Source: Saccharothrix violaceirubra
Lineage (GTDB): Bacteria > Actinomycetota > Actinomycetes > Mycobacteriales > Pseudonocardiaceae
DNA length: 64,000 nucleotides
Direction of reading: 5' to 3'
Assembly: GCF_014203755.1 (NCBI RefSeq)
Contig: NZ_JACHJS010000001.1
Coordinates: forward strand, 2,666,001-2,730,000
This document shows, one piece after another, positions 1 through 64,000 of this stretch (positions are counted from its first letter, which is position 1; each line of letters starts with the position of its first letter). Both the position numbers and the translations under genes were made by a program. A model generated the notes under the pieces. The model was not told where the DNA came from. It saw only the letters and a list, made by a program, of their open reading frames with translations, and ran no database searches.

Positions 1-650
1 ACGCCGTGATCAAGGGCGAACGCGTCCGACTCTGGCGCACGCTCACCGGCCTGTCCGAGGCGGTCGCGTTCGCGGCGGCCGTGGACGCGGCGGTCGACCG
101 GCAGGCGGAGATCTTCGACCTGGCCGATCCCGACCGTGCCCGCGCGTTGCGCGCCGACGCCCAGTACCCGATCCGGCAGCGCCGGCAGGACCTGCTGACC
201 CAGCTCGCGGTCACGGCCCAGGGCTACCTCGCCCTGGACCTGGTGCGGCGCACCAACGACGAGCTGATCCGGGGCGTGGACCGCGCCGTGACCACGACCG
301 TGGCCGCGTTGCGGATCGCCCTGCTGGTCGGCGGTGCGCTCGCGAACCAGCGCGACGTGCTCGACGAGGTCGCCGCGCTCCAGGCCACGACCGACGGGCT
401 CATCCGGGCCAACACCGACCTGCTGGGCCTCCAGGCGGCCGAGGTCCGCGCGGCGAGCCGGGACCCGGCGGTCGCGGTCGACACCCTGCGCACGTCGTTC
501 GACCGGATCTACGCGGCCATCGACGCGGTCGACGGGTTCCGCGCCGAGGCCGTGCGCTCCATGGGGGTCACCGTCGACGCGTTGTCCGACGAGGTCCGCC
601 GGGCGCAGGACCACCTGCGCCGCTCGCACCGCACCGAGGGGGATGGATGA
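1..650 (+). CDS. telA: Toxic anion resistance protein, TelA family (C-terminal part)
   Basis: The reading frame is already open at the left edge, so the N-terminal half of this gene lies outside the window. The visible 215 residues match the C-terminal helical part of the TelA/KlaA family. They include the conserved stretch around residues 50-100 (a YPIRQRRQDLL motif, then QGYLALDLVRRTNDELI) and the later block of alternating Ala/Leu helices. TelA proteins are soluble and linked to tellurite and other stress resistance, but their biochemical role is not established. The stop overlaps the next start in an ATGA junction, so it is the first visible gene of a four-gene operon with a VWA lipoprotein and a small membrane protein. 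Confidence 0.85.
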   Translation, partial: AVIKGERVRLWRTLTGLSEAVAFAAAVDAAVDRQAEIFDLADPDRARALRADAQYPIRQRRQDLLTQLAVTAQGYLALDLVRRTNDELIRGVDRAVTTTVAALRIALLVGGALANQRDVLDEVAALQATTDGLIRANTDLLGLQAAEVRAASRDPAVAVDTLRTSFDRIYAAIDAVDGFRAEAVRSMGVTVDALSDEVRRAQDHLRRSHRTEGDG

Positions 651-2257
651 GGAAGGCACTCGCCGCGGCACTGGTCGTGCTGCTGGCGGCCACGGGGTGC
701 GCCGACGGGCCCGAGGCGGACCCGATCGGACCCGCCCGGCCCGGCGTCCTGCGCGTGCTGGCGAGCAGCGAGCTGGCCGACCTCCAGCCCGTGCTCGACG
801 AGGCCGCGAAGGCGACCGGCGTGGAGGTGCGGTTCGCGTTCACCGGCACGCTCGAAGGCGCCGAGGCGTTGGCCAAGGGCGAGGTCGACGGGAAGTACGA
901 CGCCGTGTGGTTCTCGTCCAACCGCTATCTGTCCGGCGTGCCCGAGGCCGCGAAGCGTTTGGGGACCGCGACCGGCATCGCCGGGTCCCCGGTCGTACTG
1001 GGCCTGGCCGAGTCGACCGCGAAGCGGCTCGGCTGGACCGACCGGCGGCCCGGCTGGAAGGAGATCGCCGAGACCGCCGGCCGGGGCGGGTTCCGCTACG
1101 GCATGACCGACCCGTCCGCGTCGAACTCCGGGTTCTCCGCGCTGGTGGCCGTCGCGTCCGCGCTGGTCGGCACGGGCACGGTCGTGGACGCGGCGGGGAT
1201 CGAAGCCGCGACGCCGGGACTCAAGGCGTTCTTCGGCGCGCAGGCCCTGTCCGCCGGGTCGTCGGGCTGGCTGTCCGAGGCGTACGCGCGCCGGTCGGCC
1301 GAGGGCGAGGCCAAGGTCGACGGCCTGGTCAACTACGAGTCCGTGCTGTTGTCGCTCAACGATTCCGGCACCCTGCCCGAGCCGCTGCGGGTGATCTACC
1401 CGAGCGACGGCGTGGTGTCCGCCGACTACCCGCTCACGCTGCTCACGTCCGCCGGCGACGACGCCCGCGAGTCGCACCGCAGGCTCGGCGAGTACCTGCG
1501 GACGCCGGCGGCGCAGAAGCGGATCGTCGAGACCACGGCCAGGCGCCCGGCCGTGCCCGGTGTCGACCTGGACGGCCGGTTCGCCGTGCGCGACCTGGTC
1601 GAGCTGCCGTTCCCGACGGCCGCCGAGTCCGTGGACGCCCTGCTGACGGCGTACTTCGACGAGCTGCGCCGCCCGTCGCGCACCCTGTACGTGCTGGACA
1701 CGTCCGGGTCGATGGCCGGCGACCGGATCGCCGGGCTCAGGTCGGCACTGGTCGGCCTGACCGGTGCGGACGGGTCGATCACCGGCCGGTTCCGGCGGTT
1801 CCGCAACCGGGAGGAGGTGACGTTGCTGCCCTTCAACACCGGACCGGGGTCGCCGAGCACCTTCACGGTGCCGGACAAGGACCCCGGTCCGGAGCTGGCT
1901 CGGATCAAGTCGTTCGCCGAGGGGCTGGGCGAGGGCGGGGGCACGGCCATCTACGACAGCCTGGCCGCCGCCTACCGGGTGCTCGGGCCGCAACTGGCCA
2001 AGGACCCGGACCGGTTCACGTCGATCGTGCTCATGACCGACGGCGAGAACTCCAACGGGTCCGACCTCGACGACTTCAAGGCCACGTTCGGCGCGTTGAC
2101 GCCGCAGCTCAAGCGCGTGCCCGTGTTCACGGTGCTGTTCGGCGAGGGCAGCGGCGCCGAACTCGGCGAGGTCGCGGCGATGACCGGCGGCAAGGTGTTC
2201 GACGCCCGCGAGGTCAGGCTCGGCAAGGTCTTCCAAGAGATCCGCGGCTACCAGTGA
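647..2257 (+). CDS. Lipoprotein with solute-binding domain and VWA domain
   Basis: This 536-residue protein begins with a lipoprotein signal peptide ending in ATGC, with Cys18 as the predicted lipidation site, so it should be anchored outside the membrane. Residues about 30-330 resemble a type-2 extracellular solute-binding domain (helical, with the pattern of periplasmic binding proteins). Residues about 345-530 form a von Willebrand A domain with an intact MIDAS, D351-x-S353-x-S355, and a later MTDGENSNG metal-site loop. The start is fixed by the 4-bp ATGA overlap with the TelA stop. Substrate-binding/VWA proteins recur beside TelA genes in actinomycetes. The bound ligand is unknown, and the VWA domain suggests metal-dependent protein binding rather than transport, because no permease is nearby. 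Confidence 0.8.
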   Translation: MRKALAAALVVLLAATGCADGPEADPIGPARPGVLRVLASSELADLQPVLDEAAKATGVEVRFAFTGTLEGAEALAKGEVDGKYDAVWFSSNRYLSGVPEAAKRLGTATGIAGSPVVLGLAESTAKRLGWTDRRPGWKEIAETAGRGGFRYGMTDPSASNSGFSALVAVASALVGTGTVVDAAGIEAATPGLKAFFGAQALSAGSSGWLSEAYARRSAEGEAKVDGLVNYESVLLSLNDSGTLPEPLRVIYPSDGVVSADYPLTLLTSAGDDARESHRRLGEYLRTPAAQKRIVETTARRPAVPGVDLDGRFAVRDLVELPFPTAAESVDALLTAYFDELRRPSRTLYVLDTSGSMAGDRIAGLRSALVGLTGADGSITGRFRRFRNREEVTLLPFNTGPGSPSTFTVPDKDPGPELARIKSFAEGLGEGGGTAIYDSLAAAYRVLGPQLAKDPDRFTSIVLMTDGENSNGSDLDDFKATFGALTPQLKRVPVFTVLFGEGSGAELGEVAAMTGGKVFDAREVRLGKVFQEIRGYQ

Positions 2258-2853
2258 TCCGGTACCTGGGGTCCACGAAGAACCTCGTGGGCTGCGTCGG
2301 CGGCCTGGTCGGGCTGGTCCTGCACCTGACCGGCGTCGTCGGCGCGCTGTGGCCGGTCGTCGTCGCGGCGCTGTACGCGGTGGGCGCGCTGCTCGCCCCG
2401 CCGGAGAAGGTCCGGCTGGTGCGCGAGGACGCGGCCACCGAGGCGTCGCGCGTGCGCACCGGGCTGGCCGAGCTGGTCGGGCAGGTGGAGGCGCACGCGT
2501 CGCGCCTGCCGGAGTCCACTATGGACAGTGTCCGGCGGGTGGCCGGCGTGCTCGACGACCTGCTCGGCCGCGCCGACCGGCTGGCGGCCGACCCGGACCT
2601 GCGGCACACCGTGGTCCGGCTCGCCGGCACCGACCTGCCGCTGTCCGTGCAGACCTACCTGAACCTGCCGTGGTGGCTCGCGGTCAAGCGGCGGGCCGAC
2701 GGCGAACCGAGTCCGGCCGAGGAACTCGTCGGCCAGCTCGCGCTGCTCGACGCGCAGGCGCACGACGTCGCCGAGCGGCTGTTCGCCGCCGATCGCGACC
2801 GCCAGTCCGACCATACGCGTTACCTGCGGGATCGGGACGGGTACGACGGGTGA
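2254..2853 (+). CDS. Two-TM protein with cytosolic helical tail
   Basis: The protein has 199 residues and starts at a GTG that overlaps the preceding TGA (GTGA). Two hydrophobic segments, at about residues 9-27 and 30-48, form a short hairpin, followed by a charged, Arg/Glu/Ala-rich helical domain of about 145 residues. Position and layout (membrane hairpin plus soluble helical tail next to TelA) recall the XpaC-like proteins that often accompany TelA, but I cannot see a diagnostic motif. I therefore leave the function open. The next start overlaps its stop in another GTGA junction, so translation of the four genes is probably coupled. Confidence 0.75.
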   Translation: MIRYLGSTKNLVGCVGGLVGLVLHLTGVVGALWPVVVAALYAVGALLAPPEKVRLVREDAATEASRVRTGLAELVGQVEAHASRLPESTMDSVRRVAGVLDDLLGRADRLAADPDLRHTVVRLAGTDLPLSVQTYLNLPWWLAVKRRADGEPSPAEELVGQLALLDAQAHDVAERLFAADRDRQSDHTRYLRDRDGYDG

Positions 2854-3800
2854 CCTTCGCTAGACTGCGGCGTGTGTACGTCGACGTCCCGCGACTCGTT
2901 GACGAGCTGAAGGCGCTGCGCAAAGGGCGTGGCGTGCACAGCAGTCCGATCGACCGGCGCGTCGGCGAAGGACTGCGAGAGGTGCTCGCCCTCGACGCCG
3001 GCGCCGGGACCGCGAAGCTGCGCGACGAGGTCGCCGGCGTGTTGCGCGACCTGGCCGTGGGCCTGCCCGACGACCTGCGGATCGCGGTCTCGGCGGCGTT
3101 CGCGTTGGACGACGACGTCCGCCTGCCCCTGTACCAGGAGCGGGTGGCGTGGACGGCCCGGCGCCTGGACCGCGACCAGCGCACCGCGCGCCGCCGCATC
3201 GACGAGGGCATCGTGCGCCTGGCCGAACTCGCGATCGCCCGGCACAACGGCGGCACGGCGGCCCGCTTCGAGCCGCTGACCGAGTGGCACACCGCCGCGT
3301 TGACCGTCGTGCTGACGCTGGACTCGGACGTGCCCGAGGCGCTGGAGTTCCGGACGGTCGTGGCCAACCGGGACGACGTGCGCGGCGTCGACCTGGCGTT
3401 GACCGCGCCCGCGTCCGGTGGTCCGGAGATCTCCGTGCTGTACGGCGGCACCCTGGCCCGAGTGCACAAGGAAGCGACCGACCGCTACGGGTTCCGGCTG
3501 GTGCTGCCCGAACCGCTGACGCGGGGCACGCGGCATGAGTTCGGGTTGCGGATGCGCGTGCGCGACATGCGGCCGTACTACGCGTGCGTACCGCGCCACC
3601 CCTGTGCCGAGTTCGACCTCCGGGTCCGGTTCGCCGCGCGGCCCCGGCGGGTGGTGCGGCTGGCGGGCGTGTTCCAGAACGACGCGGGGGACCGCGCGGT
3701 CGACGGCGACGAGGTGGCCGTGGACGCGATCGGCGAGCTGCGCCAACGCTTCCACGACCTGACGCCGGGCCTGGCCTACGGCGTGCGCTGGGAGCCGTGA
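2850..3800 (+). CDS. Conserved hypothetical protein
   Basis: This 316-residue protein of unknown function is the last gene of the TelA/VWA operon. The first GTG, at 2850, overlaps the preceding stop. A second in-frame GTG at 2874 would give 308 residues starting VYVDVPRLVDELKAL and sits 7 nt after a good -10 hexamer, so both starts may be used. The N-terminal 100 residues are helical with a GRGVHSSPIDRRVG segment. The middle, at about residues 90-135, is rich in Arg, and the C-terminal 170 residues look beta-rich. No catalytic motif, signal peptide or membrane segment is visible. Confidence 0.75.
   Translation: MTFARLRRVYVDVPRLVDELKALRKGRGVHSSPIDRRVGEGLREVLALDAGAGTAKLRDEVAGVLRDLAVGLPDDLRIAVSAAFALDDDVRLPLYQERVAWTARRLDRDQRTARRRIDEGIVRLAELAIARHNGGTAARFEPLTEWHTAALTVVLTLDSDVPEALEFRTVVANRDDVRGVDLALTAPASGGPEISVLYGGTLARVHKEATDRYGFRLVLPEPLTRGTRHEFGLRMRVRDMRPYYACVPRHPCAEFDLRVRFAARPRRVVRLAGVFQNDAGDRAVDGDEVAVDAIGELRQRFHDLTPGLAYGVRWEP
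2861..2866 (+). promoter_or_regulatory. Candidate -10 element of a leaderless promoter
   Basis: The hexamer TAGACT lies inside the coupled junction and ends 7 nt before the in-frame GTG at 2874. This is the geometry expected when transcription begins on the start codon itself. No convincing -35 is seen. It would allow the last gene of the operon to be expressed alone. Confidence 0.4.
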
Positions 3801-3876
3801 CGGGAACGGATGCCCGGAGGAGTCCACGCGACGGCGGTGCGGACGCTCCGCCAGGGCGACCGTCGAGCCCGACCCG

Positions 3877-3911
3877 GCGTCCGGTCGGATCGTCCGCACC
3901 CGACCGGACGC
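3877..3911. terminator. Bidirectional hairpin between convergent genes
   Basis: A perfect 12-bp stem (GCGTCCGGTCGG and its complement) with an 11-nt loop sits in the 153-bp gap between two converging genes. No U-tract follows, as is usual for high-GC actinomycete terminators. Confidence 0.6.
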
Positions 3912-3953
3912 GGACACCCTTCTCCGTGTCCTGACACCGCGCGGAGGGTGCGG

Positions 3954-6900
3954 CTACGGCGCGTGCCGTGAGTCGTGACCCCACCCGGTCTCGCCCCGGT
4001 GCCGGTCCAGCACCTGGTCGAACAGCGCGACCCGCTTGGGGAAGAGCTGGAGGAGCATCTGCCCGAACGAGGCCCGCCGGTCCGTGGCCAGGTCGAGCAC
4101 GTCCCGCAGGTGCGACAGGGCGTCGTCGACCAGCGCCCGCGCCCGGGTCGGGTCGCCGGTGTGCGCCAGGGCGATGCCCAGGTCGACCTTGGCCTCCAGC
4201 GTGTCCGGGTGCGCGGCGCCGAGCGCGGCGACCTGGCGGCGCAACAGGCCGTCGAGGATGGCGCGCTGGCGGGGGAACTGGCGCAGTCGTCCGCAGGCCA
4301 GCCCGATCACCAGCCTGGTGCGGTAGCGCAACGCGTGGTCCTCGCCGAGGTGGCGGGCCACCAGTTCCTCGGTCCGGATCAGGGTGTCCAGCGCCTGGCC
4401 CGGCTTGCCCAGCGTCACCAGGGCGCGGTCCCGGTGCACGGCGGCGGTGAGCGTGAGCGGGTCCTCCTCGCCCAGCGTCCGCCGGTAGCGGGCGTGCAGT
4501 TCGTCCAGCCGGTGCTCCCAATGGTCGGGGCGCGGGTCGACGTCGGCCAGGTCGAGGGCGAGCGTGGCCTCGGCCCGCAGGCCCTTGGCCTCCAGGCAGC
4601 GGTCGTGCAGGTCGAGTCCGGCCGCGGCGTGGTCGGCGAGGACCTCCTCCGTCAGCCGGTGCGCGGTCGCGGGCTGCCCGGCCTGCAGGTGCAGTCGGGC
4701 GAGTTCGAGGCGCAGTTCGGCCCGGCGGTCGCGCCAGGCCGGTTCCCCCGGCGCGCGTTCCAGCACCGGCGCGAGCAGGGCGATGCCCTCGACCGGCCGA
4801 CCCCGCAGCCGGCGGCTCACCGCCGCGGCGAGCGCGGCCAGGAAAGAATCCACAGTGGACAGACAGGTCGGCGGTCCGCCGGGCGCGGACGGCTCCGCGT
4901 CGGGGTGGTGGCCGAGGTGGTCGAGCGCACGCGCGGCCAGGGCGCGGGCCACGTACCGGGTCCGGTCGTCGACGGCCAGTGCGACGGCCCGACGCGCGTC
5001 CGCACCGGCCGCCTCGAACGCACCGGCCGCGATCTTGACCCGGGCCGCGTCGACCAGGTCGCGCGGATCGTGCGGCACCACGGCCGACGCGTCGTCCAGC
5101 ATCGCCGCGGCGACACCCGGTTCGCCGATCCGCTCATGCCACCGGGACACCAGCCGCAGCAGTCCGGCCCGCCCGGTGTCGGGCACGAGGTCGACGGCGG
5201 CCAGCGCCCGCGCGTGGTACCAGAGTTCGACGACGTCGGGTGTCGTGAGCAGGCGTGACAGCACGGCGGCGGCGGCCCGGGCCACGGCGGCGAGGTCGGC
5301 GGGCGAGTCGACGCGCACCACGGCCGCGCCGACCATGGGGTGCACGCACCAGCCGCCGTCGGACTGCCGGGCCAGCCGCAACACGGCCAGCCCGTCCAAC
5401 GCGTCGGGCACGTCGGTGCCGGGCGCGACCACGTCGACGACGGCCACGATCAGCGGCTCCGGCAGCGGCGCCGCGTCGAGCAGCGCGGCCAGCCGCAGCA
5501 CGGTCCGCGCACCGTCGCCGACCCGCGCGAGGACGTGGGCCACCAGGAAGTCGACCAACGACCGCGGATCCCCGGCCGGTGCGACCGCCGCCGCGTCCGG
5601 GTCGACCCGCACCGCCGCCGCCGCGACGGTCAACGCCAACGCGTGTCCGCCGGCCAGGTCGAACACCGTCGGTGCCGGTGTGAAGCGTGGGTGGTGCGGC
5701 GTGGGTCCGGCGAAAGGCTTCCGGCGCGGCGTCGTCGTGGTCCGGGGACGGACGGGCACCGCCCGGTGGACGGTGGACGCCGACATCGGATTCCCGGTGG
5801 CGTGGCCCGCCGGACCCGTGTCGTGCGAGCCGGTGTCGGTCCCGATCGCCGCGTGCCGGGACCGTGCGGTGTGGCGGGACCGGTCCAAGGCCGCCCTGGG
5901 TAACGGCAGGGCGTGCACGGCCAGCAGTTCGGCGTCCACTGTGGACAGCGGATCCAGGTCGACCGTCGACCACGTCCACCGGCCGGGCACGCCGCGACCG
6001 GTCAGCACCGTGCAGACGTGGCGGGACGGGATGACGAGCTGGTCGAGGGTCTCGGGGGCCAGGTCGGGCGGCACGTCGTCGACCACCCACAGCACGCGCC
6101 TGCCCAGGGCGTCGAAGTGGTCGGCCACCAGCCGGCGCAGGCGTCGCCGCTCCACGCCCTCCACCGCGATGCGCAACGCCACCGCCACCCGCCGCACCTC
6201 GGCGTGGTAGCGGGCCAGGGTCTCGGCGTCGTCGCGGCCCGCGCCCAGCGGCCCGGTCCAGTGCACACCGCCCGGGAACACCGCCCGGAACAACGCCGCG
6301 TACCGCTCCACCAGGCTGGTCTTGCCGATGCCGTCGGCACCGCGCACCAGCACCACCGAACCGTCGTCCCGCAACGCCTCGTGCACACGGACCAGCTCGG
6401 CGAGTCGACCGACGAACCCGTCCGCGCCGACGTCGTCCCCGGTCGGCCCGAACGGCGCGTCGACCAGCGCCACGCTCTCGCGCACCCGATGGAGGAGGTC
6501 CACCTCGCCGCGCGGTGCCGTGTCGGGGTCGACCGTGAGGACCCGGTGCCCGTGGGCGCCGGCGGCCCGATGCGCCGCGAGCAACGACCACAGGCCGGCG
6601 GGCAGCCGGGGATGGGTGGCCGAGGAGTAGGCGAGGAAGACCTTGGCCGACGCCAACGCGTCCGGACGTGGCCGCGAGGTGTCGTCCATGAACACGTCGA
6701 GCCCGGCTTCGGCCAGCTGCTCGGCGAACGCGGTCATCACGGCGCGGTCCTCCTGCGCATGACTGATGAAGACGTCACGGACCTTGCCGGCGGCGGGCAG
6801 CGCGAGGGTGCGCAGGCCCGCGACGTCGCCGAACTCGCGGTGGGCGAACGCAGCCCAGCGCGCCAGCGCGTCGGTCTTGGCCGACTCGGTCAGGACGAAC

Positions 6901-7232
6901 CACGTGTCGCTGTCGGCGTCGGTCGGCAGCCCGGTCGCGTGGCGCCAGATCTCCTCGCCGAGGTACTCGCGGGCCAGTCGGGCGGCCGGCCCCCGGGTCG
7001 ACGCGAACCCGACCAGGCACACGCACACGGGCAGGGCGAGCGGGTCGCCGCCGTCGAGTCCGATGCTCAGCCCGCCGTGCCGGTCGACCTCGGCCCGGGA
7101 CGTGCCGGGCAGCACGTCGACCAGCAGCGCGTCGTCGTCGGCGAGGTAGGTGAGGGTGATCGACGGCGACGCGGTCCACGCGATGCGCGCCGGCACCCGG
7201 TCGACCGGATCCGTGTTGCCCGCGGTGGTCAT
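3954..7232 (-). CDS. TIR-STAND NTPase-TPR protein
   Basis: The protein has 1092 residues. I chose the ATG at 7232 because a GAGGGGG ribosome site precedes it; the frame stays open upstream but runs through the sigma-factor gene. Residues 1-150 are an uncharacterised N-terminal domain. Residues about 151-255 are a TIR domain opening with VRDVFISHAQED. An NB-ARC-like NTPase follows, with Walker A GADGIGKT at about 298-305 and Walker B VLWVVDD. The C-terminal 450 residues are TPR-like helical repeats. Bacterial TIR-STAND proteins act as immune sensors whose TIR usually cleaves NAD. Here the segment where the catalytic Glu should lie reads PAGLWSLL, so activity may be lost. A His/Thr/Pro-rich linker of about 80 residues interrupts the NTPase just before the FDLAGGHALAL motif. 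Confidence 0.8.
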   Translation of the reverse strand: MTTAGNTDPVDRVPARIAWTASPSITLTYLADDDALLVDVLPGTSRAEVDRHGGLSIGLDGGDPLALPVCVCLVGFASTRGPAARLAREYLGEEIWRHATGLPTDADSDTWFVLTESAKTDALARWAAFAHREFGDVAGLRTLALPAAGKVRDVFISHAQEDRAVMTAFAEQLAEAGLDVFMDDTSRPRPDALASAKVFLAYSSATHPRLPAGLWSLLAAHRAAGAHGHRVLTVDPDTAPRGEVDLLHRVRESVALVDAPFGPTGDDVGADGFVGRLAELVRVHEALRDDGSVVLVRGADGIGKTSLVERYAALFRAVFPGGVHWTGPLGAGRDDAETLARYHAEVRRVAVALRIAVEGVERRRLRRLVADHFDALGRRVLWVVDDVPPDLAPETLDQLVIPSRHVCTVLTGRGVPGRWTWSTVDLDPLSTVDAELLAVHALPLPRAALDRSRHTARSRHAAIGTDTGSHDTGPAGHATGNPMSASTVHRAVPVRPRTTTTPRRKPFAGPTPHHPRFTPAPTVFDLAGGHALALTVAAAAVRVDPDAAAVAPAGDPRSLVDFLVAHVLARVGDGARTVLRLAALLDAAPLPEPLIVAVVDVVAPGTDVPDALDGLAVLRLARQSDGGWCVHPMVGAAVVRVDSPADLAAVARAAAAVLSRLLTTPDVVELWYHARALAAVDLVPDTGRAGLLRLVSRWHERIGEPGVAAAMLDDASAVVPHDPRDLVDAARVKIAAGAFEAAGADARRAVALAVDDRTRYVARALAARALDHLGHHPDAEPSAPGGPPTCLSTVDSFLAALAAAVSRRLRGRPVEGIALLAPVLERAPGEPAWRDRRAELRLELARLHLQAGQPATAHRLTEEVLADHAAAGLDLHDRCLEAKGLRAEATLALDLADVDPRPDHWEHRLDELHARYRRTLGEEDPLTLTAAVHRDRALVTLGKPGQALDTLIRTEELVARHLGEDHALRYRTRLVIGLACGRLRQFPRQRAILDGLLRRQVAALGAAHPDTLEAKVDLGIALAHTGDPTRARALVDDALSHLRDVLDLATDRRASFGQMLLQLFPKRVALFDQVLDRHRGETGWGHDSRHAP

Positions 7233-7324
7233 CTCGCCCCCTCTTGCCCTCGGACCTGGTTGTCCACTTTCCGGATACGTGCCGGGGGTGGTCGAATGTG
7301 ACCCGAAAACTTGACAAAAAGTGG

Positions 7325-8014
7325 TCAATCCGGCGGTGGTCCGTCGAGGAACCGGGCCACCTTCCAGCGCGCTTTCTCCAGCGCGTCCTCGTCGGTGCAC
7401 GGCCGGCCCTGGTGCCAGGCCAGGTAGGCGTTCAGTTCGCGCGAGCCCAGGCCGATATGGGTGCGCAACTTGCGCATGGCCCGTTCCTTGACCTTGCGGG
7501 CGTATGGCTCCTTGACGCCGAGCGCGGCGGCGAGTTCGCGCGCGGCCGTCGCCGGGTCCTCGGCGAGCAGCAGGAGCAGTCGGAACTGGTGGTCGGTCAC
7601 GTCCGCCGAGCGCAGCAGGTCCGCGACCCACTCGCGGTCGCCCGGTTCGGCGACGTGCCAGCGCTCGTCGGGCACGTCGGGCAGCTCGGCGCGCGGCTCG
7701 GGTACCCGCCGCGCGGCTTTGAGCAGGTCGAGCGCGGCGTACCGGATGCAGTTGTCCACCCAGCCCAATAAGCCCTCGTGGTCGGGGTCGACGGTGGACT
7801 GGCGCAACAGCCGCTCGCACGCCGACTGGTACACCTCGGCCGGGTCGATCCCGTACCGGCGGGCGTGCACGGCCACCCGCCGCCGGAACTCGTCGTGGTA
7901 CCGGCCCAGGATCCGGTCGACCACGGTGTGCCCGGCGCCGCGCCGCCGCTCGTGCTCACGGCGGATCTCGGCCGGCGTGCGCCGGTTCTGCGGGTGGCGG
8001 CCGGTGGGGTCCAT
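7325..8014 (-). CDS. Sigma-70-like RNA polymerase sigma factor
   Basis: This 229-residue protein has a region-2-like helical block at about residues 40-95 (with LLGWVDNCIRYAALDLLK) and a region-4 helix-turn-helix at about 130-185 (ARELAAALGVKEPYARKVKER). It starts at an ATG preceded by a strong GGAGGA ribosome site. It is a small, ECF-sized sigma factor but not close to the best-known groups. Only 92 bp separate its stop from the TIR-STAND gene on the same strand. I infer that it either controls that gene or is co-transcribed with it. No anti-sigma gene lies next to it, although the membrane proteins upstream could serve as sensors. Confidence 0.75.
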   Translation of the reverse strand: MDPTGRHPQNRRTPAEIRREHERRRGAGHTVVDRILGRYHDEFRRRVAVHARRYGIDPAEVYQSACERLLRQSTVDPDHEGLLGWVDNCIRYAALDLLKAARRVPEPRAELPDVPDERWHVAEPGDREWVADLLRSADVTDHQFRLLLLLAEDPATAARELAAALGVKEPYARKVKERAMRKLRTHIGLGSRELNAYLAWHQGRPCTDEDALEKARWKVARFLDGPPPD

Positions 8015-8123
8015 GTTCCTCCTACGCGGCACGGCCGCGCACTTGTGACAGCCGGGCCGCGTAGCGAGAATGCCTTGCCGCGCAGGGGGAACAGCAGACC
8101 GAAAGAGGGACAGTAAGTGGACA

Positions 8124-8149
8124 GTCCCGGCCGGCACCCACGCCGGGAC
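8124..8149 (-). terminator. Weak hairpin after the five-TM gene
   Basis: An 8-bp perfect stem (GTCCCGGC/GCCGGGAC) with a 10-nt loop lies just beyond the stop of the 5-TM gene and before the sigma-factor gene on the same strand. It could terminate or attenuate transcription between the two pairs. Confidence 0.4.
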
Positions 8150-8160
8150 CGACCCGCGGA

Positions 8161-9720
8161 CTAGATCATCGGCGCGAAGTACGCCGCGACCACCGCCGCC
8201 ACGACCACGACGAGCGCCGACCCCGCGAGCAGCCACGGCGAGATGCCCGGCTCCTCGGGCAGTTCGTGCTGGGCGCCGTAGCGCACCACCCCGGCACCCG
8301 GTCGCACGGCGGGCAGCCGGAACTTGCCCGACGGCAACGCGAGCGGCGCCTGGCTGTGCGCCATGGGCAGCGGCGACGGCCGGTTGGCCAGCCACGCGTC
8401 GACCGCCTCCAGCTTGCCGTTGACCGTGCGGCACAACGTCTTCGAGTGGTCGGCGACCGGAAGCGAGCGGGGCTCGATCTCCAGGCGTCGCAGCACTTTC
8501 CGGTCCGCGCCCGACCACGAGCACGCGAGCAGCATCGCCTGGTGGTACCCGGCGATGATGTCGTGCCGGCGGCCGGTGGCCTCGGCCGCGATCAGGTCCG
8601 CCCGCAGCAGGTGCCGACGGGCCTCCTCGCGCCGCTCGGCGACCTTGTCCCGGCCCTCCTGCACGCGCCCGTCCACCTCGGCGACGACCGACCGGCCCCA
8701 GCGCAGCCGGTCGCCCAGCAGGTTGCCCCGGGCGCCCGCCATGCCCAGCAGGACCACGAGACCGCCCAGCACCAGGCCGACGACGGAGGCGAAGACGGCA
8801 CCCTCCACCGCGGGCAGTCCGGTCGCCCCCGCGAGCAGCGCGACCCGCACCGCCGCCACGACGGCCGTGCACAGCGCGGCGGCGAGCAGCCACCGGCACG
8901 CGGTGCGCAGCTTGCGGTCCGCCTCGGCCACGCCGTCCAGACCGGGGTCCTGCGGGTTGAGCGCGCCCCGGCGCAGTTCGCGGTTGTAGTCGCGGACCGC
9001 GTCGCGCCGGTCCACGTCGTCGCGTTCGGCCTGCGTGTAGACGTGCAGCGCCCGTTCGATGAACAACGCCTGCCCGACCGCGAACGCGGTGCCGATCACC
9101 CACTTGAGCAGCATGTCGCTCGACCCCTGGAACCCCAGTCCCAACAGGGGTTTCCACAGCAGGAACACGTCCAGCAGGGCCAGCACGAACGCCGCGATCA
9201 CGACCCACACGTGCTCGATGCGGTGCTTGCGGTGCCGGGTGTCGCCGTCGGCCTCGCGCTGCGTGGCCAGCACCTGGTCGCGTTCGTGGTCGGAGATGAG
9301 CCGACGGGCCGTGGTCGCGCCCTCCGTGCCGTCGACCACCTCGTCGAGCACGGTGTCGGTGTGCTCGATCCAGTCGAGCGCGCCGGCGGCCGAGGCCGCG
9401 GCCTCCTCGTAGGTGCGCAGCGCCTCCCGGTCCTGGTCCTCGGTCCGGTCGGCGGCCCACTTCTGGCACTGGGCGGCGGTCTGCTCCAGCGCGCCGATCG
9501 CGAGGTCGTCGACGTCGCCGTCGGCCCACGGCTTGCCGGTGCCGATGTCCACGACGTTGTTGTAGGCGTCGAAGGCGACCGACCAGACGCCGATGTCGGT
9601 CGTGCCGTACGCCCGGCGCAGCCGGTCGGGCAGCTCGCCGTCGTAGACGGTGCCGACCGGCAGCAGGGACTCGGGACGCGGCGGTGCCTCGGTGCCGCCG
9701 TGCCGGGACTTCTTCGTCAT
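8161..9720 (-). CDS. Five-TM membrane protein of unknown function
   Basis: The protein has 519 residues. The N-terminal 165 residues are soluble and acidic. Two TM segments follow (VWVVIAAFVLALLDVFLLW, then one starting LLKWVIGTAFAVG), then a charged loop, two more (WLLAAALCTAVVAAV, then VVGLVLGGLVVLLGMAG), a long Arg/Glu-rich soluble region that may form coiled coil, and a single TM at the extreme C-terminus. A GAAAGG ribosome site precedes the ATG. I do not recognise the family. It lies 13 bp behind the OmpA-like gene on the same strand, and the pair probably works together at the membrane. Confidence 0.75.
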   Translation of the reverse strand: MTKKSRHGGTEAPPRPESLLPVGTVYDGELPDRLRRAYGTTDIGVWSVAFDAYNNVVDIGTGKPWADGDVDDLAIGALEQTAAQCQKWAADRTEDQDREALRTYEEAAASAAGALDWIEHTDTVLDEVVDGTEGATTARRLISDHERDQVLATQREADGDTRHRKHRIEHVWVVIAAFVLALLDVFLLWKPLLGLGFQGSSDMLLKWVIGTAFAVGQALFIERALHVYTQAERDDVDRRDAVRDYNRELRRGALNPQDPGLDGVAEADRKLRTACRWLLAAALCTAVVAAVRVALLAGATGLPAVEGAVFASVVGLVLGGLVVLLGMAGARGNLLGDRLRWGRSVVAEVDGRVQEGRDKVAERREEARRHLLRADLIAAEATGRRHDIIAGYHQAMLLACSWSGADRKVLRRLEIEPRSLPVADHSKTLCRTVNGKLEAVDAWLANRPSPLPMAHSQAPLALPSGKFRLPAVRPGAGVVRYGAQHELPEEPGISPWLLAGSALVVVVAAVVAAYFAPMI

Positions 9721-9733
9721 TGCTCGCGCCTTT

Positions 9734-10933
9734 CTAGCGGGGGAGGAGGTCGATGACGACGACGCGCTGCGCCGGGGAGTCGGGCGGCGCCGAGGCGTCG
9801 CCGCGCCGGTCGAACCCGGCACCGTCGGTGGTGATCGAGGCCCGGGCCACACCGGAGTCGGCGAGCAGCCCGGCGATCACGTCGGCCCGCCGCTTGGACA
9901 GGTCGCGCGCGCCGGCCGGGTCGCCGAACCGGGCGCAGTACCCGGTGATCCGGATGTCGTACGAGCCGGTGGCGATCTTCTCCACGATCGAGCCGAGCTG
10001 CGCCTTCGTCACGCCCGCGTCGAGCAGGTCCGGGCTGTCCGGGTGGAAGGCGAGGTTGTCCACGCGGCCGGGCTGGGCGGGCTTGGTCGGCGGTGGCGCG
10101 AACAGCGGCACGGCCGACACCTGGGACGCCTTCGACCACGCCGGGTCGGACGTGCTGTCGTGCAGCGGGTCGGCGACCGTGGCGCGCAGGCCCGTGCCGA
10201 GCTGTTCGACGAACGCGGTGCGCCAGGACTCCTCGACCGGGCCGAGCGGCTGCTGGTCCGGTCCGATCGGGTCGAGCAGCACCGGGTGCAGGTCGACCCG
10301 GCCCAGGTCGAGGCCGGACAGCTCGGCGCCGACGAGCTGGTCCGCCGCGGCGCCGGGGTCGGCCGCCGTCAGCGTGCCGACCGCGAGCGGCGGCACGGAG
10401 CCGGTGAACAGGGTCGTGGAGAACCAGACCTCGACCCGCCCGTCCCGTTCGGCCGCCGCGTCCGCCGCCGTTCGCAACGCCGCGTACAGGGAGAATCCCG
10501 ACCGGCTGACCGCGACGTCGGCCATCCGGGTGGCCAGGTCGTCGAGGCGGGTGTCGAGGACCTTGGTCCGCCGCGCGTCGTCGGGCTCGGGATCGCCGTC
10601 GTGCATCACGGCCAACGGCATCTCGCCGGCCCGCTCGGCGCGTTCCCCGATCGCGTAGGCGACGAGTTCGCCGCCGCCTTTCGCGCCGAGTTCGCGGACC
10701 CGTTCGCGGATCTTGTCGGGTATGCCGCCGGGTGCGCGGGTCGACTTCTCCGCGAGCCACACGACGTGCGACTCCGGTGGCTCCTTCTCCACTCCGAGGA
10801 CGATTCCCAACGCCACCAGCAGGACGACGACGGCGACCGCGCCCTTGACGATCAGGCCGGTGCGATCGGGTCGGTCGGCCCGGCTCCCGCGCGGCTTCGC
10901 TCTCCCTCTGACCTGGCCATACCGGTTGCTCAT
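9734..10933 (-). CDS. Membrane-anchored OmpA-like domain protein
   Basis: This 399-residue protein has a basic N-terminus, one TM segment at about residues 30-48 (VAVVVLLVALGIVLG), a long extracytoplasmic middle region, and a C-terminal OmpA/MotB-like domain at about 300-399 containing ITGYCARFGDPAGARDLSKR. In such domains the Asp and Arg of the ND.L/SxxR region contact peptidoglycan diaminopimelate. The organism is Gram-positive, so the domain most likely binds the cell wall rather than an outer membrane. The start is the ATG at 10933, with only a weak CGGAAG site. It is first in an apparent two-gene unit with the five-TM protein, 13 bp apart. Confidence 0.75.
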   Translation of the reverse strand: MSNRYGQVRGRAKPRGSRADRPDRTGLIVKGAVAVVVLLVALGIVLGVEKEPPESHVVWLAEKSTRAPGGIPDKIRERVRELGAKGGGELVAYAIGERAERAGEMPLAVMHDGDPEPDDARRTKVLDTRLDDLATRMADVAVSRSGFSLYAALRTAADAAAERDGRVEVWFSTTLFTGSVPPLAVGTLTAADPGAAADQLVGAELSGLDLGRVDLHPVLLDPIGPDQQPLGPVEESWRTAFVEQLGTGLRATVADPLHDSTSDPAWSKASQVSAVPLFAPPPTKPAQPGRVDNLAFHPDSPDLLDAGVTKAQLGSIVEKIATGSYDIRITGYCARFGDPAGARDLSKRRADVIAGLLADSGVARASITTDGAGFDRRGDASAPPDSPAQRVVVIDLLPR

Positions 10934-11289
10934 ACTTCCGATACGCCACCGTGCCCGCGATGTGTGACACCACCGTGCGCGAATCTCAGTCCGACCACTC
11001 CTGGCAAATGTGCGTCTGCATGTCCAGTCCATTTCCGCTGGGCGTTCCCCGACTGTCGGAACCGTTATCGAGGACCCCTGCCCCTGTGTTAGCCCGGTGG
11101 TCGACGAATCGGCGCCCGATGTGTTCGGAGAGTTTTCGTCATATTTGCGGGTCCGCGGTCGCGACCGGGCCGCCGCCGCACGCGCGGCGAAGTCGGCGGA
11201 CAGACCCGACTTCCGGCTGTGTCGGCGTACCCGATCAACTACGTAACGTCACGCGGCGGATGCCAGCCACCCGTAAGTGAGGGGGAAGT
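10934..11289. other. Divergent intergenic region, 356 bp
   Basis: This region separates the OmpA-like gene (leftward) from the secreted protease gene (rightward) and must hold both promoters. A near-palindromic TACGTAACGT lies about 45 bp before the protease start and may be a -10 or operator, but I find no well-spaced -35. No gene, RNA or repeat is evident. Confidence 0.4.
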
Positions 11290-13641
11290 GTGCGAAGACT
11301 GTTGATCAGCGCGGCCACCGTCGCGCTGGTGACCACGACCGCTGTCGTGCCGACCACCGCCGTGGCCGCGCCGCAGCCGTCGACCGAGCAGCCGACGGCC
11401 CAGGTGGACGACCTGCCCAACCCGTTGGAGGCCAACCGGCGTGCCCTGCGCCAGGAGGCCCTCGCCAAGGTCCTGACCGGCGAGGCCACCAAGGAGAAGC
11501 GCGGCGCGAGCACGGTCGTCAAGCTCGGCAGCAAGCAGAAGAAGGGCGCCAAGGCCAAGGTCGGCCAGTACGTCGAACTCGAGCGCGAGAAGGTCGACAA
11601 GATCTTCGTCGTGCTCGCCGAGTTCGGCGACGAGCGGCACCCGCAGTACCCGGACCAGGACACCGCGCCCGGCACGCCCGGACCCGTCCGCTTCGACGGC
11701 CCGAAGCACAACCAGATCCCGCAGCCCAACCGCGCCGTGGACAACACCACGATCTGGAACCCGGACTTCAGCCGCCAGTACTTCCAGGACCTGTACTTCT
11801 CCACCCAGCCGGACGCGAACTCGGTGGCGAACTACTTCGACAAGCAGTCGTCGGGCCGCTACAGCGTGTCCGGCACCGTGACCGACTGGGTCAAGGTCCG
11901 CTACAACGAGGCCCGGTACGGCCGTTCCAACGGCTATCCGTGCGCCGGCAACACCTGCAACAACGCGTACGACCTCGTCCGTGACGCGGTCGCGCAGTGG
12001 GTGACCGACCAGAAGGCCGCCGGCAAGACCCCGGAGCAGATCAAGGCGTCGCTGGCCGAGTTCGACCAGTGGGACCGCTACGACTACGACGGCGACGGCG
12101 AGTTCAACGAGCCCGACGGCTACGTCGACCACTTCCAGATCGTCCACGCCGGCGGCGACCAGGCCGACCGCGACCCGTGGCAGGGCGAGGACGCGATCTG
12201 GAGCCACCGCGGCTACGCGTTCAAGAACTACAACACCGGTCCGGGCACCAACAAGCTCGGCGGCGCACCGATCGGCGACACCGGTCTGTGGGTCGGCGAC
12301 TACACCATGCAGCCGGAGAACGGCGGCGTGAGCGTGTTCGCCCACGAATACGCGCACGACCTCGGTCTGCCCGACCACTACGACACGTCCGGTGGCGCGA
12401 CCAACGGCGTCAACTGGTGGTCGCTGATGGGCCAGACCCGCGTCGGCGAGCCGAACGAGGCGCCGGGCACCCGGGCCAACGAGCTGTCCGCGTGGGACAA
12501 GCTCCAGCTCGGCTGGCTGGACTACGAGGTGGCGGTCGCGGGCCAGGAGCGCACCTTCGACCTCGGACCGCACGAGTACAACACGGACAAGGCCCAGGGC
12601 CTCGTGGTCGTGCTGCCCGACGTGGAGAAGACGTTCGACTACGGGGCGCCGTTCGCCGGCTCCCGGATGTGGTGGAGTGACAAGGGCAACGACCTCGACC
12701 ACTCGCTGACCCGGTCCGTGGACCTGACCGGCAAGACGAGCGCGGCGTTGACGCTCAAGGCGCGCTACGACATCGAAGAGGACTTCGACTACCTCTACGT
12801 CGAGGCGCAGAACGCCGACGGCAGCTGGACCCAGCTCGACGGCACGGTCGGCGGCAAGCCGTTCGTCCGCGACTCGGGCGACGCGCCGGCGGTCAGCGGC
12901 TCCTCCAACGGCGGGTGGGTCGACTTCCGGGTGCCGCTCGACGCCTACGCGGGCAAGAACTTCAAGCTCCGGTTCGCGTACCGCACCGACGGCGGCCTGG
13001 CGTTGCAGGGCTTCTTCGCCGACGACATCACGGTCACCGCCGACGGCGCACCGTTGTTCGTCGACGGCGGCGAGGCCGGCACCGGCGCGTGGACGCTCAA
13101 GGGCTTCCGCACGACGGCCGGCACGGAGACCAAGAAGTTCGACCAGTTCTACGTGGCGTCCAACCGCACGTACGAGTCGTACGGCAAGTACAACCGGACC
13201 GGTCCGTACCGGTACAGCTTCCCGGACAAGCCCAAGTGGGTGGAGCACTTCCCCTACCAGGACGGCCTGCTCGTGTCGCTGTGGGACACCGCGTACCTGG
13301 ACAACAACACCAGCGAGCACCCCGGTGAGGGGCTGATCCTGCCGATCGACGCCAACCCGGCGCCGATCTACAACCTGGAGGGCCAGGCGTGGCCCGCCAC
13401 GGTCGCGGGCTACGACGCGCCGTTCGGCCTCCAGAAGTCGGACTCCTTCACGCTGACCGTCAACGGGAAGAAGTCCTACGTGCGCGGCCAGGCGGCCAAG
13501 CCGGTCTTCGACGACACCAAGAAGCACTGGTACGCGGAGACCCAGTTCACCGGCGTCAAGCTGCCGGCGGTGGGTGTCGGACTGCGCGTGTTGTCGCAGT
13601 CGGGTACCTCCCTGAAGGTGAAGCTCTTCAGCACCAAGTGA
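11290..13641 (+). CDS. Secreted immune inhibitor A-type metalloprotease (M6)
   Basis: The protein has 783 residues and begins with a GTG after a GAGGGGGA ribosome site. A Sec signal peptide of about 27 residues ends near VAAPQ, and a propeptide of about 90 residues follows. The M6 catalytic domain carries the zinc motif AHEYAHDLGLPDHYD, with H352, E353 and H356. The region at about 470-620 resembles the beta-sandwich modules of the InhA/vEsiB group. Family members degrade host or environmental proteins extracellularly. A perfect hairpin terminator follows directly, so the gene is transcribed alone. Length and motifs are normal for a full InhA protease. Confidence 0.9.
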   Translation: MRRLLISAATVALVTTTAVVPTTAVAAPQPSTEQPTAQVDDLPNPLEANRRALRQEALAKVLTGEATKEKRGASTVVKLGSKQKKGAKAKVGQYVELEREKVDKIFVVLAEFGDERHPQYPDQDTAPGTPGPVRFDGPKHNQIPQPNRAVDNTTIWNPDFSRQYFQDLYFSTQPDANSVANYFDKQSSGRYSVSGTVTDWVKVRYNEARYGRSNGYPCAGNTCNNAYDLVRDAVAQWVTDQKAAGKTPEQIKASLAEFDQWDRYDYDGDGEFNEPDGYVDHFQIVHAGGDQADRDPWQGEDAIWSHRGYAFKNYNTGPGTNKLGGAPIGDTGLWVGDYTMQPENGGVSVFAHEYAHDLGLPDHYDTSGGATNGVNWWSLMGQTRVGEPNEAPGTRANELSAWDKLQLGWLDYEVAVAGQERTFDLGPHEYNTDKAQGLVVVLPDVEKTFDYGAPFAGSRMWWSDKGNDLDHSLTRSVDLTGKTSAALTLKARYDIEEDFDYLYVEAQNADGSWTQLDGTVGGKPFVRDSGDAPAVSGSSNGGWVDFRVPLDAYAGKNFKLRFAYRTDGGLALQGFFADDITVTADGAPLFVDGGEAGTGAWTLKGFRTTAGTETKKFDQFYVASNRTYESYGKYNRTGPYRYSFPDKPKWVEHFPYQDGLLVSLWDTAYLDNNTSEHPGEGLILPIDANPAPIYNLEGQAWPATVAGYDAPFGLQKSDSFTLTVNGKKSYVRGQAAKPVFDDTKKHWYAETQFTGVKLPAVGVGLRVLSQSGTSLKVKLFSTK

Positions 13642-13647
13642 TGCGCC

Positions 13648-13686
13648 GGCGCCGGACGTGATCGATCCACTGTCACGTCCGGCGCC
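13648..13686 (+). terminator. Strong hairpin terminator after the protease gene
   Basis: A perfect 14-bp stem (GGCGCCGGACGTGA and its complement) with an 11-nt loop begins 7 bp after the protease stop. Confidence 0.75.
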
Positions 13687-13707
13687 CCGGCGGCGATGTA
13701 GACGGAC

Positions 13708-14277
13708 ATGCAGAGATCCCACGGTGCCGCCGTCGCCGCCGTCCTCTTGTGTGGACTGACCGCGTGCGCCCAACCGTCGGACGATCGGGCGTCCACCGCG
13801 TCCTCCTCGGAGGTGGCGGCGGGGCCGGTGCGGGCGAGCCTGTGCGACCGGCTCAAGCTCGCGGACCTGACCTCGTGGATGAAGATCGGCGGGTCGCCCG
13901 TCGACCAGGCGACGTGCGCCGCGCAGGGCAGCGGCGAGGCACGCGCGTACGGCCGCTGGACGTTCCCGTCCGGGTCCGTCGAGTACATCGAGATCGTCGT
14001 GCAGGACGACAAGCGCGCGGACGGCAGCCGGCTCTTCGACGAGCTGCGCACCGCGTACCCGGCCCACGAGCAGCGGACCGTGGCCGGGCACTACGCCCGG
14101 GTCGCGAACACCCGCGGCAAGACGCTGATCAACTTCCCGGACCTGGCCGAGCCGGTCGACATCGTCATCGTGACGAAGTCCACCTCGGGTACGGGCGCGG
14201 AGGAGACCTACGCCGGGATCAGGACGTCCCACTTCGGCGCGTTCGAACAGCTCGTCCCCGCCCTCGTCGGCGGCTGA
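13708..14277 (+). CDS. Small secreted lipoprotein
   Basis: This 189-residue protein has a lipoprotein signal peptide ending GLTAC, with Cys20 as the predicted lipid anchor. A Ser/Thr linker of about 20 residues follows, then a compact domain with two Cys residues (near LCDRLKLAD and ATCAAQG). Layout and Cys pattern resemble the DUF3558-type lipoproteins common in actinomycetes, but I cannot confirm the family. No good ribosome site precedes the ATG. It is flanked on both sides by hairpin terminators, so it should be monocistronic. Confidence 0.7.
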   Translation: MQRSHGAAVAAVLLCGLTACAQPSDDRASTASSSEVAAGPVRASLCDRLKLADLTSWMKIGGSPVDQATCAAQGSGEARAYGRWTFPSGSVEYIEIVVQDDKRADGSRLFDELRTAYPAHEQRTVAGHYARVANTRGKTLINFPDLAEPVDIVIVTKSTSGTGAEETYAGIRTSHFGAFEQLVPALVGG

Positions 14278-14287
14278 GCGGGCCTGT

Positions 14288-14319
14288 CCCGACACCCCGC
14301 CCCGCGTCGGGGTGTCGGG
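14288..14319 (+). terminator. Hairpin terminator after the lipoprotein gene
   Basis: A perfect 12-bp stem (CCCGACACCCCG and its complement) with an 8-nt loop starts 10 bp after the lipoprotein stop, in a convergent intergenic region. Confidence 0.7.
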
Positions 14320-14350
14320 GCGCGGCGCGGACGTTCACCCGGCTGAGGGA

Positions 14351-14454
14351 GCCTGAGCGCGTGTTTCGGGGTGCCTGAGTGGAGGACTCGCGCGCACGGT
14401 GACGCGGGCCGGTGCCGGAGCGCACGACTCGCGGTGTCCGAACGCATAACTCGC
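14351..14454 (+). repeat. 22-bp intergenic repeat cluster, copy A
   Basis: Full units lie at 14370-14391, 14411-14432 and 14433-14454, with a partial one from 14351. Each unit begins GGTGYCYGARYG and ends ACTCGC. The last two are directly abutting. The cluster lies between converging genes, as do the two related clusters at 19.8 kb and 34.1 kb. Confidence 0.75.
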
Positions 14455-14492
14455 GCGTTTGCGTGACGGGTGGTCACCGCGTGCTATTGCGG

Positions 14493-14780
14493 TTATGACG
14501 CCCGCTGTCCCGCGGTGTGATTGTCCGCACGCGGTTCGAGGTGATTCGGCGGGTCCGGTGCGTTTGCCGACGGTTCGTGCCGGGCGCGTGCCGACGGCAC
14601 CAGAGCGCTGGCCGCCACGACGAGCAGCAAGCCGAACACGACGGGCCACCACAGGCCGTCCGCCAGTGCCAGCACGAATTGAATGACCGCCAGCGCCAGG
14701 AACGTCGCGATGAGCGCGATCACGGTCCACTCGCGGGTGTGCCGGCGCCGTGCGGGCCGAACTCCACCTTGCGTTCCCAA
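14493..14780 (-). CDS. Small two-TM membrane protein
   Basis: The protein has 95 residues. The best start is a TTG at 14780, because a near-perfect GGAGGT ribosome site lies 5 nt upstream. A basic N-terminus precedes two hydrophobic segments (VIALIATFLALAVIQFVLA and WWPVVFGLLLVVAASAL), and the C-terminal 30 residues are polar. Function is unknown. It faces the lipoprotein gene across the repeat cluster. Confidence 0.6.
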   Translation of the reverse strand: MGTQGGVRPARRRHTREWTVIALIATFLALAVIQFVLALADGLWWPVVFGLLLVVAASALVPSARARHEPSANAPDPPNHLEPRADNHTAGQRAS

Positions 14781-14934
14781 CGTCCACCTCCAACCGATGC
14801 TGACTGAGCCATCGGCGCAGGGGGCGTCCGAGTTACAAACGGCCCGGGGCGACCCGTGAAATAAAGCGGGATAATTGCCCCGGAACGAACGGCACCGCCG
14901 CGCGGGCGGGCGGCGGTGCCGGTGCGACCGGAGG

Positions 14935-15276
14935 TCAGGAGCCGTGTGCCTCCTGGAACTTCAGCAGCAGGCTCTGGGGGATGCGGCCCCGCTCGGAGAC
15001 CTCGTGGCCCTCCTGGCGGGCCCATTCCCTGATCGCCTGGTTCTGCTCGCGGTCGCCGCCCGCCTTCACCGCGGTGCGGGAGGTCGCGCGCTGCTTGCGA
15101 CCACCGGCACGACGAGCGCCCGCCACGAACGGCGCGAGCGAGTCGCGCAGCCGGGTGGCGTTGTCCGACGAGAGGTCGATGGCGTACTCGACGCCGTCCA
15201 GGCCGAACGTCACGCTCTCGTCCGCCGTGGTTCCGTCCAAGTCGTCGATCAGTTCGACGATGGTCTTCTGGGCCAT
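14935..15276 (-). CDS. lsr2: Lsr2 nucleoid-associated protein
   Basis: This 113-residue protein has the classic Lsr2 layout. The N-terminal dimerisation domain starts MAQKTIVELIDDLDG and carries the FGLDGVEYAIDLS segment. A basic linker follows, and the C-terminal DNA-binding domain has the AT-hook-like RGR (about residues 98-100, in SERGRIPQ). Lsr2 binds AT-rich DNA in the minor groove and silences foreign genes, like H-NS. I start it at the ATG of MAQKT rather than five codons upstream, as is usual in the family. The gene stands alone, divergent from the desulfurase-like gene. Confidence 0.95.
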   Translation of the reverse strand: MAQKTIVELIDDLDGTTADESVTFGLDGVEYAIDLSSDNATRLRDSLAPFVAGARRAGGRKQRATSRTAVKAGGDREQNQAIREWARQEGHEVSERGRIPQSLLLKFQEAHGS

Positions 15277-15361
15277 CTCGGGTGAATCCAATCCGTCGCG
15301 CCAACAGGGTGTGGAGTGCCGCTGCGCACTTCAACGGGCGACCGGCTCCGCATTGCCGCGC

Positions 15362-15367
15362 ACTATA
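15362..15367 (-). promoter_or_regulatory. Candidate lsr2 -10 element
   Basis: On the minus strand the hexamer TATAGT lies about 85 nt upstream of the lsr2 start, in a small AT-richer island. A poor -35 match (TACACC) is 18 nt further upstream. It would give a 5' leader of about 80 nt. Confidence 0.45.
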
Positions 15368-15478
15368 CCTACCGAACCGAACCCCGGTGTACTCGAACGG
15401 GCCTTTTTCGAAATGCCCGGCCGTGTTTACCCTCGGTGCCCGGACGGAATGCCGTACGTCGACCCGGAGTGGAGCCCC

Positions 15479-16678
15479 ATGACCTACGACGTGGCCGCGC
15501 TGCGTGCCCGGATTCCCTCGCTCGCCTCGGGCGTGGCGCATTTCGACGGTCCGGGCGGTTCGCAGGTGCCCGACGCGGTCGCGGACGCGATCCGCGCCGC
15601 CCTCACGTCCTCGATCACCAACCGGGGTCGGGTGACCGCCGCCGAGGCCGCCGCGGAACGCGTCGTGGCCGACGCCCGCGCCGCGCTGGGCGACCTGCTC
15701 GGCGTCGACCCGCGCGGGGTCGTGTTCGGCCGCAGCATGACGCAGTTGGCGTTCGACTTCGCCCGCACGCTGTCCCGGACGTGGCGTCCCGGCGACGAGG
15801 TCGTGGTGACGCGCCTCGACCACGACGCGAACGTGCGGCCGTGGGTGCTCGCCGCCGAGTCGGTCGGCGCCACCGCGCGGTTCGCCGATTTCGACCCGGA
15901 CACGGGCGAGTTGACCGTCGACCACGTCGTGGCCGTGCTGTCCGACCGCACCCGGCTGGTCGCGGTCACGGGTGCGGCCAACCTGATCGGCACCCGGCCG
16001 CCGCTCGCGGACATCGCCCGCGTCGTGCACGACGCGGGCGCGCTGTTCTTCGTCGACGGTGTCCACCAGGCCGCGCACGTGTCGGTGGACGTCGAGGCGT
16101 TCGGCGCGGACTTCTACGCGTGCTCGCCGTACAAGTTCCTCGGCCCGCACTGCGGGGTGCTCGCGGCGCGGCCGGAGCTGCTCGAAGGGTTGCGGCCGGA
16201 CAAGCTGCTGCCGTCCACCGACGCCGTGCCCGAGCGGTTCGAACTCGGGACGCTGCCTTACGAACTGCTCGCGGGCTGCACGGCGACCGTGGACTTCCTG
16301 GCGGGGCTGGGGGAGGGGGACGACCGGCGGTCCCGCCTGGTGCGGGCGTTCACCGCGATCGAGGCGCACGAGGGCCGGTTGCGGGCGAAGGTCGAGGCGG
16401 GGCTGGCCGGGCTGCCCGAGGTGAACGTGCGGTCCCGTGCGGTGTCCCGCACCCCCACGCTGCTGCTGACGTTCGCCGACCACGATCCGGCGGCGGCGTA
16501 CCGGTTCCTGGCCGCGCGCGGAGTGAACGCGCCGGCGGGGTCCTTCTACGCGCTGGAGACGTCCCGTCACCTGGGCCTGGGCGACTCCGGCGGCCTGCGC
16601 GCGGGGCTCGCGCCGTACTCGGACGACGACGACGTCGACCGCCTGCTGGCGGGGTTGGCGGCGTTCGTGCGCGGGTGA
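15479..16678 (+). CDS. Cysteine desulfurase-like PLP enzyme
   Basis: The protein has 399 residues and is a fold-type I aminotransferase of class V. It belongs to the group annotated as cysteine desulfurase-like (TIGR01976), not to IscS/SufS proper. The PLP-binding Lys is in the SPYKFLGPHCG motif at about residue 223. An upstream D-H pair (FFVDGVHQAAH) is also typical. It starts at an ATG with a GGAG site 6 nt before. There is no Suf or Isc partner gene nearby and no obvious active-site Cys loop, so the substrate and any sulfur-transfer role remain unproven. Confidence 0.85.
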   Translation: MTYDVAALRARIPSLASGVAHFDGPGGSQVPDAVADAIRAALTSSITNRGRVTAAEAAAERVVADARAALGDLLGVDPRGVVFGRSMTQLAFDFARTLSRTWRPGDEVVVTRLDHDANVRPWVLAAESVGATARFADFDPDTGELTVDHVVAVLSDRTRLVAVTGAANLIGTRPPLADIARVVHDAGALFFVDGVHQAAHVSVDVEAFGADFYACSPYKFLGPHCGVLAARPELLEGLRPDKLLPSTDAVPERFELGTLPYELLAGCTATVDFLAGLGEGDDRRSRLVRAFTAIEAHEGRLRAKVEAGLAGLPEVNVRSRAVSRTPTLLLTFADHDPAAAYRFLAARGVNAPAGSFYALETSRHLGLGDSGGLRAGLAPYSDDDDVDRLLAGLAAFVRG

Positions 16679-16812
16679 CCGGCACCGGCCCGTCCGTCCA
16701 CAGTGGATAGACCACGGCGATAGCCCGAATGGCGGTTGTCAAATGTTGACGTGATCGGGATAGTGCGGGCTTCCCAGTGCAATGCCGTTACGCGATATGG
16801 GGGTAACCGGGC

Positions 16813-18897
16813 TTGGCTCGTCCAACCCGCCCGCCGGTGGACGAGGCACCGCCGTCCGCCGGGCTGCGCCGGATCATGTTGCTGATCAAGGTGTTCTCGT
16901 GGTTGTCCGGTGCCGCGTTCGCCTTCCAGCTGGTGTACTCCGGCACGGGCCCGCTGTGCTTCGCCGTCGTGGCGCTGGTGCTCGTCGTCGTCGCCACGTG
17001 GCTGCTGCTGCCCGACCGCGACCCGTGGGTCGTCCCGCTGATCGAGGGGCTGGTCGCGTGCGGCGCGTTCGCCGTGCTGCCGACCTCGCAGCCGATCGTG
17101 GGCTTCCTGTTCGCGGTGACCGTGCGGCGGTCGTCGCGCGGGGGCGAACACCGGTTCCCCTTCAAGGCGTTGCCGGTCGTCGTCGGGTACGCGCTGGGCC
17201 TGCTCGGGTCGATGGTGTTCGGCTCGGGCAGCATCACGTTCGGCAGCGTGATGCCGTTGGCGGGCCTGCTCGTCGGCACGACGGCGCTGTACGAGGTCGT
17301 GCGCTCGGCCGGTCTGGTCCGCGACGCGCACCGGACCGTCGAGGCGGTCGTGCGTGCGAGCCCGGTCGGCCTGGTGCTGGTCGACGCCACCGGGACGCCG
17401 CGACTGCGCAACGCCCGCGCGAACGCCCTGCTCGACCCCGGTCCGGTGCCGTGCCCGCACGGCCCGGACGTGTCGCGGTGCGAACGCGGCTGCCGCACCG
17501 ACGACGACCCGTACGAGGTGCGCGTCGACCGGGCGGACGGGACGAGCCGGGTGCTGTCCGTGCACGCGGTGTCCGTGGAAGGCCCGGACCACACCGTGAT
17601 CGCGGCCGTGGACGTGAGCAAGCGTCGGCAACTCGAGGACGCGCTGCGCACCCGCGCGGAACGCGACGAGCTGACCGGCCTGGTGTCGCGGGCGCACTTC
17701 CTGCACCTGGTGGACGAGGCGTTGCGCACCGGCGAGGTCGTCGGCCTGCTGGTGCTCGACCTCGACCAGTTCAAGGAGGTCAACGACACCGAGGGGCACG
17801 AGGCGGGCGACCGCTACCTGGTGTCGGCGGCCGAGCGGATCAACCGGGCGGCCGGTCCGGTCGCGACCGTGGCCCGCCTGGGCGGTGACGAGTTCGCCGT
17901 GCTGGCGCCCGGCCACGACGTGCGCGAGGCCGCCCGCCTGGCCACCCACATCCTCACCGAACTGGGCCGGCCGCTCACAGGCATGGGCTACGAGGTCGTC
18001 GTGCGGGCGAGCGTGGGCATCTCGGTGGCGGCCGAGCCGGGCATGCCGACGGCCGTGCTGCTGCGCGACGCGGACACCGCGATGTACGTGGCCAAGCGCG
18101 AGGGCGGCGCCCGGATCCGGGTGTTCCGGCGCGAGATGGGGGAGCGGCTCCTGGCACGCCAGCGCGACAAGGCCGACCTGCGCGTCGCCGTGGACGAAGG
18201 TCAACTGGTGCTGCACTACCAGCCGATCGTGGACCTGGCGACGTCGGCGGTGACCGGCTTCGAGGCCCTGGTGCGGTGGCAGCGGCCCGGCCACGGGCTG
18301 CTCGGGCCGGGCGCGTTCATCGACCTGGCCGAGGAGACGGGCCTGATCGTGCCGCTGGGCAACCGGGTCCTGGTCGGCGCGTGCGAGCAGGCGGTGCGCT
18401 GGCACACGCAGGGGCGGATGCTGGGCGTGACGGTGAACGTGTCGACGCGGCAGCTCTCGTCCGCGTCGTTCCTGACCTCGCTGGACCGCGCGCTGGCCAC
18501 GACCGGGCTGCCGCCCGCGCGGTTGACGCTGGAGGTCACCGAGTCCGTGTGGGCGGACGAGTCGGCCATGAAGGCGTTGATGGAGGTGCGGGGCACGGGC
18601 GTGCGCGTCGCCCTGGACGACTTCGGCACCGGGTACTCGTCGCTGAGCTACCTCCAGCGCTACCCGTTCGACGTGGTGAAGATCGACAAGTCGTTCACGT
18701 GGGCCCTGGGCGACACGGCCCGGACCGCGGGCGTGGTGCGCTGCATCATCGACCTGGCCGAGGTCCTGGGCGCGCACACCGTCGCCGAGGGGATCGAGAC
18801 GCCGGCCCAGGCCGCGTGGCTGCGCGACGCCGGTTGCGCGTTCGCCCAGGGCTACCTGTTCGGCCGCCCCGACCTCCCCGACAAGTGGCCGGCCTGA
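16813..18897 (+). CDS. Bifunctional GGDEF-EAL c-di-GMP protein
   Basis: This 694-residue protein starts at a TTG preceded by a GGGGG stretch; a later GTG is possible. The N-terminal 180 residues hold five or six membrane helices. A PAS-like segment at about 180-275 follows (ASPVGLVLVDATG), with a Cys-rich loop (CPHG, SRCERGC). The GGDEF domain has an intact LGGDEFAVL motif, and the EAL domain has intact GFEALVRW and DDFGTGYSS motifs. By family knowledge it can both make and break c-di-GMP, which in filamentous actinomycetes controls development. A TTGTCA-18-ATAGTG promoter-like pair lies about 55 bp upstream. Its 3' end meets the VOC gene with a 3-bp gap. Confidence 0.9.
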   Translation: MARPTRPPVDEAPPSAGLRRIMLLIKVFSWLSGAAFAFQLVYSGTGPLCFAVVALVLVVVATWLLLPDRDPWVVPLIEGLVACGAFAVLPTSQPIVGFLFAVTVRRSSRGGEHRFPFKALPVVVGYALGLLGSMVFGSGSITFGSVMPLAGLLVGTTALYEVVRSAGLVRDAHRTVEAVVRASPVGLVLVDATGTPRLRNARANALLDPGPVPCPHGPDVSRCERGCRTDDDPYEVRVDRADGTSRVLSVHAVSVEGPDHTVIAAVDVSKRRQLEDALRTRAERDELTGLVSRAHFLHLVDEALRTGEVVGLLVLDLDQFKEVNDTEGHEAGDRYLVSAAERINRAAGPVATVARLGGDEFAVLAPGHDVREAARLATHILTELGRPLTGMGYEVVVRASVGISVAAEPGMPTAVLLRDADTAMYVAKREGGARIRVFRREMGERLLARQRDKADLRVAVDEGQLVLHYQPIVDLATSAVTGFEALVRWQRPGHGLLGPGAFIDLAEETGLIVPLGNRVLVGACEQAVRWHTQGRMLGVTVNVSTRQLSSASFLTSLDRALATTGLPPARLTLEVTESVWADESAMKALMEVRGTGVRVALDDFGTGYSSLSYLQRYPFDVVKIDKSFTWALGDTARTAGVVRCIIDLAEVLGAHTVAEGIETPAQAAWLRDAGCAFAQGYLFGRPDLPDKWPA

Positions 18898-18900
18898 CCG

Positions 18901-19269
18901 TCAGGCGCGGTCGTGCAGGGTGATCCGGTAGCCGTCGGGGTCGGCGAAGGTGAACGTCCGGCCGAAGGGGCCGTCGATCGGCGCGGACACGATGGTGTGG
19001 CCGTCGGCGGCCAAGGCGTCGTGGATGTCCTGGACGTCCGTGGCGTGCAACCAGATGGCGACGCCGATGCCGGGTTGGGCGACGGCGTCCGGATCGGTGC
19101 CCGGGACGATGTCGCGCAGGGCGAACGCGATCGGCTTCGTCTCGAAGACGACGGCGTGCGGCGGTCCGGCCGGTGAGCGCACGAGGCCGAGGTACCGCTC
19201 GTAGAACGCCTGCGAGGCGGCGAGGTCGCGGGCCTGCAGCGAGATGAAGTCGGGTCCGGTGGTGGGCAT
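18901..19269 (-). CDS. VOC-family (glyoxalase fold) protein
   Basis: The protein has 122 residues with the beta-alpha-beta-beta-beta pattern of the vicinal oxygen chelate family. It begins DFISLQARDLAASQAFYER and ends with the FADPDGYRITLHD motif, whose neighbours usually contribute metal ligands. Substrates of small VOC proteins vary: methylglyoxal, antibiotics or aromatic diols. A GAAGGAG site precedes the ATG. It is divergent from a MarR gene, with two operator-like palindromes between them, so it is very likely the target of that repressor and may handle its inducer. Confidence 0.85.
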   Translation of the reverse strand: MPTTGPDFISLQARDLAASQAFYERYLGLVRSPAGPPHAVVFETKPIAFALRDIVPGTDPDAVAQPGIGVAIWLHATDVQDIHDALAADGHTIVSAPIDGPFGRTFTFADPDGYRITLHDRA

Positions 19270-19288
19270 GTCCGTGCTCCTTCGTCGT

Positions 19289-19306
19289 GTGTCAGTCTTC
19301 TGACAC
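19289..19306. promoter_or_regulatory. MarR operator 1
   Basis: A perfect palindrome, GTGTCAG-tctt-CTGACAC, in the 63-bp gap between the VOC and marR genes. Its centre is 28 bp from operator 2, close to a whole number of helical turns less a small offset. Confidence 0.7.
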
Positions 19307-19316
19307 GGGACAAGGT

Positions 19317-19334
19317 ATGTCAGAATACTGACAT
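19317..19334. promoter_or_regulatory. MarR operator 2, overlapping the marR start
   Basis: A perfect palindrome, ATGTCAG-aata-CTGACAT, shares the TGTCAG/CTGACA core with operator 1. The last bases belong to the marR ATG. No ribosome site fits, and a CAGAAT hexamer ends 6 nt before the ATG, so marR may be leaderless and autorepressed. Confidence 0.7.
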
Positions 19335-19779
19335 GAGTCAAGACGGGATCGACCTGGAGACCTCGCTGGGTTACCTGCTCAAGGAGGCGTCGAGTGCCCT
19401 GCGCGTGGCGATGGAGGAGGTGTTGCGCCCGCTGGGGATGAGCGTGACGCACTACGCCTGTCTGGAGTTGCTGGCGCAGCGGCCGGGTCTGTCGAACTCC
19501 GAACTCGCGCGGGGCGCGTTCGTGACCCGGCAGACGATGAACGTGCTGCTCCGGTCCCTGGAACGGGACGGCTACGTGACCAGACCCGAGGCGGCGCCCG
19601 TCGGGAAGGTGCTCCCCACGCGGCTCACGCCGCGCGGTCGGCGCAGCCTGGGGAAGGCGACCGCGGCGGTGCGGTCCGTCGAGGACCGGATGCTGGCCGG
19701 GTTGGGCGGGGACGAGCGGGCGGCGGCGTTCCGGATCCTGCGGAGCATGGTCCGTTCCCTGCGCGAGGGCGAGGCATAG
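19333..19779 (+). CDS. MarR-family transcriptional regulator
   Basis: This 148-residue protein has the MarR winged helix at about residues 35-105, with the recognition region NSELARGAFVTRQTMNVLL and the wing region VTRPEAAPVGKVLPTRLT. It would act as a dimeric repressor released by a small ligand. It is divergent from the VOC gene, and one of two identical-core palindromes overlaps its own start codon, which indicates autoregulation. Length and domain order are normal. Confidence 0.92.
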   Translation: MSQDGIDLETSLGYLLKEASSALRVAMEEVLRPLGMSVTHYACLELLAQRPGLSNSELARGAFVTRQTMNVLLRSLERDGYVTRPEAAPVGKVLPTRLTPRGRRSLGKATAAVRSVEDRMLAGLGGDERAAAFRILRSMVRSLREGEA

Positions 19780-19814
19780 GAGCGACGCCGGGCCTGAGCG
19801 TTCTCATCGGCGAC

Positions 19815-19893
19815 GGGCCCGAGCGTGTGTTTCAGGGTGTCCGAGCGTGTGTTTCAGGGTGCGTGTTTCAGGGTGCCGGAGTGGCGGACTCGC
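19815..19893 (+). repeat. 22-bp intergenic repeat cluster, copy B
   Basis: Full units lie at 19836-19857 and 19872-19893, with partial units at 19815-19834 and 19858-19871. Units start GGTGYCCGAGYG, as in cluster A, but several end TGTTTCAG instead of ACTCGC. The last unit overlaps the neighbouring convergent gene, so it encodes the C-terminal tail SRESATPAP of the TenA-like protein. Confidence 0.65.
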
Positions 19894-20539
19894 GCGAGTG
19901 GGCGAGGGTGTTCCAGAACGACAGCTCGTACGCGTGGAGGAGGCGGGCGTACCCGATGGCGCGGTCGGGGGTCCAGCCGGTGGCGAGCACGTCGTCCAAC
20001 GCCCGCAGGCCCAACGCGTCCAGCTCGGGCGCCGGTTCGGCGAAGAAGTCGAAGAACGCGGTGCCCTCGGCGTCGAAGCCGTAGTGCTCGCGCAGCGCCT
20101 TGGCGATCGCGGCGCAATAGCCGCCCCATTCGGCGAAGTTCGCGAGAATCGCCAGGAGGGCGTCGTGCGGGTCGCCGTTGAGCGTCAGCCAGGCCACGTA
20201 GGCCGGGTACGACTGGCAACCCGGAAGCGGCCGGTACGTGGCCAGGTCGTCGTCCGACAAACCGGTCGCGGCGGCGAAATCCCGCAGCTTCGCCAATGCG
20301 AGTCCCTCTCCCGAAGCCACGGTCGAGAAGAACTCGCGTTGCGCCTGGACGTTCGACTGCGCGGCCAAGGCGAGGAATGCTCGCCAATCGCTGCGCACGA
20401 TGTGGAACTCCTCGGCCGCGAACGCGCGCAAGGTCTCCACAGGGGCCTGACCTGCGGCGATGAGTGGAACCAACAGATTCTCGCCGCCGCCGATCTCCCG
20501 TCGGACCCGCGCCAGAAGTTCCGCGCCGCTTCCCGCCAT
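19868..20539 (-). CDS. TenA/PqqC-type haem-oxygenase-fold protein
   Basis: The protein has 223 residues and is all helical, with the TenA-like features FAAEEFHIVRSDWRAFLAL near the start and FAEWGGYCAAIAKAL near residue 140. TenA proteins hydrolyse thiamin breakdown products, and related folds oxidise cofactors. The catalytic Cys of true TenA is not convincingly placed, so it may have another role. The ATG has an AAAGGGGG site. The C-terminal tail is encoded by an intergenic repeat unit, which suggests that the repeat replaced the original 3' end. No thiamin genes or TPP riboswitch are nearby. Confidence 0.65.
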   Translation of the reverse strand: MAGSGAELLARVRREIGGGENLLVPLIAAGQAPVETLRAFAAEEFHIVRSDWRAFLALAAQSNVQAQREFFSTVASGEGLALAKLRDFAAATGLSDDDLATYRPLPGCQSYPAYVAWLTLNGDPHDALLAILANFAEWGGYCAAIAKALREHYGFDAEGTAFFDFFAEPAPELDALGLRALDDVLATGWTPDRAIGYARLLHAYELSFWNTLAHSRESATPAP

Positions 20540-20691
20540 GCCGGTCGTCCCCCTTTGTCGTCGCGACGTCACACTATCGGGGGCGACCCGGATTCCACAG
20601 CACCCGGATGACGAGTCGGCCGACACCCATTGACGGCGCTTCGGATCACCGGTCTCATGGCCGCACCCGATGACGCAGACGGGAGCAGGGA

Positions 20692-23022
20692 TTGCGCGCC
20701 GCAGGAACCGGGTCGGTCGCGACACGGGACCGACTCTGGTGGTACTACCTCGTCGTCGGGCTGGCCGCCGTCGGCGTCTATTACGCCCTGCCGATCTTCG
20801 TGGGCACGATCCCGCTGCGCGTCCTGGTCTACTGCGCGGTGAGCGCCTCGGCCGCCGTCGCGGTCGGGTGGGGACTGCGCCGGCACCGCCCCGAGCACCG
20901 GGCGCCGTGGATCTTCCTGGGGCTGGGCCAACTCGTCTACGCCGCCGCCGACACGACGTTCTACACCGCGCACTACGTCCTGCTGCACACCGAATACCCG
21001 TCGGTGGCGGACGTCCTCTACCTCGCGCACTACCCGCTCGCCGTCGTGGCCCTCCTGCTGTTGATCCGCCGCCGACGCCGCGACCGCGACCTGCCCGGCC
21101 TGCTCGACGCCCTGTCCCTCACGGTCGCGGCCGGTGTGCTGTCCTGGGTGTTCGTGATCGGACCGCAGACCCGCCTGGGCACGCCGCTGCCGGTCGAACT
21201 CGCCTCGCTGGGCTACCCGGTGATGGACCTGGCGCTGCTGCTGGCCGCGTTGCGCCTGCTGTTCGGCGCGGGTGCGCGCGGGGCGTCGTTCGTGCTGCTC
21301 ACGGGCTGGCTCGCGGCCATCCTCACCGCCGATACGGTCTACGTCCTGCAACGCCTTTCGCAGACGTACGCGGCGGGCAACTTCCTCGACGCCATCTGGC
21401 TCACCGGCAACCTCGCCCTGGGCGCCGCCGCCCTGCACCCGTCCATGGGCGTGCTCGCCCGGCCCGCCGAACCCGCGCCCGCCCGGCTTACGTGGCCGCG
21501 CCTGGTCGTGCTGGCGGCGGGCGCGATCGTGGGGCCGATCGTGTTGATAGTGCAGTACTTCCACGGCGAGCAACGGGACGTGCCCGTGCTCGCGGCGGGG
21601 TGCGCGGTGCTGTTCGCGCTCATCGCGAGCCGCCTGGCCGGGCTCGCGGTGGACCAGCGCCGGCTCGCGATCACCGACAGCCTCACCGGCCTGTACGGGC
21701 GGCGGCACTTCGAGGCGTGCCTGGACGCCGAGGTCGCCCGGAGTCGGCGCACGGGCGCGGACCTGGGCGTGGTGATCCTGGACGTGGACCGCTTCAAGTC
21801 CATCAACGACCGGTTCGGCCACCCCGGCGGCGACCGGGTGCTGGTGGAGATCGCGGCCCGGCTGCGCGCGGTCGCCGGGTCGGGTGCCGTGCTGGCCCGG
21901 CACGGCGGCGAGGAGTTCGCGCTGCTGGCCGTCGGCGTGGCCGGGCCCTGCCTGGTCGAGTTGACCGAGCGCCTGCGCGGCGCCGTGTCCCGCACGCCGA
22001 TCGAGGTCGGCGGACGCCACTCGGTGACGGTCACGGTGTCGGCGGGCACGGCCTCGTTCGCACCGCACCACGGCAGTGCGTCGGCCCTGGTGACCTCGGC
22101 CGACCAGGCGCTCTACCGGGCGAAGGAGGAGGGGCGCGACCGCGCCGTCGCCGGTGCCGCCCAGTCGTTCGCCACCCAGCCGTCCGCCACCCAGCCGCCC
22201 GACGGCGAGCCGGACGACTACCTCGACCGGCTCGCCGACGCGGTGGACGCCGCACGCGGCACGCCCGGCCGGTCGGCGGAGGTCGCGGAGTGGGCGCGCA
22301 CGCTCGCCGAACGCCTGAGCCTCGACCCGGCCCAGGTCCGCACCGCCCGCCGCGCGGGCCGTCTGCTGGACGTCGGCCTGATCGCCCACCCGTGCCTGTG
22401 GGCGGTGCTGGAACGGGCCGCCTGCGGTCACACCGAGCACCACGCCTTCGACCGACTCCCGGTCCACGGCCGATCCTCGGGAGGAGTGGCCGGTGGCGGT
22501 GCCGTCGGGCCCGCGTCGTCGGTGCGGGCCCGGGGTGGTGGGGGCGCGGCGACGAGGTCCCCGGTGCCGGGTTCGGAAGGCGTGGTCGACGCCGGCCCGG
22601 GAGGGAGTGGGCTGGACGTCGTGGCCGCGTCCCCGAAGCCTCCGGGGAGTGCGGCCGGCACCGGACCGGTCGGACGCGAGGGGCATGTCGAGACCGGTGC
22701 CCTGCTGGTCGCGGTCGCGCCCGACCACGACGACGTGGCCGAGGTGGTGCGTCGGTACCGCGACCCGTGGGACGGAGCCCGGATCGAGGCCCGCATCGTG
22801 GCCGTCTGCGACACCTGGGCCGCCCTGCTCGCGGCGGGCACCCCGGCCGACAAGGCGGCCGACGAACTGCGGGCCGCCCGCGCGACCGTGCTCGACCCGG
22901 ACGTGGTCGACCTCTTCCTGGCGCTGCGGGCGTCGGGGCACGCGGTGGCGGTCAGGGAGGCGACCGCGCACCGCGCACCCGGACGGGCATCCCGCTCCCG
23001 GGCGCGGTGGGAGCGGGCGTGA
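20692..23022 (+). CDS. Membrane GGDEF diguanylate cyclase with decayed HD-GYP tail
   Basis: The 776-residue protein starts at a TTG with a GGGAGCAGGG site. Eight or nine TM helices fill residues about 15-325. A GGDEF domain follows at about 330-485, with an active HGGEEFALL signature and ILDVDRFKSINDRFGH. The C-terminal 250 residues look like an HD-GYP remnant: LLDVGLIAHP stands where HDIGKI is expected, and RYRDPWDGARIEARIVAVCDTW where HHE..DG.GYP would be. A Gly/Ser/Pro-rich insert of roughly 100 residues splits this part. I infer c-di-GMP synthesis but no hydrolysis. Three c-di-GMP-type proteins occur in this window. Confidence 0.85.
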   Translation: MRAAGTGSVATRDRLWWYYLVVGLAAVGVYYALPIFVGTIPLRVLVYCAVSASAAVAVGWGLRRHRPEHRAPWIFLGLGQLVYAAADTTFYTAHYVLLHTEYPSVADVLYLAHYPLAVVALLLLIRRRRRDRDLPGLLDALSLTVAAGVLSWVFVIGPQTRLGTPLPVELASLGYPVMDLALLLAALRLLFGAGARGASFVLLTGWLAAILTADTVYVLQRLSQTYAAGNFLDAIWLTGNLALGAAALHPSMGVLARPAEPAPARLTWPRLVVLAAGAIVGPIVLIVQYFHGEQRDVPVLAAGCAVLFALIASRLAGLAVDQRRLAITDSLTGLYGRRHFEACLDAEVARSRRTGADLGVVILDVDRFKSINDRFGHPGGDRVLVEIAARLRAVAGSGAVLARHGGEEFALLAVGVAGPCLVELTERLRGAVSRTPIEVGGRHSVTVTVSAGTASFAPHHGSASALVTSADQALYRAKEEGRDRAVAGAAQSFATQPSATQPPDGEPDDYLDRLADAVDAARGTPGRSAEVAEWARTLAERLSLDPAQVRTARRAGRLLDVGLIAHPCLWAVLERAACGHTEHHAFDRLPVHGRSSGGVAGGGAVGPASSVRARGGGGAATRSPVPGSEGVVDAGPGGSGLDVVAASPKPPGSAAGTGPVGREGHVETGALLVAVAPDHDDVAEVVRRYRDPWDGARIEARIVAVCDTWAALLAAGTPADKAADELRAARATVLDPDVVDLFLALRASGHAVAVREATAHRAPGRASRSRARWERA

Positions 23023-23062
23023 CACCGCCCGGCGGACCGGGGGACGGTCACACCGGGCGGTG
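23023..23062. terminator. Hairpin between convergent genes
   Basis: A perfect 10-bp stem, CACCGCCCGG/CCGGGCGGTG, with a 20-nt loop fills the 54-bp gap between the GGDEF gene and the SnoaL-like gene. It probably works in both directions. Confidence 0.55.
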
Positions 23063-23076
23063 GGTCTCGCGGGGAC

Positions 23077-23463
23077 TCAGGACTCGGCGGCCAGGATCAG
23101 CGACGAGTCGGCGACCTGCTCGAACGAGGTGACCTTGCCGTCGGCCACCTTCCAGATGTGGGTGAACCGGGCGGTCATGGACTTGCCGGTCGCGCGGTGG
23201 GTGCCGGCGTAGCGGCCCAGCGCGATCACGGTGTCGCCCGCGTCGAACAGCTCGTCCACGTTCGCCGCGAACGACGACCAGTCCGCGCCGATCTTGAAGA
23301 ACACGTTCTCCTTGATCGCCTCGACACCGGTGTACGTGCCGGCGTAGGTCGTGCCGTCGCACTCGGTCCAGGTGGCGTCGTCGGCGAGCACGCCGAGCAT
23401 GCCCGCCAGGTCACCCCGTTCGGATGCGGCGTAGTGGCCCTTGACGACGTCGTATGCGGTCAT
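23077..23463 (-). CDS. SnoaL-like / NTF2-fold protein
   Basis: This 128-residue single-domain protein has the cone-shaped NTF2/SnoaL fold. It begins with the helix YDVVKGHYAASERGDLAGMLGVL and continues with beta strands containing DATWTECDG and THIWKVADGKVTSFEQ. Such proteins are small isomerases, dehydratases or binding proteins, and the fold alone does not show the substrate. The ATG at 23463 has a GAGGAAG site. It is the last gene of the moaF/SDR group, 8 bp after the moaF stop, so it probably serves the same aromatic or amine pathway. Confidence 0.8.
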   Translation of the reverse strand: MTAYDVVKGHYAASERGDLAGMLGVLADDATWTECDGTTYAGTYTGVEAIKENVFFKIGADWSSFAANVDELFDAGDTVIALGRYAGTHRATGKSMTARFTHIWKVADGKVTSFEQVADSSLILAAES

Positions 23464-23471
23464 CTGCTTCC

Positions 23472-24245
23472 TCACACGGGTTCTTCGTTGGGGTAGGACA
23501 CCCGGCCCAACGGGATGATGAACGCGCCGCCGGGCGCGTTGCGGATGTCGCCGGCACCGGACAGGCCGAAGAACGCGCCCGTCGTGCGCAGGGCGTCCAT
23601 GTCGTAGAGCCAGGTCGTGGCGACCGGGATGCGGAACTCGCGGAACGTGAACACGTACTGGTTGTCCGCGATCTTGTACGCGGTCGCCAGGTCCACGTCG
23701 CCGTGCCCGAACTGCTCGCCGACCAGGCACTGCCAGGCGTACCGGGTCGAGGACAGGTACACGTGCTCGTACAGGTGGTTCGGGCTGTAGCGGTAGAGCG
23801 CCCGGAACCCGATCAGCTCACGGGTCTCGGCCGGCGCCTCGCCCGACGCCTCGACGCCGTCGCCCAGGTCCAGCACGCCCGGCCGGAACCGCTGTGACAC
23901 CTGCGGCACGCCGTCGACCTTCTCGGCGGCGATGGTCGACTCGACGGTGAGCACCCGTCGGTTCGCCACGTGCACGACGTGCACCTCGGCCACGCGCTCG
24001 TTCGCGTCGGTCGTGCGCTCGACGAAGAACGTGCCGGGCACGCCCTCGACCGCGTCGTAGCGGTCGGTGCCGGACGCGTCGCCGACGGACCAGTTCACGG
24101 TGGACTCGTCCACGAACGACAGTTCGGTGGTCACGCCGTCGTCGTGGCGCAGCACCCAGCGGGTGCCGACAAGGGCCGAGCTGCGCGGCAACCGGTTGCC
24201 GTCGATGCCCTTGGCGAAATCGTCTACGGTCTTCCAGTCAGACAA
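23472..24245 (-). CDS. moaF: MoaF-family protein
   Basis: The protein has 257 residues and matches the MoaF family, with an N-terminal beta-barrel half (VGTRWVLRHDDG, FVDESTVNWSVGD) and a C-terminal half containing HVYLSSTRYAWQCLVG. The start is a TTG with a GGGAGGA site 7 nt upstream. In Klebsiella, moaF belongs to a monoamine-regulated operon linked to tyramine oxidase; despite its name, a role in molybdenum cofactor synthesis is doubtful. Here it lies in an operon with SDRs downstream of homoprotocatechuate genes, and an amine oxidase is in the same window. This supports a role in aromatic amine use, perhaps binding or isomerising an intermediate. Confidence 0.8.
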   Translation of the reverse strand: MSDWKTVDDFAKGIDGNRLPRSSALVGTRWVLRHDDGVTTELSFVDESTVNWSVGDASGTDRYDAVEGVPGTFFVERTTDANERVAEVHVVHVANRRVLTVESTIAAEKVDGVPQVSQRFRPGVLDLGDGVEASGEAPAETRELIGFRALYRYSPNHLYEHVYLSSTRYAWQCLVGEQFGHGDVDLATAYKIADNQYVFTFREFRIPVATTWLYDMDALRTTGAFFGLSGAGDIRNAPGGAFIIPLGRVSYPNEEPV

Positions 24246-24261
24246 CGGTGTCCTCCCAGAC

Positions 24262-24339
24262 GGGGTGTGGCTCAGACGGGATGTGGCTCAGACGGGATGT
24301 GGCCCAGACAGGGTGTCGCTGAGCCAGGTGTGGGCTCAG
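24262..24339. repeat. 16-bp tandem repeat
   Basis: Three near-identical 16-bp units, consensus GGGRTGTGGCYCAGAC, lie at 24262-24277, 24278-24293 and 24294-24309. A degenerate fourth (24310-24325) and a partial fifth follow, running into the SDR stop. The array fills the gap between the SDR and moaF, directly upstream of the moaF ribosome site, and could affect their coupling. Confidence 0.7.
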
Positions 24340-25124
24340 GCGAGCGCGATGGTGGGCAGGTCGACGGCGCTGGCGCCGGAGTCCGCGGTCAGGTAGATGC
24401 CGGTGACGGCGGAGGACTCGGGCCCGGCGAGGAACGCGATCACGTTGGCGATCTCGTCGGCCTCGGCGGGGCGGCGCAGCGGGGTGTTCTCGGTGACGAG
24501 CGTGTACGCCTCTTCGCGGGACAGGCCCTTGGTCTCGCCGATGTGGGCCATCTGGATGTCGGCCATGGGCGTGCGGACCCAGCCGGGGCACACGGCGTTG
24601 GCGCGCACGCCGTGCTTGCCGTAGTCGCGGGCGATCGAGCGGGTCAGGCCGATGAGCGCGTGCTTGGTGGCGGTGTAGCCGGCCACGGCCGGACCGGCGA
24701 ACAGACCGGCCAGCGACGAGACGAACACGACCGAGCCGCCGCCGTCGACCAGGTCCGGCAGCGCGGCGCGGACGGTGACGAACGCGCTGGTCAGGTTCGC
24801 GTCCAGGGCGAGCTTCCAGTCGTCGTCGGAGGTGTCGGTCGCGGTGCCCAGGCCGTGGCCGCCGGCGTTGGCGACGACGAGGTCCACGCGGCCGAAGCGC
24901 TCGTGCGCCTTCTCGATCACGTTGGCCATGGCGGCGCTGTCGGCGGCGTCGGCCGGCACGACGAGCGCGGCGTCGCCGAGGCCCGCGGCGACCTCGTTGA
25001 GCGGGTCGGGGCGGCGCCCGGTGAGCACGACCTTGGCGCCTTCGGCGGCCAGGCGCGCGGCGGTCGCCGCTCCGATGCCGGTACCCGCACCGGTGATCAG
25101 GGCGACCCGGTCGGCAAACCTCAT
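24336..25124 (-). CDS. SDR-family oxidoreductase
   Basis: A classical short-chain dehydrogenase of 262 residues. The cofactor motif TGAGTGIG is at about residues 12-19, NAGG at about 90, and the catalytic Ser (VFVSSLAG), Tyr and Lys (GYTATKHALIG) are all present. The PGWVRTPM segment follows. The Arg-rich stretch after beta-2 (TGRRPD) favours NADP. The ATG at 25124 has a GGAGAG site. It lies between a degenerate SDR and moaF on the same strand. A role in oxidising or reducing an aromatic side-chain alcohol or ketone is inferred from context only. Confidence 0.88.
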   Translation of the reverse strand: MRFADRVALITGAGTGIGAATAARLAAEGAKVVLTGRRPDPLNEVAAGLGDAALVVPADAADSAAMANVIEKAHERFGRVDLVVANAGGHGLGTATDTSDDDWKLALDANLTSAFVTVRAALPDLVDGGGSVVFVSSLAGLFAGPAVAGYTATKHALIGLTRSIARDYGKHGVRANAVCPGWVRTPMADIQMAHIGETKGLSREEAYTLVTENTPLRRPAEADEIANVIAFLAGPESSAVTGIYLTADSGASAVDLPTIALA

Positions 25125-25181
25125 GGCACTCTCCAACTTGTTGTGCGGCCTCGGCGCGTGGGACGCCGCGGGGGTCTCAGG

Positions 25182-25781
25182 TCAGGGCCGGCCGGGGGCG
25201 TCGGCGACCAGGTCGTGGACCCGTTCGGCGGCTTCGGCCAGGTCGGGCGGGCAGGCGGTGGTCACGGCGTGCACCCGGAGGCCCAGCGGCGCGGCCTCCT
25301 TGGCCACCGCCTGGACCAGGGCGTCCACGCCGCCCGCGAGCACCGACCGGTGCAGCGCGTGCGTGCACTGCGCCGTCACGGCGACCAGTACGCCCGAGCG
25401 CATCACCCGCAGCGCGGCCCGGGTGGCGTAGAACGTGGCGTCGAGCCCGGCACCCAGGGTGGCGTGCCACCGCTCGTCGTCTATGTCCACAGTGGACAGC
25501 TCGGTGCACGGCCCGGTCCACGGCGCGGTGGTGACCAGCACGTCGAGCCGGCCGTAGTGGTCGACGACCGCGTCCACACCGGACGCGAGCTGCGCCGGGT
25601 CGGACGCGTCCGCGCGGACCGCCATGCCGCACCAGAGGTCGGCGCCGACCCGCTCCACGGCCGTGGAGTCCGCGTCGAGCACCGCGACCCTGGCACCGGC
25701 GGCGTCGAGTCGGTGCGCCACCGCCGCGCCCACACCCGAGCCCGCCCAGGTGACCAGCGCGACCTTGCCGTCCATAACCAT
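25182..25781 (-). CDS. Degenerate SDR-like protein without catalytic residues
   Basis: This 199-residue protein is clearly SDR-derived but has lost the signature. The glycine motif reads TWAGSGVG, NNAG is replaced by TTAP, the catalytic Asn region reads LGAGLDA, Ser lies in a VTAQCTH segment, and the Tyr-x3-Lys site reads VLAGGVD. It cannot be a normal dehydrogenase. The ATG at 25781 is preceded by a TAGCGT hexamer ending 7 nt upstream and no ribosome site, so it may be leaderless; an ATG two codons later is possible. It is first in the group SDR-like, SDR, moaF, SnoaL, behind a hairpin. It might be a structural partner of the active SDR. Confidence 0.75.
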   Translation of the reverse strand: MVMDGKVALVTWAGSGVGAAVAHRLDAAGARVAVLDADSTAVERVGADLWCGMAVRADASDPAQLASGVDAVVDHYGRLDVLVTTAPWTGPCTELSTVDIDDERWHATLGAGLDATFYATRAALRVMRSGVLVAVTAQCTHALHRSVLAGGVDALVQAVAKEAAPLGLRVHAVTTACPPDLAEAAERVHDLVADAPGRP

Positions 25782-25804
25782 GCGCCGGACGCTAGATCGC
25801 GAGA

Positions 25805-25838
25805 CACCCTCGTGCCGAGAGGTCCCGGCACGAGGGTG
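25805..25838 (-). terminator. Hairpin between hpaE and the SDR group
   Basis: A perfect 13-bp stem (CACCCTCGTGCCG and its complement) with an 8-nt loop. It follows hpaE by about 70 bp and precedes the next start, so it most likely ends the hpa operon. It could also be an operator for the SDR group. Confidence 0.65.
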
Positions 25839-25906
25839 CACCCGCGGTCAACGGCTGTTCACAGTCGAGCAACCACAAGCCCTGTCAGGCTCGCGGGGCT
25901 GTGACC

Positions 25907-27382
25907 TCAGGCACCGAAGCGAGGGGGCTTCAGGTCGCCGACGGCCACGTGGATCGCGCGCGTGTCGCTGTAGAAGTCGATGCTGTGCGCACCGCCCTCG
26001 CGGCCCACGCCCGAGGCCTTGATGCCGCCGAACGGCGTGCGCAGGTCGCGGACGTTGTGCGAGTTGATCCACACCATGCCGGACTGGATCGCCCGCGCGA
26101 CGCGGTGGCCGCGCTGGAGGTTCGCGGTCCACACGTACGCGGCCAGGCCGTACTTGGTGGCGTTGGCCAGCTCGACACCCTCTTCCTCGGTGTCGAACGG
26201 CGTCACGCAGACGACCGGCCCGAAGATCTCCTCCTGGAAGACCCGCGCGGTCGGCGGGACGTCGGCGAAGACGGTCGGCGAGAGGAAGTTGCCCTCCTCG
26301 GGCAGGCCCTCGGGCTTGCCGCCGCCGGCGACGACGCGACCCTCGGTCTTGCCGATCTCGACGTACTCCATGACCCGCGCGTAGTGCTCGGGGTGGATCA
26401 GGGCGCCGACCTCGGTCTTCGGGTCCGACGGCAGGCCCACGCGCACGTTCTTGGCGCGCTCGGCGAGCGCGGCCACGAACTTGTCGTAGATGCCCCGCTG
26501 GACCAGCACGCGCGAGCTGGCCGTGCAGCGCTCGCCGTTGAGCGAGAACACGCCGAACACGGCGGCGTCCACGGCGCGGTCGAAGTCGGCGTCCTCGAAG
26601 ACCACGCACGGCGACTTGCCGCCCAGCTCCATGGACACCTCCTTCAGGTTGTTCGCCGCGGTGCGCATGATGATCTGGCCGGTGCCGCTCTCGCCGGTGA
26701 AGGAGATGCGCGGCACGTCCGGGTGTTCGACCAGCGCGGCGCCGGCGTACTCGCCGATGCCGTGCACGAGGTTGAAGACGCCGTCCGGGACGCCGGCTTC
26801 CTTCATGATCTCCGGCAGCAGGCTGGCCGACAGCGGCGACCACTCGGCGGGCTTGAGGACCACGGTGCAGCCGGACGCGAGGCTCGGTGCCAGCTTCCAG
26901 GTCTCCAGCATGAACGGCGTGTTCCACGGCGTGATCAGGCCCGCGACGCCGGCCGGCTGGCGGACCGCGTAGTTGACCTGCTTCTCGCCGACGAGGAACG
27001 CGTCCTCGTGCTGGCCGACGATGACGTCGGCGAAGTAGCGGAAGTTCTCGGCGGCGCGGTGGGCCTGGGCCTTGGCCTGGGTCACCGGCAGGCCGGTGTC
27101 GAAGGTCTCCAGCTCGGCCAGGCGCTCCGAGCGGGCCTCGATCGCGTCGGCGATGCGGACCAGCACGTTGGCCCGCTCGCGGTCGGACAGGCGCGGCCAC
27201 GGGCCTTCCTCGAACGCCTTCTTGGCGGCGGCGACGGCCAGCTCGATGTCGGCCTTGTCGCCCGCGGCGACGCGGCCGTACTCCTTGTTGCCGACCGGGT
27301 CGGCGACGGCGAAGGTCTCACCGCTGACGCTGGGCACGTCCTTGCCGTCGATGTGGTGCAGCAGCTCGGTAGGGATGCTCAT
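25907..27382 (-). CDS. hpaE: 5-carboxymethyl-2-hydroxymuconate semialdehyde dehydrogenase
   Basis: The enzyme has 491 residues and oxidises the ring-cleavage product of homoprotocatechuate with NAD. It is an aldehyde dehydrogenase with MELGGKSP (general base Glu), the nucleophile Cys in NGERCTASSR, and the segment HNVRDLRTPFGGIKASG, which is characteristic of HpaE rather than other ALDHs. An AGGAG site precedes the ATG. It follows the DapA-like gene by 35 bp, as last gene of the hpaD operon. Function should be soluble and cytoplasmic. I see nothing abnormal in length or motifs. Confidence 0.92.
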   Translation of the reverse strand: MSIPTELLHHIDGKDVPSVSGETFAVADPVGNKEYGRVAAGDKADIELAVAAAKKAFEEGPWPRLSDRERANVLVRIADAIEARSERLAELETFDTGLPVTQAKAQAHRAAENFRYFADVIVGQHEDAFLVGEKQVNYAVRQPAGVAGLITPWNTPFMLETWKLAPSLASGCTVVLKPAEWSPLSASLLPEIMKEAGVPDGVFNLVHGIGEYAGAALVEHPDVPRISFTGESGTGQIIMRTAANNLKEVSMELGGKSPCVVFEDADFDRAVDAAVFGVFSLNGERCTASSRVLVQRGIYDKFVAALAERAKNVRVGLPSDPKTEVGALIHPEHYARVMEYVEIGKTEGRVVAGGGKPEGLPEEGNFLSPTVFADVPPTARVFQEEIFGPVVCVTPFDTEEEGVELANATKYGLAAYVWTANLQRGHRVARAIQSGMVWINSHNVRDLRTPFGGIKASGVGREGGAHSIDFYSDTRAIHVAVGDLKPPRFGA

Positions 27383-27417
27383 GGGTGTGAACTCCTGTGG
27401 TGCGGAAGGACGGTCGG

Positions 27418-28356
27418 TCAGGCCTTGGCCTTGGCCTTGGCCGGGAGCAGCAGGTCCTCGGCCTGGGCGCGGAGCTTGTTGATCTTCTCCAGGCCGGCCG
27501 GGGTGGGCTCGACCAGCGGCGGGCGGACGTAGCCCGACGAGATGTGGCCCAGGTCGGCGAGCACGTGCTTCGCGGGCGCCGGGTTGGTCTCCACGAACAG
27601 CAGGTCGACCAGCGGGTGCAGGCGGTAGTGCAGGTCGATGGCGCCCTGGTGGTCGCCCGCCTCGTACAGCTCGTACATCTTCGCCACGGCGGCCGGCGCC
27701 AGGTTGGCCAGCGCCGAGACGAAGCCCCGGCCGCCGATCGCCAGCAGCGGCAGGCACAGCAGCTCGATGCCCGACCACATCAGGAAGTCACGGCCGCACT
27801 GGTGCAGCACGTGCGAGAAGTGCTCGAAGTCCTTCGTGGTCTCCTTGATGCCGACGATGTTGTCGTTCGCCTTGCGCAGGCGGGCGACGGTCTCGGGCGC
27901 GATGTCCACGGCGGTGCGCGACGGCACGTTGTAGACCACGATCGGCAGGTCCGGGTACTCGTTGGCCACCGTGTGGTACCACTGGAACAGACCCTCCTGG
28001 GTGGGCCTGCTGTAGTACGGCGTGATGACCAGCGCGAGGTCGGCGCCCAGGTCCTTGGCGTAGCCGGTCAGCTCCAGCGTGCTCTCCAGCGTGCTGGCAC
28101 CGGTGCCGGGCAGGAACGGGATCTCGTCGCCGATCTCGTCGGCCACGACGCGCAGCGCGGTCTTGCGCTCGTCCAGGGACTGGACGAGGGGCTCGCCGGT
28201 GGAGCCGCCGATGGAGATGCCGTGCGAGCCCTGCTCCTTCTGCCAGCGCACGAGGTTGCGCAGGCTGTCGGTGTCGAGCTCACCGGTCGCGGTGAACGGG
28301 GTGACGACGGGGGCGATGGAGCCCTTGATGGTCGTCGGGTCGGAACGGAACCTCAT
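27418..28356 (-). CDS. DapA/NAL-family pyruvate aldolase
   Basis: This 312-residue class I aldolase is of the dihydrodipicolinate synthase superfamily. It has GGSTGEP at about residues 50-56, the active-site Tyr in YNVPSRTAV (Y142) and the Schiff-base Lys in GIKETTKD (K171). It lies in the homoprotocatechuate operon, sharing a 4-bp ATGA overlap with gntR. I infer that it acts in the late pathway, cleaving or hydrating a 2-oxo-heptanedioate intermediate to release pyruvate, in place of the usual class II HpaI. A lysine synthesis role is unlikely in this context. The C-terminal tail (AKAKAKA) is unusually basic and repetitive. Confidence 0.85.
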   Translation of the reverse strand: MRFRSDPTTIKGSIAPVVTPFTATGELDTDSLRNLVRWQKEQGSHGISIGGSTGEPLVQSLDERKTALRVVADEIGDEIPFLPGTGASTLESTLELTGYAKDLGADLALVITPYYSRPTQEGLFQWYHTVANEYPDLPIVVYNVPSRTAVDIAPETVARLRKANDNIVGIKETTKDFEHFSHVLHQCGRDFLMWSGIELLCLPLLAIGGRGFVSALANLAPAAVAKMYELYEAGDHQGAIDLHYRLHPLVDLLFVETNPAPAKHVLADLGHISSGYVRPPLVEPTPAGLEKINKLRAQAEDLLLPAKAKAKA

Positions 28357-29033
28357 GGCGTGGACTCCCCTGGGAGCGGAGCGGCGGACTTGCTGTCGAC
28401 CGCGCGGAGGGTGTTGAGCTTGTGGTCGCGGGCGAAGCGCTCGACGACCTCGGCGGGTGCGCCGGCACGGAGCAGGCGCAGCAATTCGTCGTGCTCTTCG
28501 ACGGACTCCCTGGCCCGTCCGGGCACGAGACTGAAGGTGGAGCGGCGGCTCAGGTCGAGCCGCGCCCACTCCTTCGTGATCAGGTCGCGCAATCTGGGGT
28601 TGGGCGACCGGTCGCACAGCAGGAGGTGGAACTCCCGGTTGAGGCGGGTGAAGCCGAGCGGGTCGAACACCGCCAGCGTCTCCCGCATCATGGCGTTGAG
28701 CAGCTCGGCGCGGTCCAGGATGGCGTTGGTGAGCCGCGCGGTGGCGACCGCGTGGCCCTCCAGGAGCGCGAGCGCCTCCATGGTGTGCCGGTACTCGTCC
28801 TGGGCGAAGTCGGCGACCTGCGCGCCGACGTTCGGTTCGAAGACCACCCAGCCCTCCGCCTGGAGGCGGCGCACCGCCTCCCGTACCGGAACCGGGCTCA
28901 CGCCCAGCTCCCGCGCGATCCGGTCGAACACGAGCCGCGAGCCGGGGCCGTAGCGGCCCCCGACGATGCGGTCCCGCAGGACCTCGTAGGCGTACTGGGT
29001 CTTCGACCGGCCGGCGAGCACCGGCACGGTCAT
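28353..29033 (-). CDS. GntR-family regulator of the homoprotocatechuate operon
   Basis: The protein has 226 residues with an N-terminal winged helix (about 10-80; DRIARELGVSPVPVREAVRRLQAEG) and a helical FCD-type effector domain (about 90-215; includes LNREFHLLLCD). It belongs to the FadR/VanR subgroup, which binds small carboxylates. The ATG at 29033 overlaps the previous stop (ATGA); a GTG three codons earlier is possible. It sits inside the operon, so it probably represses hpaD and itself. A candidate operator lies upstream of hpaD. Confidence 0.9.
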   Translation of the reverse strand: MTVPVLAGRSKTQYAYEVLRDRIVGGRYGPGSRLVFDRIARELGVSPVPVREAVRRLQAEGWVVFEPNVGAQVADFAQDEYRHTMEALALLEGHAVATARLTNAILDRAELLNAMMRETLAVFDPLGFTRLNREFHLLLCDRSPNPRLRDLITKEWARLDLSRRSTFSLVPGRARESVEEHDELLRLLRAGAPAEVVERFARDHKLNTLRAVDSKSAAPLPGESTP

Positions 29034-30427
29034 CGCGCCCACTCCTCGTACTCGGCCCGCTTGGCCTTGCCCAGCGGGTAGAGCCCGTCGATGGACTCGC
29101 CGGCCTCCACGCGTTCGAGGATGAACTTCTCCTCGTGTTCCTGCTGGACGGAGTCGCGGGCGACCTCGTCCACCAGGGCCGGCGGGATGAGGATGACGCC
29201 CTCGGCGTCACCCACGAGGATGTCGCCCGGCCGGACGAGGACGCCCGCGCACGCGATGTCCACGCCGACCTCCCACGGCACGTGCTTGCGGCCCAGGACG
29301 GCCGCGTGGGCGCCCGCGCTGTAGGAGGGCAGTTCGAGGTCGGCGAACATCGGGCTGTCGCGGAAGCAGCCGTCGGAGACCACGCCCGCCGCGCCGCGCT
29401 TGATCAGGCGCGCGGCCAGGATGTCGCCGAGCGTGCCGGCGCCGTGGTCGTCACGGGCGTCGATGACGAGGATCTGGCCGGGGCCGATCGACTCGACGGC
29501 GCGCTTCTGCGCGTTCATGCCGTTGCCGCGCTCGGCGAACTGGTCCTCGCGCAGCGGCAGGAACCGCAGCGTGTGGGCCACACCCACCATCTTCAGGTCC
29601 GTGCGCGCGGGCTTGAGACCGGTGAAGAACGTGTGGTGGATGCCGCGCTTGCGGAGCTGGCTGTAGATCGTCGCCGTGCAGACCTCGCGGAGCATCTTCT
29701 CGGTCTCCGGCTTGATCGCGGGGACCGCGCCGCCGACGGCCGCGTCCTTGTCGACCTGCGTGACCTTCGGCTGGGCGCCCGGCTTGGGCAGCTCGTCGTC
29801 GGACTCGACGATGACGTTGCGCAGGCGCTCGTGGTCGTCGATGCCGACCTCGACCACGTCACCGGGCTGACACGTCGTGGCACCGGTGGGGGTACCGGTG
29901 AGGATGATGTCGCCGGGCTCCAGGGTGATCGTGCGTGACAGGTCCGCGATCAGGTACGCGAAGTCGAACAGCAGGTCGGACGTGTTGTCGTCCTGGACGA
30001 CCTCGCCGTTGACCCACGTGCGCAGCCGCAGGTTCTTCAGGTCCAGGTCGGCGGGGTCGAGGACCCGGCCGATCGGGGTGTAGCCGTCGGAGCCCTTGCT
30101 GCGCAGGTTCGAGCCGCGGTCGGCGTAGCGCAGGTCGTGCACGCCGAAGTCGTTGGCCGGCGCCACGCCCGCGATGTACTCCCACGCGTCGGCGCGGGAG
30201 ACGTTCTTGGCGAACCGGCCGATGATGATGGCGATCTCGCCCTCGAACGCGGACAGCTCGGTGCCCTTCGGGCGGACCAGCTCCGTGTCCGACCAGGCCA
30301 GCGACGACGGCGGCTTGACGAAGTACGACGGCTCGTCCGGGAACCGCCCGCGCTCGGCGGCGCGGCTGCGGAAGTTCAGGTGGACGGCGATGATCTTGGA
30401 CGGCCGGAGGCCGAGGGGGTGGCTCAT
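29030..30427 (-). CDS. FAH-family decarboxylase/isomerase fused to RraA-like aldolase domain
   Basis: The protein has 465 residues. Residues about 1-225 form a fumarylacetoacetate hydrolase domain like HpaG, with metal ligands in AFEGEIAI (two Glu) and ANDFGVHDL (Asp), plus LTGTPTG. Residues about 240-455 form an RraA / 4-hydroxy-4-methyl-2-oxoglutarate aldolase domain, with the Arg and Asp of VSDGCFRD and the closing GDAEGVILIPP. The FAH half should decarboxylate and isomerise the oxo-hexenedioate from HpaE. The RraA half may cleave or decarboxylate a later 2-oxo acid. Stop and start overlap both neighbours (ATGA). A single continuous frame with no internal stop supports a real fusion. Confidence 0.88.
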   Translation of the reverse strand: MSHPLGLRPSKIIAVHLNFRSRAAERGRFPDEPSYFVKPPSSLAWSDTELVRPKGTELSAFEGEIAIIIGRFAKNVSRADAWEYIAGVAPANDFGVHDLRYADRGSNLRSKGSDGYTPIGRVLDPADLDLKNLRLRTWVNGEVVQDDNTSDLLFDFAYLIADLSRTITLEPGDIILTGTPTGATTCQPGDVVEVGIDDHERLRNVIVESDDELPKPGAQPKVTQVDKDAAVGGAVPAIKPETEKMLREVCTATIYSQLRKRGIHHTFFTGLKPARTDLKMVGVAHTLRFLPLREDQFAERGNGMNAQKRAVESIGPGQILVIDARDDHGAGTLGDILAARLIKRGAAGVVSDGCFRDSPMFADLELPSYSAGAHAAVLGRKHVPWEVGVDIACAGVLVRPGDILVGDAEGVILIPPALVDEVARDSVQQEHEEKFILERVEAGESIDGLYPLGKAKRAEYEEWAR

Positions 30428-31287
30428 GAACGCAACCGATCCGGGACGGGGAAGTCGACGATGACCTGGCCGGTACCGCTGCTCGGGAAGTAGTCGCACA
30501 GCTGCTCGCCGTGACCGTCGTAGGAGTCCCACCCGAGGATGCCGAACAGCATGCCGGTGTCGGCCATCGCGGCCTCGCCGGTGCAGCGCTGGTTGTAGGC
30601 GGGCAGCGCGGACAGGAACTCCGCGATGCGGCCCTCACGCCACTGGTCGAGCACGAGCCGGTCGATCTGCTCGTTGTACGGGTTGCTGATCGTGTTCAGG
30701 TACTCCGACGAGATCTCGTTCGGCGGGAACTGGTGCGACAGCGAACCGCTGGCCAGGAAGGCGATCTTGCGGTCGCTGCGCAGCGCGGCACGGGCGATGG
30801 CCTCGCCCACGCGCCGGTTCTCCTCGATCGTCGAGTAGATGTTGCACCCGATCGGGAGGACCCGCAGCGGCTTCTCCTCGCGGTTCATGAAGTGCATCGG
30901 CACCAGCGTCGCGTACTCGAGGCCGAGGTCGCGGACGTCGTGCACCATGGACTTCTGCCCGCCGGCGCGGATCTCCTCGCCGATCAGCTCGGCCAGCTCC
31001 GCGTCACCGGGGTAGTCGTACTCCAGGTCCGAGATGAAGTGCGGCAGCTCGTGCGACGCGTAGCTGCCCTGGTGCCTGGCCTTCCCGTTCACGTGGAAGC
31101 CCATGCTGTTCATCCAGTGCGAATCGGCGACCACGAATGTGTCGGCGCCGCGCTCGCGGGCCCGACGGCCGATCTCGGCCAGGCCGAGCTCGGCGGGACG
31201 GCGGATGCCGTAGTTCTTCCCGGGTTGGATGGAGAGCCAGATCGACGGGACGTGCGTGATCTTGGCGGCCAGCACTACCTCACCCAT
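30424..31287 (-). CDS. hpaD: 3,4-dihydroxyphenylacetate 2,3-dioxygenase
   Basis: This 287-residue class III (LigB-type) extradiol dioxygenase opens the homoprotocatechuate ring using Fe(II). It closely follows Escherichia coli HpaD in layout: AAKITHVPS (metal His), ADSHWMNSMGF, SHELPHFISDL, LASGSLSHQFP and the end FPSSGTGQVIVDFP. The ATG at 31287 has a GGAGG site. It is the first gene of the leftward operon hpaD, FAH-RraA, gntR, aldolase, hpaE. The hydroxylase HpaBC is not in the window, so the catechol substrate must come from elsewhere or from dopamine. Confidence 0.93.
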   Translation of the reverse strand: MGEVVLAAKITHVPSIWLSIQPGKNYGIRRPAELGLAEIGRRARERGADTFVVADSHWMNSMGFHVNGKARHQGSYASHELPHFISDLEYDYPGDAELAELIGEEIRAGGQKSMVHDVRDLGLEYATLVPMHFMNREEKPLRVLPIGCNIYSTIEENRRVGEAIARAALRSDRKIAFLASGSLSHQFPPNEISSEYLNTISNPYNEQIDRLVLDQWREGRIAEFLSALPAYNQRCTGEAAMADTGMLFGILGWDSYDGHGEQLCDYFPSSGTGQVIVDFPVPDRLRS

Positions 31288-31316
31288 GGTCACCTCCGCA
31301 TAGGGGATCGTGTAGC

Positions 31317-31332
31317 GGATCGCATACGATCC
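31317..31332. promoter_or_regulatory. Candidate GntR operator upstream of hpaD
   Basis: The inverted repeat GGATCG-cata-CGATCC lies 30 bp upstream of hpaD. A third GGATCG half-site lies at 31305-31310, next to the start region. Placement fits repression of hpaD by the GntR protein of the operon. Confidence 0.45.
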
Positions 31333-31466
31333 GGGCGAGCGATCGACTTCGAAGCCCGCCCTGAAGGTCTAACAGGACGGAGCTACTGTGGTGTTGACTA
31401 GCGACGCACGGACGTTGTCCGCGAGTGCACCGGTTGACTTGCCGTTCACGGTCTGGCAACGGACCC

Positions 31467-31497
31467 TTGACGGGAGGGTGGCCCGCGGACCTACTGT
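31467..31497 (+). promoter_or_regulatory. Candidate promoter of the araC-type gene
   Basis: TTGACG at 31467-31472 and TACTGT at 31492-31497, with a 19-bp spacer, lie about 40 bp upstream of the GTG start. Confidence 0.45.
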
Positions 31498-31538
31498 GCG
31501 TCACCCAGTGTCACATGGCACGCCAAGGAGGGCGATTC

Positions 31539-32504
31539 GTGTCCTACTCGCTGAGCACCACGGGCGTGCCCGCCACACAGCAGTTCGACCTGTGGCAGTC
31601 GGCCGTCTCGCAGACCTTCGTGCCCCTGGAAGCGACGACCGGCGAGCACGGCCCGTTCCGGGGCCGGCTGCGCGGCCAGAGCCTGGGCAGCGTCTCCGTG
31701 TACGAAGCGTCCGCGGACGCGCACACGGTGCGACGGACCGCGCGCACGATCTCCCGTGCGGCGCCGGACTTCTACAAGCTCAGCCTCCAGTTGCACGGCA
31801 CCGCGAAGCTGAGCCAGGACGGCCGGCAGGCCGCTTTGCGCCCCGGTGATTTCGCCATCTACGACGTGACGCGTCCGTACACATTGGCCTTCGAGGACGT
31901 GTCGTCCACTTTGGTCCTCATGTTCCCCCGTTCGATGCTGTGCCTCCCGAGTGGACAGGTGGAGAACCTGACCGCCGTGCGGTTCGTCGGCGGCCAGGGC
32001 GTGAGTGGAATCGTCAGCACGACGCTCGTGCAGTTGGCCCGCAACATCGACGACCCGCAGGTGCACGGCAGCGTGCGGCTCGCGCGCAACGTCGTCGACC
32101 TGCTCGGCACGGCGCTGGCCGACCAGGTCGAGTACACCGACGTGCCCGCCGAGAGCACCCGGGCGGCGATGCTCGTGAAGATCAAGTCCTATGTCGAGGC
32201 GCACCTGGAGGACCCCGAGCTGTCGCCCGGCGACATCGCCGCGGCCCACCACATCTCGACCCGCTACCTGCACAAACTGTTCAGCGAGGCCGGGACGACC
32301 GTGTCCGCGTGGATCAGGCACCGCCGGTTGGAGCGCTGCGGGCAGGACCTCGCCGACCCGGGCAAGCACCAGTTGGCGATCGGCGTCATCGGTGCCCGCT
32401 GGGGGCTGGTGGACGCGTCCTACCTCAGTCGCGCGTTCAAGTCGGAGTACGGCTTGTCCCCGTCGGAATACCGTCAGCGCAGCGTCGAACACCGGGCGCG
32501 CTGA
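31539..32504 (+). CDS. AraC-family regulator, FeaR-like
   Basis: The protein has 321 residues. The N-terminal half is an AraC-binding-like domain (PF14525 type), with SLQLHGTAKLSQDGR and DFAIYDVTRPYTLAFE. The C-terminal half carries two HTH motifs (SPGDIAAAHHISTRYLHKLF and ASYLSRAFKSEYGLSPSEYR). This arrangement is the one found in FeaR, which activates tyramine oxidase and phenylacetaldehyde dehydrogenase genes in enterobacteria. The GTG at 31539 is chosen because AAGGAGG lies 8 nt before it. It is divergent from hpaD and is followed by an aldehyde dehydrogenase, its likely target. Confidence 0.85.
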   Translation: MSYSLSTTGVPATQQFDLWQSAVSQTFVPLEATTGEHGPFRGRLRGQSLGSVSVYEASADAHTVRRTARTISRAAPDFYKLSLQLHGTAKLSQDGRQAALRPGDFAIYDVTRPYTLAFEDVSSTLVLMFPRSMLCLPSGQVENLTAVRFVGGQGVSGIVSTTLVQLARNIDDPQVHGSVRLARNVVDLLGTALADQVEYTDVPAESTRAAMLVKIKSYVEAHLEDPELSPGDIAAAHHISTRYLHKLFSEAGTTVSAWIRHRRLERCGQDLADPGKHQLAIGVIGARWGLVDASYLSRAFKSEYGLSPSEYRQRSVEHRAR

Positions 32505-32593
32505 CGGTCAAGTCCTGTGCGCGTGTATTCAAACTGATCCGGTCGCCCCCGCCCCACACTTACCGCCGGAAATACCTGTGGAGGGGAGCCGAA

Positions 32594-34021
32594 ATGCGCT
32601 CGACAGCTCTGTACATCGACGGCCGTTGGGTCGACGGTGCGGATTCGTTCACCACGACCGACCCGGCGACCGGTGCGGCGTTGGCGCACGTGGCCTCGGC
32701 GTCGGCCGCGGACGTCGACGCGGCGGTCGCCTCGGCCCGCAACGCGCTGCCCTCCTGGACCGCGACCCCGCCGTCGGTCAAGGCCAAGCTGCTCTGGAAG
32801 CTCGCGGACCTGATCGAGGCCGACGGCGACGAGCTGGCCGCGCTCGAGACCAGCGACCAGGGCCAGCCGCTGGGCATCGCGCGCAACGTGAGCGTGACCG
32901 GCGCGGCCGAGCACTTCCGCTACTTCGCGGGCTGGGCGACCAAGATCGACGGCACGGTCAACACGGTGTCGTTCCCGAACACGCTCCAGTACGACCGGCG
33001 CGTGCCGGTGGGCGTGTGCGCGTTGATCGCGCCGTGGAACTTCCCGCTCATGATCATGGCGTGGAAGCTCGCGCCCGCGCTGGCGTGCGGCAACACCACC
33101 GTCCTCAAGCCCGCCGAGCAGACCTCGCTGACCACGGTCCGCCTGGTCGAGCTGGCGGTCGAGGCCGGCTTCCCGCCCGGTGTGATCAACCTGGTGACCG
33201 GTGGTCCCGAGACCGGCAAGGCGCTCGTCGCGCACCCCGGCGTGGACAAGGTGTCGTTCACCGGCTCCACCGAGGTGGGCCAGGCGATCGTGTCCGCGTC
33301 GGCGTCCGACCTCAAGCGCGTGACGCTGGAGCTGGGCGGCAAGACGCCCACCGTCGTGGCCCGCAGCGCCGACATCGACGCCGCCGTGGCCGGGACCGTC
33401 GCGGGCGGCCTGCTCAACAGCGGCCAGGTCTGCGCCGCCTACGCGCGGCTCTACGTCGACTCGAAGCGGCGGGACGAGTTCACCTCGAAGCTCGCCGCCG
33501 CCGTGGCCGGTCTGCGCATCGGCGCGGGTGCCGACCCGTCGACCGAACTCGGCCCACTGGTGACGGCCGAGCACCGGACCCGGGTGGACGGCTTCGTGCA
33601 GCGGGCGATCGCCGCCGGTGCGACGTTGGCGACCGGTGGTTCCGTTGTGGACGGACCGGGCAACTTCTATCACCCGACGGTCTTCGCGGACGTCAAGGAC
33701 GACATGCAGATCGCCCGCGAAGAGGTGTTCGGCCCGGTGCTCGCCGTGCTGGACTACGACGACGAGGACGAGCTGCTGGCGCGCGTCAACGACTCGCCGT
33801 ACGGCCTCGCGGCGGCGGTGTGGAGCGACGACCTGCGCTCGGCGCACCGGCTGGCCGACGGCATCCGCGCGGGTGCGGTGTTCGTGAACATGCCGTGCAT
33901 CCCGGACGCGGCGGCGCCGTGGGGCGGCTTCCGCTCCAGCGGCTGGGGCCGTGAGATGGGCCCGTACGCGATCGACGCGTACACCGAGGTCAAGGGCGTG
34001 TGGATCCACCACGGCGCCTGA
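32594..34021 (+). CDS. Aldehyde dehydrogenase, phenylacetaldehyde dehydrogenase-like
   Basis: This 475-residue NAD-dependent aldehyde dehydrogenase has the general base Glu in VTLELGGKTP and the nucleophile Cys in LNSGQVCAAYAR, a segment like that of FeaB. It has a strong GGAGGGGAG ribosome site. It lies 89 bp behind the FeaR-like regulator. With the amine oxidase 14 kb away, it would turn (hydroxy)phenylacetaldehydes into phenylacetates, feeding hpaD when the ring carries two hydroxyls. Other aldehydes are possible. The gene ends in a repeat array shared with the converging luxR gene. Confidence 0.82.
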   Translation: MRSTALYIDGRWVDGADSFTTTDPATGAALAHVASASAADVDAAVASARNALPSWTATPPSVKAKLLWKLADLIEADGDELAALETSDQGQPLGIARNVSVTGAAEHFRYFAGWATKIDGTVNTVSFPNTLQYDRRVPVGVCALIAPWNFPLMIMAWKLAPALACGNTTVLKPAEQTSLTTVRLVELAVEAGFPPGVINLVTGGPETGKALVAHPGVDKVSFTGSTEVGQAIVSASASDLKRVTLELGGKTPTVVARSADIDAAVAGTVAGGLLNSGQVCAAYARLYVDSKRRDEFTSKLAAAVAGLRIGAGADPSTELGPLVTAEHRTRVDGFVQRAIAAGATLATGGSVVDGPGNFYHPTVFADVKDDMQIAREEVFGPVLAVLDYDDEDELLARVNDSPYGLAAAVWSDDLRSAHRLADGIRAGAVFVNMPCIPDAAAPWGGFRSSGWGREMGPYAIDAYTEVKGVWIHHGA

Positions 34022-34082
34022 TCTCCTCCAGACACGCGTCGGCGGGCGCCCGATCCCCGAGCCCGCCGACGCGTTCCACTTC

Positions 34083-34231
34083 GCGAGTCATGCATTCGGA
34101 CACCGCGAGTTGTACGTTCAGGCACCGCGAAATGTGCATTCAGGCACCAAGGCTGTCCGGCCATGCCAGGCCGAGTGCACATTTCATGGTGTCCGAACGC
34201 ACAACTCGCGGTGTCTGAACGTATAACTCGC
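34083..34231. repeat. 22-bp repeat cluster, copy C, arranged as a large inverted repeat
   Basis: Three abutting units in minus orientation (34083-34104, 34105-34126, 34127-34148) face a partial unit (34173-34187) and two units in plus orientation (34188-34209, 34210-34231), separated by about 24 bp. Plus-orientation consensus begins GGTGYCYGAAYG and ends ACTCGC or TTTCGC. The two arms can fold into an imperfect stem of about 60 bp between converging genes, which could stop transcription from both sides. Confidence 0.8.
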
Positions 34232-34239
34232 GCGTTCGG

Positions 34240-35262
34240 TCAGATCCAGCCGGGGTCCAGGCCCCGGGTCAGGCGGGACAGTTCGCCCAGGCCGGTGGGC
34301 GAGGGGCGGACGTAGCCGGCACGGGCGGCCACGCCGGCGGCCTCGCCCCGCGACTGGCAGTCCAGCTTGGTGAGCAGCCGCTCGACGTAGGTCTCCACGG
34401 TCCGGCGTGACACGACCAGGCTCTCGGCGATCGCCTGGTTGCTCAGCCCGGCCACCAGACCGGTCGCGATGTCCAGTTCCCGCGCGGTCAGACCCGCGTG
34501 GTTCTCGAACGGCGTGCACGCGACGATGACGCCGCTGCGCGGACCGTCGACCACGCGCAGCAGCCGGACGCGGTACCAGCCCTCCCGGCCCGGCCACAGG
34601 AACGGCACCGTCCGCACGCCCAGGCCCGCGAACGAATCCGCCAGCGCCCGCAGCGCCGGGTCGCCGGCGATCGGCGCGGGGGAGCGGTCCGACACCGGCG
34701 CCACGGCCGGCAGCAGCCACGACGCCGACCAGTGCTCGTCGAACCACGCGTCGAAGCGCGGGCAGTGCAGCGGGTCGACGCGGCGGGCCAGGGCGGCGCC
34801 CACCGACGCCACGAACTCGCGGGTCTCCTCGGTGAACGAGTAGCGCACGGGTGCGTTCATGTGCAGCACGCCCACGACCTGCCGTCGGCCGACCTTCAAC
34901 GCCGCCGAAAGACCGTCCTCGAAACCGGCCGGCCTCAACCTTTCCTGGTAATGCGGTGAATCACGGAAATCGTGCGGCATGTTGTCGGTCATCAACAACG
35001 GCACGGCGGAATCGAACAGCTGGCCGCCCCACCGCGTCCGCGGCAGCTCGTGGGCCAGTTCCTGGCTGCTGGACCGGTTGTACCCGTCCTCGGCCATCAC
35101 CACGAAGCGGCGCACTACCGGGTCCCACCCGTTGATCTGCACGGCACACATCTGCGGCATCGCGGCGCGCAGTGCCCCGAAGACCTCTTCCCACTCCACC
35201 GCCGCGCCACTGCCCAGCGCGGAACCGAGTCGCACCGCCGCCGCGATGCGCGTGGAGTTCAT
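34240..35262 (-). CDS. LuxR-family regulator with GAF-like sensor domain
   Basis: The protein has 340 residues. Residues about 15-180 look like a GAF domain (QINGWDPVVRRFVVMAEDG, LKVGRRQVVGVLHMN). The C-terminal LuxR helix-turn-helix at about 265-325 has LTARELDIATGLVAGLSNQAIAESL-type sequence and SRRTVETYVERLLTKL. An AGGAGG site precedes the ATG. It stands alone between the repeat cluster and a 17-bp hairpin, next to the long catabolic operon on the same strand, and is a plausible regulator of it. No cognate kinase or receiver domain is present. Confidence 0.88.
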   Translation of the reverse strand: MNSTRIAAAVRLGSALGSGAAVEWEEVFGALRAAMPQMCAVQINGWDPVVRRFVVMAEDGYNRSSSQELAHELPRTRWGGQLFDSAVPLLMTDNMPHDFRDSPHYQERLRPAGFEDGLSAALKVGRRQVVGVLHMNAPVRYSFTEETREFVASVGAALARRVDPLHCPRFDAWFDEHWSASWLLPAVAPVSDRSPAPIAGDPALRALADSFAGLGVRTVPFLWPGREGWYRVRLLRVVDGPRSGVIVACTPFENHAGLTARELDIATGLVAGLSNQAIAESLVVSRRTVETYVERLLTKLDCQSRGEAAGVAARAGYVRPSPTGLGELSRLTRGLDPGWI

Positions 35263-35325
35263 CGGAAACCTCCTGGTGGGTGGACCGTCAAACCTACGGT
35301 GCGTGATGTGATCGCGACAATAGGG

Positions 35326-35364
35326 TTGACCCGCAGCGCACCCCAACGGTGCGCTGCGGGTCAA
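35326..35364 (-). terminator. 17-bp perfect hairpin ending the ABC/catabolic operon
   Basis: A perfect 17-bp stem (TTGACCCGCAGCGCACC and its complement) with a 5-nt loop starts 25 bp after the stop of the aldo/keto reductase. This is the strongest hairpin in the window. It could also act as an operator for luxR, which starts about 65 bp further on. Confidence 0.75.
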
Positions 35365-35388
35365 ATGCGGTTCCCACCAGGGCAATAC

Positions 35389-36357
35389 TCAGTGGCCGGT
35401 CGGGTCCACCACGTCACGGTCCAACCACAGGCCGTCGACGGCCTTGCGCAGCTCCAGGCCACGCGTCTCGGCCAGTTCGACCGCCTTCAGGTTCTGCTCG
35501 AGCTGGGTCAGCCTGCTGCACCCGACCAGCACCGTGGACACCGTCGGGTTGGCCAGGCAGAACGCGATGCCGGCCTGCGCCGGGGTGGCGTCGAACTCGG
35601 CCGCGATCGCGGCCAGGCCCCGCCCGGCGTCCGCGATCTGCTCGCGGATGCCGCCCGGGTCACGTCCGATCATCCGCTCGGGCTTGAAGTTGCCCGCGAG
35701 GATGCCGCCCTCAAGCACGTCGGACGCCTGGATCGTCACGCCCAGCTCCTCGACCAGCGAGCGGAACGGTGCGCCGTCGGGGATCGACCGCCGCACGACG
35801 CTGTACTTGAGCTGCGCCATCGACGGGCCGGGCACGCCCTGCTCGGCCGCCGCCGCGTGCGCGGCCCGGATGTGGTCGACCGACCAGTTGTTGACGCCCC
35901 ACGCGCCGAGCTTGCCCTGCGCGACCAGGTCGCCGAGCTGCTTGGTCAGCAGCTTCATGTCCGGCTCGGTGCCGAACAGGTCGCCCAGGACCGCGTAGTC
36001 GGCGTAGTCCGTGCCCACCCGGAACAGCAGGCGGTCGAGCTGGTCGCCCATGTTCTGCTCGGGGAAGTAGTTGATCCACAGCTTCGCGGAGATCTTGTAG
36101 TTCTCGCGTGCGATGCCGGCGGCCTGGACGATCCGGCCGAACAGCACGTCGGTGTACGACTCGGGCACGGGCTTGCCGTCCAGGCTGAACCCGCCGTAGT
36201 AGCCCACGTCGAACAGGTCGACCCCGGCCTCGACCGCGCGGCCGACCATCTCGACGGCCTCGTGGAAGGGCATGCGGTCGTAGATGTGCCAGGAACCGAG
36301 CGCGAGGACACCGACCTCGGGTCCGTCGCGACCGATGCGACGCTTGGGGATCGTCAC
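35389..36357 (-). CDS. Aldo/keto reductase
   Basis: The 322-residue TIM-barrel NADPH oxidoreductase starts at a GTG with an AAGGAGG site. It keeps the family layout: GSWHIYDRM near the start, a D-Y pair (FDVGYYGG), a Lys near residue 92 (KISAKLW), a GVNNWS segment and a C-terminal VGCSRLTQLEQN cofactor-phosphate loop. It is the last gene of the 12-kb operon, 1 bp after the hydrolase stop. It would reduce an aldehyde or ketone intermediate; the substrate is unknown. Confidence 0.85.
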   Translation of the reverse strand: MTIPKRRIGRDGPEVGVLALGSWHIYDRMPFHEAVEMVGRAVEAGVDLFDVGYYGGFSLDGKPVPESYTDVLFGRIVQAAGIARENYKISAKLWINYFPEQNMGDQLDRLLFRVGTDYADYAVLGDLFGTEPDMKLLTKQLGDLVAQGKLGAWGVNNWSVDHIRAAHAAAAEQGVPGPSMAQLKYSVVRRSIPDGAPFRSLVEELGVTIQASDVLEGGILAGNFKPERMIGRDPGGIREQIADAGRGLAAIAAEFDATPAQAGIAFCLANPTVSTVLVGCSRLTQLEQNLKAVELAETRGLELRKAVDGLWLDRDVVDPTGH

Positions 36358-36358
36358 C

Positions 36359-37303
36359 TTAAGCCTCCTTGTGGAACGCGGCACGGAGAGCGGACGCGGC
36401 ACGGGCGTGCGCGTCCGCGGAGACGCCGAGCTGGTCGACCAGCAGGGCGAAGAAGCCGTGGATCTGCCCCTCGTAGCGGAGCAGTTGCACCGGCACGCCG
36501 GAGTCGAGCAACCGGTGCGCGTACTCCTCGCCTTCGTCGCGCAACGGGTCGAACTCGGCGGTGAACACCAGCGCGGCCGGCAGGTCGCGGTGGTGCTCGG
36601 CCTCCAGCGGTGCGAGATGCGGGTGGACGAGGTCCTCGGGTTTCGCCGGGTACTGGCGGAAGAACCACTCCATGCTCTCGCGGTCGAGGAAGTGGTCCAC
36701 AGCGTAGTCCACATAGGACTGCCGCTCGGACGGCGGTGCGATGACCGGCGAGGCCAGGAGCTGGAACACCGGCCGCGGCTCGTCCAGGTCACGGGTCCGC
36801 AACGACACCACGGCCGCCAGGTTGGCGCCCGCGCTCTCGCCGCCGACCGCCACCCGCGACGTGTCGACGCCGATCGCGTCGCCCGACTCGACCACCCACA
36901 GGTACGCGGCGTGCGCGTCGTCGACGGCCGCCGGGAACCGGTGCTCGGGCGCCAGCCGGTAGTCGACCGACACCACGACCATGCCGACCGCGTTGGCCAG
37001 CGCCCGGCACGTGGCGTCGTTCTCGTCCAGCGAACCGAGCACCCAGCCGCCGCCGTGGTACCAGACCAGCGCCGGGAACGGCCCCTCGCCCTCGGGCGTG
37101 TACACCCGGACCGGGATCTCGCCCGCCGGTCCGGGCACGGCCCGGTCCACCGCCGAGGCGACCTCCTGCCGGCGGAGCGACGGCCGCCAGGACGCGGCGA
37201 ACCGCGCCCGGACGTCCGCCGCCGAACCGGCGTCGAGCGGGATCAGCCCGCCCTGCGCCGCCGTAGCCTCGATGACCGCCTGTGCTTCAGGATGCAGAGG
37301 CAA
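36359..37303 (-). CDS. Alpha/beta hydrolase, hormone-sensitive lipase family
   Basis: This 314-residue esterase has the HSL-family oxyanion motif YHGGGWV, the nucleophile in VGGESAGANLA, an acid in AEFDPLRDEG and a His in EGQIHGFF. The start is TTG with an AAGGAGGAGGG site, 3 bp after the dimethylformamidase-like stop. No signal peptide is visible, so it is cytosolic. It would hydrolyse a carboxyl ester within the unknown pathway of this operon. Confidence 0.88.
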   Translation of the reverse strand: MPLHPEAQAVIEATAAQGGLIPLDAGSAADVRARFAASWRPSLRRQEVASAVDRAVPGPAGEIPVRVYTPEGEGPFPALVWYHGGGWVLGSLDENDATCRALANAVGMVVVSVDYRLAPEHRFPAAVDDAHAAYLWVVESGDAIGVDTSRVAVGGESAGANLAAVVSLRTRDLDEPRPVFQLLASPVIAPPSERQSYVDYAVDHFLDRESMEWFFRQYPAKPEDLVHPHLAPLEAEHHRDLPAALVFTAEFDPLRDEGEEYAHRLLDSGVPVQLLRYEGQIHGFFALLVDQLGVSADAHARAASALRAAFHKEA

Positions 37304-37306
37304 TCG

Positions 37307-39454
37307 TCAGCCCTCCTCCTTGGCCGGTCCCACGCCCCAGGACCGCAGGACGTTCGCGGTCAGGCGTGAGACGTCGTTGTCGTCGCCGTCGTACGAGAGC
37401 GCGCCACACCAGCCGATCGACCCGGTCGAGAACACCTCGCCGCCGCCGGTCGTCGTGTACACCGTCATGTCCGAACGCCGCCGGTCGACCGGATCGCCCA
37501 ACGGGTGGGGGATCGCCGGACCGGTGTCGCCGGAGATGTACATCCCGCCGAGCATCGCCCGCGCCAGCAGCGTGACGCCGGGCGGGCTGCCCAGCAGCGC
37601 GTCGATGCCGCACGTCTCGAACGAGGCCGCGCCGCCGAGCACCGCGCCGAACGCGCCCAGCGGCTTCGTGCGGTCGATCCCGTCCAGGAACGGGTGGTCG
37701 ACGTCCTGGATCTCGTACGCGCCGCCGGTCGTCAGGCCCGCGGCGGCCGTGCCGATGCCGAACAGCCGGTGCGGCGCCCGGCCGCGTTCCTGCCACAGGC
37801 CGCCCGGTTCGGCGGTCGAGGTCAGGGTCAGCTCGCCCGGCTCGCTCTCCCAGCAGCGCACACCCACGTAGCCACGCCGCAGCTCGGCGAGGTGGCGGCG
37901 CTCCGGGTGGATCGCGGTGACCCAGTACGCGCCGTTGCCGCCCAGGTACCCCAGGTGGCCGCCGCCGTCCAGGTGCGCGCCGATCCCGTCGAGCATCCGC
38001 CGCGACCAGTACTCGGGGTGGCTGCCGGTGATCACGGCCGAGTACCCCTCGAACGCGGTCGCGCCCTCGGCGTCCAGGTCGTGGTCGGTGAGGATGTCGT
38101 ACTCGACGCCCTGCCGGTCCAGCCAGCCCACGAGGAACAGGTCCTCGCTGAGCTGGTGCACGCAGCCGGTGGCCCGCAGGACGTGGTCGTCGCGCATGCC
38201 CAGCAGCGGGCGCAGCAGGGACGCGGTCGCCACGCCGCTGCCGTCGGAGTGCCGGTCGTACATGCTGTGCAACGAGTTGGCCCGCGCGAACGGCGCCGCG
38301 TACTCGGCCGGGTCCTCCGGCATGCCCGGCTGGTACAGGTGGTCGAGCGCGTACGCCAGGTAGGACAGCGTCGGGATCAGCAACGCCAGCCGGGCCTGCC
38401 GGGCGGCGGGCCGCACGAAGAAGGGCAGCCGGTCGACGCCCTCGTCCGTGGCCAGCTCCACCGCGTACACGCCGGTCGGCAGACCCTCCGGCACCTCGAC
38501 GGTGAACAGCGGTTCCCACCCGCAGTCCGACAGGTCGTCGGAGTGGAAGTGCACCGCCGCGTAGCCCCGGTCGGCGAACCGCCAGTCGAGCACCTCGCCG
38601 GTCCAGTCGTGGCCGGTGACGCCGCGCAACGGCTGGTTGTGCAGCGTGCCGTGGTGCCCGCCGATGACGTCGAGCAGCTTGTCGCCGCCGATGTCCTGGA
38701 ACAGGTCCCAGTGGGCCTTGGCGCCGCGCTGCCACGCCGTGGCCGTGTCGCGGAAGTGCTCGTCGACGTCGATGAGCGCCGTGCCGAACACGGTCGGCCC
38801 GTCGAGCTTGCCGTCGAAGTGGCCCACGCGGTCGCCGTCGACGAACCGGGCGCCCAGCAGCAGCGGCACCTGCCCGCCCACGAGCGCGCCCGCACCGGGT
38901 GCGGTGGCCACGGACGACGTCTCCTCGCCCGTGACCCGCGCGCCCGGCCGGACCTCCAGCCGCAGGCCGTCGGGACCGTAGCCGCCGACGAGCAGGTACC
39001 AGCGCCGCAGGTGCAGCGCCGGACCTTCGACCTCGACGACGCCGTTCTCGGCGCGGACCGCGAACCGCACGGTCCGGTCGGGCAGCAGCGCCAGTTCGAC
39101 GTGCGGACCCTCGTCCGCGTCGCCCTGGCTCAGCAGCCCGACCCGGCCGCCCGGGTCGGCCGTCGGCCAGACCCACACCGCGAACGTGACCTCGGCACCC
39201 GGCGCCGGCGGCCGGGGGACCAGGCCGTACGAGCCGTGGTCGAAGTCCTGGTGCGGGATCGCGACGCGCTCGGGCGCCTCGACCGCGACGGGTGTGCGGG
39301 TGGGCGCCGTGCCGTCGTGACCGAGGCGCACGACGCGGACGCGGGCGTCCGGCACCGTCGCGGAGGCGTGCACGGCGAGCCGGTCGCCCGGTCGCACCGA
39401 GAGGCGGTCGGTGTACCCGACGACCTTGGCGTGTGTGTGGTCGACCGCTGTCAT
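37307..39454 (-). CDS. N,N-dimethylformamidase large-subunit homologue
   Basis: The protein has 715 residues and resembles the large (beta) subunit of N,N-dimethylformamidase. The N-terminal 110 residues form a beta domain, residues about 110-300 a concanavalin-like lectin fold, and the C-terminal part is the glutamine-amidotransferase-like catalytic domain, with MYDRHSDGSG, ITGSHPEYWSRRML and YLGGNGAYW. In the known enzyme an Fe bound by two Tyr and a Glu hydrolyses amides; Tyr and Glu candidates are present here. No gene for the small alpha subunit lies nearby. ATGA overlap with the SDR gene. I infer an amide or related C-N bond as substrate, but not DMF itself. Confidence 0.78.
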   Translation of the reverse strand: MTAVDHTHAKVVGYTDRLSVRPGDRLAVHASATVPDARVRVVRLGHDGTAPTRTPVAVEAPERVAIPHQDFDHGSYGLVPRPPAPGAEVTFAVWVWPTADPGGRVGLLSQGDADEGPHVELALLPDRTVRFAVRAENGVVEVEGPALHLRRWYLLVGGYGPDGLRLEVRPGARVTGEETSSVATAPGAGALVGGQVPLLLGARFVDGDRVGHFDGKLDGPTVFGTALIDVDEHFRDTATAWQRGAKAHWDLFQDIGGDKLLDVIGGHHGTLHNQPLRGVTGHDWTGEVLDWRFADRGYAAVHFHSDDLSDCGWEPLFTVEVPEGLPTGVYAVELATDEGVDRLPFFVRPAARQARLALLIPTLSYLAYALDHLYQPGMPEDPAEYAAPFARANSLHSMYDRHSDGSGVATASLLRPLLGMRDDHVLRATGCVHQLSEDLFLVGWLDRQGVEYDILTDHDLDAEGATAFEGYSAVITGSHPEYWSRRMLDGIGAHLDGGGHLGYLGGNGAYWVTAIHPERRHLAELRRGYVGVRCWESEPGELTLTSTAEPGGLWQERGRAPHRLFGIGTAAAGLTTGGAYEIQDVDHPFLDGIDRTKPLGAFGAVLGGAASFETCGIDALLGSPPGVTLLARAMLGGMYISGDTGPAIPHPLGDPVDRRRSDMTVYTTTGGGEVFSTGSIGWCGALSYDGDDNDVSRLTANVLRSWGVGPAKEEG

Positions 39455-40194
39455 GCCGAGCTTCCCAACAGTTGGCCGCCGTCGACCGGCAGCACGGTTC
39501 CGGTGATGTGCGCGGCCTCGCCCGACGCGAGCAGCAGGACGATCGGGACGAGGTCGGAGGTCTGCGCGATCCGGCCCAGCGGGATGCGCTGGGTCCAGAA
39601 CGCCTTCGCCTGGTCGTCCCGCATCGCCGCCGCGGTCAACGGCGTCTCCACGGGACCGGGCGCGATCGCGTTGACCCGGATGCCGAACCGCGCCAGTTCC
39701 AGCGCGGCCGACCGGGTCAACGCGTTCATCGCGGCCTTGGACGCCTCGTAGTGCCCGAGGCCGACCGTGGGCGCGAACGAGCCCGCCGAGCTGATGTGCA
39801 CGATCGAACCACCCCGGCCGGCCGAGGCCATGACCTCGCCGACCGCCTGGGTGATCAGGAAGGTGCCGCGCACGTTCACCGCGAGCACCTGGTCCACCAC
39901 CTCGACCGGCAGGGCCAGCAGCGGACCTCCGCCGCCGACGACGCCCGCCGCGTGCACCAGGACGTCGATCGACCCGAGTTCGGTCACGGTCGCGCCGACC
40001 GCCGCGCGCACCGAGTCCTGGTCGCCGACGTCCATCCCCAGGCCGAGCCCGCCGAACGTGCGGGCGTGCTCGACCGCCGCGGCGCCGTCGAGGTCGGCGA
40101 CCGCGACCCGGTGACCGGCGCCCGCGAGCGCGGCGGCGAGCGCGCCACCGATCCCGCCCGCGCCACCGGTCACCAGGGCGACTTTGTCGCCCAT
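39451..40194 (-). CDS. SDR-family oxidoreductase
   Basis: This 247-residue classical SDR has an intact site: TGGAGGIG, HAAGV, the Ser in VHISSAGS, and Tyr/Lys in GHYEASKAAM. DLDG after beta-2 favours NAD. The start overlaps the previous stop by 1 nt (TGATG). It lies between the methyltransferase-like and dimethylformamidase-like genes. It would interconvert an alcohol and a ketone in the pathway. Confidence 0.9.
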   Translation of the reverse strand: MGDKVALVTGGAGGIGGALAAALAGAGHRVAVADLDGAAAVEHARTFGGLGLGMDVGDQDSVRAAVGATVTELGSIDVLVHAAGVVGGGGPLLALPVEVVDQVLAVNVRGTFLITQAVGEVMASAGRGGSIVHISSAGSFAPTVGLGHYEASKAAMNALTRSAALELARFGIRVNAIAPGPVETPLTAAAMRDDQAKAFWTQRIPLGRIAQTSDLVPIVLLLASGEAAHITGTVLPVDGGQLLGSSA

Positions 40195-41159
40195 CACACG
40201 GCCTCGGCGATGACCACCCGCGGCGAGCCCGGGATCGGACGGGTCTCCAGGAACTTCCAGCCCGTCTCGCCCAGCCACGAGACGACCTCGGCCTCGGGGT
40301 AGACCACGGTGCCGTCGATCACGAGGTACTCGCCCGCGAGGATCGGGTCGATGCGGCGGGCGTCGTCGGCCAGCAGCAGGAAGTCCACCACCAGCAGGCG
40401 GGCGCCCGGGTCGACGACCTTGCGCGCGGCGGTGAAGAACGTCTTGTTCTGCTCCGGCGTGAACCGGTGCAGCACGTGCTCCAGCAGGACCGCGTCGTAG
40501 TGGCCGGGGATCTCGTCGGTCAGCGGGTCGGCCGCCTGGAACTTGATCCGGTCGGCCAGCTCGCCGGTGAGCGAGCCCTCCAGCATCTTGATGAAGTCCG
40601 GCGTGGTGACGAACGCGCCGGTCAGCTCCGGGTTGCGCGCGGCGGCCTCGGTGAGGAACGAGATCGCCAGGCCGCCCAGGTCGAGCACGTTCTTGTGCAG
40701 GCGCCAGTCGTAGTGCTCGGCGAGCTGCTGCGCGTGCAGGCTGTTGTAGGTCTGGACACCGTTCATGAACTCGCCCATGTTCGATTCGTCCAACTGGAAC
40801 GGACCGGGCTGCGCGGTGCGCATCGACTCGGTGTAGTGCAGCCAGTGCGGGTAGCTCATGCCGTTCCAGAAGCCCAGCCACGGCCGCAGGTCCAGGCCGT
40901 CGCCACCGGACAGGTACTCGGCGGTGACCGCCGTGTTGGTGTACTTGCCGTCGGCGAACGCGAGCAGCTCCAGGCCCACCATGGCGTCGGCGAGGATGCG
41001 GGCCGTGCGCTCGGGCAGGCCGGCGCGCTCGGCCAGCTCGGCCGATGTCGCCGGGCCCGCGGCGAGCGCGGCGAACACGCCCAGCTCGCTGGCCGCGAAG
41101 AGCTGCTTGGCGGCCATGAAGCCGGTCGCGACGTTCACCAGGGGAGTGGGATCGGTCAT
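40194..41159 (-). CDS. O-methyltransferase-fold protein with altered SAM site
   Basis: The protein has 321 residues and follows the plant-type/acetylserotonin O-methyltransferase layout: a winged-helix dimerisation domain at about 1-90 (SAELAERAGLPERTARILADAM), then a Rossmann domain. The SAM motif, normally DVGGGTG, reads LDLGGLAISF, and the acidic residue that binds the ribose is replaced in the AFVTTPDF segment. The later ARLLVVDFLL strand is intact. It may not use SAM as a methyl donor; relatives such as RdmB are hydroxylases or decarboxylases. AGGAG site before the ATG. The sequence is otherwise undamaged, so selection for another function is likely. Confidence 0.75.
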   Translation of the reverse strand: MTDPTPLVNVATGFMAAKQLFAASELGVFAALAAGPATSAELAERAGLPERTARILADAMVGLELLAFADGKYTNTAVTAEYLSGGDGLDLRPWLGFWNGMSYPHWLHYTESMRTAQPGPFQLDESNMGEFMNGVQTYNSLHAQQLAEHYDWRLHKNVLDLGGLAISFLTEAAARNPELTGAFVTTPDFIKMLEGSLTGELADRIKFQAADPLTDEIPGHYDAVLLEHVLHRFTPEQNKTFFTAARKVVDPGARLLVVDFLLLADDARRIDPILAGEYLVIDGTVVYPEAEVVSWLGETGWKFLETRPIPGSPRVVIAEAV

Positions 41160-41170
41160 TGCGTTGTCTC

Positions 41171-42283
41171 CTAGTCCAGTCCGGGGTCGACGACGGCCTT
41201 GACCGCCGCCATCGACGCCATGTCCCTGATCGCCTGTTCCGCACCCGACAAGCCGACGGGTGCGGAGAACATGGCGTCCCAGTCGAAGCGGTCGGCGAAC
41301 GCCGACAGGAAGCGCAGCGCGCGGGACAGGTCTCCCACGTCGCCGTTGAGCGAGCCGACCACGCGGATCTCGCGGCTGATCACGACGTCCATCGGCACCC
41401 GCGCGGCGTCGGGACCGGCCAGGCCGACCACGACGTGCGTACCGCGCTTGCCGCACATGAGGACGCCTTCGCGGTTGGCCGTCGGCGCACCCGCGAAGTC
41501 CAGTACCAGGTCGGCGCCGCGCGCACCGGTCAGCTCCTCGACCTGGGCGACCCGTTCGTCCGGGTCGGTGACGTCGGTGACGTCGATGGTGCTGTCCGCG
41601 CCGAAGCCGCGGGCCAGGGCGAGCCGGTTTCCCGGACCGCCCAACGTGATCACCTGTCCGGCGCCGCACGCGCGCGCCACGGCCGTCGCGATCAGTCCCA
41701 GCGGACCCGCGCCCTGCACGGCGACCGTCGAGCCCGGCTCGACACCGCCCGCGTTGGCGTACGCGCGCAGCACGGTCTTGACCGCGCAGCCCGCCGACGC
41801 GGCCCAGTGGTCGGGCATGTCGTCGGCCAGCACGATCCGGTGCGCGCCCGGCGGCAGGTATGCGTACTCGGACAGCCCGCCCACGACGTAGGGGGAGACG
41901 TCCGCGCGCTGGGAGAACCCGTACCCCCGGTCCGTGCACAGGACGGGCTCGCGCAGGACCGTGCACGCGTGGCACAGCCCGCACACCGACTCCGACCACA
42001 CCACGCGGCTGCCGACCGACACCGGCCGGCCCTCGGCGTCGCGTTCCGCGCCCGGACCCAGCGCCACGACCTCGCCCGCCATCTCGTGGCCGAGCACGAT
42101 CGGCAGCGCCACGAACGGCAGCACGCCCTGCCACAGGTGCGCGTCCGTGCCGCACAACGTGGTCTTCGTGATCCGCACGACCGCCGAGCCCGGGGGCAGT
42201 TCCGCCGGCAGTGGCACGTCGACCACGTCCAGCGGCGCCCTGAACTCGCGCAGCACCGCGGCGCGGGTCACCTTGGGGTGCAT
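41171..42283 (-). CDS. Zinc-dependent alcohol dehydrogenase
   Basis: The MDR-family enzyme has 370 residues. Catalytic zinc ligands are the Cys in LCGTDAHLW and His-Glu in GHEMAGEV. The four structural zinc Cys lie in ESVCGLCHACTVLREPVLC. The Rossmann motif is GAGPLGLIA. It oxidises an alcohol or reduces an aldehyde with NAD(P). Start and previous stop overlap by 1 nt (TGATG). It is co-transcribed with the dienelactone-hydrolase-like gene and the ABC importer. Confidence 0.9.
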   Translation of the reverse strand: MHPKVTRAAVLREFRAPLDVVDVPLPAELPPGSAVVRITKTTLCGTDAHLWQGVLPFVALPIVLGHEMAGEVVALGPGAERDAEGRPVSVGSRVVWSESVCGLCHACTVLREPVLCTDRGYGFSQRADVSPYVVGGLSEYAYLPPGAHRIVLADDMPDHWAASAGCAVKTVLRAYANAGGVEPGSTVAVQGAGPLGLIATAVARACGAGQVITLGGPGNRLALARGFGADSTIDVTDVTDPDERVAQVEELTGARGADLVLDFAGAPTANREGVLMCGKRGTHVVVGLAGPDAARVPMDVVISREIRVVGSLNGDVGDLSRALRFLSAFADRFDWDAMFSAPVGLSGAEQAIRDMASMAAVKAVVDPGLD

Positions 42284-42999
42284 CAACTCTCCCGACTGTG
42301 TTCGCGGACGAACGCGACGACGCGCTGCCACGCATCGGCGGCGTTGTCCGCCTGCTCGGGGATCGCGCCGTCGACGAACGAGTGCGGCGCGTCCGGGTAG
42401 AGGTGGAACTCGTGCTCGACCCCGGCCAGGGTGAGTTCGCGGTCGAACGCGAGGTTGTCCTCGACCGTGGTGAAGAAGTCGTCCCCGGCGCCGATCACCA
42501 GCAGCGGCCCGGACATCCGGGGGATCAGCTCGCGGCACTCGGCCGGCCGCGCGTAGCAGCCGATCGCGCCGCGCAGCCGGGGTTCGAGTGCCGCCTGGCC
42601 CAGCGCCATCGCGCCGCCGAGGCTGAAGCCGAGCGCGAACACCGTCGACACCGGGCCCAGCGACCCGGAGAGCAGGAGGTCCACCCCGGCCCGGATGTCG
42701 TCGCGGGCGGCGGCCCAGTCCAACCGGGACACGTAGGACAGGCCGTCGAAGTCGTCGCTGCGGTCGTCGTTCCAGGCCAGGCGTGCCCAGTGGTCGACGA
42801 CCAGCGCCGCGATGCCCTGCCCGGCGAAGCGCCGGGCAAGGCCGCGGTAGAACTCGTGCGCGCCGCGCACGTCGGGCAGCACGACCACGCCCGCGCCGGT
42901 CGGCCGCCGGGGCACCGCCCGGTAGGCCAGGACGCGGGCGCCGTCCGCCGAGACGAGTCGGAACTCGCCGGCGTCGGACAGGTGGTCGTGCGCGGTCAT
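42283..42999 (-). CDS. Dienelactone hydrolase family protein (Ser nucleophile)
   Basis: This 238-residue alpha/beta hydrolase has the nucleophile elbow GFSLGGAMA, an acid near GAGDDFF and a catalytic His in PDAPHSFVDG. True dienelactone hydrolases carry Cys in GxCxGG; here it is Ser, so it is more likely an esterase, lactonase or C-C hydrolase. The start overlaps the permease stop in ATGA. A cytosolic role in the operon's pathway is inferred. Confidence 0.85.
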   Translation of the reverse strand: MTAHDHLSDAGEFRLVSADGARVLAYRAVPRRPTGAGVVVLPDVRGAHEFYRGLARRFAGQGIAALVVDHWARLAWNDDRSDDFDGLSYVSRLDWAAARDDIRAGVDLLLSGSLGPVSTVFALGFSLGGAMALGQAALEPRLRGAIGCYARPAECRELIPRMSGPLLVIGAGDDFFTTVEDNLAFDRELTLAGVEHEFHLYPDAPHSFVDGAIPEQADNAADAWQRVVAFVREHSRES

Positions 43000-43859
43000 G
43001 CCGCGGTGTCCCAGCGGTCCCGGCGTCGCGTCCACACCAGCACGGCGAGGATCACGACGAACGGCAGGACGCCGCGGTACTGCCGGAGCGACTCGACCAC
43101 CCCGGCGACGCCTTGGAGCACGCCCAGGCCGACGCCGCCGACGAACGTCCACGTGAAGCTGCGGAACGCGCCGACCAGCGCCGCCGCCAGCGCGGGCGTG
43201 ACCAGCATGCTCTGCGAGCCGAAGTCGCCGGCCAGGGTGGGCGCCACGATCATGATGCCCAGGGCGCTCGCCGCGCCGGCGACGCCCCAGACCACCAGCG
43301 ACAGCCGGGGCACCCGGATGCCGATCAGCTCGGCCGTGGTCGGCCGTTCCGACATCGCCCGCAGCAGCAGGCCGGTCCGGGTCCGGCCGAGCAGGACGGT
43401 GGGCAGCACGGCGAAGAGCACCGCGAGCAGCATCGTGACCACGGCGGTCCACGTGACCACCACGCCACCCACCGTCGCCGCCGGGGAGTCGAACGGCTTG
43501 GGGAACGCCTGGGGATGCGTGCCGAACAACCGCAGGCCCGCCGCGACGAGTCCGAGGTACACCGCGATCGTGACCGCGGCCTTCACGCCCTCGCCCGCCT
43601 CGGCGAACCACCGCACCATCACCAGGCCGAGCCCCATGTGCACCAGCGCGCCGACGACCAGACCGGCGAGAACGGCGAGGGGCAGGGCCAGGTCGGCGTC
43701 GAGCAGGGCGACCATCGAGAAGGCGCCGAAGGCACCGACCGACGCCTGCGCGAAGTCGACCACCGCCACCAGGCGGTAGGTGAGCAGGACGGACAGGCCG
43801 ATCAGGGCGTAAGCCCCGCCGGTGGCCAGTCCCGCCACCGCGGCGGACAGTTCGAGCAC
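42996..43859 (-). CDS. ABC importer permease, LivH type
   Basis: This integral membrane protein of 287 residues has about eight TM helices. It belongs to the branched-chain amino acid permease family, with the characteristic GGAYALIGLSVLLTYRL start and the EAA-type loop AMSERPTTAELIGIRVPRL. The GTG start has a GGGGGA site. It lies between the binding protein and the hydrolase. With the fused LivM-LivG protein and LivF it makes a complete importer for a small organic substrate, often an aromatic acid, amide or amino acid. Confidence 0.88.
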   Translation of the reverse strand: MLELSAAVAGLATGGAYALIGLSVLLTYRLVAVVDFAQASVGAFGAFSMVALLDADLALPLAVLAGLVVGALVHMGLGLVMVRWFAEAGEGVKAAVTIAVYLGLVAAGLRLFGTHPQAFPKPFDSPAATVGGVVVTWTAVVTMLLAVLFAVLPTVLLGRTRTGLLLRAMSERPTTAELIGIRVPRLSLVVWGVAGAASALGIMIVAPTLAGDFGSQSMLVTPALAAALVGAFRSFTWTFVGGVGLGVLQGVAGVVESLRQYRGVLPFVVILAVLVWTRRRDRWDTAA

Positions 43860-43870
43860 GACGTCCCCCG

Positions 43871-45034
43871 TCAGTCGTTCGGGACCGTGATGAACGTGTC
43901 GTCCACGACCGCCCACTTCAGACCGGTGAGCCGGACGATCTTCGAGCCCTGGTTCGGCGCGTGCGCCTCGCCGGGGCCGAACACGAACGGCGACGCCATC
44001 ATCGGGTCGTCGATCGGCGTCATGGTCTTGAGCGCCTCGTTGACCGAGTCGCGGGTGATCTCGCCCTTGACCGACCTGAGCACCTCGACCATGAACTTGG
44101 CCGACAGGTAGCCGCCCTGCGAGAACGCGGTGGGCGAGGCGCTCGCCCGGGTCACGGTCTCGCGCCACTTGGCGTTGGCCAGGCTGTCGGAGGTGAACGG
44201 CTCGAACTCGGACCCGGCGTAGACGTTCAGGCCCAGACCGCCGACGGCCTTCGCCACGCTGTCGGTGTAGGCCGGTGCCAGCAGCAGGAAGTCGACGTCG
44301 TCCATCTTCTGCGTCTTGGCCGCCTGGAGCCACGGCACGACCATCTGCTCGGCGGTGTTGAACATGACCGCGTCGCAGTCGGCTTCCTTGGCGCGCAGGA
44401 TGTACGGCGTCAGGTCGCCGCTCTGCTGGACGGTCAGGTCGTTGATCACCAGCTTGAGCCCGCTGAGCCGCTCCCACTTGTCCAGCGCCAGCTTCACGGC
44501 CTCCTCGGAGCCGGGCAGCACGACGGTGAAGTTGCAGATGCGCTTGTCGCCGAGCTTCTGCGACGCGTGCAGCGCCACGGCGGTCAGCAGGGTGAACGGC
44601 CCGACGTTGACCGGGGCGATCTGCGGGCTGGCGTAGCAGGTCGGGCTCGCGCCGACGGCCATGACCGAGGAGATCTTCTGCTGGCGGTACAGGCCGTCGT
44701 TGACGTCGCAGTCGGTGAAGCTGGCGGAACCCGCCATCGCGACGACGCCGGCGTCCAGGAGTTCCCGGGCCACCTGCGCGGTGCGCTCGGCGTTGCCCGC
44801 GTCGTCCTTGACGATGTACTCGATCTTCTTGCCGTTGATGCCGCCGGCGTCGTTGGCGTCGTCGAACACGCGCTGCGCGGTCTTCACCACCTCTTCGGTG
44901 ATGAACGTGCCGGTGAGCCCGGCGATCGCGCCGATCTTGATCGTGTCGCCGCTTCCGGCGCCGCAGCCCGCGAGCGCGGACGCGGTGAGCACGGTCGTCG
45001 CGAGGACGGCTCCCAACCTGAGCGGAGTTCTCAT
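43871..45034 (-). CDS. ABC importer substrate-binding lipoprotein, LivK type
   Basis: The 387-residue protein has a lipoprotein signal ending SALAGC (Cys24) and a type I periplasmic binding fold (IKIGAIAGLTGTF, NDAGGINGKKIEYIVKDDAG, FMVEVLRS). The pocket, which in amino acid binders contains conserved Ser/Thr and Tyr, cannot be read reliably. The ligand is presumably the operon's catabolic substrate. The start overlaps the fused permease stop (ATGA). Confidence 0.9.
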   Translation of the reverse strand: MRTPLRLGAVLATTVLTASALAGCGAGSGDTIKIGAIAGLTGTFITEEVVKTAQRVFDDANDAGGINGKKIEYIVKDDAGNAERTAQVARELLDAGVVAMAGSASFTDCDVNDGLYRQQKISSVMAVGASPTCYASPQIAPVNVGPFTLLTAVALHASQKLGDKRICNFTVVLPGSEEAVKLALDKWERLSGLKLVINDLTVQQSGDLTPYILRAKEADCDAVMFNTAEQMVVPWLQAAKTQKMDDVDFLLLAPAYTDSVAKAVGGLGLNVYAGSEFEPFTSDSLANAKWRETVTRASASPTAFSQGGYLSAKFMVEVLRSVKGEITRDSVNEALKTMTPIDDPMMASPFVFGPGEAHAPNQGSKIVRLTGLKWAVVDDTFITVPND

Positions 45035-46821
45035 CGGGAGGTTGTTTCCCTTCGGGGATCGGGGGTGGGGAGGGCCGCGGTGCCCAGGTAGGCGGACACC
45101 ACGACCGGGTCGCGGAGCACGTCGTCCGGGGGACCGGACGCGACGACCCGGCCGAAGTCCATCACCACCACCGAATCGCAGGTCGACCGGACCAGTTCAA
45201 GGTCGTGTTCGACCAGCAGCACGGCGGTGCCGTAACGCTCGGGGATCTCGGAGATCCTGCGCTTGAGCAGGCGTGTCTCCGCACTGGACTGACCGGCGGC
45301 GGGTTCGTCGAGCAGCAGGACCGGGGGACGTCCCAGTGCCAGACCCGCGACCTCCAGCAGTCGACGCGTGGCCACGTCGACGGTCTCCATCGGCGTGTCC
45401 GCGCCCGGACAGCCGAAAAGGGACAGTTGCTCGTCGACCTCCGCGGACGTGAGCGGTCTGCCGGCCGCCACGCGCAGGAACAGGCCGACGTCCAGCGAGG
45501 TCGGCACCCGCGACTGTTGGAAGCCGCGGCGCAGACCGGCCCGCGCGCGGAGGTGCGCGGGCAGCTTGTCGACCGGGCGGCCGTCGAGCAGGACCGTCCC
45601 GGTGTAGCGGTCGGTGAAACCGGTGACCGTGTTGACGAGAGTGGACTTGCCGGCGCCGTTGGGGCCGACGAGACCGACCACGTGTCCCTTGGGGACGATC
45701 AGGCTGACGTCGTCCACGGCCGTCAACGCGCCGAACCGGACGGTCACGTTCCGGACCTCCAGCGCGGGCTCGGCGTCGGGGTCGCGCACCGGCCACCCGT
45801 CGGCGCCCACCCGGACCACCGGTCGGTGCAGGATCGGCGCGGTCGAGTCCTCGTCGGTTTCCGCTTCCGCGCGTGCGACGCGCCGACGACGGCGCTTGGC
45901 ACGCAGCAGGTCGGTCTGGCTCATGCCCAGCCGGAGCACCTGCACGGCGCCGACGGCGAAGAAGAGCGCGGCCAGGTCCTGCGGGACGCCGATGGTGTCG
46001 ATCAGCACCGGGAAGGCCACGCCGAGCAGACCGCCCGCGATCGCGCCCTCGACGTTGTGCGTGCCGACGAACACCGCGATCGCGAACAGCGTGACCGAGG
46101 CGAACGTCGAGAACGAGATCGCCGACACCACGCCCAGGCGCCCGGCCATCAGCCCGCCGCCGATGCCCGCGATCCCGGCGCTGAGCGCGAACGCGGTCAG
46201 CTTGCCGTGCACGACGCTGATGCCGTGCGCGGCGGCGGCCCGTTCGGAGTGCCGGATCTCGACCAGGGCGCCGCCCGTGCGGGAGCGGTCGAGGAACCAC
46301 AGGCCGACGGCCAGCGCGGTCACCACGGTCATGGTGAACACGAAGTAGCCCGCGTCGTCGGTGAACCCGGCGGGCCGGGGCACGAAGTCGAACTTCTCCC
46401 GGCCGGGGAACGGCACGCCCGCCAACACCACGTCGACCGCCATGGCGAACGCGAACGTGGCCACGGCCAGGTTCACGCCGCGCAGCCGCAGCGCGGGCAG
46501 GCCGATCAGCAGCCCGGCCACGACCGCGGCCAGACCGCCCAGCAGCAGCCAGACCGCGAACCCGCCGGGCACGTCCACGACGTGCGCCCAGCCGACCACG
46601 TACGCGCCGATGCCCGCGAAGCTGAGCTGGCACAGCGACAGCACGCCCGCGCGCCCGGTGATCAGGCCGTAGCTCTGGAGGTAGACCGTGTTCACGGCCG
46701 CGCCGATGGCCAGGAACAGCACGTAGCTCGACGCGGTCGAGGCGATCACGGCCGTGGCGACGACGGCGAGGAGCAGACCCGGCAGCAGCGGGTGCGGCGA
46801 CCGGCGCAGGAGGGCGTCCAT
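45031..46821 (-). CDS. ABC importer LivM permease fused to LivG ATPase
   Basis: The protein has 596 residues. Residues about 1-310 are a LivM-type permease with some nine TM helices and the loop VEIRHSERAAAAHGISVVHGK. An Arg-rich linker (about 311-350) leads to an ATPase with Walker A GPNGAGKST, a signature-region change (TRRLLEVAGLALG in place of LSGGxxR), Walker B VLLLDEPAAG and a switch His in VEHDLELV. The unusual ABC signature may weaken hydrolysis or be compensated by LivF. The start is 5 bp after the LivF stop. Permease-ATPase fusions of this type occur in other bacteria. Confidence 0.88.
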   Translation of the reverse strand: MDALLRRSPHPLLPGLLLAVVATAVIASTASSYVLFLAIGAAVNTVYLQSYGLITGRAGVLSLCQLSFAGIGAYVVGWAHVVDVPGGFAVWLLLGGLAAVVAGLLIGLPALRLRGVNLAVATFAFAMAVDVVLAGVPFPGREKFDFVPRPAGFTDDAGYFVFTMTVVTALAVGLWFLDRSRTGGALVEIRHSERAAAAHGISVVHGKLTAFALSAGIAGIGGGLMAGRLGVVSAISFSTFASVTLFAIAVFVGTHNVEGAIAGGLLGVAFPVLIDTIGVPQDLAALFFAVGAVQVLRLGMSQTDLLRAKRRRRRVARAEAETDEDSTAPILHRPVVRVGADGWPVRDPDAEPALEVRNVTVRFGALTAVDDVSLIVPKGHVVGLVGPNGAGKSTLVNTVTGFTDRYTGTVLLDGRPVDKLPAHLRARAGLRRGFQQSRVPTSLDVGLFLRVAAGRPLTSAEVDEQLSLFGCPGADTPMETVDVATRRLLEVAGLALGRPPVLLLDEPAAGQSSAETRLLKRRISEIPERYGTAVLLVEHDLELVRSTCDSVVVMDFGRVVASGPPDDVLRDPVVVSAYLGTAALPTPDPRRETTSR

Positions 46822-46826
46822 CGTGG

Positions 46827-47537
46827 TCAGACCCCGCTCTCGACAGGCTCGCCCAGGTACAGGCCGCGCAGCAGGTCGTGGTCGGCACGCAGCGTCGCGC
46901 CGTCGCCCTCGTAGACGATCCGGCCGCGCGACATCACGTACGCGCGGTCGGCGATGCGCAGCGCCAGCGCCGCGAACTGCTCGACCAGCAGCACGCCCAC
47001 ACCGTCGTCGGCGAGCGCGCGCACGGCCGCGGCCAGGCGTTCGACGACGATAGGTGCCAGGCCCAGCGACATCTCGTCGACCAGCAGGAAGCGCGGCTCG
47101 CCCAGCAGGGCGCGGCCGACGACCAGCATCTGCTGCTCGCCGCCGGACAGCAGCCCGGCGGGCACGTGGAGCTGCTTGCGCAACTCGGGGAACAGGTCGA
47201 GCGCGCGGTCCGGCGTGGTCCCGCGCCGGCACGCGGCGAGCAGGTTCTCCCGCAGGGTCAGGTCGCGGAACACCGCGCGGTCCTGCTCGACGTGGGCGAT
47301 CCCGGCCCGCGCCCGGCGCCACGCGCGCAGCCCGTCGAGGCGGCGGCCGTCGAGCGTGATCGTGCCGGACGCGATCGGGGTCGCGCCGGACACGCCTTCG
47401 AGCAGCGTCGTCTTGCCCGCGCCGTTGGCGCCGAGCAGCACGGTCACGGCGCCCTGGTCCGCCCGCAGCGAGACGTCGCGGACCACGGCCAGACCCGACC
47501 GCTCGACCGTGACGTCCGCGAGGGACAGCACACTCAC
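46827..47537 (-). CDS. ABC importer ATPase, LivF type
   Basis: This 236-residue ATPase has Walker A GANGAGKTT, Q-loop HVEQDRAVF, signature LLSGGEQQML, Walker B FLLVDEMSLGLAP and switch region LLVEQFAALAL, in which the usual His is replaced by Ala. It is first in the 12-kb operon. The GTG at 47537 is preferred; another, three codons upstream, is possible. The operon promoter must lie in the roughly 230 bp before it, but I see no convincing -35/-10 pair there. Confidence 0.88.
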   Translation of the reverse strand: MSVLSLADVTVERSGLAVVRDVSLRADQGAVTVLLGANGAGKTTLLEGVSGATPIASGTITLDGRRLDGLRAWRRARAGIAHVEQDRAVFRDLTLRENLLAACRRGTTPDRALDLFPELRKQLHVPAGLLSGGEQQMLVVGRALLGEPRFLLVDEMSLGLAPIVVERLAAAVRALADDGVGVLLVEQFAALALRIADRAYVMSRGRIVYEGDGATLRADHDLLRGLYLGEPVESGV

Positions 47538-47674
47538 GTGTTCCACCGTCCTGTCGGTGCCTGCTGGGTGTCGGCACAGAGTGGTCTGGTGGGGGCGGTC
47601 GGGCGGTCCGTAGAAATACCGAATTGACGCCGCATGGAGCAATGGTGACCAGGGGCTTCCCCGGACGCAGCACA

Positions 47675-47708
47675 AGGAGCCCGGTGTCGGTCGGGACACC
47701 GGGCTCCT
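47675..47708 (-). terminator. Hairpin terminator after the amine oxidase gene
   Basis: A perfect 14-bp stem (AGGAGCCCGGTGTC and its complement) with a 6-nt loop. A second smaller hairpin (8-bp stem CCGACCGT/ACGGTCGG) lies closer to the gene at 47730-47756. Together they separate the oxidase from the ABC operon. Confidence 0.7.
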
Positions 47709-47771
47709 CGAATGGGACGGAAAATCGCGCCGACCGTACTTCCGGGTAACGGTCGGGACCCGGTCACCGGG

Positions 47772-49679
47772 TCAGTGCGAGCACCCGCACTGACCGGGCG
47801 GGCAGTGCTTGTCGGCCGAGAAGTCGGGCAGGTCCAGCGCCGGGTTCCGGTCGAGGAAACCCAAGGGGCGGAACATGAACCCGCTGTAGTCGACCGGCAT
47901 GACCGGCCAGTCCTCGGGGCGCGGCAGGTGGGTCGGTCCGAACACGTGCCAGAGCACGATGTCCTCGTCGACGATCGACTCGTCCTGCTTCACCCAACCG
48001 GGCAATCCGGCGCCGCCCGGGTGCTGGTTCGGGTAATCGCCGGCCGGGTAACGTTCGTTTTCGTCGAACTTCGTCACCCAAAGGTGTTTGGTGGCGAATT
48101 CGGCCCGGCCGTGGACCGTCGCTTCGGGCTGCGCGAGCAGCGTGGGGCCCGGCTTGGGCACCAATTGGTATGCCTTCGGCTTGCCCAGCCGGTTGGTGCC
48201 GTCGGCGCTGCGGACCACCCACGTGCGGCCGACCAGCGGGTCGGCGAGGCGCGCGCCGTCCGTCTCGGTCTCCAGGACCTTGGTCGTGCTGGTGAACGCG
48301 TTGCCGCGCGGGTTGGCCGGGCCGATCGGGATGCGCGCGAAGTCGACCTCGTCGACCGTGTTGCGCTCGCCCGCGACCTCGGTGTCCAGCCGCGCGCAGA
48401 ACAGGTGCTGGTGGACCGGTGCCATCAGGCCGGGCGCGATCTCCGCGCCGTAGGGCGACTCCTCGCCGGCGCCGCAGAACACCACGCCGGTGGCCTTGGC
48501 CTCCAGCTCGATCGTGCCGTCGAGGTAGAAGTACCAGAAGAAGCCGTAGTCGTAGTTGCCGATGGTGCTGAAGAACGACACGACCAGGCGACGCGACCGC
48601 CGCACGTCCGAGGCGCCGGTGAGGATGTTGGTGTGCTTCCACAGCACGCCGTAGTCCTCTTCGTGCATGCAGACGACCTGCGGGATCGTGATCGGGTTGC
48701 CGTGGTCGTCGGCCACCGCCGCGTCGAAGTAGTGGATGACGCCCAGGCAGTCGCAGCCCAGCTTCAGCGAGTTGGCGTTCTTGCCCAGCAGGTACTCGCC
48801 GGCGTCGAAGTAGCTGATCCAGTTGCGCCACGGCGCGGGGTCGCCGTAGGGGACGACCATCTCGGCCATCGACGCGCGGTAGAGCACGGGCTCGCCGTTG
48901 AAGGAGATGCGGTGCAGCGTCAGGCCCTCACGGGCGTTGAAGCCGACGCGCAGCTTCCAGCCCTCCCAGGTGACCTCGCTGCCCTCGACCGTGAAGCTGA
49001 CACCCTCGGGCTGGGTGATCGAGATCGGCTTGAGCGTGGTGCGCGGCTCCGCCACCCCGGTGTAGTTGCCGTGCTCGGTCGGCACGGGCACGTCGCCCTC
49101 GTCGACGACCTGGAGGACCTCGCCGGTGATCAGGTCGACCTCGGCCAACAGACCCTCGACCGGGTGCGCCCACGGGCTGTCGTCCACGTGGTCGCGCAGG
49201 AAGGTCAGGGCGCGCAGGTACCGGCGGTTGTTGTCGAAGTTCTCCTCGAACGAGCCGGGGGACAGCGGCGCGACGAAGGCCAGCGACCAGTCGTCGACAC
49301 CGCGCCGCTTCATCGCCGCCTGCCAGCGCGGGTCGGCGCGCACCAGGTCGGCGCACCGGTCGTACTCCTCGAACAGGATCGGGGCGCGGCCGTCGGCCGG
49401 GTCGAGATCCACAAAGGACTCCAGCGTGCCGGAGGCCGCGTCGACGACGGCTTCCTGCGTGACGCCGGTCTTGACGTCGAGCAGCACGGCCCGCACGCGG
49501 CGCGGTGCGGTGCTGCCGGGCGTGAAGGAGCGGACGAGGGCCTTGTCCGGCTCGACCGGGAGGACGCTGGGGAACCGCGTGGTCGGGCCTACCTTGCCCT
49601 CGGCGACGAGCACTTCCCGGACGCGGGCGATCTCCGCCTCGGTCAACGGGTCGAGCGGGTGCGCGGAAGACGTCGTCAT
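47772..49679 (-). CDS. Copper-containing primary amine oxidase
   Basis: The enzyme has 635 residues and converts primary amines to aldehydes with O2, giving H2O2 and ammonia. The residue that becomes the topaquinone cofactor is Tyr376 in TIGNYDYG. The catalytic base is the Asp in YFDAGEYLLG, and a copper-ligand His-x-His is in PVHQHLF. No signal peptide is seen, so it is cytosolic, like other actinobacterial phenylethylamine/histamine/tyramine oxidases. The C-terminus ends in a Cys/His-rich tail (HCPPGQCGCSH), which is unusual. It is monocistronic with terminators behind it. It would supply the aldehyde for the FeaB-like dehydrogenase. No clear ribosome site precedes the ATG. Confidence 0.92.
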   Translation of the reverse strand: MTTSSAHPLDPLTEAEIARVREVLVAEGKVGPTTRFPSVLPVEPDKALVRSFTPGSTAPRRVRAVLLDVKTGVTQEAVVDAASGTLESFVDLDPADGRAPILFEEYDRCADLVRADPRWQAAMKRRGVDDWSLAFVAPLSPGSFEENFDNNRRYLRALTFLRDHVDDSPWAHPVEGLLAEVDLITGEVLQVVDEGDVPVPTEHGNYTGVAEPRTTLKPISITQPEGVSFTVEGSEVTWEGWKLRVGFNAREGLTLHRISFNGEPVLYRASMAEMVVPYGDPAPWRNWISYFDAGEYLLGKNANSLKLGCDCLGVIHYFDAAVADDHGNPITIPQVVCMHEEDYGVLWKHTNILTGASDVRRSRRLVVSFFSTIGNYDYGFFWYFYLDGTIELEAKATGVVFCGAGEESPYGAEIAPGLMAPVHQHLFCARLDTEVAGERNTVDEVDFARIPIGPANPRGNAFTSTTKVLETETDGARLADPLVGRTWVVRSADGTNRLGKPKAYQLVPKPGPTLLAQPEATVHGRAEFATKHLWVTKFDENERYPAGDYPNQHPGGAGLPGWVKQDESIVDEDIVLWHVFGPTHLPRPEDWPVMPVDYSGFMFRPLGFLDRNPALDLPDFSADKHCPPGQCGCSH

Positions 49680-49861
49680 GAGCGCGAGTATCGGCCTGAT
49701 CGCCGCGCGCGGCTTGCCGCAGAGGGTACCGGTGTTGCCCTTTAGCGCACGTTCGCTGCTGGTCAACCGCAGGGCGCTGATCGACAAGACGGGCCGGGTG
49801 TGGGCGGCGACACTTCGCCCGATAACGACGGCTCTCTTGTCGGGGGCGAGTCCGCCGTGGA

Positions 49862-49885
49862 CGGTCCGGCCGCGCGGCCGGACCG
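49862..49885. repeat. 24-bp perfect palindrome
   Basis: A perfect palindrome with half-site CGGTCCGGCCGC lies in the 297-bp intergenic region upstream of the amine oxidase. It could be an operator for that gene or a simple GC hairpin. Confidence 0.45.
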
Positions 49886-49925
49886 GTTCGACCCGAGGAT
49901 CGGTCGGCGAGCCTTTCCTCCGCAC

Positions 49926-49960
49926 CCTCGGCCACGCCGCTCCCCACGGCGTGGCCGAGG
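49926..49960 (-). terminator. Hairpin terminator after the secreted-protein gene
   Basis: A perfect 14-bp stem (CCTCGGCCACGCCG and its complement) with a 7-nt loop begins about 16 bp beyond the stop of the small secreted protein gene. Confidence 0.7.
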
Positions 49961-49976
49961 ACTCGGAGCCGGGTCG

Positions 49977-50447
49977 TCACGGGCACGACGAGTAGCCCTG
50001 ACCCTGGATGTGTGCCTTCGCCTCGTTTCCCACCATCACGTAGAGGTCCGCTCGGCCCCGCTGGTCGTAGATTCGAGTGAAACTGGAAGACCAGTACCGT
50101 TCGAAGTGCACCTTGTAGCACCATCCGGCGTCGACCCGGAGAACGTTCCAGGCTTGACTCGGGGGAGTGTGCCCGCCGTTCGGCGAGAGGAACGACAGAT
50201 CCTGGGATACGCCGCTCTGGGCGCAACCGAGGAAGTACCCCTTCGAGTCGCCCGTCTCGCCGGGCCAGCACCAGTTGCGCAACACCGCGGTCCACAGGTC
50301 GGTCTCGTTGACCGAGTACGCACAGCCGGGCCACGAGCAAGGGCCTGCCGCGGCGTACGGTGTCGCGACTACCAGGCCTGTGAGGCCGAGCAACACGGCC
50401 ATGAGCACGCGTAATCCGAACGGTCCTCCTGCCGGCCTTCTTCGCAT
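49977..50447 (-). CDS. Small secreted Cys-containing protein
   Basis: The protein has 156 residues with a strong AAGGAGGA site. A Sec signal peptide of about 34 residues ends near PYAAAG. The mature part of about 122 residues has six Cys (near CSWPGC, NWCWPGE, LGCAQS, WCYKVH and the C-terminal SSCP), which probably form three disulfides. It is rich in Trp and Tyr and contains RIYDQRGRADLYVMVG. I do not recognise the family. It could be a secreted binding protein, inhibitor or toxin. It is monocistronic and divergent from a P450 gene, with 214 bp between them. Confidence 0.7.
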   Translation of the reverse strand: MRRRPAGGPFGLRVLMAVLLGLTGLVVATPYAAAGPCSWPGCAYSVNETDLWTAVLRNWCWPGETGDSKGYFLGCAQSGVSQDLSFLSPNGGHTPPSQAWNVLRVDAGWCYKVHFERYWSSSFTRIYDQRGRADLYVMVGNEAKAHIQGQGYSSCP

Positions 50448-50661
50448 GACGTCCTCCTTGCGGATCGTCCCTTCGAATCCGGAGCCCGTATCGTGTCGGG
50501 CGGTACCTGCCGAGTCTTCGGCGAACCGCCGGGTTCACCCGGAATGGCGAACAGCGGATTCTCCCGGTCGGCCCGGACGCGAATGGCTTCGTGGTGGCCG
50601 CGCCCGTTGCGACCCGGACGGCGACTTGTACCCCCGGTGATCGGCTCGACACCATGGGTGC

Positions 50662-51870
50662 ATGGTGGAACCCGTGATCTTGGACCCGTCCGGACGGGAC
50701 GTGCAGGGCGAGGCCGCCGCCCTGCGCGACAGTGGTCCGGCCACCCCGGTCGTCCTGCCGGGTGGGCTCGGTGCGTGGGCGGTCACGCGGCAGGAGACGC
50801 TCAAGCGGCTGCTGGCCGATCCCGCCGTGTCCAAGGACGCGCGGCAGCACTGGTCCGCGTGGCGGGCGGGCGAGGTGCCCGACGACTGGCCCCTGCACCT
50901 GTGGGTCTCGGTGCGCAACATGTTCACCGCCTACGGCGGCGAGCACCGGCGACTGCGGGCGTTGGTGGCGCGGGCCTTCACCGCGCGGCGGACCGAGGCG
51001 TCGCGGCCGGTCGTGAAAGCGATCGCGGACGGTCTGCTCGATCGGCTCGAAGCCGGTCCCGCCGAGGTCGACCTGCGTGCCGGGTACGCCCACCCGTTGC
51101 CGATCGAGGTCATCTGCGGGCTGTTCGGCATCCCCGACGCCGCCCGCTCCGGCCTGCGCGAGGCCGTCGACATCGTCTTCGACACCACGACCACGCCCGA
51201 AGCCGCGGTGGCCAACCAGCACCGGCTCTACGCACTCCTGCACGACCTGGTCGAGGACAAGCGCCGCTCACCCGGCGACGACCTGGCCAGCGGGCTGATC
51301 GCGGTCCGGGACGAGGACGGCGGTCGGCTGTCCGAGGCCGAGTTGATCGACACCCTCATCCTCGTCGTGGCCGCCGGGCACGAGACCACGGTCAACCTGC
51401 TCGACCACGCCATCACGGCCCTGCTCACGCACCCCGACCAGCGGCGACGCGTGGAAGCGGGGGAGTTCACGTGGGGCGACGTCGTGGAGGAGACGCTGCG
51501 CTGGCAGGCACCCGTGGCGAACCTGCCGCTGCGCTACGCCGTGCGGGACGTCGCGGTCGGCGACGAGACGATCGCGCGGGGTGAGGCCATCCTCGCGGGC
51601 TACGCGGCGGCCGGGCGCGATCCCGACGTGCACGGGCCGACCGCCGACGCGTTCGACGTGACCCGCGCCGACAAGTCCCACCTGGCGTTCGGCTACGGCG
51701 TGCACCACTGCCTCGGCGCCCCGCTGGCCCGGCTGGAGGCGACGATCGCCCTGCCCGCGCTGTTCGCGCGCTTCCCGGACCTGCGGCTCGCGGTCGACGA
51801 GACGGAGCTGGTGCCGGTCGCGTCGTTCATCTCCAACGGCCACCGGGAGCTGCCGGTCGTGCTGCGGTAA
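50662..51870 (+). CDS. Cytochrome P450, CYP107-like
   Basis: The enzyme has 402 residues. It shows the I-helix oxygen-binding motif VAAGHETTVN, the K-helix EETLRW (ExxR), and the haem-binding loop FGYGVHHCLGAPLAR, in which Cys is the axial ligand. The N-terminus lacks a membrane anchor, as usual for bacterial P450s. The substrate is not predictable. No ferredoxin gene is adjacent. The ATG at 50662 has only a weak ribosome site, and an earlier or later start cannot be excluded. It is a single gene, converging with a short hypothetical gene. Confidence 0.9.
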   Translation: MVEPVILDPSGRDVQGEAAALRDSGPATPVVLPGGLGAWAVTRQETLKRLLADPAVSKDARQHWSAWRAGEVPDDWPLHLWVSVRNMFTAYGGEHRRLRALVARAFTARRTEASRPVVKAIADGLLDRLEAGPAEVDLRAGYAHPLPIEVICGLFGIPDAARSGLREAVDIVFDTTTTPEAAVANQHRLYALLHDLVEDKRRSPGDDLASGLIAVRDEDGGRLSEAELIDTLILVVAAGHETTVNLLDHAITALLTHPDQRRRVEAGEFTWGDVVEETLRWQAPVANLPLRYAVRDVAVGDETIARGEAILAGYAAAGRDPDVHGPTADAFDVTRADKSHLAFGYGVHHCLGAPLARLEATIALPALFARFPDLRLAVDETELVPVASFISNGHRELPVVLR

Positions 51871-51878
51871 CCCGATCC

Positions 51879-52286
51879 TCAGCGGCCGGAGGGCTCCTGG
51901 AACACCATGGTCGGCACGCTGGGCCGGTCCGCACGCGGCGCGGGCTCGGGTCGGTCCGGCGGTCGCACCTCCACGACCTCCTCGACGACGTCGGCCACCT
52001 CGGGCTCGGGCTCGGGCGCGGCCGGTTCGACGGGCCGGTTCAGGCGCTGCTGGGCCTGGGAGATCCACAACAACCACATGGCCTCGTCGCGGTGCCCCCG
52101 GAACTCCGCGCGCAACCCGGCCAACGCGCCCCGCACGCGGGCCGCGAGCACCTGGTCGGCCCGGACGACCTCCCACGCCTCGCGCACGTCGGCGTCCCTG
52201 CTCTTCACCGCCTGGCGTATCTGGTCGGTCAATTCCCGTGCCGAAAGCGACGACCACGCCGCCGCGATCCTGCGACCTCTGCTCAC
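51879..52286 (-). CDS. Hypothetical helical protein with Pro/Glu-rich tail
   Basis: The protein has 135 residues. The first 85 are helical and charged (SARELTDQIRQAVKSRDADVREAWEVV, shown here only in outline: two amphipathic helices). The remainder is a Pro/Glu/Val-rich disordered tail that contains PEPEPEVADVVEEVVEV. The GTG at 52286 is the only reasonable start, with a GGGGA-type site. No membrane segment or motif was recognised. It is divergent from a small membrane-anchored protein. Confidence 0.6.
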   Translation of the reverse strand: MSRGRRIAAAWSSLSARELTDQIRQAVKSRDADVREAWEVVRADQVLAARVRGALAGLRAEFRGHRDEAMWLLWISQAQQRLNRPVEPAAPEPEPEVADVVEEVVEVRPPDRPEPAPRADRPSVPTMVFQEPSGR

Positions 52287-52371
52287 GTCCCCATCCTCGC
52301 GGACCACACTGGGAAGTGCCCGATCGACACGGGGTAACGCTGGTCTCGTTGTTTCCCCCGGAGAGGAATCC

Positions 52372-52911
52372 ATGGAGCGCTCGTCCAAGCATCTGGTGTC
52401 CCGGGTCCTGGTGGCGGTCGCCGCCGCGGCCCTGCTCGGGGGTCTGGGCGTGGTGTTCATGCCGACCCGTGATCGCGTGCCGGCGTTCGACATCGGCTCC
52501 GGAACCGCCCCGGAATGCCCGGTCGACGCCTTACCCCGGCCCGAACCCTCGCCCGACGGCATCGTGCGGACGACGCTGTGCGCGTTCGCGCCGACGGCCG
52601 ACGGCACCGGCCGGTACAGCCGGGCGCTGGTCCTGGAATCCGACGGCGAGGAGATCGTCGAGGAGCTGACCGACCTGCCCGACCGGCCGCTGCCCGACCA
52701 GGGCTGCTTCGCCGTGCTCAGACCCCACTACCGGCTTGTCGTCCACTACGCCGACGGTGCCGAGCGCGCGGTCGACGTCGACCTGGCGTGCGCCACCGCG
52801 ACCAGCGCGGACCGGACCCGCTACGGCGACGTCCCCGCGGTCCTGGACGCGTTCGCCGAGGAGTACCGGGACCAGGGCGGCGACCTGCCGCCGCCCCCCT
52901 GGCTGTGGTGA
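52372..52911 (+). CDS. Membrane-anchored hypothetical protein
   Basis: The protein has 179 residues. One N-terminal TM (VLVAVAAAALLGGLGVVF) is followed by an extracytoplasmic domain of about 145 residues with four Cys (PECPVD, TTLCAF, DQGCFAV, DLACAT), which could form two disulfides. A GGAGAGG site precedes the ATG. The function is not recognised. It ends 2 bp from the converging esterase gene. Confidence 0.65.
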   Translation: MERSSKHLVSRVLVAVAAAALLGGLGVVFMPTRDRVPAFDIGSGTAPECPVDALPRPEPSPDGIVRTTLCAFAPTADGTGRYSRALVLESDGEEIVEELTDLPDRPLPDQGCFAVLRPHYRLVVHYADGAERAVDVDLACATATSADRTRYGDVPAVLDAFAEEYRDQGGDLPPPPWLW

Positions 52912-52913
52912 CG

Positions 52914-53807
52914 TCAGCGGCCGGGCACACCCGAGAAGAAGTCGAGCACCACCCGTGACGTGTCCGGACGCGGCGGCACCGGGTCGCCGCCGGACCGGGT
53001 GCGGGTGCCGCCGGGCCACGCGTGCGTGCCGCCCTCGACCGTGTAGAGCGCGACCCGGGACCCGTCCGCGCACCCCGACCAGGTCGTCACCTCGACGTCG
53101 TCGTCGCGCTGCCGGGTCGGCGCCGGGCAGGCGTCGTGCCCGGTCCAGAACCCGATCGAGTCGGCCACCGACCTGTTGTCCCACGTCCCGGCACCGGGAA
53201 CGGGCCGGGACGGCGGGCCGCCCGCGTACGGCACGGACTGGTCCGCGGTGCCGTTGACGGCCAGCACGGACACCGGTCGCGCCGGTCGGCACGGGTCGAC
53301 GTTGAGCGCACCGGCCACGGGCGCCACGGCCGCGATCCGGTCGGACAGCTCGCAGCCCAGCCGGTAGGCCATCATCGCACCGTTGGACATCCCGGTCGCG
53401 AACACCCGAGCGGGGTCGACGGGGTAGCGCGCGATCACGTCGTCCAGCACGGCCGACAGGAACCGCACGTCGTCGACGCCCTCGTCCCGGGCGTACGCGC
53501 AGCACCGCCCGGCGTTCCAGGTCAGCAACGAGGTGCGCCCGGTGCCGTCGGGGTAGACGGCCACGTACCCGGCCGCGTCCGCCGCGGCCGACATGCCGGT
53601 CTGCGCGGCGACCTGGGCACCGTCGCCGCCACCGCCGTGCAGCACCAGCACGACCGGCAGGCGTTCGCCGCGCGGCACGTGCACCCGGTAAGTCCGTTCG
53701 CGACCGTCCACGGTGAGCGTGCGGACGTCCTCGGCCCCGCTCGCCGTCGAGCAGCCGCCCAGGACCAGTGCCGCGACGACCAGCGCGGCGACGTGTCTCG
53801 ATGCCAT
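52914..53807 (-). CDS. LpqC-type lipoprotein esterase (PHB depolymerase family)
   Basis: The protein has 297 residues. A lipoprotein signal ends LGGC (Cys19). The esterase domain has the oxyanion motif VLHGGGGDG, the nucleophile in ATGMSNGAMMAY, and a C-terminal His in EGGTHAWPGG. Members hydrolyse short polyhydroxybutyrate or feruloyl-type esters outside the cell; mycobacterial LpqC is similar. Disulfide-type Cys pairs are present, as in exported relatives. It is monocistronic. Confidence 0.88.
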   Translation of the reverse strand: MASRHVAALVVAALVLGGCSTASGAEDVRTLTVDGRERTYRVHVPRGERLPVVLVLHGGGGDGAQVAAQTGMSAAADAAGYVAVYPDGTGRTSLLTWNAGRCCAYARDEGVDDVRFLSAVLDDVIARYPVDPARVFATGMSNGAMMAYRLGCELSDRIAAVAPVAGALNVDPCRPARPVSVLAVNGTADQSVPYAGGPPSRPVPGAGTWDNRSVADSIGFWTGHDACPAPTRQRDDDVEVTTWSGCADGSRVALYTVEGGTHAWPGGTRTRSGGDPVPPRPDTSRVVLDFFSGVPGR

Positions 53808-53896
53808 GCCGCCAGGACTACCAGGTCGGCGTCGAGTCGCGTCCGGTCGGTGGGTCGGGCACGATCCGTGCCGGAATCGACCGAGGAGGAGATCCG

Positions 53897-54304
53897 ATGG
53901 CGTCCAGGCTCAACCCGTACATCAACTTCGCCGGACAGGCCCGCGAGGCGCTGGAGTTCTACAAAGGAGTGTTCGGCGGCACGACCACGCTGAGCACGTT
54001 CGGCGAGTTCGGCGACAAGGACGCGCCCGGCGCGGACCAGATCATGCACGGCCAGTTGGAGACGCCCGCCGGCTACACGCTCATGGTGTCGGACACGCCG
54101 CCGGGCATGCCCTACAACCCGGGCACCACCATCACGGTCAGCGTGAGCGGCGACGACGCCGACGAGCTGCGCGGCTACTGGGAGCGGCTGGCCCAGGACG
54201 GCCAGGTGACCGTGCCGCTGGCCAAGCAGATGTGGGGCGACGAGTTCGGCTCGGTCGTCGACCGGTTCGGCATCGCGTGGATGGTCGACATCACCGCGTC
54301 GTGA
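53897..54304 (+). CDS. VOC-family protein, PhnB-like
   Basis: The protein has 135 residues of glyoxalase fold and PhnB-type sequence: LNPYINFAGQAREALEFYKGVFGG at the start (outlined), DQIMHGQLETPAGYTLMVSD, and a C-terminal WGDEFGSVVDRFGIAWMV. The metal site of true glyoxalase I is not complete. A GAGGAGGAG site precedes the ATG. Its 3' end overlaps the converging tetR gene by 14 bp. Confidence 0.85.
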   Translation: MASRLNPYINFAGQAREALEFYKGVFGGTTTLSTFGEFGDKDAPGADQIMHGQLETPAGYTLMVSDTPPGMPYNPGTTITVSVSGDDADELRGYWERLAQDGQVTVPLAKQMWGDEFGSVVDRFGIAWMVDITAS

Positions 54305-55025
54305 GCCGGTGCAGCAGCGCGGCGACCCCGTCCAGGTAGAGGCCGAGCGAGTAGCGGAACGTGTCGTCGTCGGGGTCGTCGGCCTCGTGGTCGAACACCC
54401 CGGCGTCGACGACCCGGCCGACGGCGGGCAGGTCGCGCGGGTCGGCCACCCGGCGCAGCAGCGCCGCGTAGGCCCGCCCGAACGCACCGGGGTCCTCGGC
54501 ATGGACGCGGTCGAGATCGACGCCCATCCGCAGTTCGCCGTGTGCGAGCGTGATCAGTCCGAGGACGATCCGGACCTTCTCGGCCTCGGACAGCGGCGTG
54601 TCCGCGAGCGCGCCCAGACCCCGGTCGAACCAGCGCAGGTTGCGCGGTCCGGCGGGCGGTCCGGTCAGTGGCAGCCGGGCGAACCACGAGTGCCGGCGCA
54701 TCGCCGCGAGTGCCGCGCACGCCCACGCGTGCAGGGCCGCGCGCCAGTCGCCCTCGGGCGGGTCGGGCGGCTCCTCCAACGCGGCGTCGGACATGAGGGC
54801 GAGCAGTTCGTCCTTGCTCTTCACGTACCGGTAGAGCGCCATGGTCGAGTTGCCCAGCCGCTGGGCGACCCGCGCCATGGAGACGGCGGCCAGACCTTCC
54901 TCGTCGGCGATCCCGATCGCGGCCCGCGTGATGTCGACGACGGACAGCGACGGCCGGCGTCCGCGCCGGGATTCGGGCGTGAGGCCCCACATGAGGGCGA
55001 TCTCGGTGGGCAGCGCGTCGTCCAT
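54291..55025 (-). CDS. TetR-family regulator (TetR/TetR_C type)
   Basis: This 244-residue protein has an N-terminal HTH at about residues 28-75 (ADEEGLAAVSMARVAQRLGNSTMALYRYVKSK, in outline) and a TetR_C-like ligand domain with several His and Trp (RRHSWFARLPL). It belongs to the tetracycline-repressor subgroup. Its start overlaps the upstream tetR stop by 1 nt (TGATG), so two TetR regulators are co-translated. It may respond to a different ligand or form a regulatory pair with its neighbour. Confidence 0.88.
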   Translation of the reverse strand: MDDALPTEIALMWGLTPESRRGRRPSLSVVDITRAAIGIADEEGLAAVSMARVAQRLGNSTMALYRYVKSKDELLALMSDAALEEPPDPPEGDWRAALHAWACAALAAMRRHSWFARLPLTGPPAGPRNLRWFDRGLGALADTPLSEAEKVRIVLGLITLAHGELRMGVDLDRVHAEDPGAFGRAYAALLRRVADPRDLPAVGRVVDAGVFDHEADDPDDDTFRYSLGLYLDGVAALLHRLTTR

Positions 55026-55594
55026 CAGCGCTCCGCGAGCCGGGCGAACGCGGCGTCGACGGCGGCGGGCAGCGCGGCCGGGTCGCCGCCTGCCAGGTCG
55101 AGCCCGGCGCGGTAGCAGGCGAACGCGGTGTGCGCGGCGAGTGCGGCGACCTCGGGTTCGGCGCCCCGGCGTTCGAGGCTGTGCCGGGCGGCCTGCGCCA
55201 TGCGGTCGAACTTGCGGTTGGAGCGGTCGAGCAGTTCGGGGTTGTCGCGCAGCAGGCGTTGGTGGGCCAGGTAGTGCGCGGCGTCGGCGGTGTAGGTGCG
55301 GCACATGGCGACGGCGATCCGGCGCATCTCGGCGAGGGCCTCGGCCAGGGTCGTCAGGGGCGGGAGTTCGTCGAGCCAGCCGCCCCACAGCGCGCTCATG
55401 GCGTGTTCGTTGGAGAACGCGACCTCCTGCTTGTCGCCGAAGTGGCGGAAGAAGGTCGTGCGGCCGACCTCGGCGCGTTCGGCGATGTCGGCGACCGTGA
55501 CGTCGGCGAACCCGCGTTCGGCGAACAGTGCGAACGCGGCGGCCACGATGCGTTCCCGGGCTCGTTCGCGGTTGCGTCGCCGGAGGTCGGTCAC
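55025..55594 (-). CDS. TetR-family regulator, divergent from an SDR
   Basis: The protein has 189 residues from the GTG at 55594, or 193 from an ATG at 55606. I prefer the GTG because TATGCT ends 7 nt before it, which fits a leaderless transcript. The HTH (about residues 8-55) contains VTVADIAERAEVGRTTFFRHFGD. The C-terminal domain is all helical. Two overlapping palindromes lie in the 80-bp gap to the SDR gene, so autorepression and control of the SDR are likely. Confidence 0.88.
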   Translation of the reverse strand: MTDLRRRNRERARERIVAAAFALFAERGFADVTVADIAERAEVGRTTFFRHFGDKQEVAFSNEHAMSALWGGWLDELPPLTTLAEALAEMRRIAVAMCRTYTADAAHYLAHQRLLRDNPELLDRSNRKFDRMAQAARHSLERRGAEPEVAALAAHTAFACYRAGLDLAGGDPAALPAAVDAAFARLAER

Positions 55595-55601
55595 GCAAAC
55601 G

Positions 55602-55607
55602 AGCATA
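55602..55607 (-). promoter_or_regulatory. Candidate -10 of a leaderless tetR promoter
   Basis: On the minus strand TATGCT ends 7 nt upstream of the GTG at 55594. The operator palindromes lie just upstream, in a position that would block polymerase. Confidence 0.4.
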
Positions 55608-55632
55608 GCGGAAACGGCACCGCGTCCATTAC

Positions 55633-55662
55633 GGTACTCAGTACCAGTTCGTATCGAGTACC
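55633..55662. promoter_or_regulatory. TetR operator
   Basis: GGTACT-c-AGTACC (55633-55645) is a 13-bp palindrome. Its first arm, GGTACTC, also pairs with GAGTACC at 55656-55662, giving nested dyads. It lies between tetR and the SDR, 13 bp before the SDR start. Confidence 0.65.
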
Positions 55663-55674
55663 AGGAGTTGTCCC

Positions 55675-56568
55675 GTGGACGTCACCCTCATGACCGGAGC
55701 CACCCGCGGACTGGGCCGCGTGGCCGCCGAGCACCTGCTGCGCACCCGCCGCGACCGCCACCTCGTCGTGTTCGCCCGGAGCGGCGACCCGGCGGCCGAA
55801 TTGGCCAAGGCCACCGGCAACCGCAACGTCTCCACGATCCGCTGCGACCTGAAGTCGTTCGACTCGATCCGCGCGGCCGTGGCCGACCTCCGGGAGCGCG
55901 ACCTCGGCCCGATCACCGGGTTCCTGGCCAACGCGGGCGTGCAGGAAGCCTCTACCGACACCGCGACCGCCGACGGCCTGGAGACCACGTTCGCGGTGAA
56001 CGTCCTGGCCAACCACCTGCTGCTGACCCTGCTGCGCGACGACTTCGCCCAGCCGTGCCGCATCGTGGTGGTGGGCAGCGACGTCCACGACCCGGCGCAC
56101 AACAGCATGGGTGTGGTGCCGCCGCCGGTCTGGACCGACGCCCGCGACCTGGCCACGCCCCGCCCCGGCGGCGCGCGCGACGGCCGCCGTGCCTACGCCA
56201 CCAGCAAGTTGGGCGTGCTGTACCTGGTCCACGCCCACCGCCGCCGCCTGCCCGAGGACGTGGACATCTACACCTACAACCCCGGCCACGTCCCGAACAC
56301 CGGCCTCCTGCGCAACGTCCCGCCGGTCGGGCGTGCGGTCGCCCAGGGCGTGGGCGTCGTGCTCGCCATGGTCTCGCCGCGCTCGACCATGCCCGGCCCG
56401 GCCGGCCGGCTGATGGCCGCGGCGCTCGACGGCCCCCGGCCCGGGGAGAGCGGCGTGTACGTCAACAAGGGCGTCGTGGTCCCGTCGTCGGACGAGTCCT
56501 ACGACCGCGAGCGCGAGGAGCGGTTGATCACCGTGGCCGACGCGTTGTGCGGCATCGTCCGCGCGTGA
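55675..56568 (+). CDS. SDR-family protein (light-dependent protochlorophyllide-reductase-like branch)
   Basis: The protein has 297 residues with TGATRGLG at the N-terminus, LANAGVQ, the Ser in VVGSDVHD and the Tyr/Lys pair in RAYATSKLGVLY. This is an extended SDR resembling retinol dehydrogenase/protochlorophyllide reductase proteins. The GTG start has an AGGAG site. It is divergent from tetR and is the presumed target of that repressor. A xenobiotic carbonyl or alcohol is a likely substrate. Confidence 0.85.
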   Translation: MDVTLMTGATRGLGRVAAEHLLRTRRDRHLVVFARSGDPAAELAKATGNRNVSTIRCDLKSFDSIRAAVADLRERDLGPITGFLANAGVQEASTDTATADGLETTFAVNVLANHLLLTLLRDDFAQPCRIVVVGSDVHDPAHNSMGVVPPPVWTDARDLATPRPGGARDGRRAYATSKLGVLYLVHAHRRRLPEDVDIYTYNPGHVPNTGLLRNVPPVGRAVAQGVGVVLAMVSPRSTMPGPAGRLMAAALDGPRPGESGVYVNKGVVVPSSDESYDREREERLITVADALCGIVRA

Positions 56569-56670
56569 GCCGGTGACGGGAGCCGGCGGTGCCCTCCCGA
56601 CGAGGGGCGGGGCGTGGACCGGCCGCCCGATCGCGTGTCCCGGCGGCGGGTCCGCTGCCAGGATGGCGGG

Positions 56671-56711
56671 ATGGTCAAGTGGTTCCGCAAGTCCGCCGCC
56701 GATCCCCTAGC
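56671..56711 (+). pseudogene. 5' fragment of a TPR-CHAT gene split by an IS481-type element
   Basis: An ATG at 56671 opens the frame MVKWFRKSAADPLA, which is cut after 41 bp by the insertion. Deleting the IS plus one copy of the 6-bp duplication joins this fragment in frame to the remainder at 57830, giving an intact gene of 639 codons. Confidence 0.8.
56706..56711. repeat. Target-site duplication, left copy
   Basis: CCTAGC directly precedes the left end of the IS. The same six bases follow the right end at 57824-57829. Confidence 0.85.
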
Positions 56712-57823
56712 TGTACTGCCCTGAGAGGTTGTGGACGGTTCGACACGTAGTCGGATGATGTTGGAATGAGGGAGGGCCTCCGGGTTCGGTGTGGATTGCG
56801 ACGTCGACACCGAGCCCACGGAGGCCCTCGTGACCCACGCTAACGCACCCTTGACCGAGCTGGGACGGCTGCGCCTGGCCCGGTGTGTCGTGGACGAGGG
56901 GTGGCCGCTGCGGCGGGCGGCCGAGCGGTTCCAGGTCTCGCCGACCACCGCCGCCCGCTGGGCCTCTCGCTACCGCGAGCTGGGCGAGGCGGGCCTGGTC
57001 GACCGTTCCAGCCGCCCGCACCGCAGCCCGCGTCGCCTGCCCACCCGCCGCGAACGCCGGATCGTCAAGGTCCGCCTGGCGCGTCGGTGGGGCCCGGCCC
57101 GCATCGCCCACCTGCTCGGACTGAACCCCTCCACCGTGCACCGGGTGCTGCGCCGCTTCGGCCTGGCCCGCCTGGCCCACCTGGACCGGGCCACCGCCAC
57201 GCCGGTGCGCCGCTACGAACACGCCGCACCGGGCGACCTGGTCCACGTCGACATCAAGAAGCTCGGCAACATCCCCGACGGCGGCGGCCACAAGGTGCAC
57301 GGACGGCGGGCCGGCGGGCGCAACAGCTCCGCCCACCGCGACCCGACCAGGCCCCGCAAGGTCCACGGCCGCCCGAACCTCGGCTACGCCTACCTGCACA
57401 ACGCGGTGGACGACCACTCCCGGCTGGCCTACACCGAGATCCTGCCCGACGAGACCAAGGACACCGCCGCCGCGTTCTGGACCCGGGCACAGGCGTTCTT
57501 CCGGGAAGCCGGCGTCACCGTCCGCCGGGTGCTGACCGACAACGGCTCCTGCTACCGCTCACGGCTCTGGCGCGACACCCTCGCCAACGCGGGCATCACC
57601 CATAAACGCACCCGCGCCTACCGGCCACAGACCAACGGCAAGGTCGAACGCTTCAACCGCACCCTGCTCGACGAATGGGCCTACGCCCAGGCATACCGGT
57701 CTGAGACCGAACGCCGCGAGACGCTGCCGCGGTGGCTGCACACCTATAATCACCACCGCGGCCACACCGCACTCAAAGGCCAACCACCTGCCAGCCGCGT
57801 CCCCAACCTCACAGGACAGAACA
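56712..57823 (+). mobile_element. IS481-family insertion sequence, 1112 bp
   Basis: The ends are TGT...ACA, with imperfect 26-bp inverted repeats (22 of 26 match) at 56712-56737 and 57798-57823; the left starts TGTACTGCCCTGAGAGG. A CCTAGC duplication flanks it. It has one transposase gene. A stem of about 20 bp (56772-56792 with 56807-56829) ends exactly at the transposase start, where it would hide the start from read-through transcripts. All parts look intact, so the element may be active and the insertion recent. Confidence 0.92.
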
Positions 57824-57828
57824 CCTAG
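56830..57828 (+). CDS. IS481-family transposase
   Basis: The protein has 332 residues. Residues about 1-115 hold the HTH domains (GWPLRRAAERFQVSPTTAARW, in outline). The DDE catalytic core follows: Asp in DLVHVDIKKLG, Asp in RRVLTDNGSCY and Glu in PQTNGKVERFNRTL. The GTG at 56830 fits the usual MTHANAPLT start of the family. The final codons run past the IS end, and the TAG stop is made from the target duplication (ACC-TAG). It is full-length and therefore probably functional. Confidence 0.92.
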   Translation: MTHANAPLTELGRLRLARCVVDEGWPLRRAAERFQVSPTTAARWASRYRELGEAGLVDRSSRPHRSPRRLPTRRERRIVKVRLARRWGPARIAHLLGLNPSTVHRVLRRFGLARLAHLDRATATPVRRYEHAAPGDLVHVDIKKLGNIPDGGGHKVHGRRAGGRNSSAHRDPTRPRKVHGRPNLGYAYLHNAVDDHSRLAYTEILPDETKDTAAAFWTRAQAFFREAGVTVRRVLTDNGSCYRSRLWRDTLANAGITHKRTRAYRPQTNGKVERFNRTLLDEWAYAQAYRSETERRETLPRWLHTYNHHRGHTALKGQPPASRVPNLTGQNT

Positions 57829-57829
57829 C
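57824..57829. repeat. Target-site duplication, right copy
   Basis: CCTAGC, identical to 56706-56711. It contains the TAG that stops the transposase. Confidence 0.85.
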
Positions 57830-59708
57830 CGCGCTCCGGACGGCGGTCGCGACGTTCGACGCCTCCGGGGCGGTGGGCGACCTGGACACCGCGCTCGCCC
57901 TCGCCCGTGCCGAGTTCCACTCGTCGACCGACCGGTGGCACCTGGTCGCCGGTCCGCTGGTCCGCCTGTTACGGCTGAGATACGAGTACCTCGGCGGACC
58001 GGCCGACCTCGACGAGGCGGTGACGCTCGGCATCACGGTGGACGTCGCCGGCCTCGCGGACGTGTCCACCGCCGAGGAACTGTCCCGCGCGTTGGTCCTG
58101 CGGGGCTCGTACTACGAAGATGCCGCCGACATCGGGACGGCGGTCGACCTGGCCCGTCGCGCCCTGCGCACGACGGTGTCGGTCGACGTCGAGGACTCCC
58201 GGGTACCGGTGTTGTGCACGGCGGTCGCGGACGCGTTGCTCGCGGCCTATGAGCTGTCCGACGACCAGGCCCACCTCGACCAGGCGCTGGAGAGCATCGA
58301 GTACGCGGCCTCGTCGTCGGACGCGGCGGTCGTGGTCGGCACGTACGGCCGGATCGTGCGCGCGCGGTCGGACGACCTGTCCGGGATCGAGGAGGCGATC
58401 CGGCTGACGGCCCGGGCCGTCGTCATCACGCCACCGGGCACGCCGCAGGCCGCCGTGTACCAGGCCGACCTCGCCGAAGCCGTGCTGGACCGGGCCGACC
58501 TCACCGACTCGGACGCCGACGTCGACCAGGCGATCGGCCTGCTGCGACCGCTGGTCGGCTCGCTGCCCGAGTCCTCGCCGGTCCGGTGGCGGTGCCTGCA
58601 CCTGCTGCGGGCCGAACTCGTGGCCCGCGGCGAGGACGCGCCGGCCGAGGACCGACCCGTGCGGTGGGGCGAACGGCTGCCGGCCGCGCTCGCGCTGGCC
58701 GAAGCCGCCTGGCAACCCCATCTCGCCCTGGCGGCCTGGCGGGCCGTGCTCGTCCTCGACCCGGCCGCCGACGTGGCGGCGCACGCGGCGGCCCGGCTCC
58801 TGGACCTCGACCCGGACCTGGCCCGGTTCGCCGTCGAACTGCTCCAGCGCGCCTCGACCCCCGACGGTCCGGAGTTCTCCTTCACCGACCTCGCGCCGGC
58901 CGCGCACGGCGGACCCGTGGTGCTGGTCAACATCGACGACCTGCGCTGCGACGCGCTCGTGGTGATCGACGGCGGCGTGGTCGTGGTGCCGCTGCCCGGC
59001 CTCACCGCCGCCGACGCCCGTGCCGCCGCGCACGCGCTGGTCGAAGCCGAGGACCGCCGCGAACGGCTGCCCGACCTCCTCCGGTGGCTGTGGAACGCGA
59101 TCGCGGCGCCGGTGTTCGACGTGTTCCGGTTCGTCGGCGGCCAGGAGCCGCCCCGGCTGTGGTGGTGCCTGGCCGGTCCGTACCGGTTCCTGCCCGTGCA
59201 CGCCGCCGGCGACGGGGAGAACTCGGTCATGGACCTGGTGGTTTCCTCGTACACCAGGGACCCGGCCGCGCTGCTCGTCCCCGAACGCCCGCGCTGCGCG
59301 CCGATCGCGTTGGTGGACACCGACGACCACCCGGTGCCCACCCGCGAGGTGTACGCGCCGACCGCGTCGCCGGCCGGGATCGGCACGGCGACCTGGCTGC
59401 ACCTGGCCGCGCCGTCGGTCACGTTCGACCTGGCCGCGCTGTCGGTCCCGACGATCGACTTCGCCTACTTCTCGGCCCACGCCGCCGCACCCGTGCACGA
59501 GGGCAACGACCTGCCCGCCACCTTCCACGGCGGCGGACGCCTGCACGTCGTCGCCCAGCGGTGGCCGGCGCCGGACGTCACGGCCGACCTCTACCGCGAA
59601 CTGGCCTTCGACTCCGAGCGCACGGCCAGAGCCCTGCACCGCGTGCTCACCGCACGTCGTGCGGCGCACCCGGCGGACTGGGCGGGGTACGTGCACTACG
59701 GGCCGTGA
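57830..59708 (+). pseudogene. Main part of the interrupted TPR-CHAT protein gene
   Basis: The frame continues from the 5' fragment and encodes about 625 residues. A GTG at 57873 could restart translation, with loss of about 28 residues. Residues to about 330 are TPR-like helical repeats. The C-terminal half is a CHAT (caspase-like) domain ending in the usual RRAAHPADWAGYVHYGP (outlined). The catalytic His and Cys are missing: where ACHG is expected it reads AAPS (after WLHL), and where SACE is expected it reads SAHA. CHAT proteases often act in prokaryotic cell-death or immune circuits. This copy looks like a non-catalytic scaffold, now also disrupted by an IS. Confidence 0.8.
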
Positions 59709-59711
59709 GGA

Positions 59712-61775
59712 TCACGGCGCGAACAGGGGACCGGACGCGGTGTCGGCGCCCAGGTCCGCCCACCACCGGCGTTGGCCGGGAGTGGCGACACCGGTCACGG
59801 ACACCTCGATGCCGCCGTCGCGCAGCACCTTCAGCGCACTCGTGAGCGTCGCCGCCACCACGGTGGTCGGCGGCGTGATCGGTGCCAGCCGTACGCCCCG
59901 GACCGGCAGGCCCAGCACCACGGGCAGGTCGGCCGGTGCGGCGGTGAACCCGTCGATCTCCACGCCGATCCCGTTCTCCGCCAGCAGTCGCACGTTGTCG
60001 GCGGCCTCCTCGCGGTCGCCGAACACCGCCGACGCGGGCATGGCCAACCACAGCGAGGACGGCGGCAGGCCGCTGCGCGTGACGGTCCCGAGCACCGAAC
60101 CGAGCAGTTCCTGGTCGGTCGCCTCGCTCGCGGTCAGGCACACGCGCACCGGCAGGTCGCGGTCGAGTTCGGTCCGCCACGCCACGGCCTGCGCGCACGC
60201 CTGGCCCAGCAACCAGGTGCCCAGCGGCACGGCCAGGCCGATGTCCTCGGCCAGCGCCAGGCACTGCTCGTGCGGCACCGCGCCGATCTTGGGGTGGTCC
60301 CAGCGCAACCGGGCCTCCATGGCCGCGGTCGACTCGTCGGCGAGCGAGACCACCGGGCGGTAGCGGGCGCTGAGTTCGTCGTCGTGCCAGGCCGCCGTCA
60401 TCGTCGCGGCCAACCCGAACTCGCGCCGCTCGCGGGCGTCCTGCGCCGGATCGGCCAGTTCCCACTGGCGGCGGCCGTTGTGCTTGGCCCGCCGCAGGGT
60501 CAGGTCCGCGGAGTCGAGCAGGTCCAGCGGCGAGGCGTCGGCGGGCGGCCGGTGCACGACGCCGATCGTCGCGGACGTGGCGACGCTCTCGCCGAACGCG
60601 TCCATCGGCTCGGCCAGCCGGTCGTTGATCAACCGGACCATGGTCACCACGTCCGGTGTGGACGGCGAGTTCTCCACCAGCACCGCGAACTCGTCGTAGC
60701 CGAACCGGGCGACCATCGCCTTCTCGTCGGCCACGACCTCCTGCAACCGGTTCGCGACCGTGCGCAGGAGCAGGTCGCCGAAGTGCCGACCGAGCCCGCC
60801 GGTCACCCGCGAGAACCCGTCGAGGTCCAGGTGGTACACGCTGATCCCGGTCGTCGGGTCGCACGTGCGCAACGCGCGTTCGAGCCGGCTGGTGAAGTAC
60901 TGCCGGTTCGGCAGCCGGGTGAGCACGTCGTGCAGGGCCTGGTGGTTGAGCTGGCCCTGCAACAGGTTCACGTCGGTGTCGTCCTCGGCCATCACGATCA
61001 CGTGCGTGCTGCCGTCGGGCCGGCGCAACGGCGACAGGGTGAGCGTGACCCACGCGACCTCGTCGTCGGCGCGCAACAACCGGCGCGGCTGCGTGATCGA
61101 CGTGGTGCCGCCGCGTTCGAGTTGGGCGTAGTCGTCGCGCACGCCCACGCGTTCGGCCGGGTGCACGAGGTCGAACAGTGTGAGGCGGGCGAGTTCGGCG
61201 GCGCCGCGGTCGACGATGCGGGCCAGCGCACCGTTGGTGCGCAACAACTTCCCGGCCAGGTCGGTGGTCGCGATGCCGGTCGACGAGTAGCCCTCGACCG
61301 CGTCGAACCGGGACTCGCTGAGCTGGAGTTCGAGCTGTGCCTGGCGCATCGCCCGGTACAGCGAGCGGCCGAGCTGCTCCTGCTGTTCCATGGTGGTGCG
61401 CCGGATCTGCTCGACGTAGCCCGCGGTGAGCGCGGCGACCACCTCGACGACCCGGTCCTGGTGGCCGTCGGAGCGGCGCAGCGACCCCATGCCCAGCATG
61501 CCCTTGCCGATCACCTCGATGCTGCACTGCAACGCCTCGGGCGTGGTGCAGTTGAGGTCGACCAGCGCCGTGCCGACCTCGATGCCGATGTGCCGGGCGG
61601 CCCCTTCGCTGTACATGCCCGAGCACAGCCGTTCGACCAGACCGAGCAGGCGGCGTTCCAGCTCGGTCTGGCTCAGCGGTACGAACGTGCGGGTGCTGAG
61701 CAGGTAGGCCGACTTCTTCGCGAGCTTGGCCCGCTCGCGCAGTGCCTCGGAATCGCCGGGCAGCGATGCGGTCAT
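59712..61775 (-). CDS. PAS-GGDEF-EAL protein with altered signature motifs
   Basis: The protein has 687 residues. The N-terminal about 150 residues are helical. A PAS domain (about 155-275; STGIATTDLAGKLLRTNGAL) precedes GGDEF (about 280-440), whose signature reads RFGYDEFAVL. The EAL domain (about 450-687) reads MEARLRWDH in place of EALxRW, and the DDFGTGYSS region is replaced by IDGFTAAPAD. Neither domain should be catalytic, so it may sense c-di-GMP or a PAS ligand. No TM segment. ATGA overlap with the DUF574-type methyltransferase. Its 3' end is 3 bp from the CHAT gene. Confidence 0.85.
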   Translation of the reverse strand: MTASLPGDSEALRERAKLAKKSAYLLSTRTFVPLSQTELERRLLGLVERLCSGMYSEGAARHIGIEVGTALVDLNCTTPEALQCSIEVIGKGMLGMGSLRRSDGHQDRVVEVVAALTAGYVEQIRRTTMEQQEQLGRSLYRAMRQAQLELQLSESRFDAVEGYSSTGIATTDLAGKLLRTNGALARIVDRGAAELARLTLFDLVHPAERVGVRDDYAQLERGGTTSITQPRRLLRADDEVAWVTLTLSPLRRPDGSTHVIVMAEDDTDVNLLQGQLNHQALHDVLTRLPNRQYFTSRLERALRTCDPTTGISVYHLDLDGFSRVTGGLGRHFGDLLLRTVANRLQEVVADEKAMVARFGYDEFAVLVENSPSTPDVVTMVRLINDRLAEPMDAFGESVATSATIGVVHRPPADASPLDLLDSADLTLRRAKHNGRRQWELADPAQDARERREFGLAATMTAAWHDDELSARYRPVVSLADESTAAMEARLRWDHPKIGAVPHEQCLALAEDIGLAVPLGTWLLGQACAQAVAWRTELDRDLPVRVCLTASEATDQELLGSVLGTVTRSGLPPSSLWLAMPASAVFGDREEAADNVRLLAENGIGVEIDGFTAAPADLPVVLGLPVRGVRLAPITPPTTVVAATLTSALKVLRDGGIEVSVTGVATPGQRRWWADLGADTASGPLFAP

Positions 61776-62605
61776 GTCGTCGGTCCCGGTGGTTTTCGCG
61801 CCACGCCGACCCGGATCTGCATGTTGTCGTCGGGGTTGTCGGCGATCGAGCCGACGCCGTCCGGTCGCCACAGCCCGAAGCCGGTGACGCCGGGCTCGAC
61901 GATGTCGAACCCGGCGAACAGTTCGGTCACCTCGTCGTGCGTGCGGTAGACGAGGTTGTCGCGCGAACGCGCGTCGCGCACCGCCTCGGCGGTTCTTCGC
62001 ATCGTCTCGGGCCGTTCGTCGTCGGTGGCGTGGGAGATCACCAGGTAGCTGTCGGGCACGAGCCGCTCCCGGTAGCGGGCCATCATGGCGAGCACGTCGT
62101 GGTCGCGTGGGACGAAGTGGACCACCAGCAGCAGCAGCAGCCCGATGGGTCGGTCGAAGTCGAGCAGGCCGGTGACCTCGGGCCGGGCGAGCAGGTCGTC
62201 CGGTTCGCGCAGGTCGGCCTGCACGGCGGCGGTCCGCTCGTTGCCGTGCAGGATCAGCTTGCTCTGCGCGATGGCGACCGGGTCCTTGTCCACGTAGACG
62301 ACCCGGCACTCCGGGTCGAGCCGCTGCACGATCTCGTGCACGTTGCCCACGGTCGGGATGCCCGAGCCGATGTCGAGGAACTGACGCACCCCGCTGTCGA
62401 CGAGGTGGGTCACCGCCCGGCGCAGGAACGCCCGGTTGAGCCGCACGAGCTGCTTGATGGTCGGCATCACCTTGATGATCTGCTCGGCCATCGCCCGGTC
62501 GGCCGCCAGGTTGTGCGCGCCGCCGAGCATGTAGTCGTAGGTGCGGGCGACGCTGGGCACGTTGGGGTCGGTCCCGTCGGGCAGCCAATCCGGGTAGTAG
62601 CTCAT
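61772..62605 (-). CDS. SAM-dependent methyltransferase, DUF574/SAV2177 family
   Basis: This 277-residue protein matches the actinobacteria-specific family PF04672: SVARTYDYMLGGAHNLAADR near the start, the SAM motif FLDIGSGIPTVGNVHE, VVYVDKDPVAI, and LVVHFVPRDHD. Family members lack a known substrate. It is translationally coupled (ATGA) to the PAS-GGDEF-EAL protein, an association that suggests a common signalling role. The ATG at 62605 has no strong site. It is divergent from a P450 gene across 237 bp. Confidence 0.92.
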   Translation of the reverse strand: MSYYPDWLPDGTDPNVPSVARTYDYMLGGAHNLAADRAMAEQIIKVMPTIKQLVRLNRAFLRRAVTHLVDSGVRQFLDIGSGIPTVGNVHEIVQRLDPECRVVYVDKDPVAIAQSKLILHGNERTAAVQADLREPDDLLARPEVTGLLDFDRPIGLLLLLVVHFVPRDHDVLAMMARYRERLVPDSYLVISHATDDERPETMRRTAEAVRDARSRDNLVYRTHDEVTELFAGFDIVEPGVTGFGLWRPDGVGSIADNPDDNMQIRVGVARKPPGPTT

Positions 62606-62842
62606 GCGCGCTCCGTCCGCGGGTCGAGCCGGAATTCGCCGACGACGTGGGGTGATCGCGTTGGGCCACGTGATTCGGCGTCTTCCGCTGATGGTGAAAC
62701 GGCGAACGCGAACATCCAACCGCTTGGTGAACACTAGCACCAGCGTATGGGGGAACTTAACCCGAATGCGCGATCCCCTTCGGGTCGAACAGCCCACTAG
62801 AGTGCTCGTCTCGAATGTCCGTCCGAGGCGAGGAGCGGCGTC

Positions 62843-64000
62843 GTGAACGCAGGCTCGAAATCCCTCCGACATCCGGCCGAACGCGAGGTTCCCACTGCTC
62901 CCGGGCGACTGCCGGTCATCGGCCACGGCATCGCCATGTTGCGCGGGAAGCTCGCCTTCACCGCAGGTCTGGCCGCTCATGGCGACATCGTCCGGGTCCA
63001 CCTGGGCACACTGCCGGTGTACTTCGTGACCAGTGCCGAATTGATCGACCAGGTGCTGGCGACCGAGACCGACAAGTTCGACAAGGGCGCACTCGGCGAC
63101 AAACTCCGGGACGTCTTCGGAAACGGCCTGGTCAGCACGAACGGCGATTTCTACCGGCGGCAACGTCGGATGATCCAACCCGCGTTCCATCGGCGCCCGA
63201 TCGGTCGCTACACCGCGATGATGGCCGAATCGGCCGCCGAACTGGCCGATTCCTGGCGGTCCGGGCAGGTCGTCGACGTCGAACGGGCCATGCAGGACCT
63301 CGCGTTGGTGATCGCGGGCCGCTCGCTGTTCTCGCTGGATTTCGCGCGCGAGGTCCGCGACGTGATCCGGGACGAGATGCCGGTCATGCTGCGGTTGGGC
63401 GTGGTCCGCGCGATCACGTCCACGCCGCTGCTCGAACGGCTGCCGATCCCGGCCAACCGCAGGTTCGACCGGGCGATCGCCCGCGTGCACGCGGTGGTCG
63501 ACCGCGTCGCCGCGTCGGCCCGGGAGGACCGCGACGACCTGTTGAGCGCCCTGGTGCGCGCACGCGACGAGAACGGCGAACCCATGTCGCGCGAACAGGT
63601 GCGCGACGAGGTCGTCACGCTGCTCGTCGGTGGCAGTGAGACCACTGGGAACACCCTCGCCTGGCTGTTCCACGAGTTGGCCGCCCACCCGGACGTGCTC
63701 GACCGGGTCACGGCCGAGGTCGAGGAGGTCGTGGGCACGCGGCCGGTGGCGTTCGAGGACCTCAACGCGCTGCCGTACACCCGGCGGGTCGTCTCGGAGG
63801 TGCTGCGCCGGTACCCGCTGTGGTTCATGCTCCGGCGGACCAACACGACCGTGAGCCTGGGCGGGGTGGAGTTCCCGCCCGGCACCGAGATCGGGTTCAG
63901 CACCCACGCCGTGCACCACGACCCGCGCTACCACCGCGACCCGGACGTGTTCGACCCCGATCGCTGGCTGCCCGAGCGGGTGGGCGCCCTGCCCCGGGGC
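62843..64000 (+). CDS. Cytochrome P450 (3' end outside the window)
   Basis: The frame starts at a GTG with a GAGGAG site 7 nt upstream and runs open for 386 codons to the edge. It has the I-helix LLVGGSETTGNTLAW, the K-helix SEVLRRYP and the PDRW segment (VFDPDRWLPER). The haem Cys loop lies beyond the window. The proline-rich start (PGRLPVIGHG) and motif set resemble the terpene-oxidising CYP group, but no terpene synthase is visible. A TAGAGT -10-like hexamer lies at 62798-62803. Confidence 0.9.
   Translation, partial: MNAGSKSLRHPAEREVPTAPGRLPVIGHGIAMLRGKLAFTAGLAAHGDIVRVHLGTLPVYFVTSAELIDQVLATETDKFDKGALGDKLRDVFGNGLVSTNGDFYRRQRRMIQPAFHRRPIGRYTAMMAESAAELADSWRSGQVVDVERAMQDLALVIAGRSLFSLDFAREVRDVIRDEMPVMLRLGVVRAITSTPLLERLPIPANRRFDRAIARVHAVVDRVAASAREDRDDLLSALVRARDENGEPMSREQVRDEVVTLLVGGSETTGNTLAWLFHELAAHPDVLDRVTAEVEEVVGTRPVAFEDLNALPYTRRVVSEVLRRYPLWFMLRRTNTTVSLGGVEFPPGTEIGFSTHAVHHDPRYHRDPDVFDPDRWLPERVGALPRG

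Follow-up and report, generated by a model that had tools for sequence, protein, structure and literature searches.

Saccharothrix violaceirubra (hereafter G000; 7.35 Mb, single contig) carries hundreds of copies of a 22-bp repeat, gathered into short polar blocks that have been copied whole around the genome and whose constant end often abuts a stop codon. The best reading is that they form a new family of dispersed repeats directed to the 3' ends of genes. They are probably non-autonomous, copied in trans by an enzyme, with their insertion or survival coupled to the ends of genes.

The family was noticed in a window of 64,000 bp (bases 2,666,001-2,730,000), in which a first-pass annotation had marked clusters of 22-bp units at 14351-14454, 19815-19893 and 34083-34231. 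Direct reading of the sequence finds all three at these positions. That they share 22-bp units is also correct, with the refinement that several units in the window are imperfect (14348-14369, 14411-14432, 19814-19835 and 19872-19893) and that only a 16-bp core is constant. Two degenerate 22-mers (up to 3 mismatches) match the window 9 and 13 times, where shuffled controls average 2.4 (at most 6) and 2.5 (at most 7). The family is real and far commoner than the window shows: the exact 12-bp signature GGTGYCYGARYG has 705 copies (333 + 372) across the whole genome, compared with 26 (14 + 12) for the pattern read backwards. Units and gene placement were read in five 400-kb stretches (2.0 Mb of 7.35 Mb, 27% of G000), where a position matrix detects 316 units, and 2 when the sequence is reversed. 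The G000 consensus is GGTGYCYGARYGCAYRACTCGC; in relatives the constant part is the 16-bp core, about YGARYGNNNNAYTCGC, and the 6 bp between cores form a linker that varies by genome.

A block consists mostly of 2-4 direct units and has one constant end (the tail, ...ACTCGC) and one ragged end (the head), the latter often a 16-bp core that lacks the GGTGYC linker. Defined by start-to-start gaps of at most 44 bp, there are 109 blocks of 2-6 units each. At exact 22-bp spacing there are 109 runs of at least two units (51 of two, 47 of three, nine of four and two of five), besides 27 lone units. Units are ordered within a block and fall into class A (...CACATTTCGC, CACAACTCGC, TATAACTCGC or CATAACTCGC) and class B (...TTTCRG units, closing with GAGGACTCGC). 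Chromosomal strand bias is not obvious, blocks on the plus strand numbering 16/39, 16/27, 4/7, 6/11 and 14/25 in the five samples. Density varies along the chromosome: blocks occupy 16 of 50 convergent gaps near 0.4-0.8 Mb and 12 of 46 near 6.0-6.4 Mb, compared with 5 of 42 at 2.5-2.9 Mb and 2 of 44 at 4.0-4.4 Mb, and the window falls in a sparse zone.

Clusters in the window and placement beside stop codons

As first described, all three window clusters lie between converging genes, as judged by a home-made gene caller. Cluster 1 comprises two blocks on the plus strand, one of two adjacent units ending in a B-type unit, GAGGACTCGC (14348..14391), and one of two A-type units (14411..14454). 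The tail of the second is 38 bp from the nearest minus-strand stop, that of a weakly called gene (14493-14723); the next gene, also on the minus strand, is Lsr2-like (14935-15276). This neighbour of cluster 1 encodes both the Lsr2 dimerisation and DNA-binding domains. An ordinary GC-rich hairpin read directly from the sequence (14288..14319) is separate from the array and lies just 3' of the plus-strand gene ending at 14277. Cluster 2 (plus strand) is made up of two TTTCAG-type units (19814..19857), a 14-bp partial unit (19858-19871) and a last unit (19872..19893). The minus-strand gene 19868-20440, TENA/THI-4-like, has its stop codon inside this array and reads through the last unit, which thus codes its C-terminal residues, as had been proposed. 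Cluster 3 holds two blocks placed head to head. The left block has three units pointing left (34083..34148, minus strand), its tail 61 bp past the aldehyde dehydrogenase stop codon at 34021, and a second ordinary GC-rich hairpin, again read directly, occupies 34035..34073 between the two. The right block (34172..34231, plus strand) is a 16-bp core (34172-34187) followed by two full units; the LuxR-type gene 34240-35262 has its stop codon 8 bp beyond the tail. The head-to-head stem of about 60 bp anticipated for this cluster does form in folding predictions, as a single stem of 63 pairs (-100.7 kcal/mol). At the corresponding site in G017 the same two genes are present, their aligned ends about 20 bp apart. 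An Rfam search of the window gave 0 matches at gathering score; two sub-threshold matches near cluster 3 are far below the cut-offs.

Placement was analysed against gene ends from the same caller, which is based on codon usage and was applied to 27% of G000. Blocks occur in 44 of 295 convergent gaps, 32 of 1145 codirectional gaps and 10 of 291 divergent gaps, so that the suggested preference for convergent genes extends beyond the window (convergent above codirectional, p 2e-13, and above divergent, p 1e-6; codirectional not above divergent, p 0.56). Divergent and intragenic positions are thus not used at equal frequency, and just 1 of the 109 blocks lies inside a predicted gene. When lone units are included, nine of 97 clusters were called inside genes: six lone units, two that overlap gene ends and one three-unit block.

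Convergence is not the sharpest description, however, since the tail adjoins a stop codon whichever way the neighbouring gene runs. The sharper rule is that the block tail abuts the stop codon. Tails face a stop codon in 81 of 108 blocks (55 with convergent and 26 with codirectional neighbours) and lie 2-5 bp from it in 34 of 108, where 9.3 would be expected if blocks slid within their own gaps. Under the same sliding model 8.9 heads are expected 0-6 bp from a stop codon, and 4 of 108 are found there. In the remaining 27 of the 108 blocks the tail faces a start codon instead, at varied distance, which counts against the explanation preferred here. Six more predicted genes stop inside a block, each with TGA and each 26 bp in: in genome coordinates 537041-537589 (-), 1646056-1647201 (+), 1762376-1764187 (-), 1963913-1965226 (-) and 6030401-6031906 (+), the sixth being the minus-strand gene of cluster 2, in the region 19869-20441 of the window. 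The stop codon itself is no obvious target, since TGA makes up 29 of 34 tail-adjacent cases and 1364 of 1736 predicted genes. Neighbouring blocks within 250 bp of each other in G000 are head to head in 13 cases, in the same direction in 9 and tail to tail in 0; four further pairs with outward tails lie 0.9-4.8 kb apart, with genes between.

One locus provides an empty site for comparison. Between two genes which, from gene order and sequence judged by eye, we take to be lpqB and comF, G000 has a three-unit block that runs from 3 bp past an intact stop codon to a conserved TTCACCCGATCG motif. Tandem cores are present at this site in 0 of the 22 relatives compared (of 24, less G005, which could not be aligned, and G021, which was omitted), which indicates a lineage-specific arrival of the block. 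A separate motif, TCACCCGATCG, recurs upstream of the comF-like gene in many relatives, and all 12 of its exact copies in 2.0 Mb of G000 are intergenic (e.g., genome 563709-563719, plus strand). It was rejected as part of the element, as a block head adjoins just 3 of these 12 copies.

Whole blocks are copied, and recur in relatives

The last units of blocks at different loci differ from one another by 2.88 bases (class A) or 1.92 bases (class B), and from the neighbouring unit of their own block by 4.03 or 8.94 bases. Being closer across loci than to their own neighbours, they reveal that blocks moved as blocks and not as single units. When a last unit is matched to the units of other blocks, its closest counterpart is itself a last unit in 61.5 of 76 cases (A) and 30.3 of 33 (B), ties being counted as fractions. 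The definition of the classes by the last unit flatters comparisons of last units with one another. Third units from the tail, in classes likewise set by the last unit, are no more alike between loci (5.8 and 5.51 bases for A and B) than to their neighbours (5.3 and 5.29). Local duplication of units may therefore contribute besides the copying of whole blocks. At one locus of a relative (L261), seven near-identical units stand in a row.

Among relatives the core and the 22-bp period are kept and the linker changes. A strict tandem of GGTGYCYGARYG is present in 6 of 390 genomes of the family and misses most relatives. A pattern built on the core picks up 42 of the 390 genomes, spread over 10 of 46 genera; 20 of these genomes have at least 5 matches, and the pattern is most frequent in G024 (202), G000 (180), G007 (134) and G185 (124); this count is a lower bound in one respect, as it misses G045, which has 30 strict tandems. 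Single core matches may be due to chance, since the reversed pattern also matches 3 of 390 genomes (G022 six times, G285 and G055 once each). In a class-wide sample of 394 genomes there was no match to the core pattern except in G000. A scan of a wider collection returned 37 stretches, 18 from Umezawaea, 3 from S. coeruleofusca, 1 from S. deserti, 1 from Actinosynnema and 14 others; the last group lack the core tail and are taken as chance matches. Searches of phage and plasmid collections gave no match at E 1e-5.

The tail rule recurs in Saccharothrix relatives, in Umezawaea and in G045. At loci picked from the top of match lists and not randomly, tails lie 0-8 bp from a stop codon in 5 of 18 Umezawaea blocks (with 2 more overlapping the stop), 4 of 6 in G045, 2 of 3 in S. 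coeruleofusca, 1/1 in G313 and 1/4 in G021, but in 0/2 in G013. A second set, likewise from the top of match lists, gave 7/24 in G024, 6/17 in G007, 5/11 in G002, 3/7 in G015 and 2/6 in G021, and in these five genomes together 5 of 65 heads are near a stop. The rule is absent from three genomes of two further genera (G185, G228 and G258; tails 2/32, heads 3/32). In G258, six loci (L333-L338) have palindromic versions of the unit placed tail to tail, and several of them share longer flanks, as if they were embedded in a larger repeated element that does not sit at the ends of genes. Tail-to-tail pairs of blocks are present in several relatives, with none seen in G000. At a locus in G338 (L304), another 22-bp tandem unit (...GAGAGCGTCAAACTCGGGGTGC...) directly follows core units and appears to be a further flavour of the family.

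Folding, mobilisation and competing explanations

The first-pass annotation suggested that the repeat is a mobile or amplifying terminator-like element. Amplification and dispersal are borne out; the resemblance to a terminator is not, as single blocks lack structure, hairpins and covariation. Against dinucleotide shuffles, blocks fold with mean z of 0.03 and 0.18 on the two strands, whereas ordinary post-stop DNA has a mean z of -1.26 (200 of 597 control sequences sampled), which leads us to reject the block as a structured 3' UTR. Strong inverted repeats (score at least 30) are found in 0 of 35 tail-adjacent blocks. Within the G000 unit there is no pairing covariation, with pair columns at or below the shuffled expectation, and its folding energy is no better than that of shuffles; nor is the unit a palindrome by the pairing test. 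The RNA hairpin was accordingly rejected for G000 by both pairing and energy. Nor is a C-rich site of the Rho type supported, pyrimidine-C steps amounting to 0.138 per nt in blocks and 0.186 in control post-stop DNA. A reading of the blocks as intrinsic terminators, or as hairpins that serve RNA stability, is disfavoured and highly unlikely, even though the units of G021 (both strands) and G045 (one strand) fold better than mononucleotide shuffles and cluster 3 folds into its extended stem. Such a long stem needs two head-to-head blocks, of which there are just 13 adjacent pairs among 109 blocks. Within these pairs the last units of the two arms differ by 4.46 bases, compared with 4.35 between loci (p 0.59, n=13), and 5 of the 13 are of mixed class (A with B), although in one pair both of the units compared are identical, as is the last unit in another. 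A selected long stem was rejected on this comparison, paired arms resembling each other no more closely than arms taken from separate loci, and the stem of cluster 3 is read as a by-product of two independent block arrivals.

Searches for a mover concentrated on two enzyme types, and neither tracks the repeat family. Y1 transposase genes (PF01797) occur in 2 of the 14 block-rich genomes and in 1 of the 14 block-free ones, and there are no tandem cores near Y1 genes in five loci of 3.1-3.4 kb. Reverse transcriptases within reach of the RVT_1 model are found in 6 of 14 block-rich and 9 of 14 block-free genomes, with none in G000. Both are unlikely movers, and the lack of a mobilising enzyme in these searches counts against the explanation preferred here, as does the absence of any target-site duplication visible to the eye in a few head-to-head loci. 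The Y1 results make it very improbable that the blocks are REP or REPIN elements moved by a Y1 (RAYT-type) transposase, a reading further opposed by units that are direct, not inverted pairs, and that are no palindrome. The likeness on which it draws is one of habit: in the portions of the REP literature covered here, REPs are described as short repeats outside genes that occupy convergent and codirectional gaps (PMC3733652), and the blocks too are short, abundant and extragenic in gaps of both kinds, although codirectional gaps are not enriched over divergent ones (p 0.56).

An origin as DNA transposon ends, whether remnant or non-autonomous, each end carrying several 22-bp sites for a transposase, would account for the direct sites, for the single constant outer end and for the 13 tails-outward pairs with 0 tail-to-tail pairs in G000; the ends of Mu and Tn7 offer a possible comparison. 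Most blocks are solo, however; the 13 head-to-head pairs among 109 have independent arms and do not amount to paired terminal inverted repeats, and several relatives also have tail-to-tail pairs. An autonomous copy might lie among the genes that separate the four outward-tail pairs 0.9-4.8 kb apart. Overall, transposon ends are an improbable source of the blocks. Selection at gene 3' ends is another reading, in which a phased array bound by a host protein ends or marks transcription, as a roadblock or boundary, in place of a hairpin terminator. It is favoured by tails that adjoin stop codons across several lineages and by the rarity of strong hairpins beyond the block, which are found for 3 of 35 tail-adjacent genes but for 52 of 209 convergent-gap genes that lack a block (p 0.03), while 11 of 47 head-side genes retain one. 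The deficit is not significant against codirectional controls (76 of 456, p 0.34), and only weakly suggests that a block could possibly replace a hairpin terminator. A roadblock 2-5 bp past the stop might moreover halt the polymerase inside the gene, most gene ends carry no block, and at the lpqB-comF-like site all 22 relatives compared do without one. Selection of this kind is therefore an unlikely account of the blocks.

The reading of the blocks as non-autonomous repeats copied in trans remains the preferred one. An enzyme would copy whole blocks, and the copies would either insert near gene ends or survive there after insertion. A convergent gene pair can receive two blocks independently; these then stand head to head and make a long stem possible. 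The spacing of 22 bp corresponds to roughly two helical turns of B-DNA. Together with the absence of RNA structure it suggests, though with less weight, that the active form may be duplex DNA to which a protein binds in phase, and not folded RNA. A bolder form of the proposal is offered tentatively: a mobile repeat of a class not described before, with insertion machinery that reads gene ends, might place a polar, protein-binding 22-bp array tail first a few bp past stop codons, so that in some lineages hundreds of genes would gain a 3' boundary other than a hairpin.

Relation to known elements

Several known systems share features with the blocks. REP, BIME and REPIN elements are likewise short, very abundant and extragenic, occupy similar gaps, have genome-specific flavours and sometimes form larger arrays, as far as the portions of their descriptions covered here go. 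REP palindromes carry a GTAG tag (PMC8266576) and inverted REP pairs lie beside RAYT genes (PMC3116915), according to the parts of these papers considered. The present blocks, by contrast, repeat directly in tandem every 22 bp, lack a palindromic stem, have no GTAG in the consensus GGTGYCYGARYGCAYRACTCGC and show no linked Y1 transposase. They also display tail-to-stop polarity, which does not appear in the same portions of the REP descriptions (PMC3733652, PMC3116915, PMC8266576). Intrinsic terminators of GC-rich actinomycetes also lie just past stops and between convergent genes, but single blocks lack a hairpin, and clusters 1 and 3 each lie beside the ordinary hairpin of a plus-strand gene. 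Iterons and transposase-binding arrays have a phasing of about 22 bp and occur at one origin or at the ends of an element. The blocks resemble them in having direct sites about two helical turns apart, but are dispersed in hundreds beside host genes. DNA uptake sequences are abundant single 9-12-mers, often near gene ends; the blocks share this abundance and gene-end proximity, but are tandem arrays.

Dispersed bacterial repeats are a known kind of element, and it is the placement rule of the blocks that is not met with in the portions of the descriptions covered. In the open-licence literature no description was recognised as the repeat family of S. violaceirubra, and the main text of the S. 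espanaensis genome paper uses the word “repeat” 0 times (PMC3469384).

The repeat family described here has neither a palindrome nor a link to a Y1 transposase, and is confined in the samples to one actinomycete family, where it expands separately in some species with a fixed polarity beside stop codons. Most explanations of dispersed bacterial repeats invoke palindromes and Y1 transposases. Either an enzyme inserts DNA at gene ends, or a host protein makes such DNA useful there, and both options are testable, since there are complete genomes rich in copies as well as close relatives that have none.
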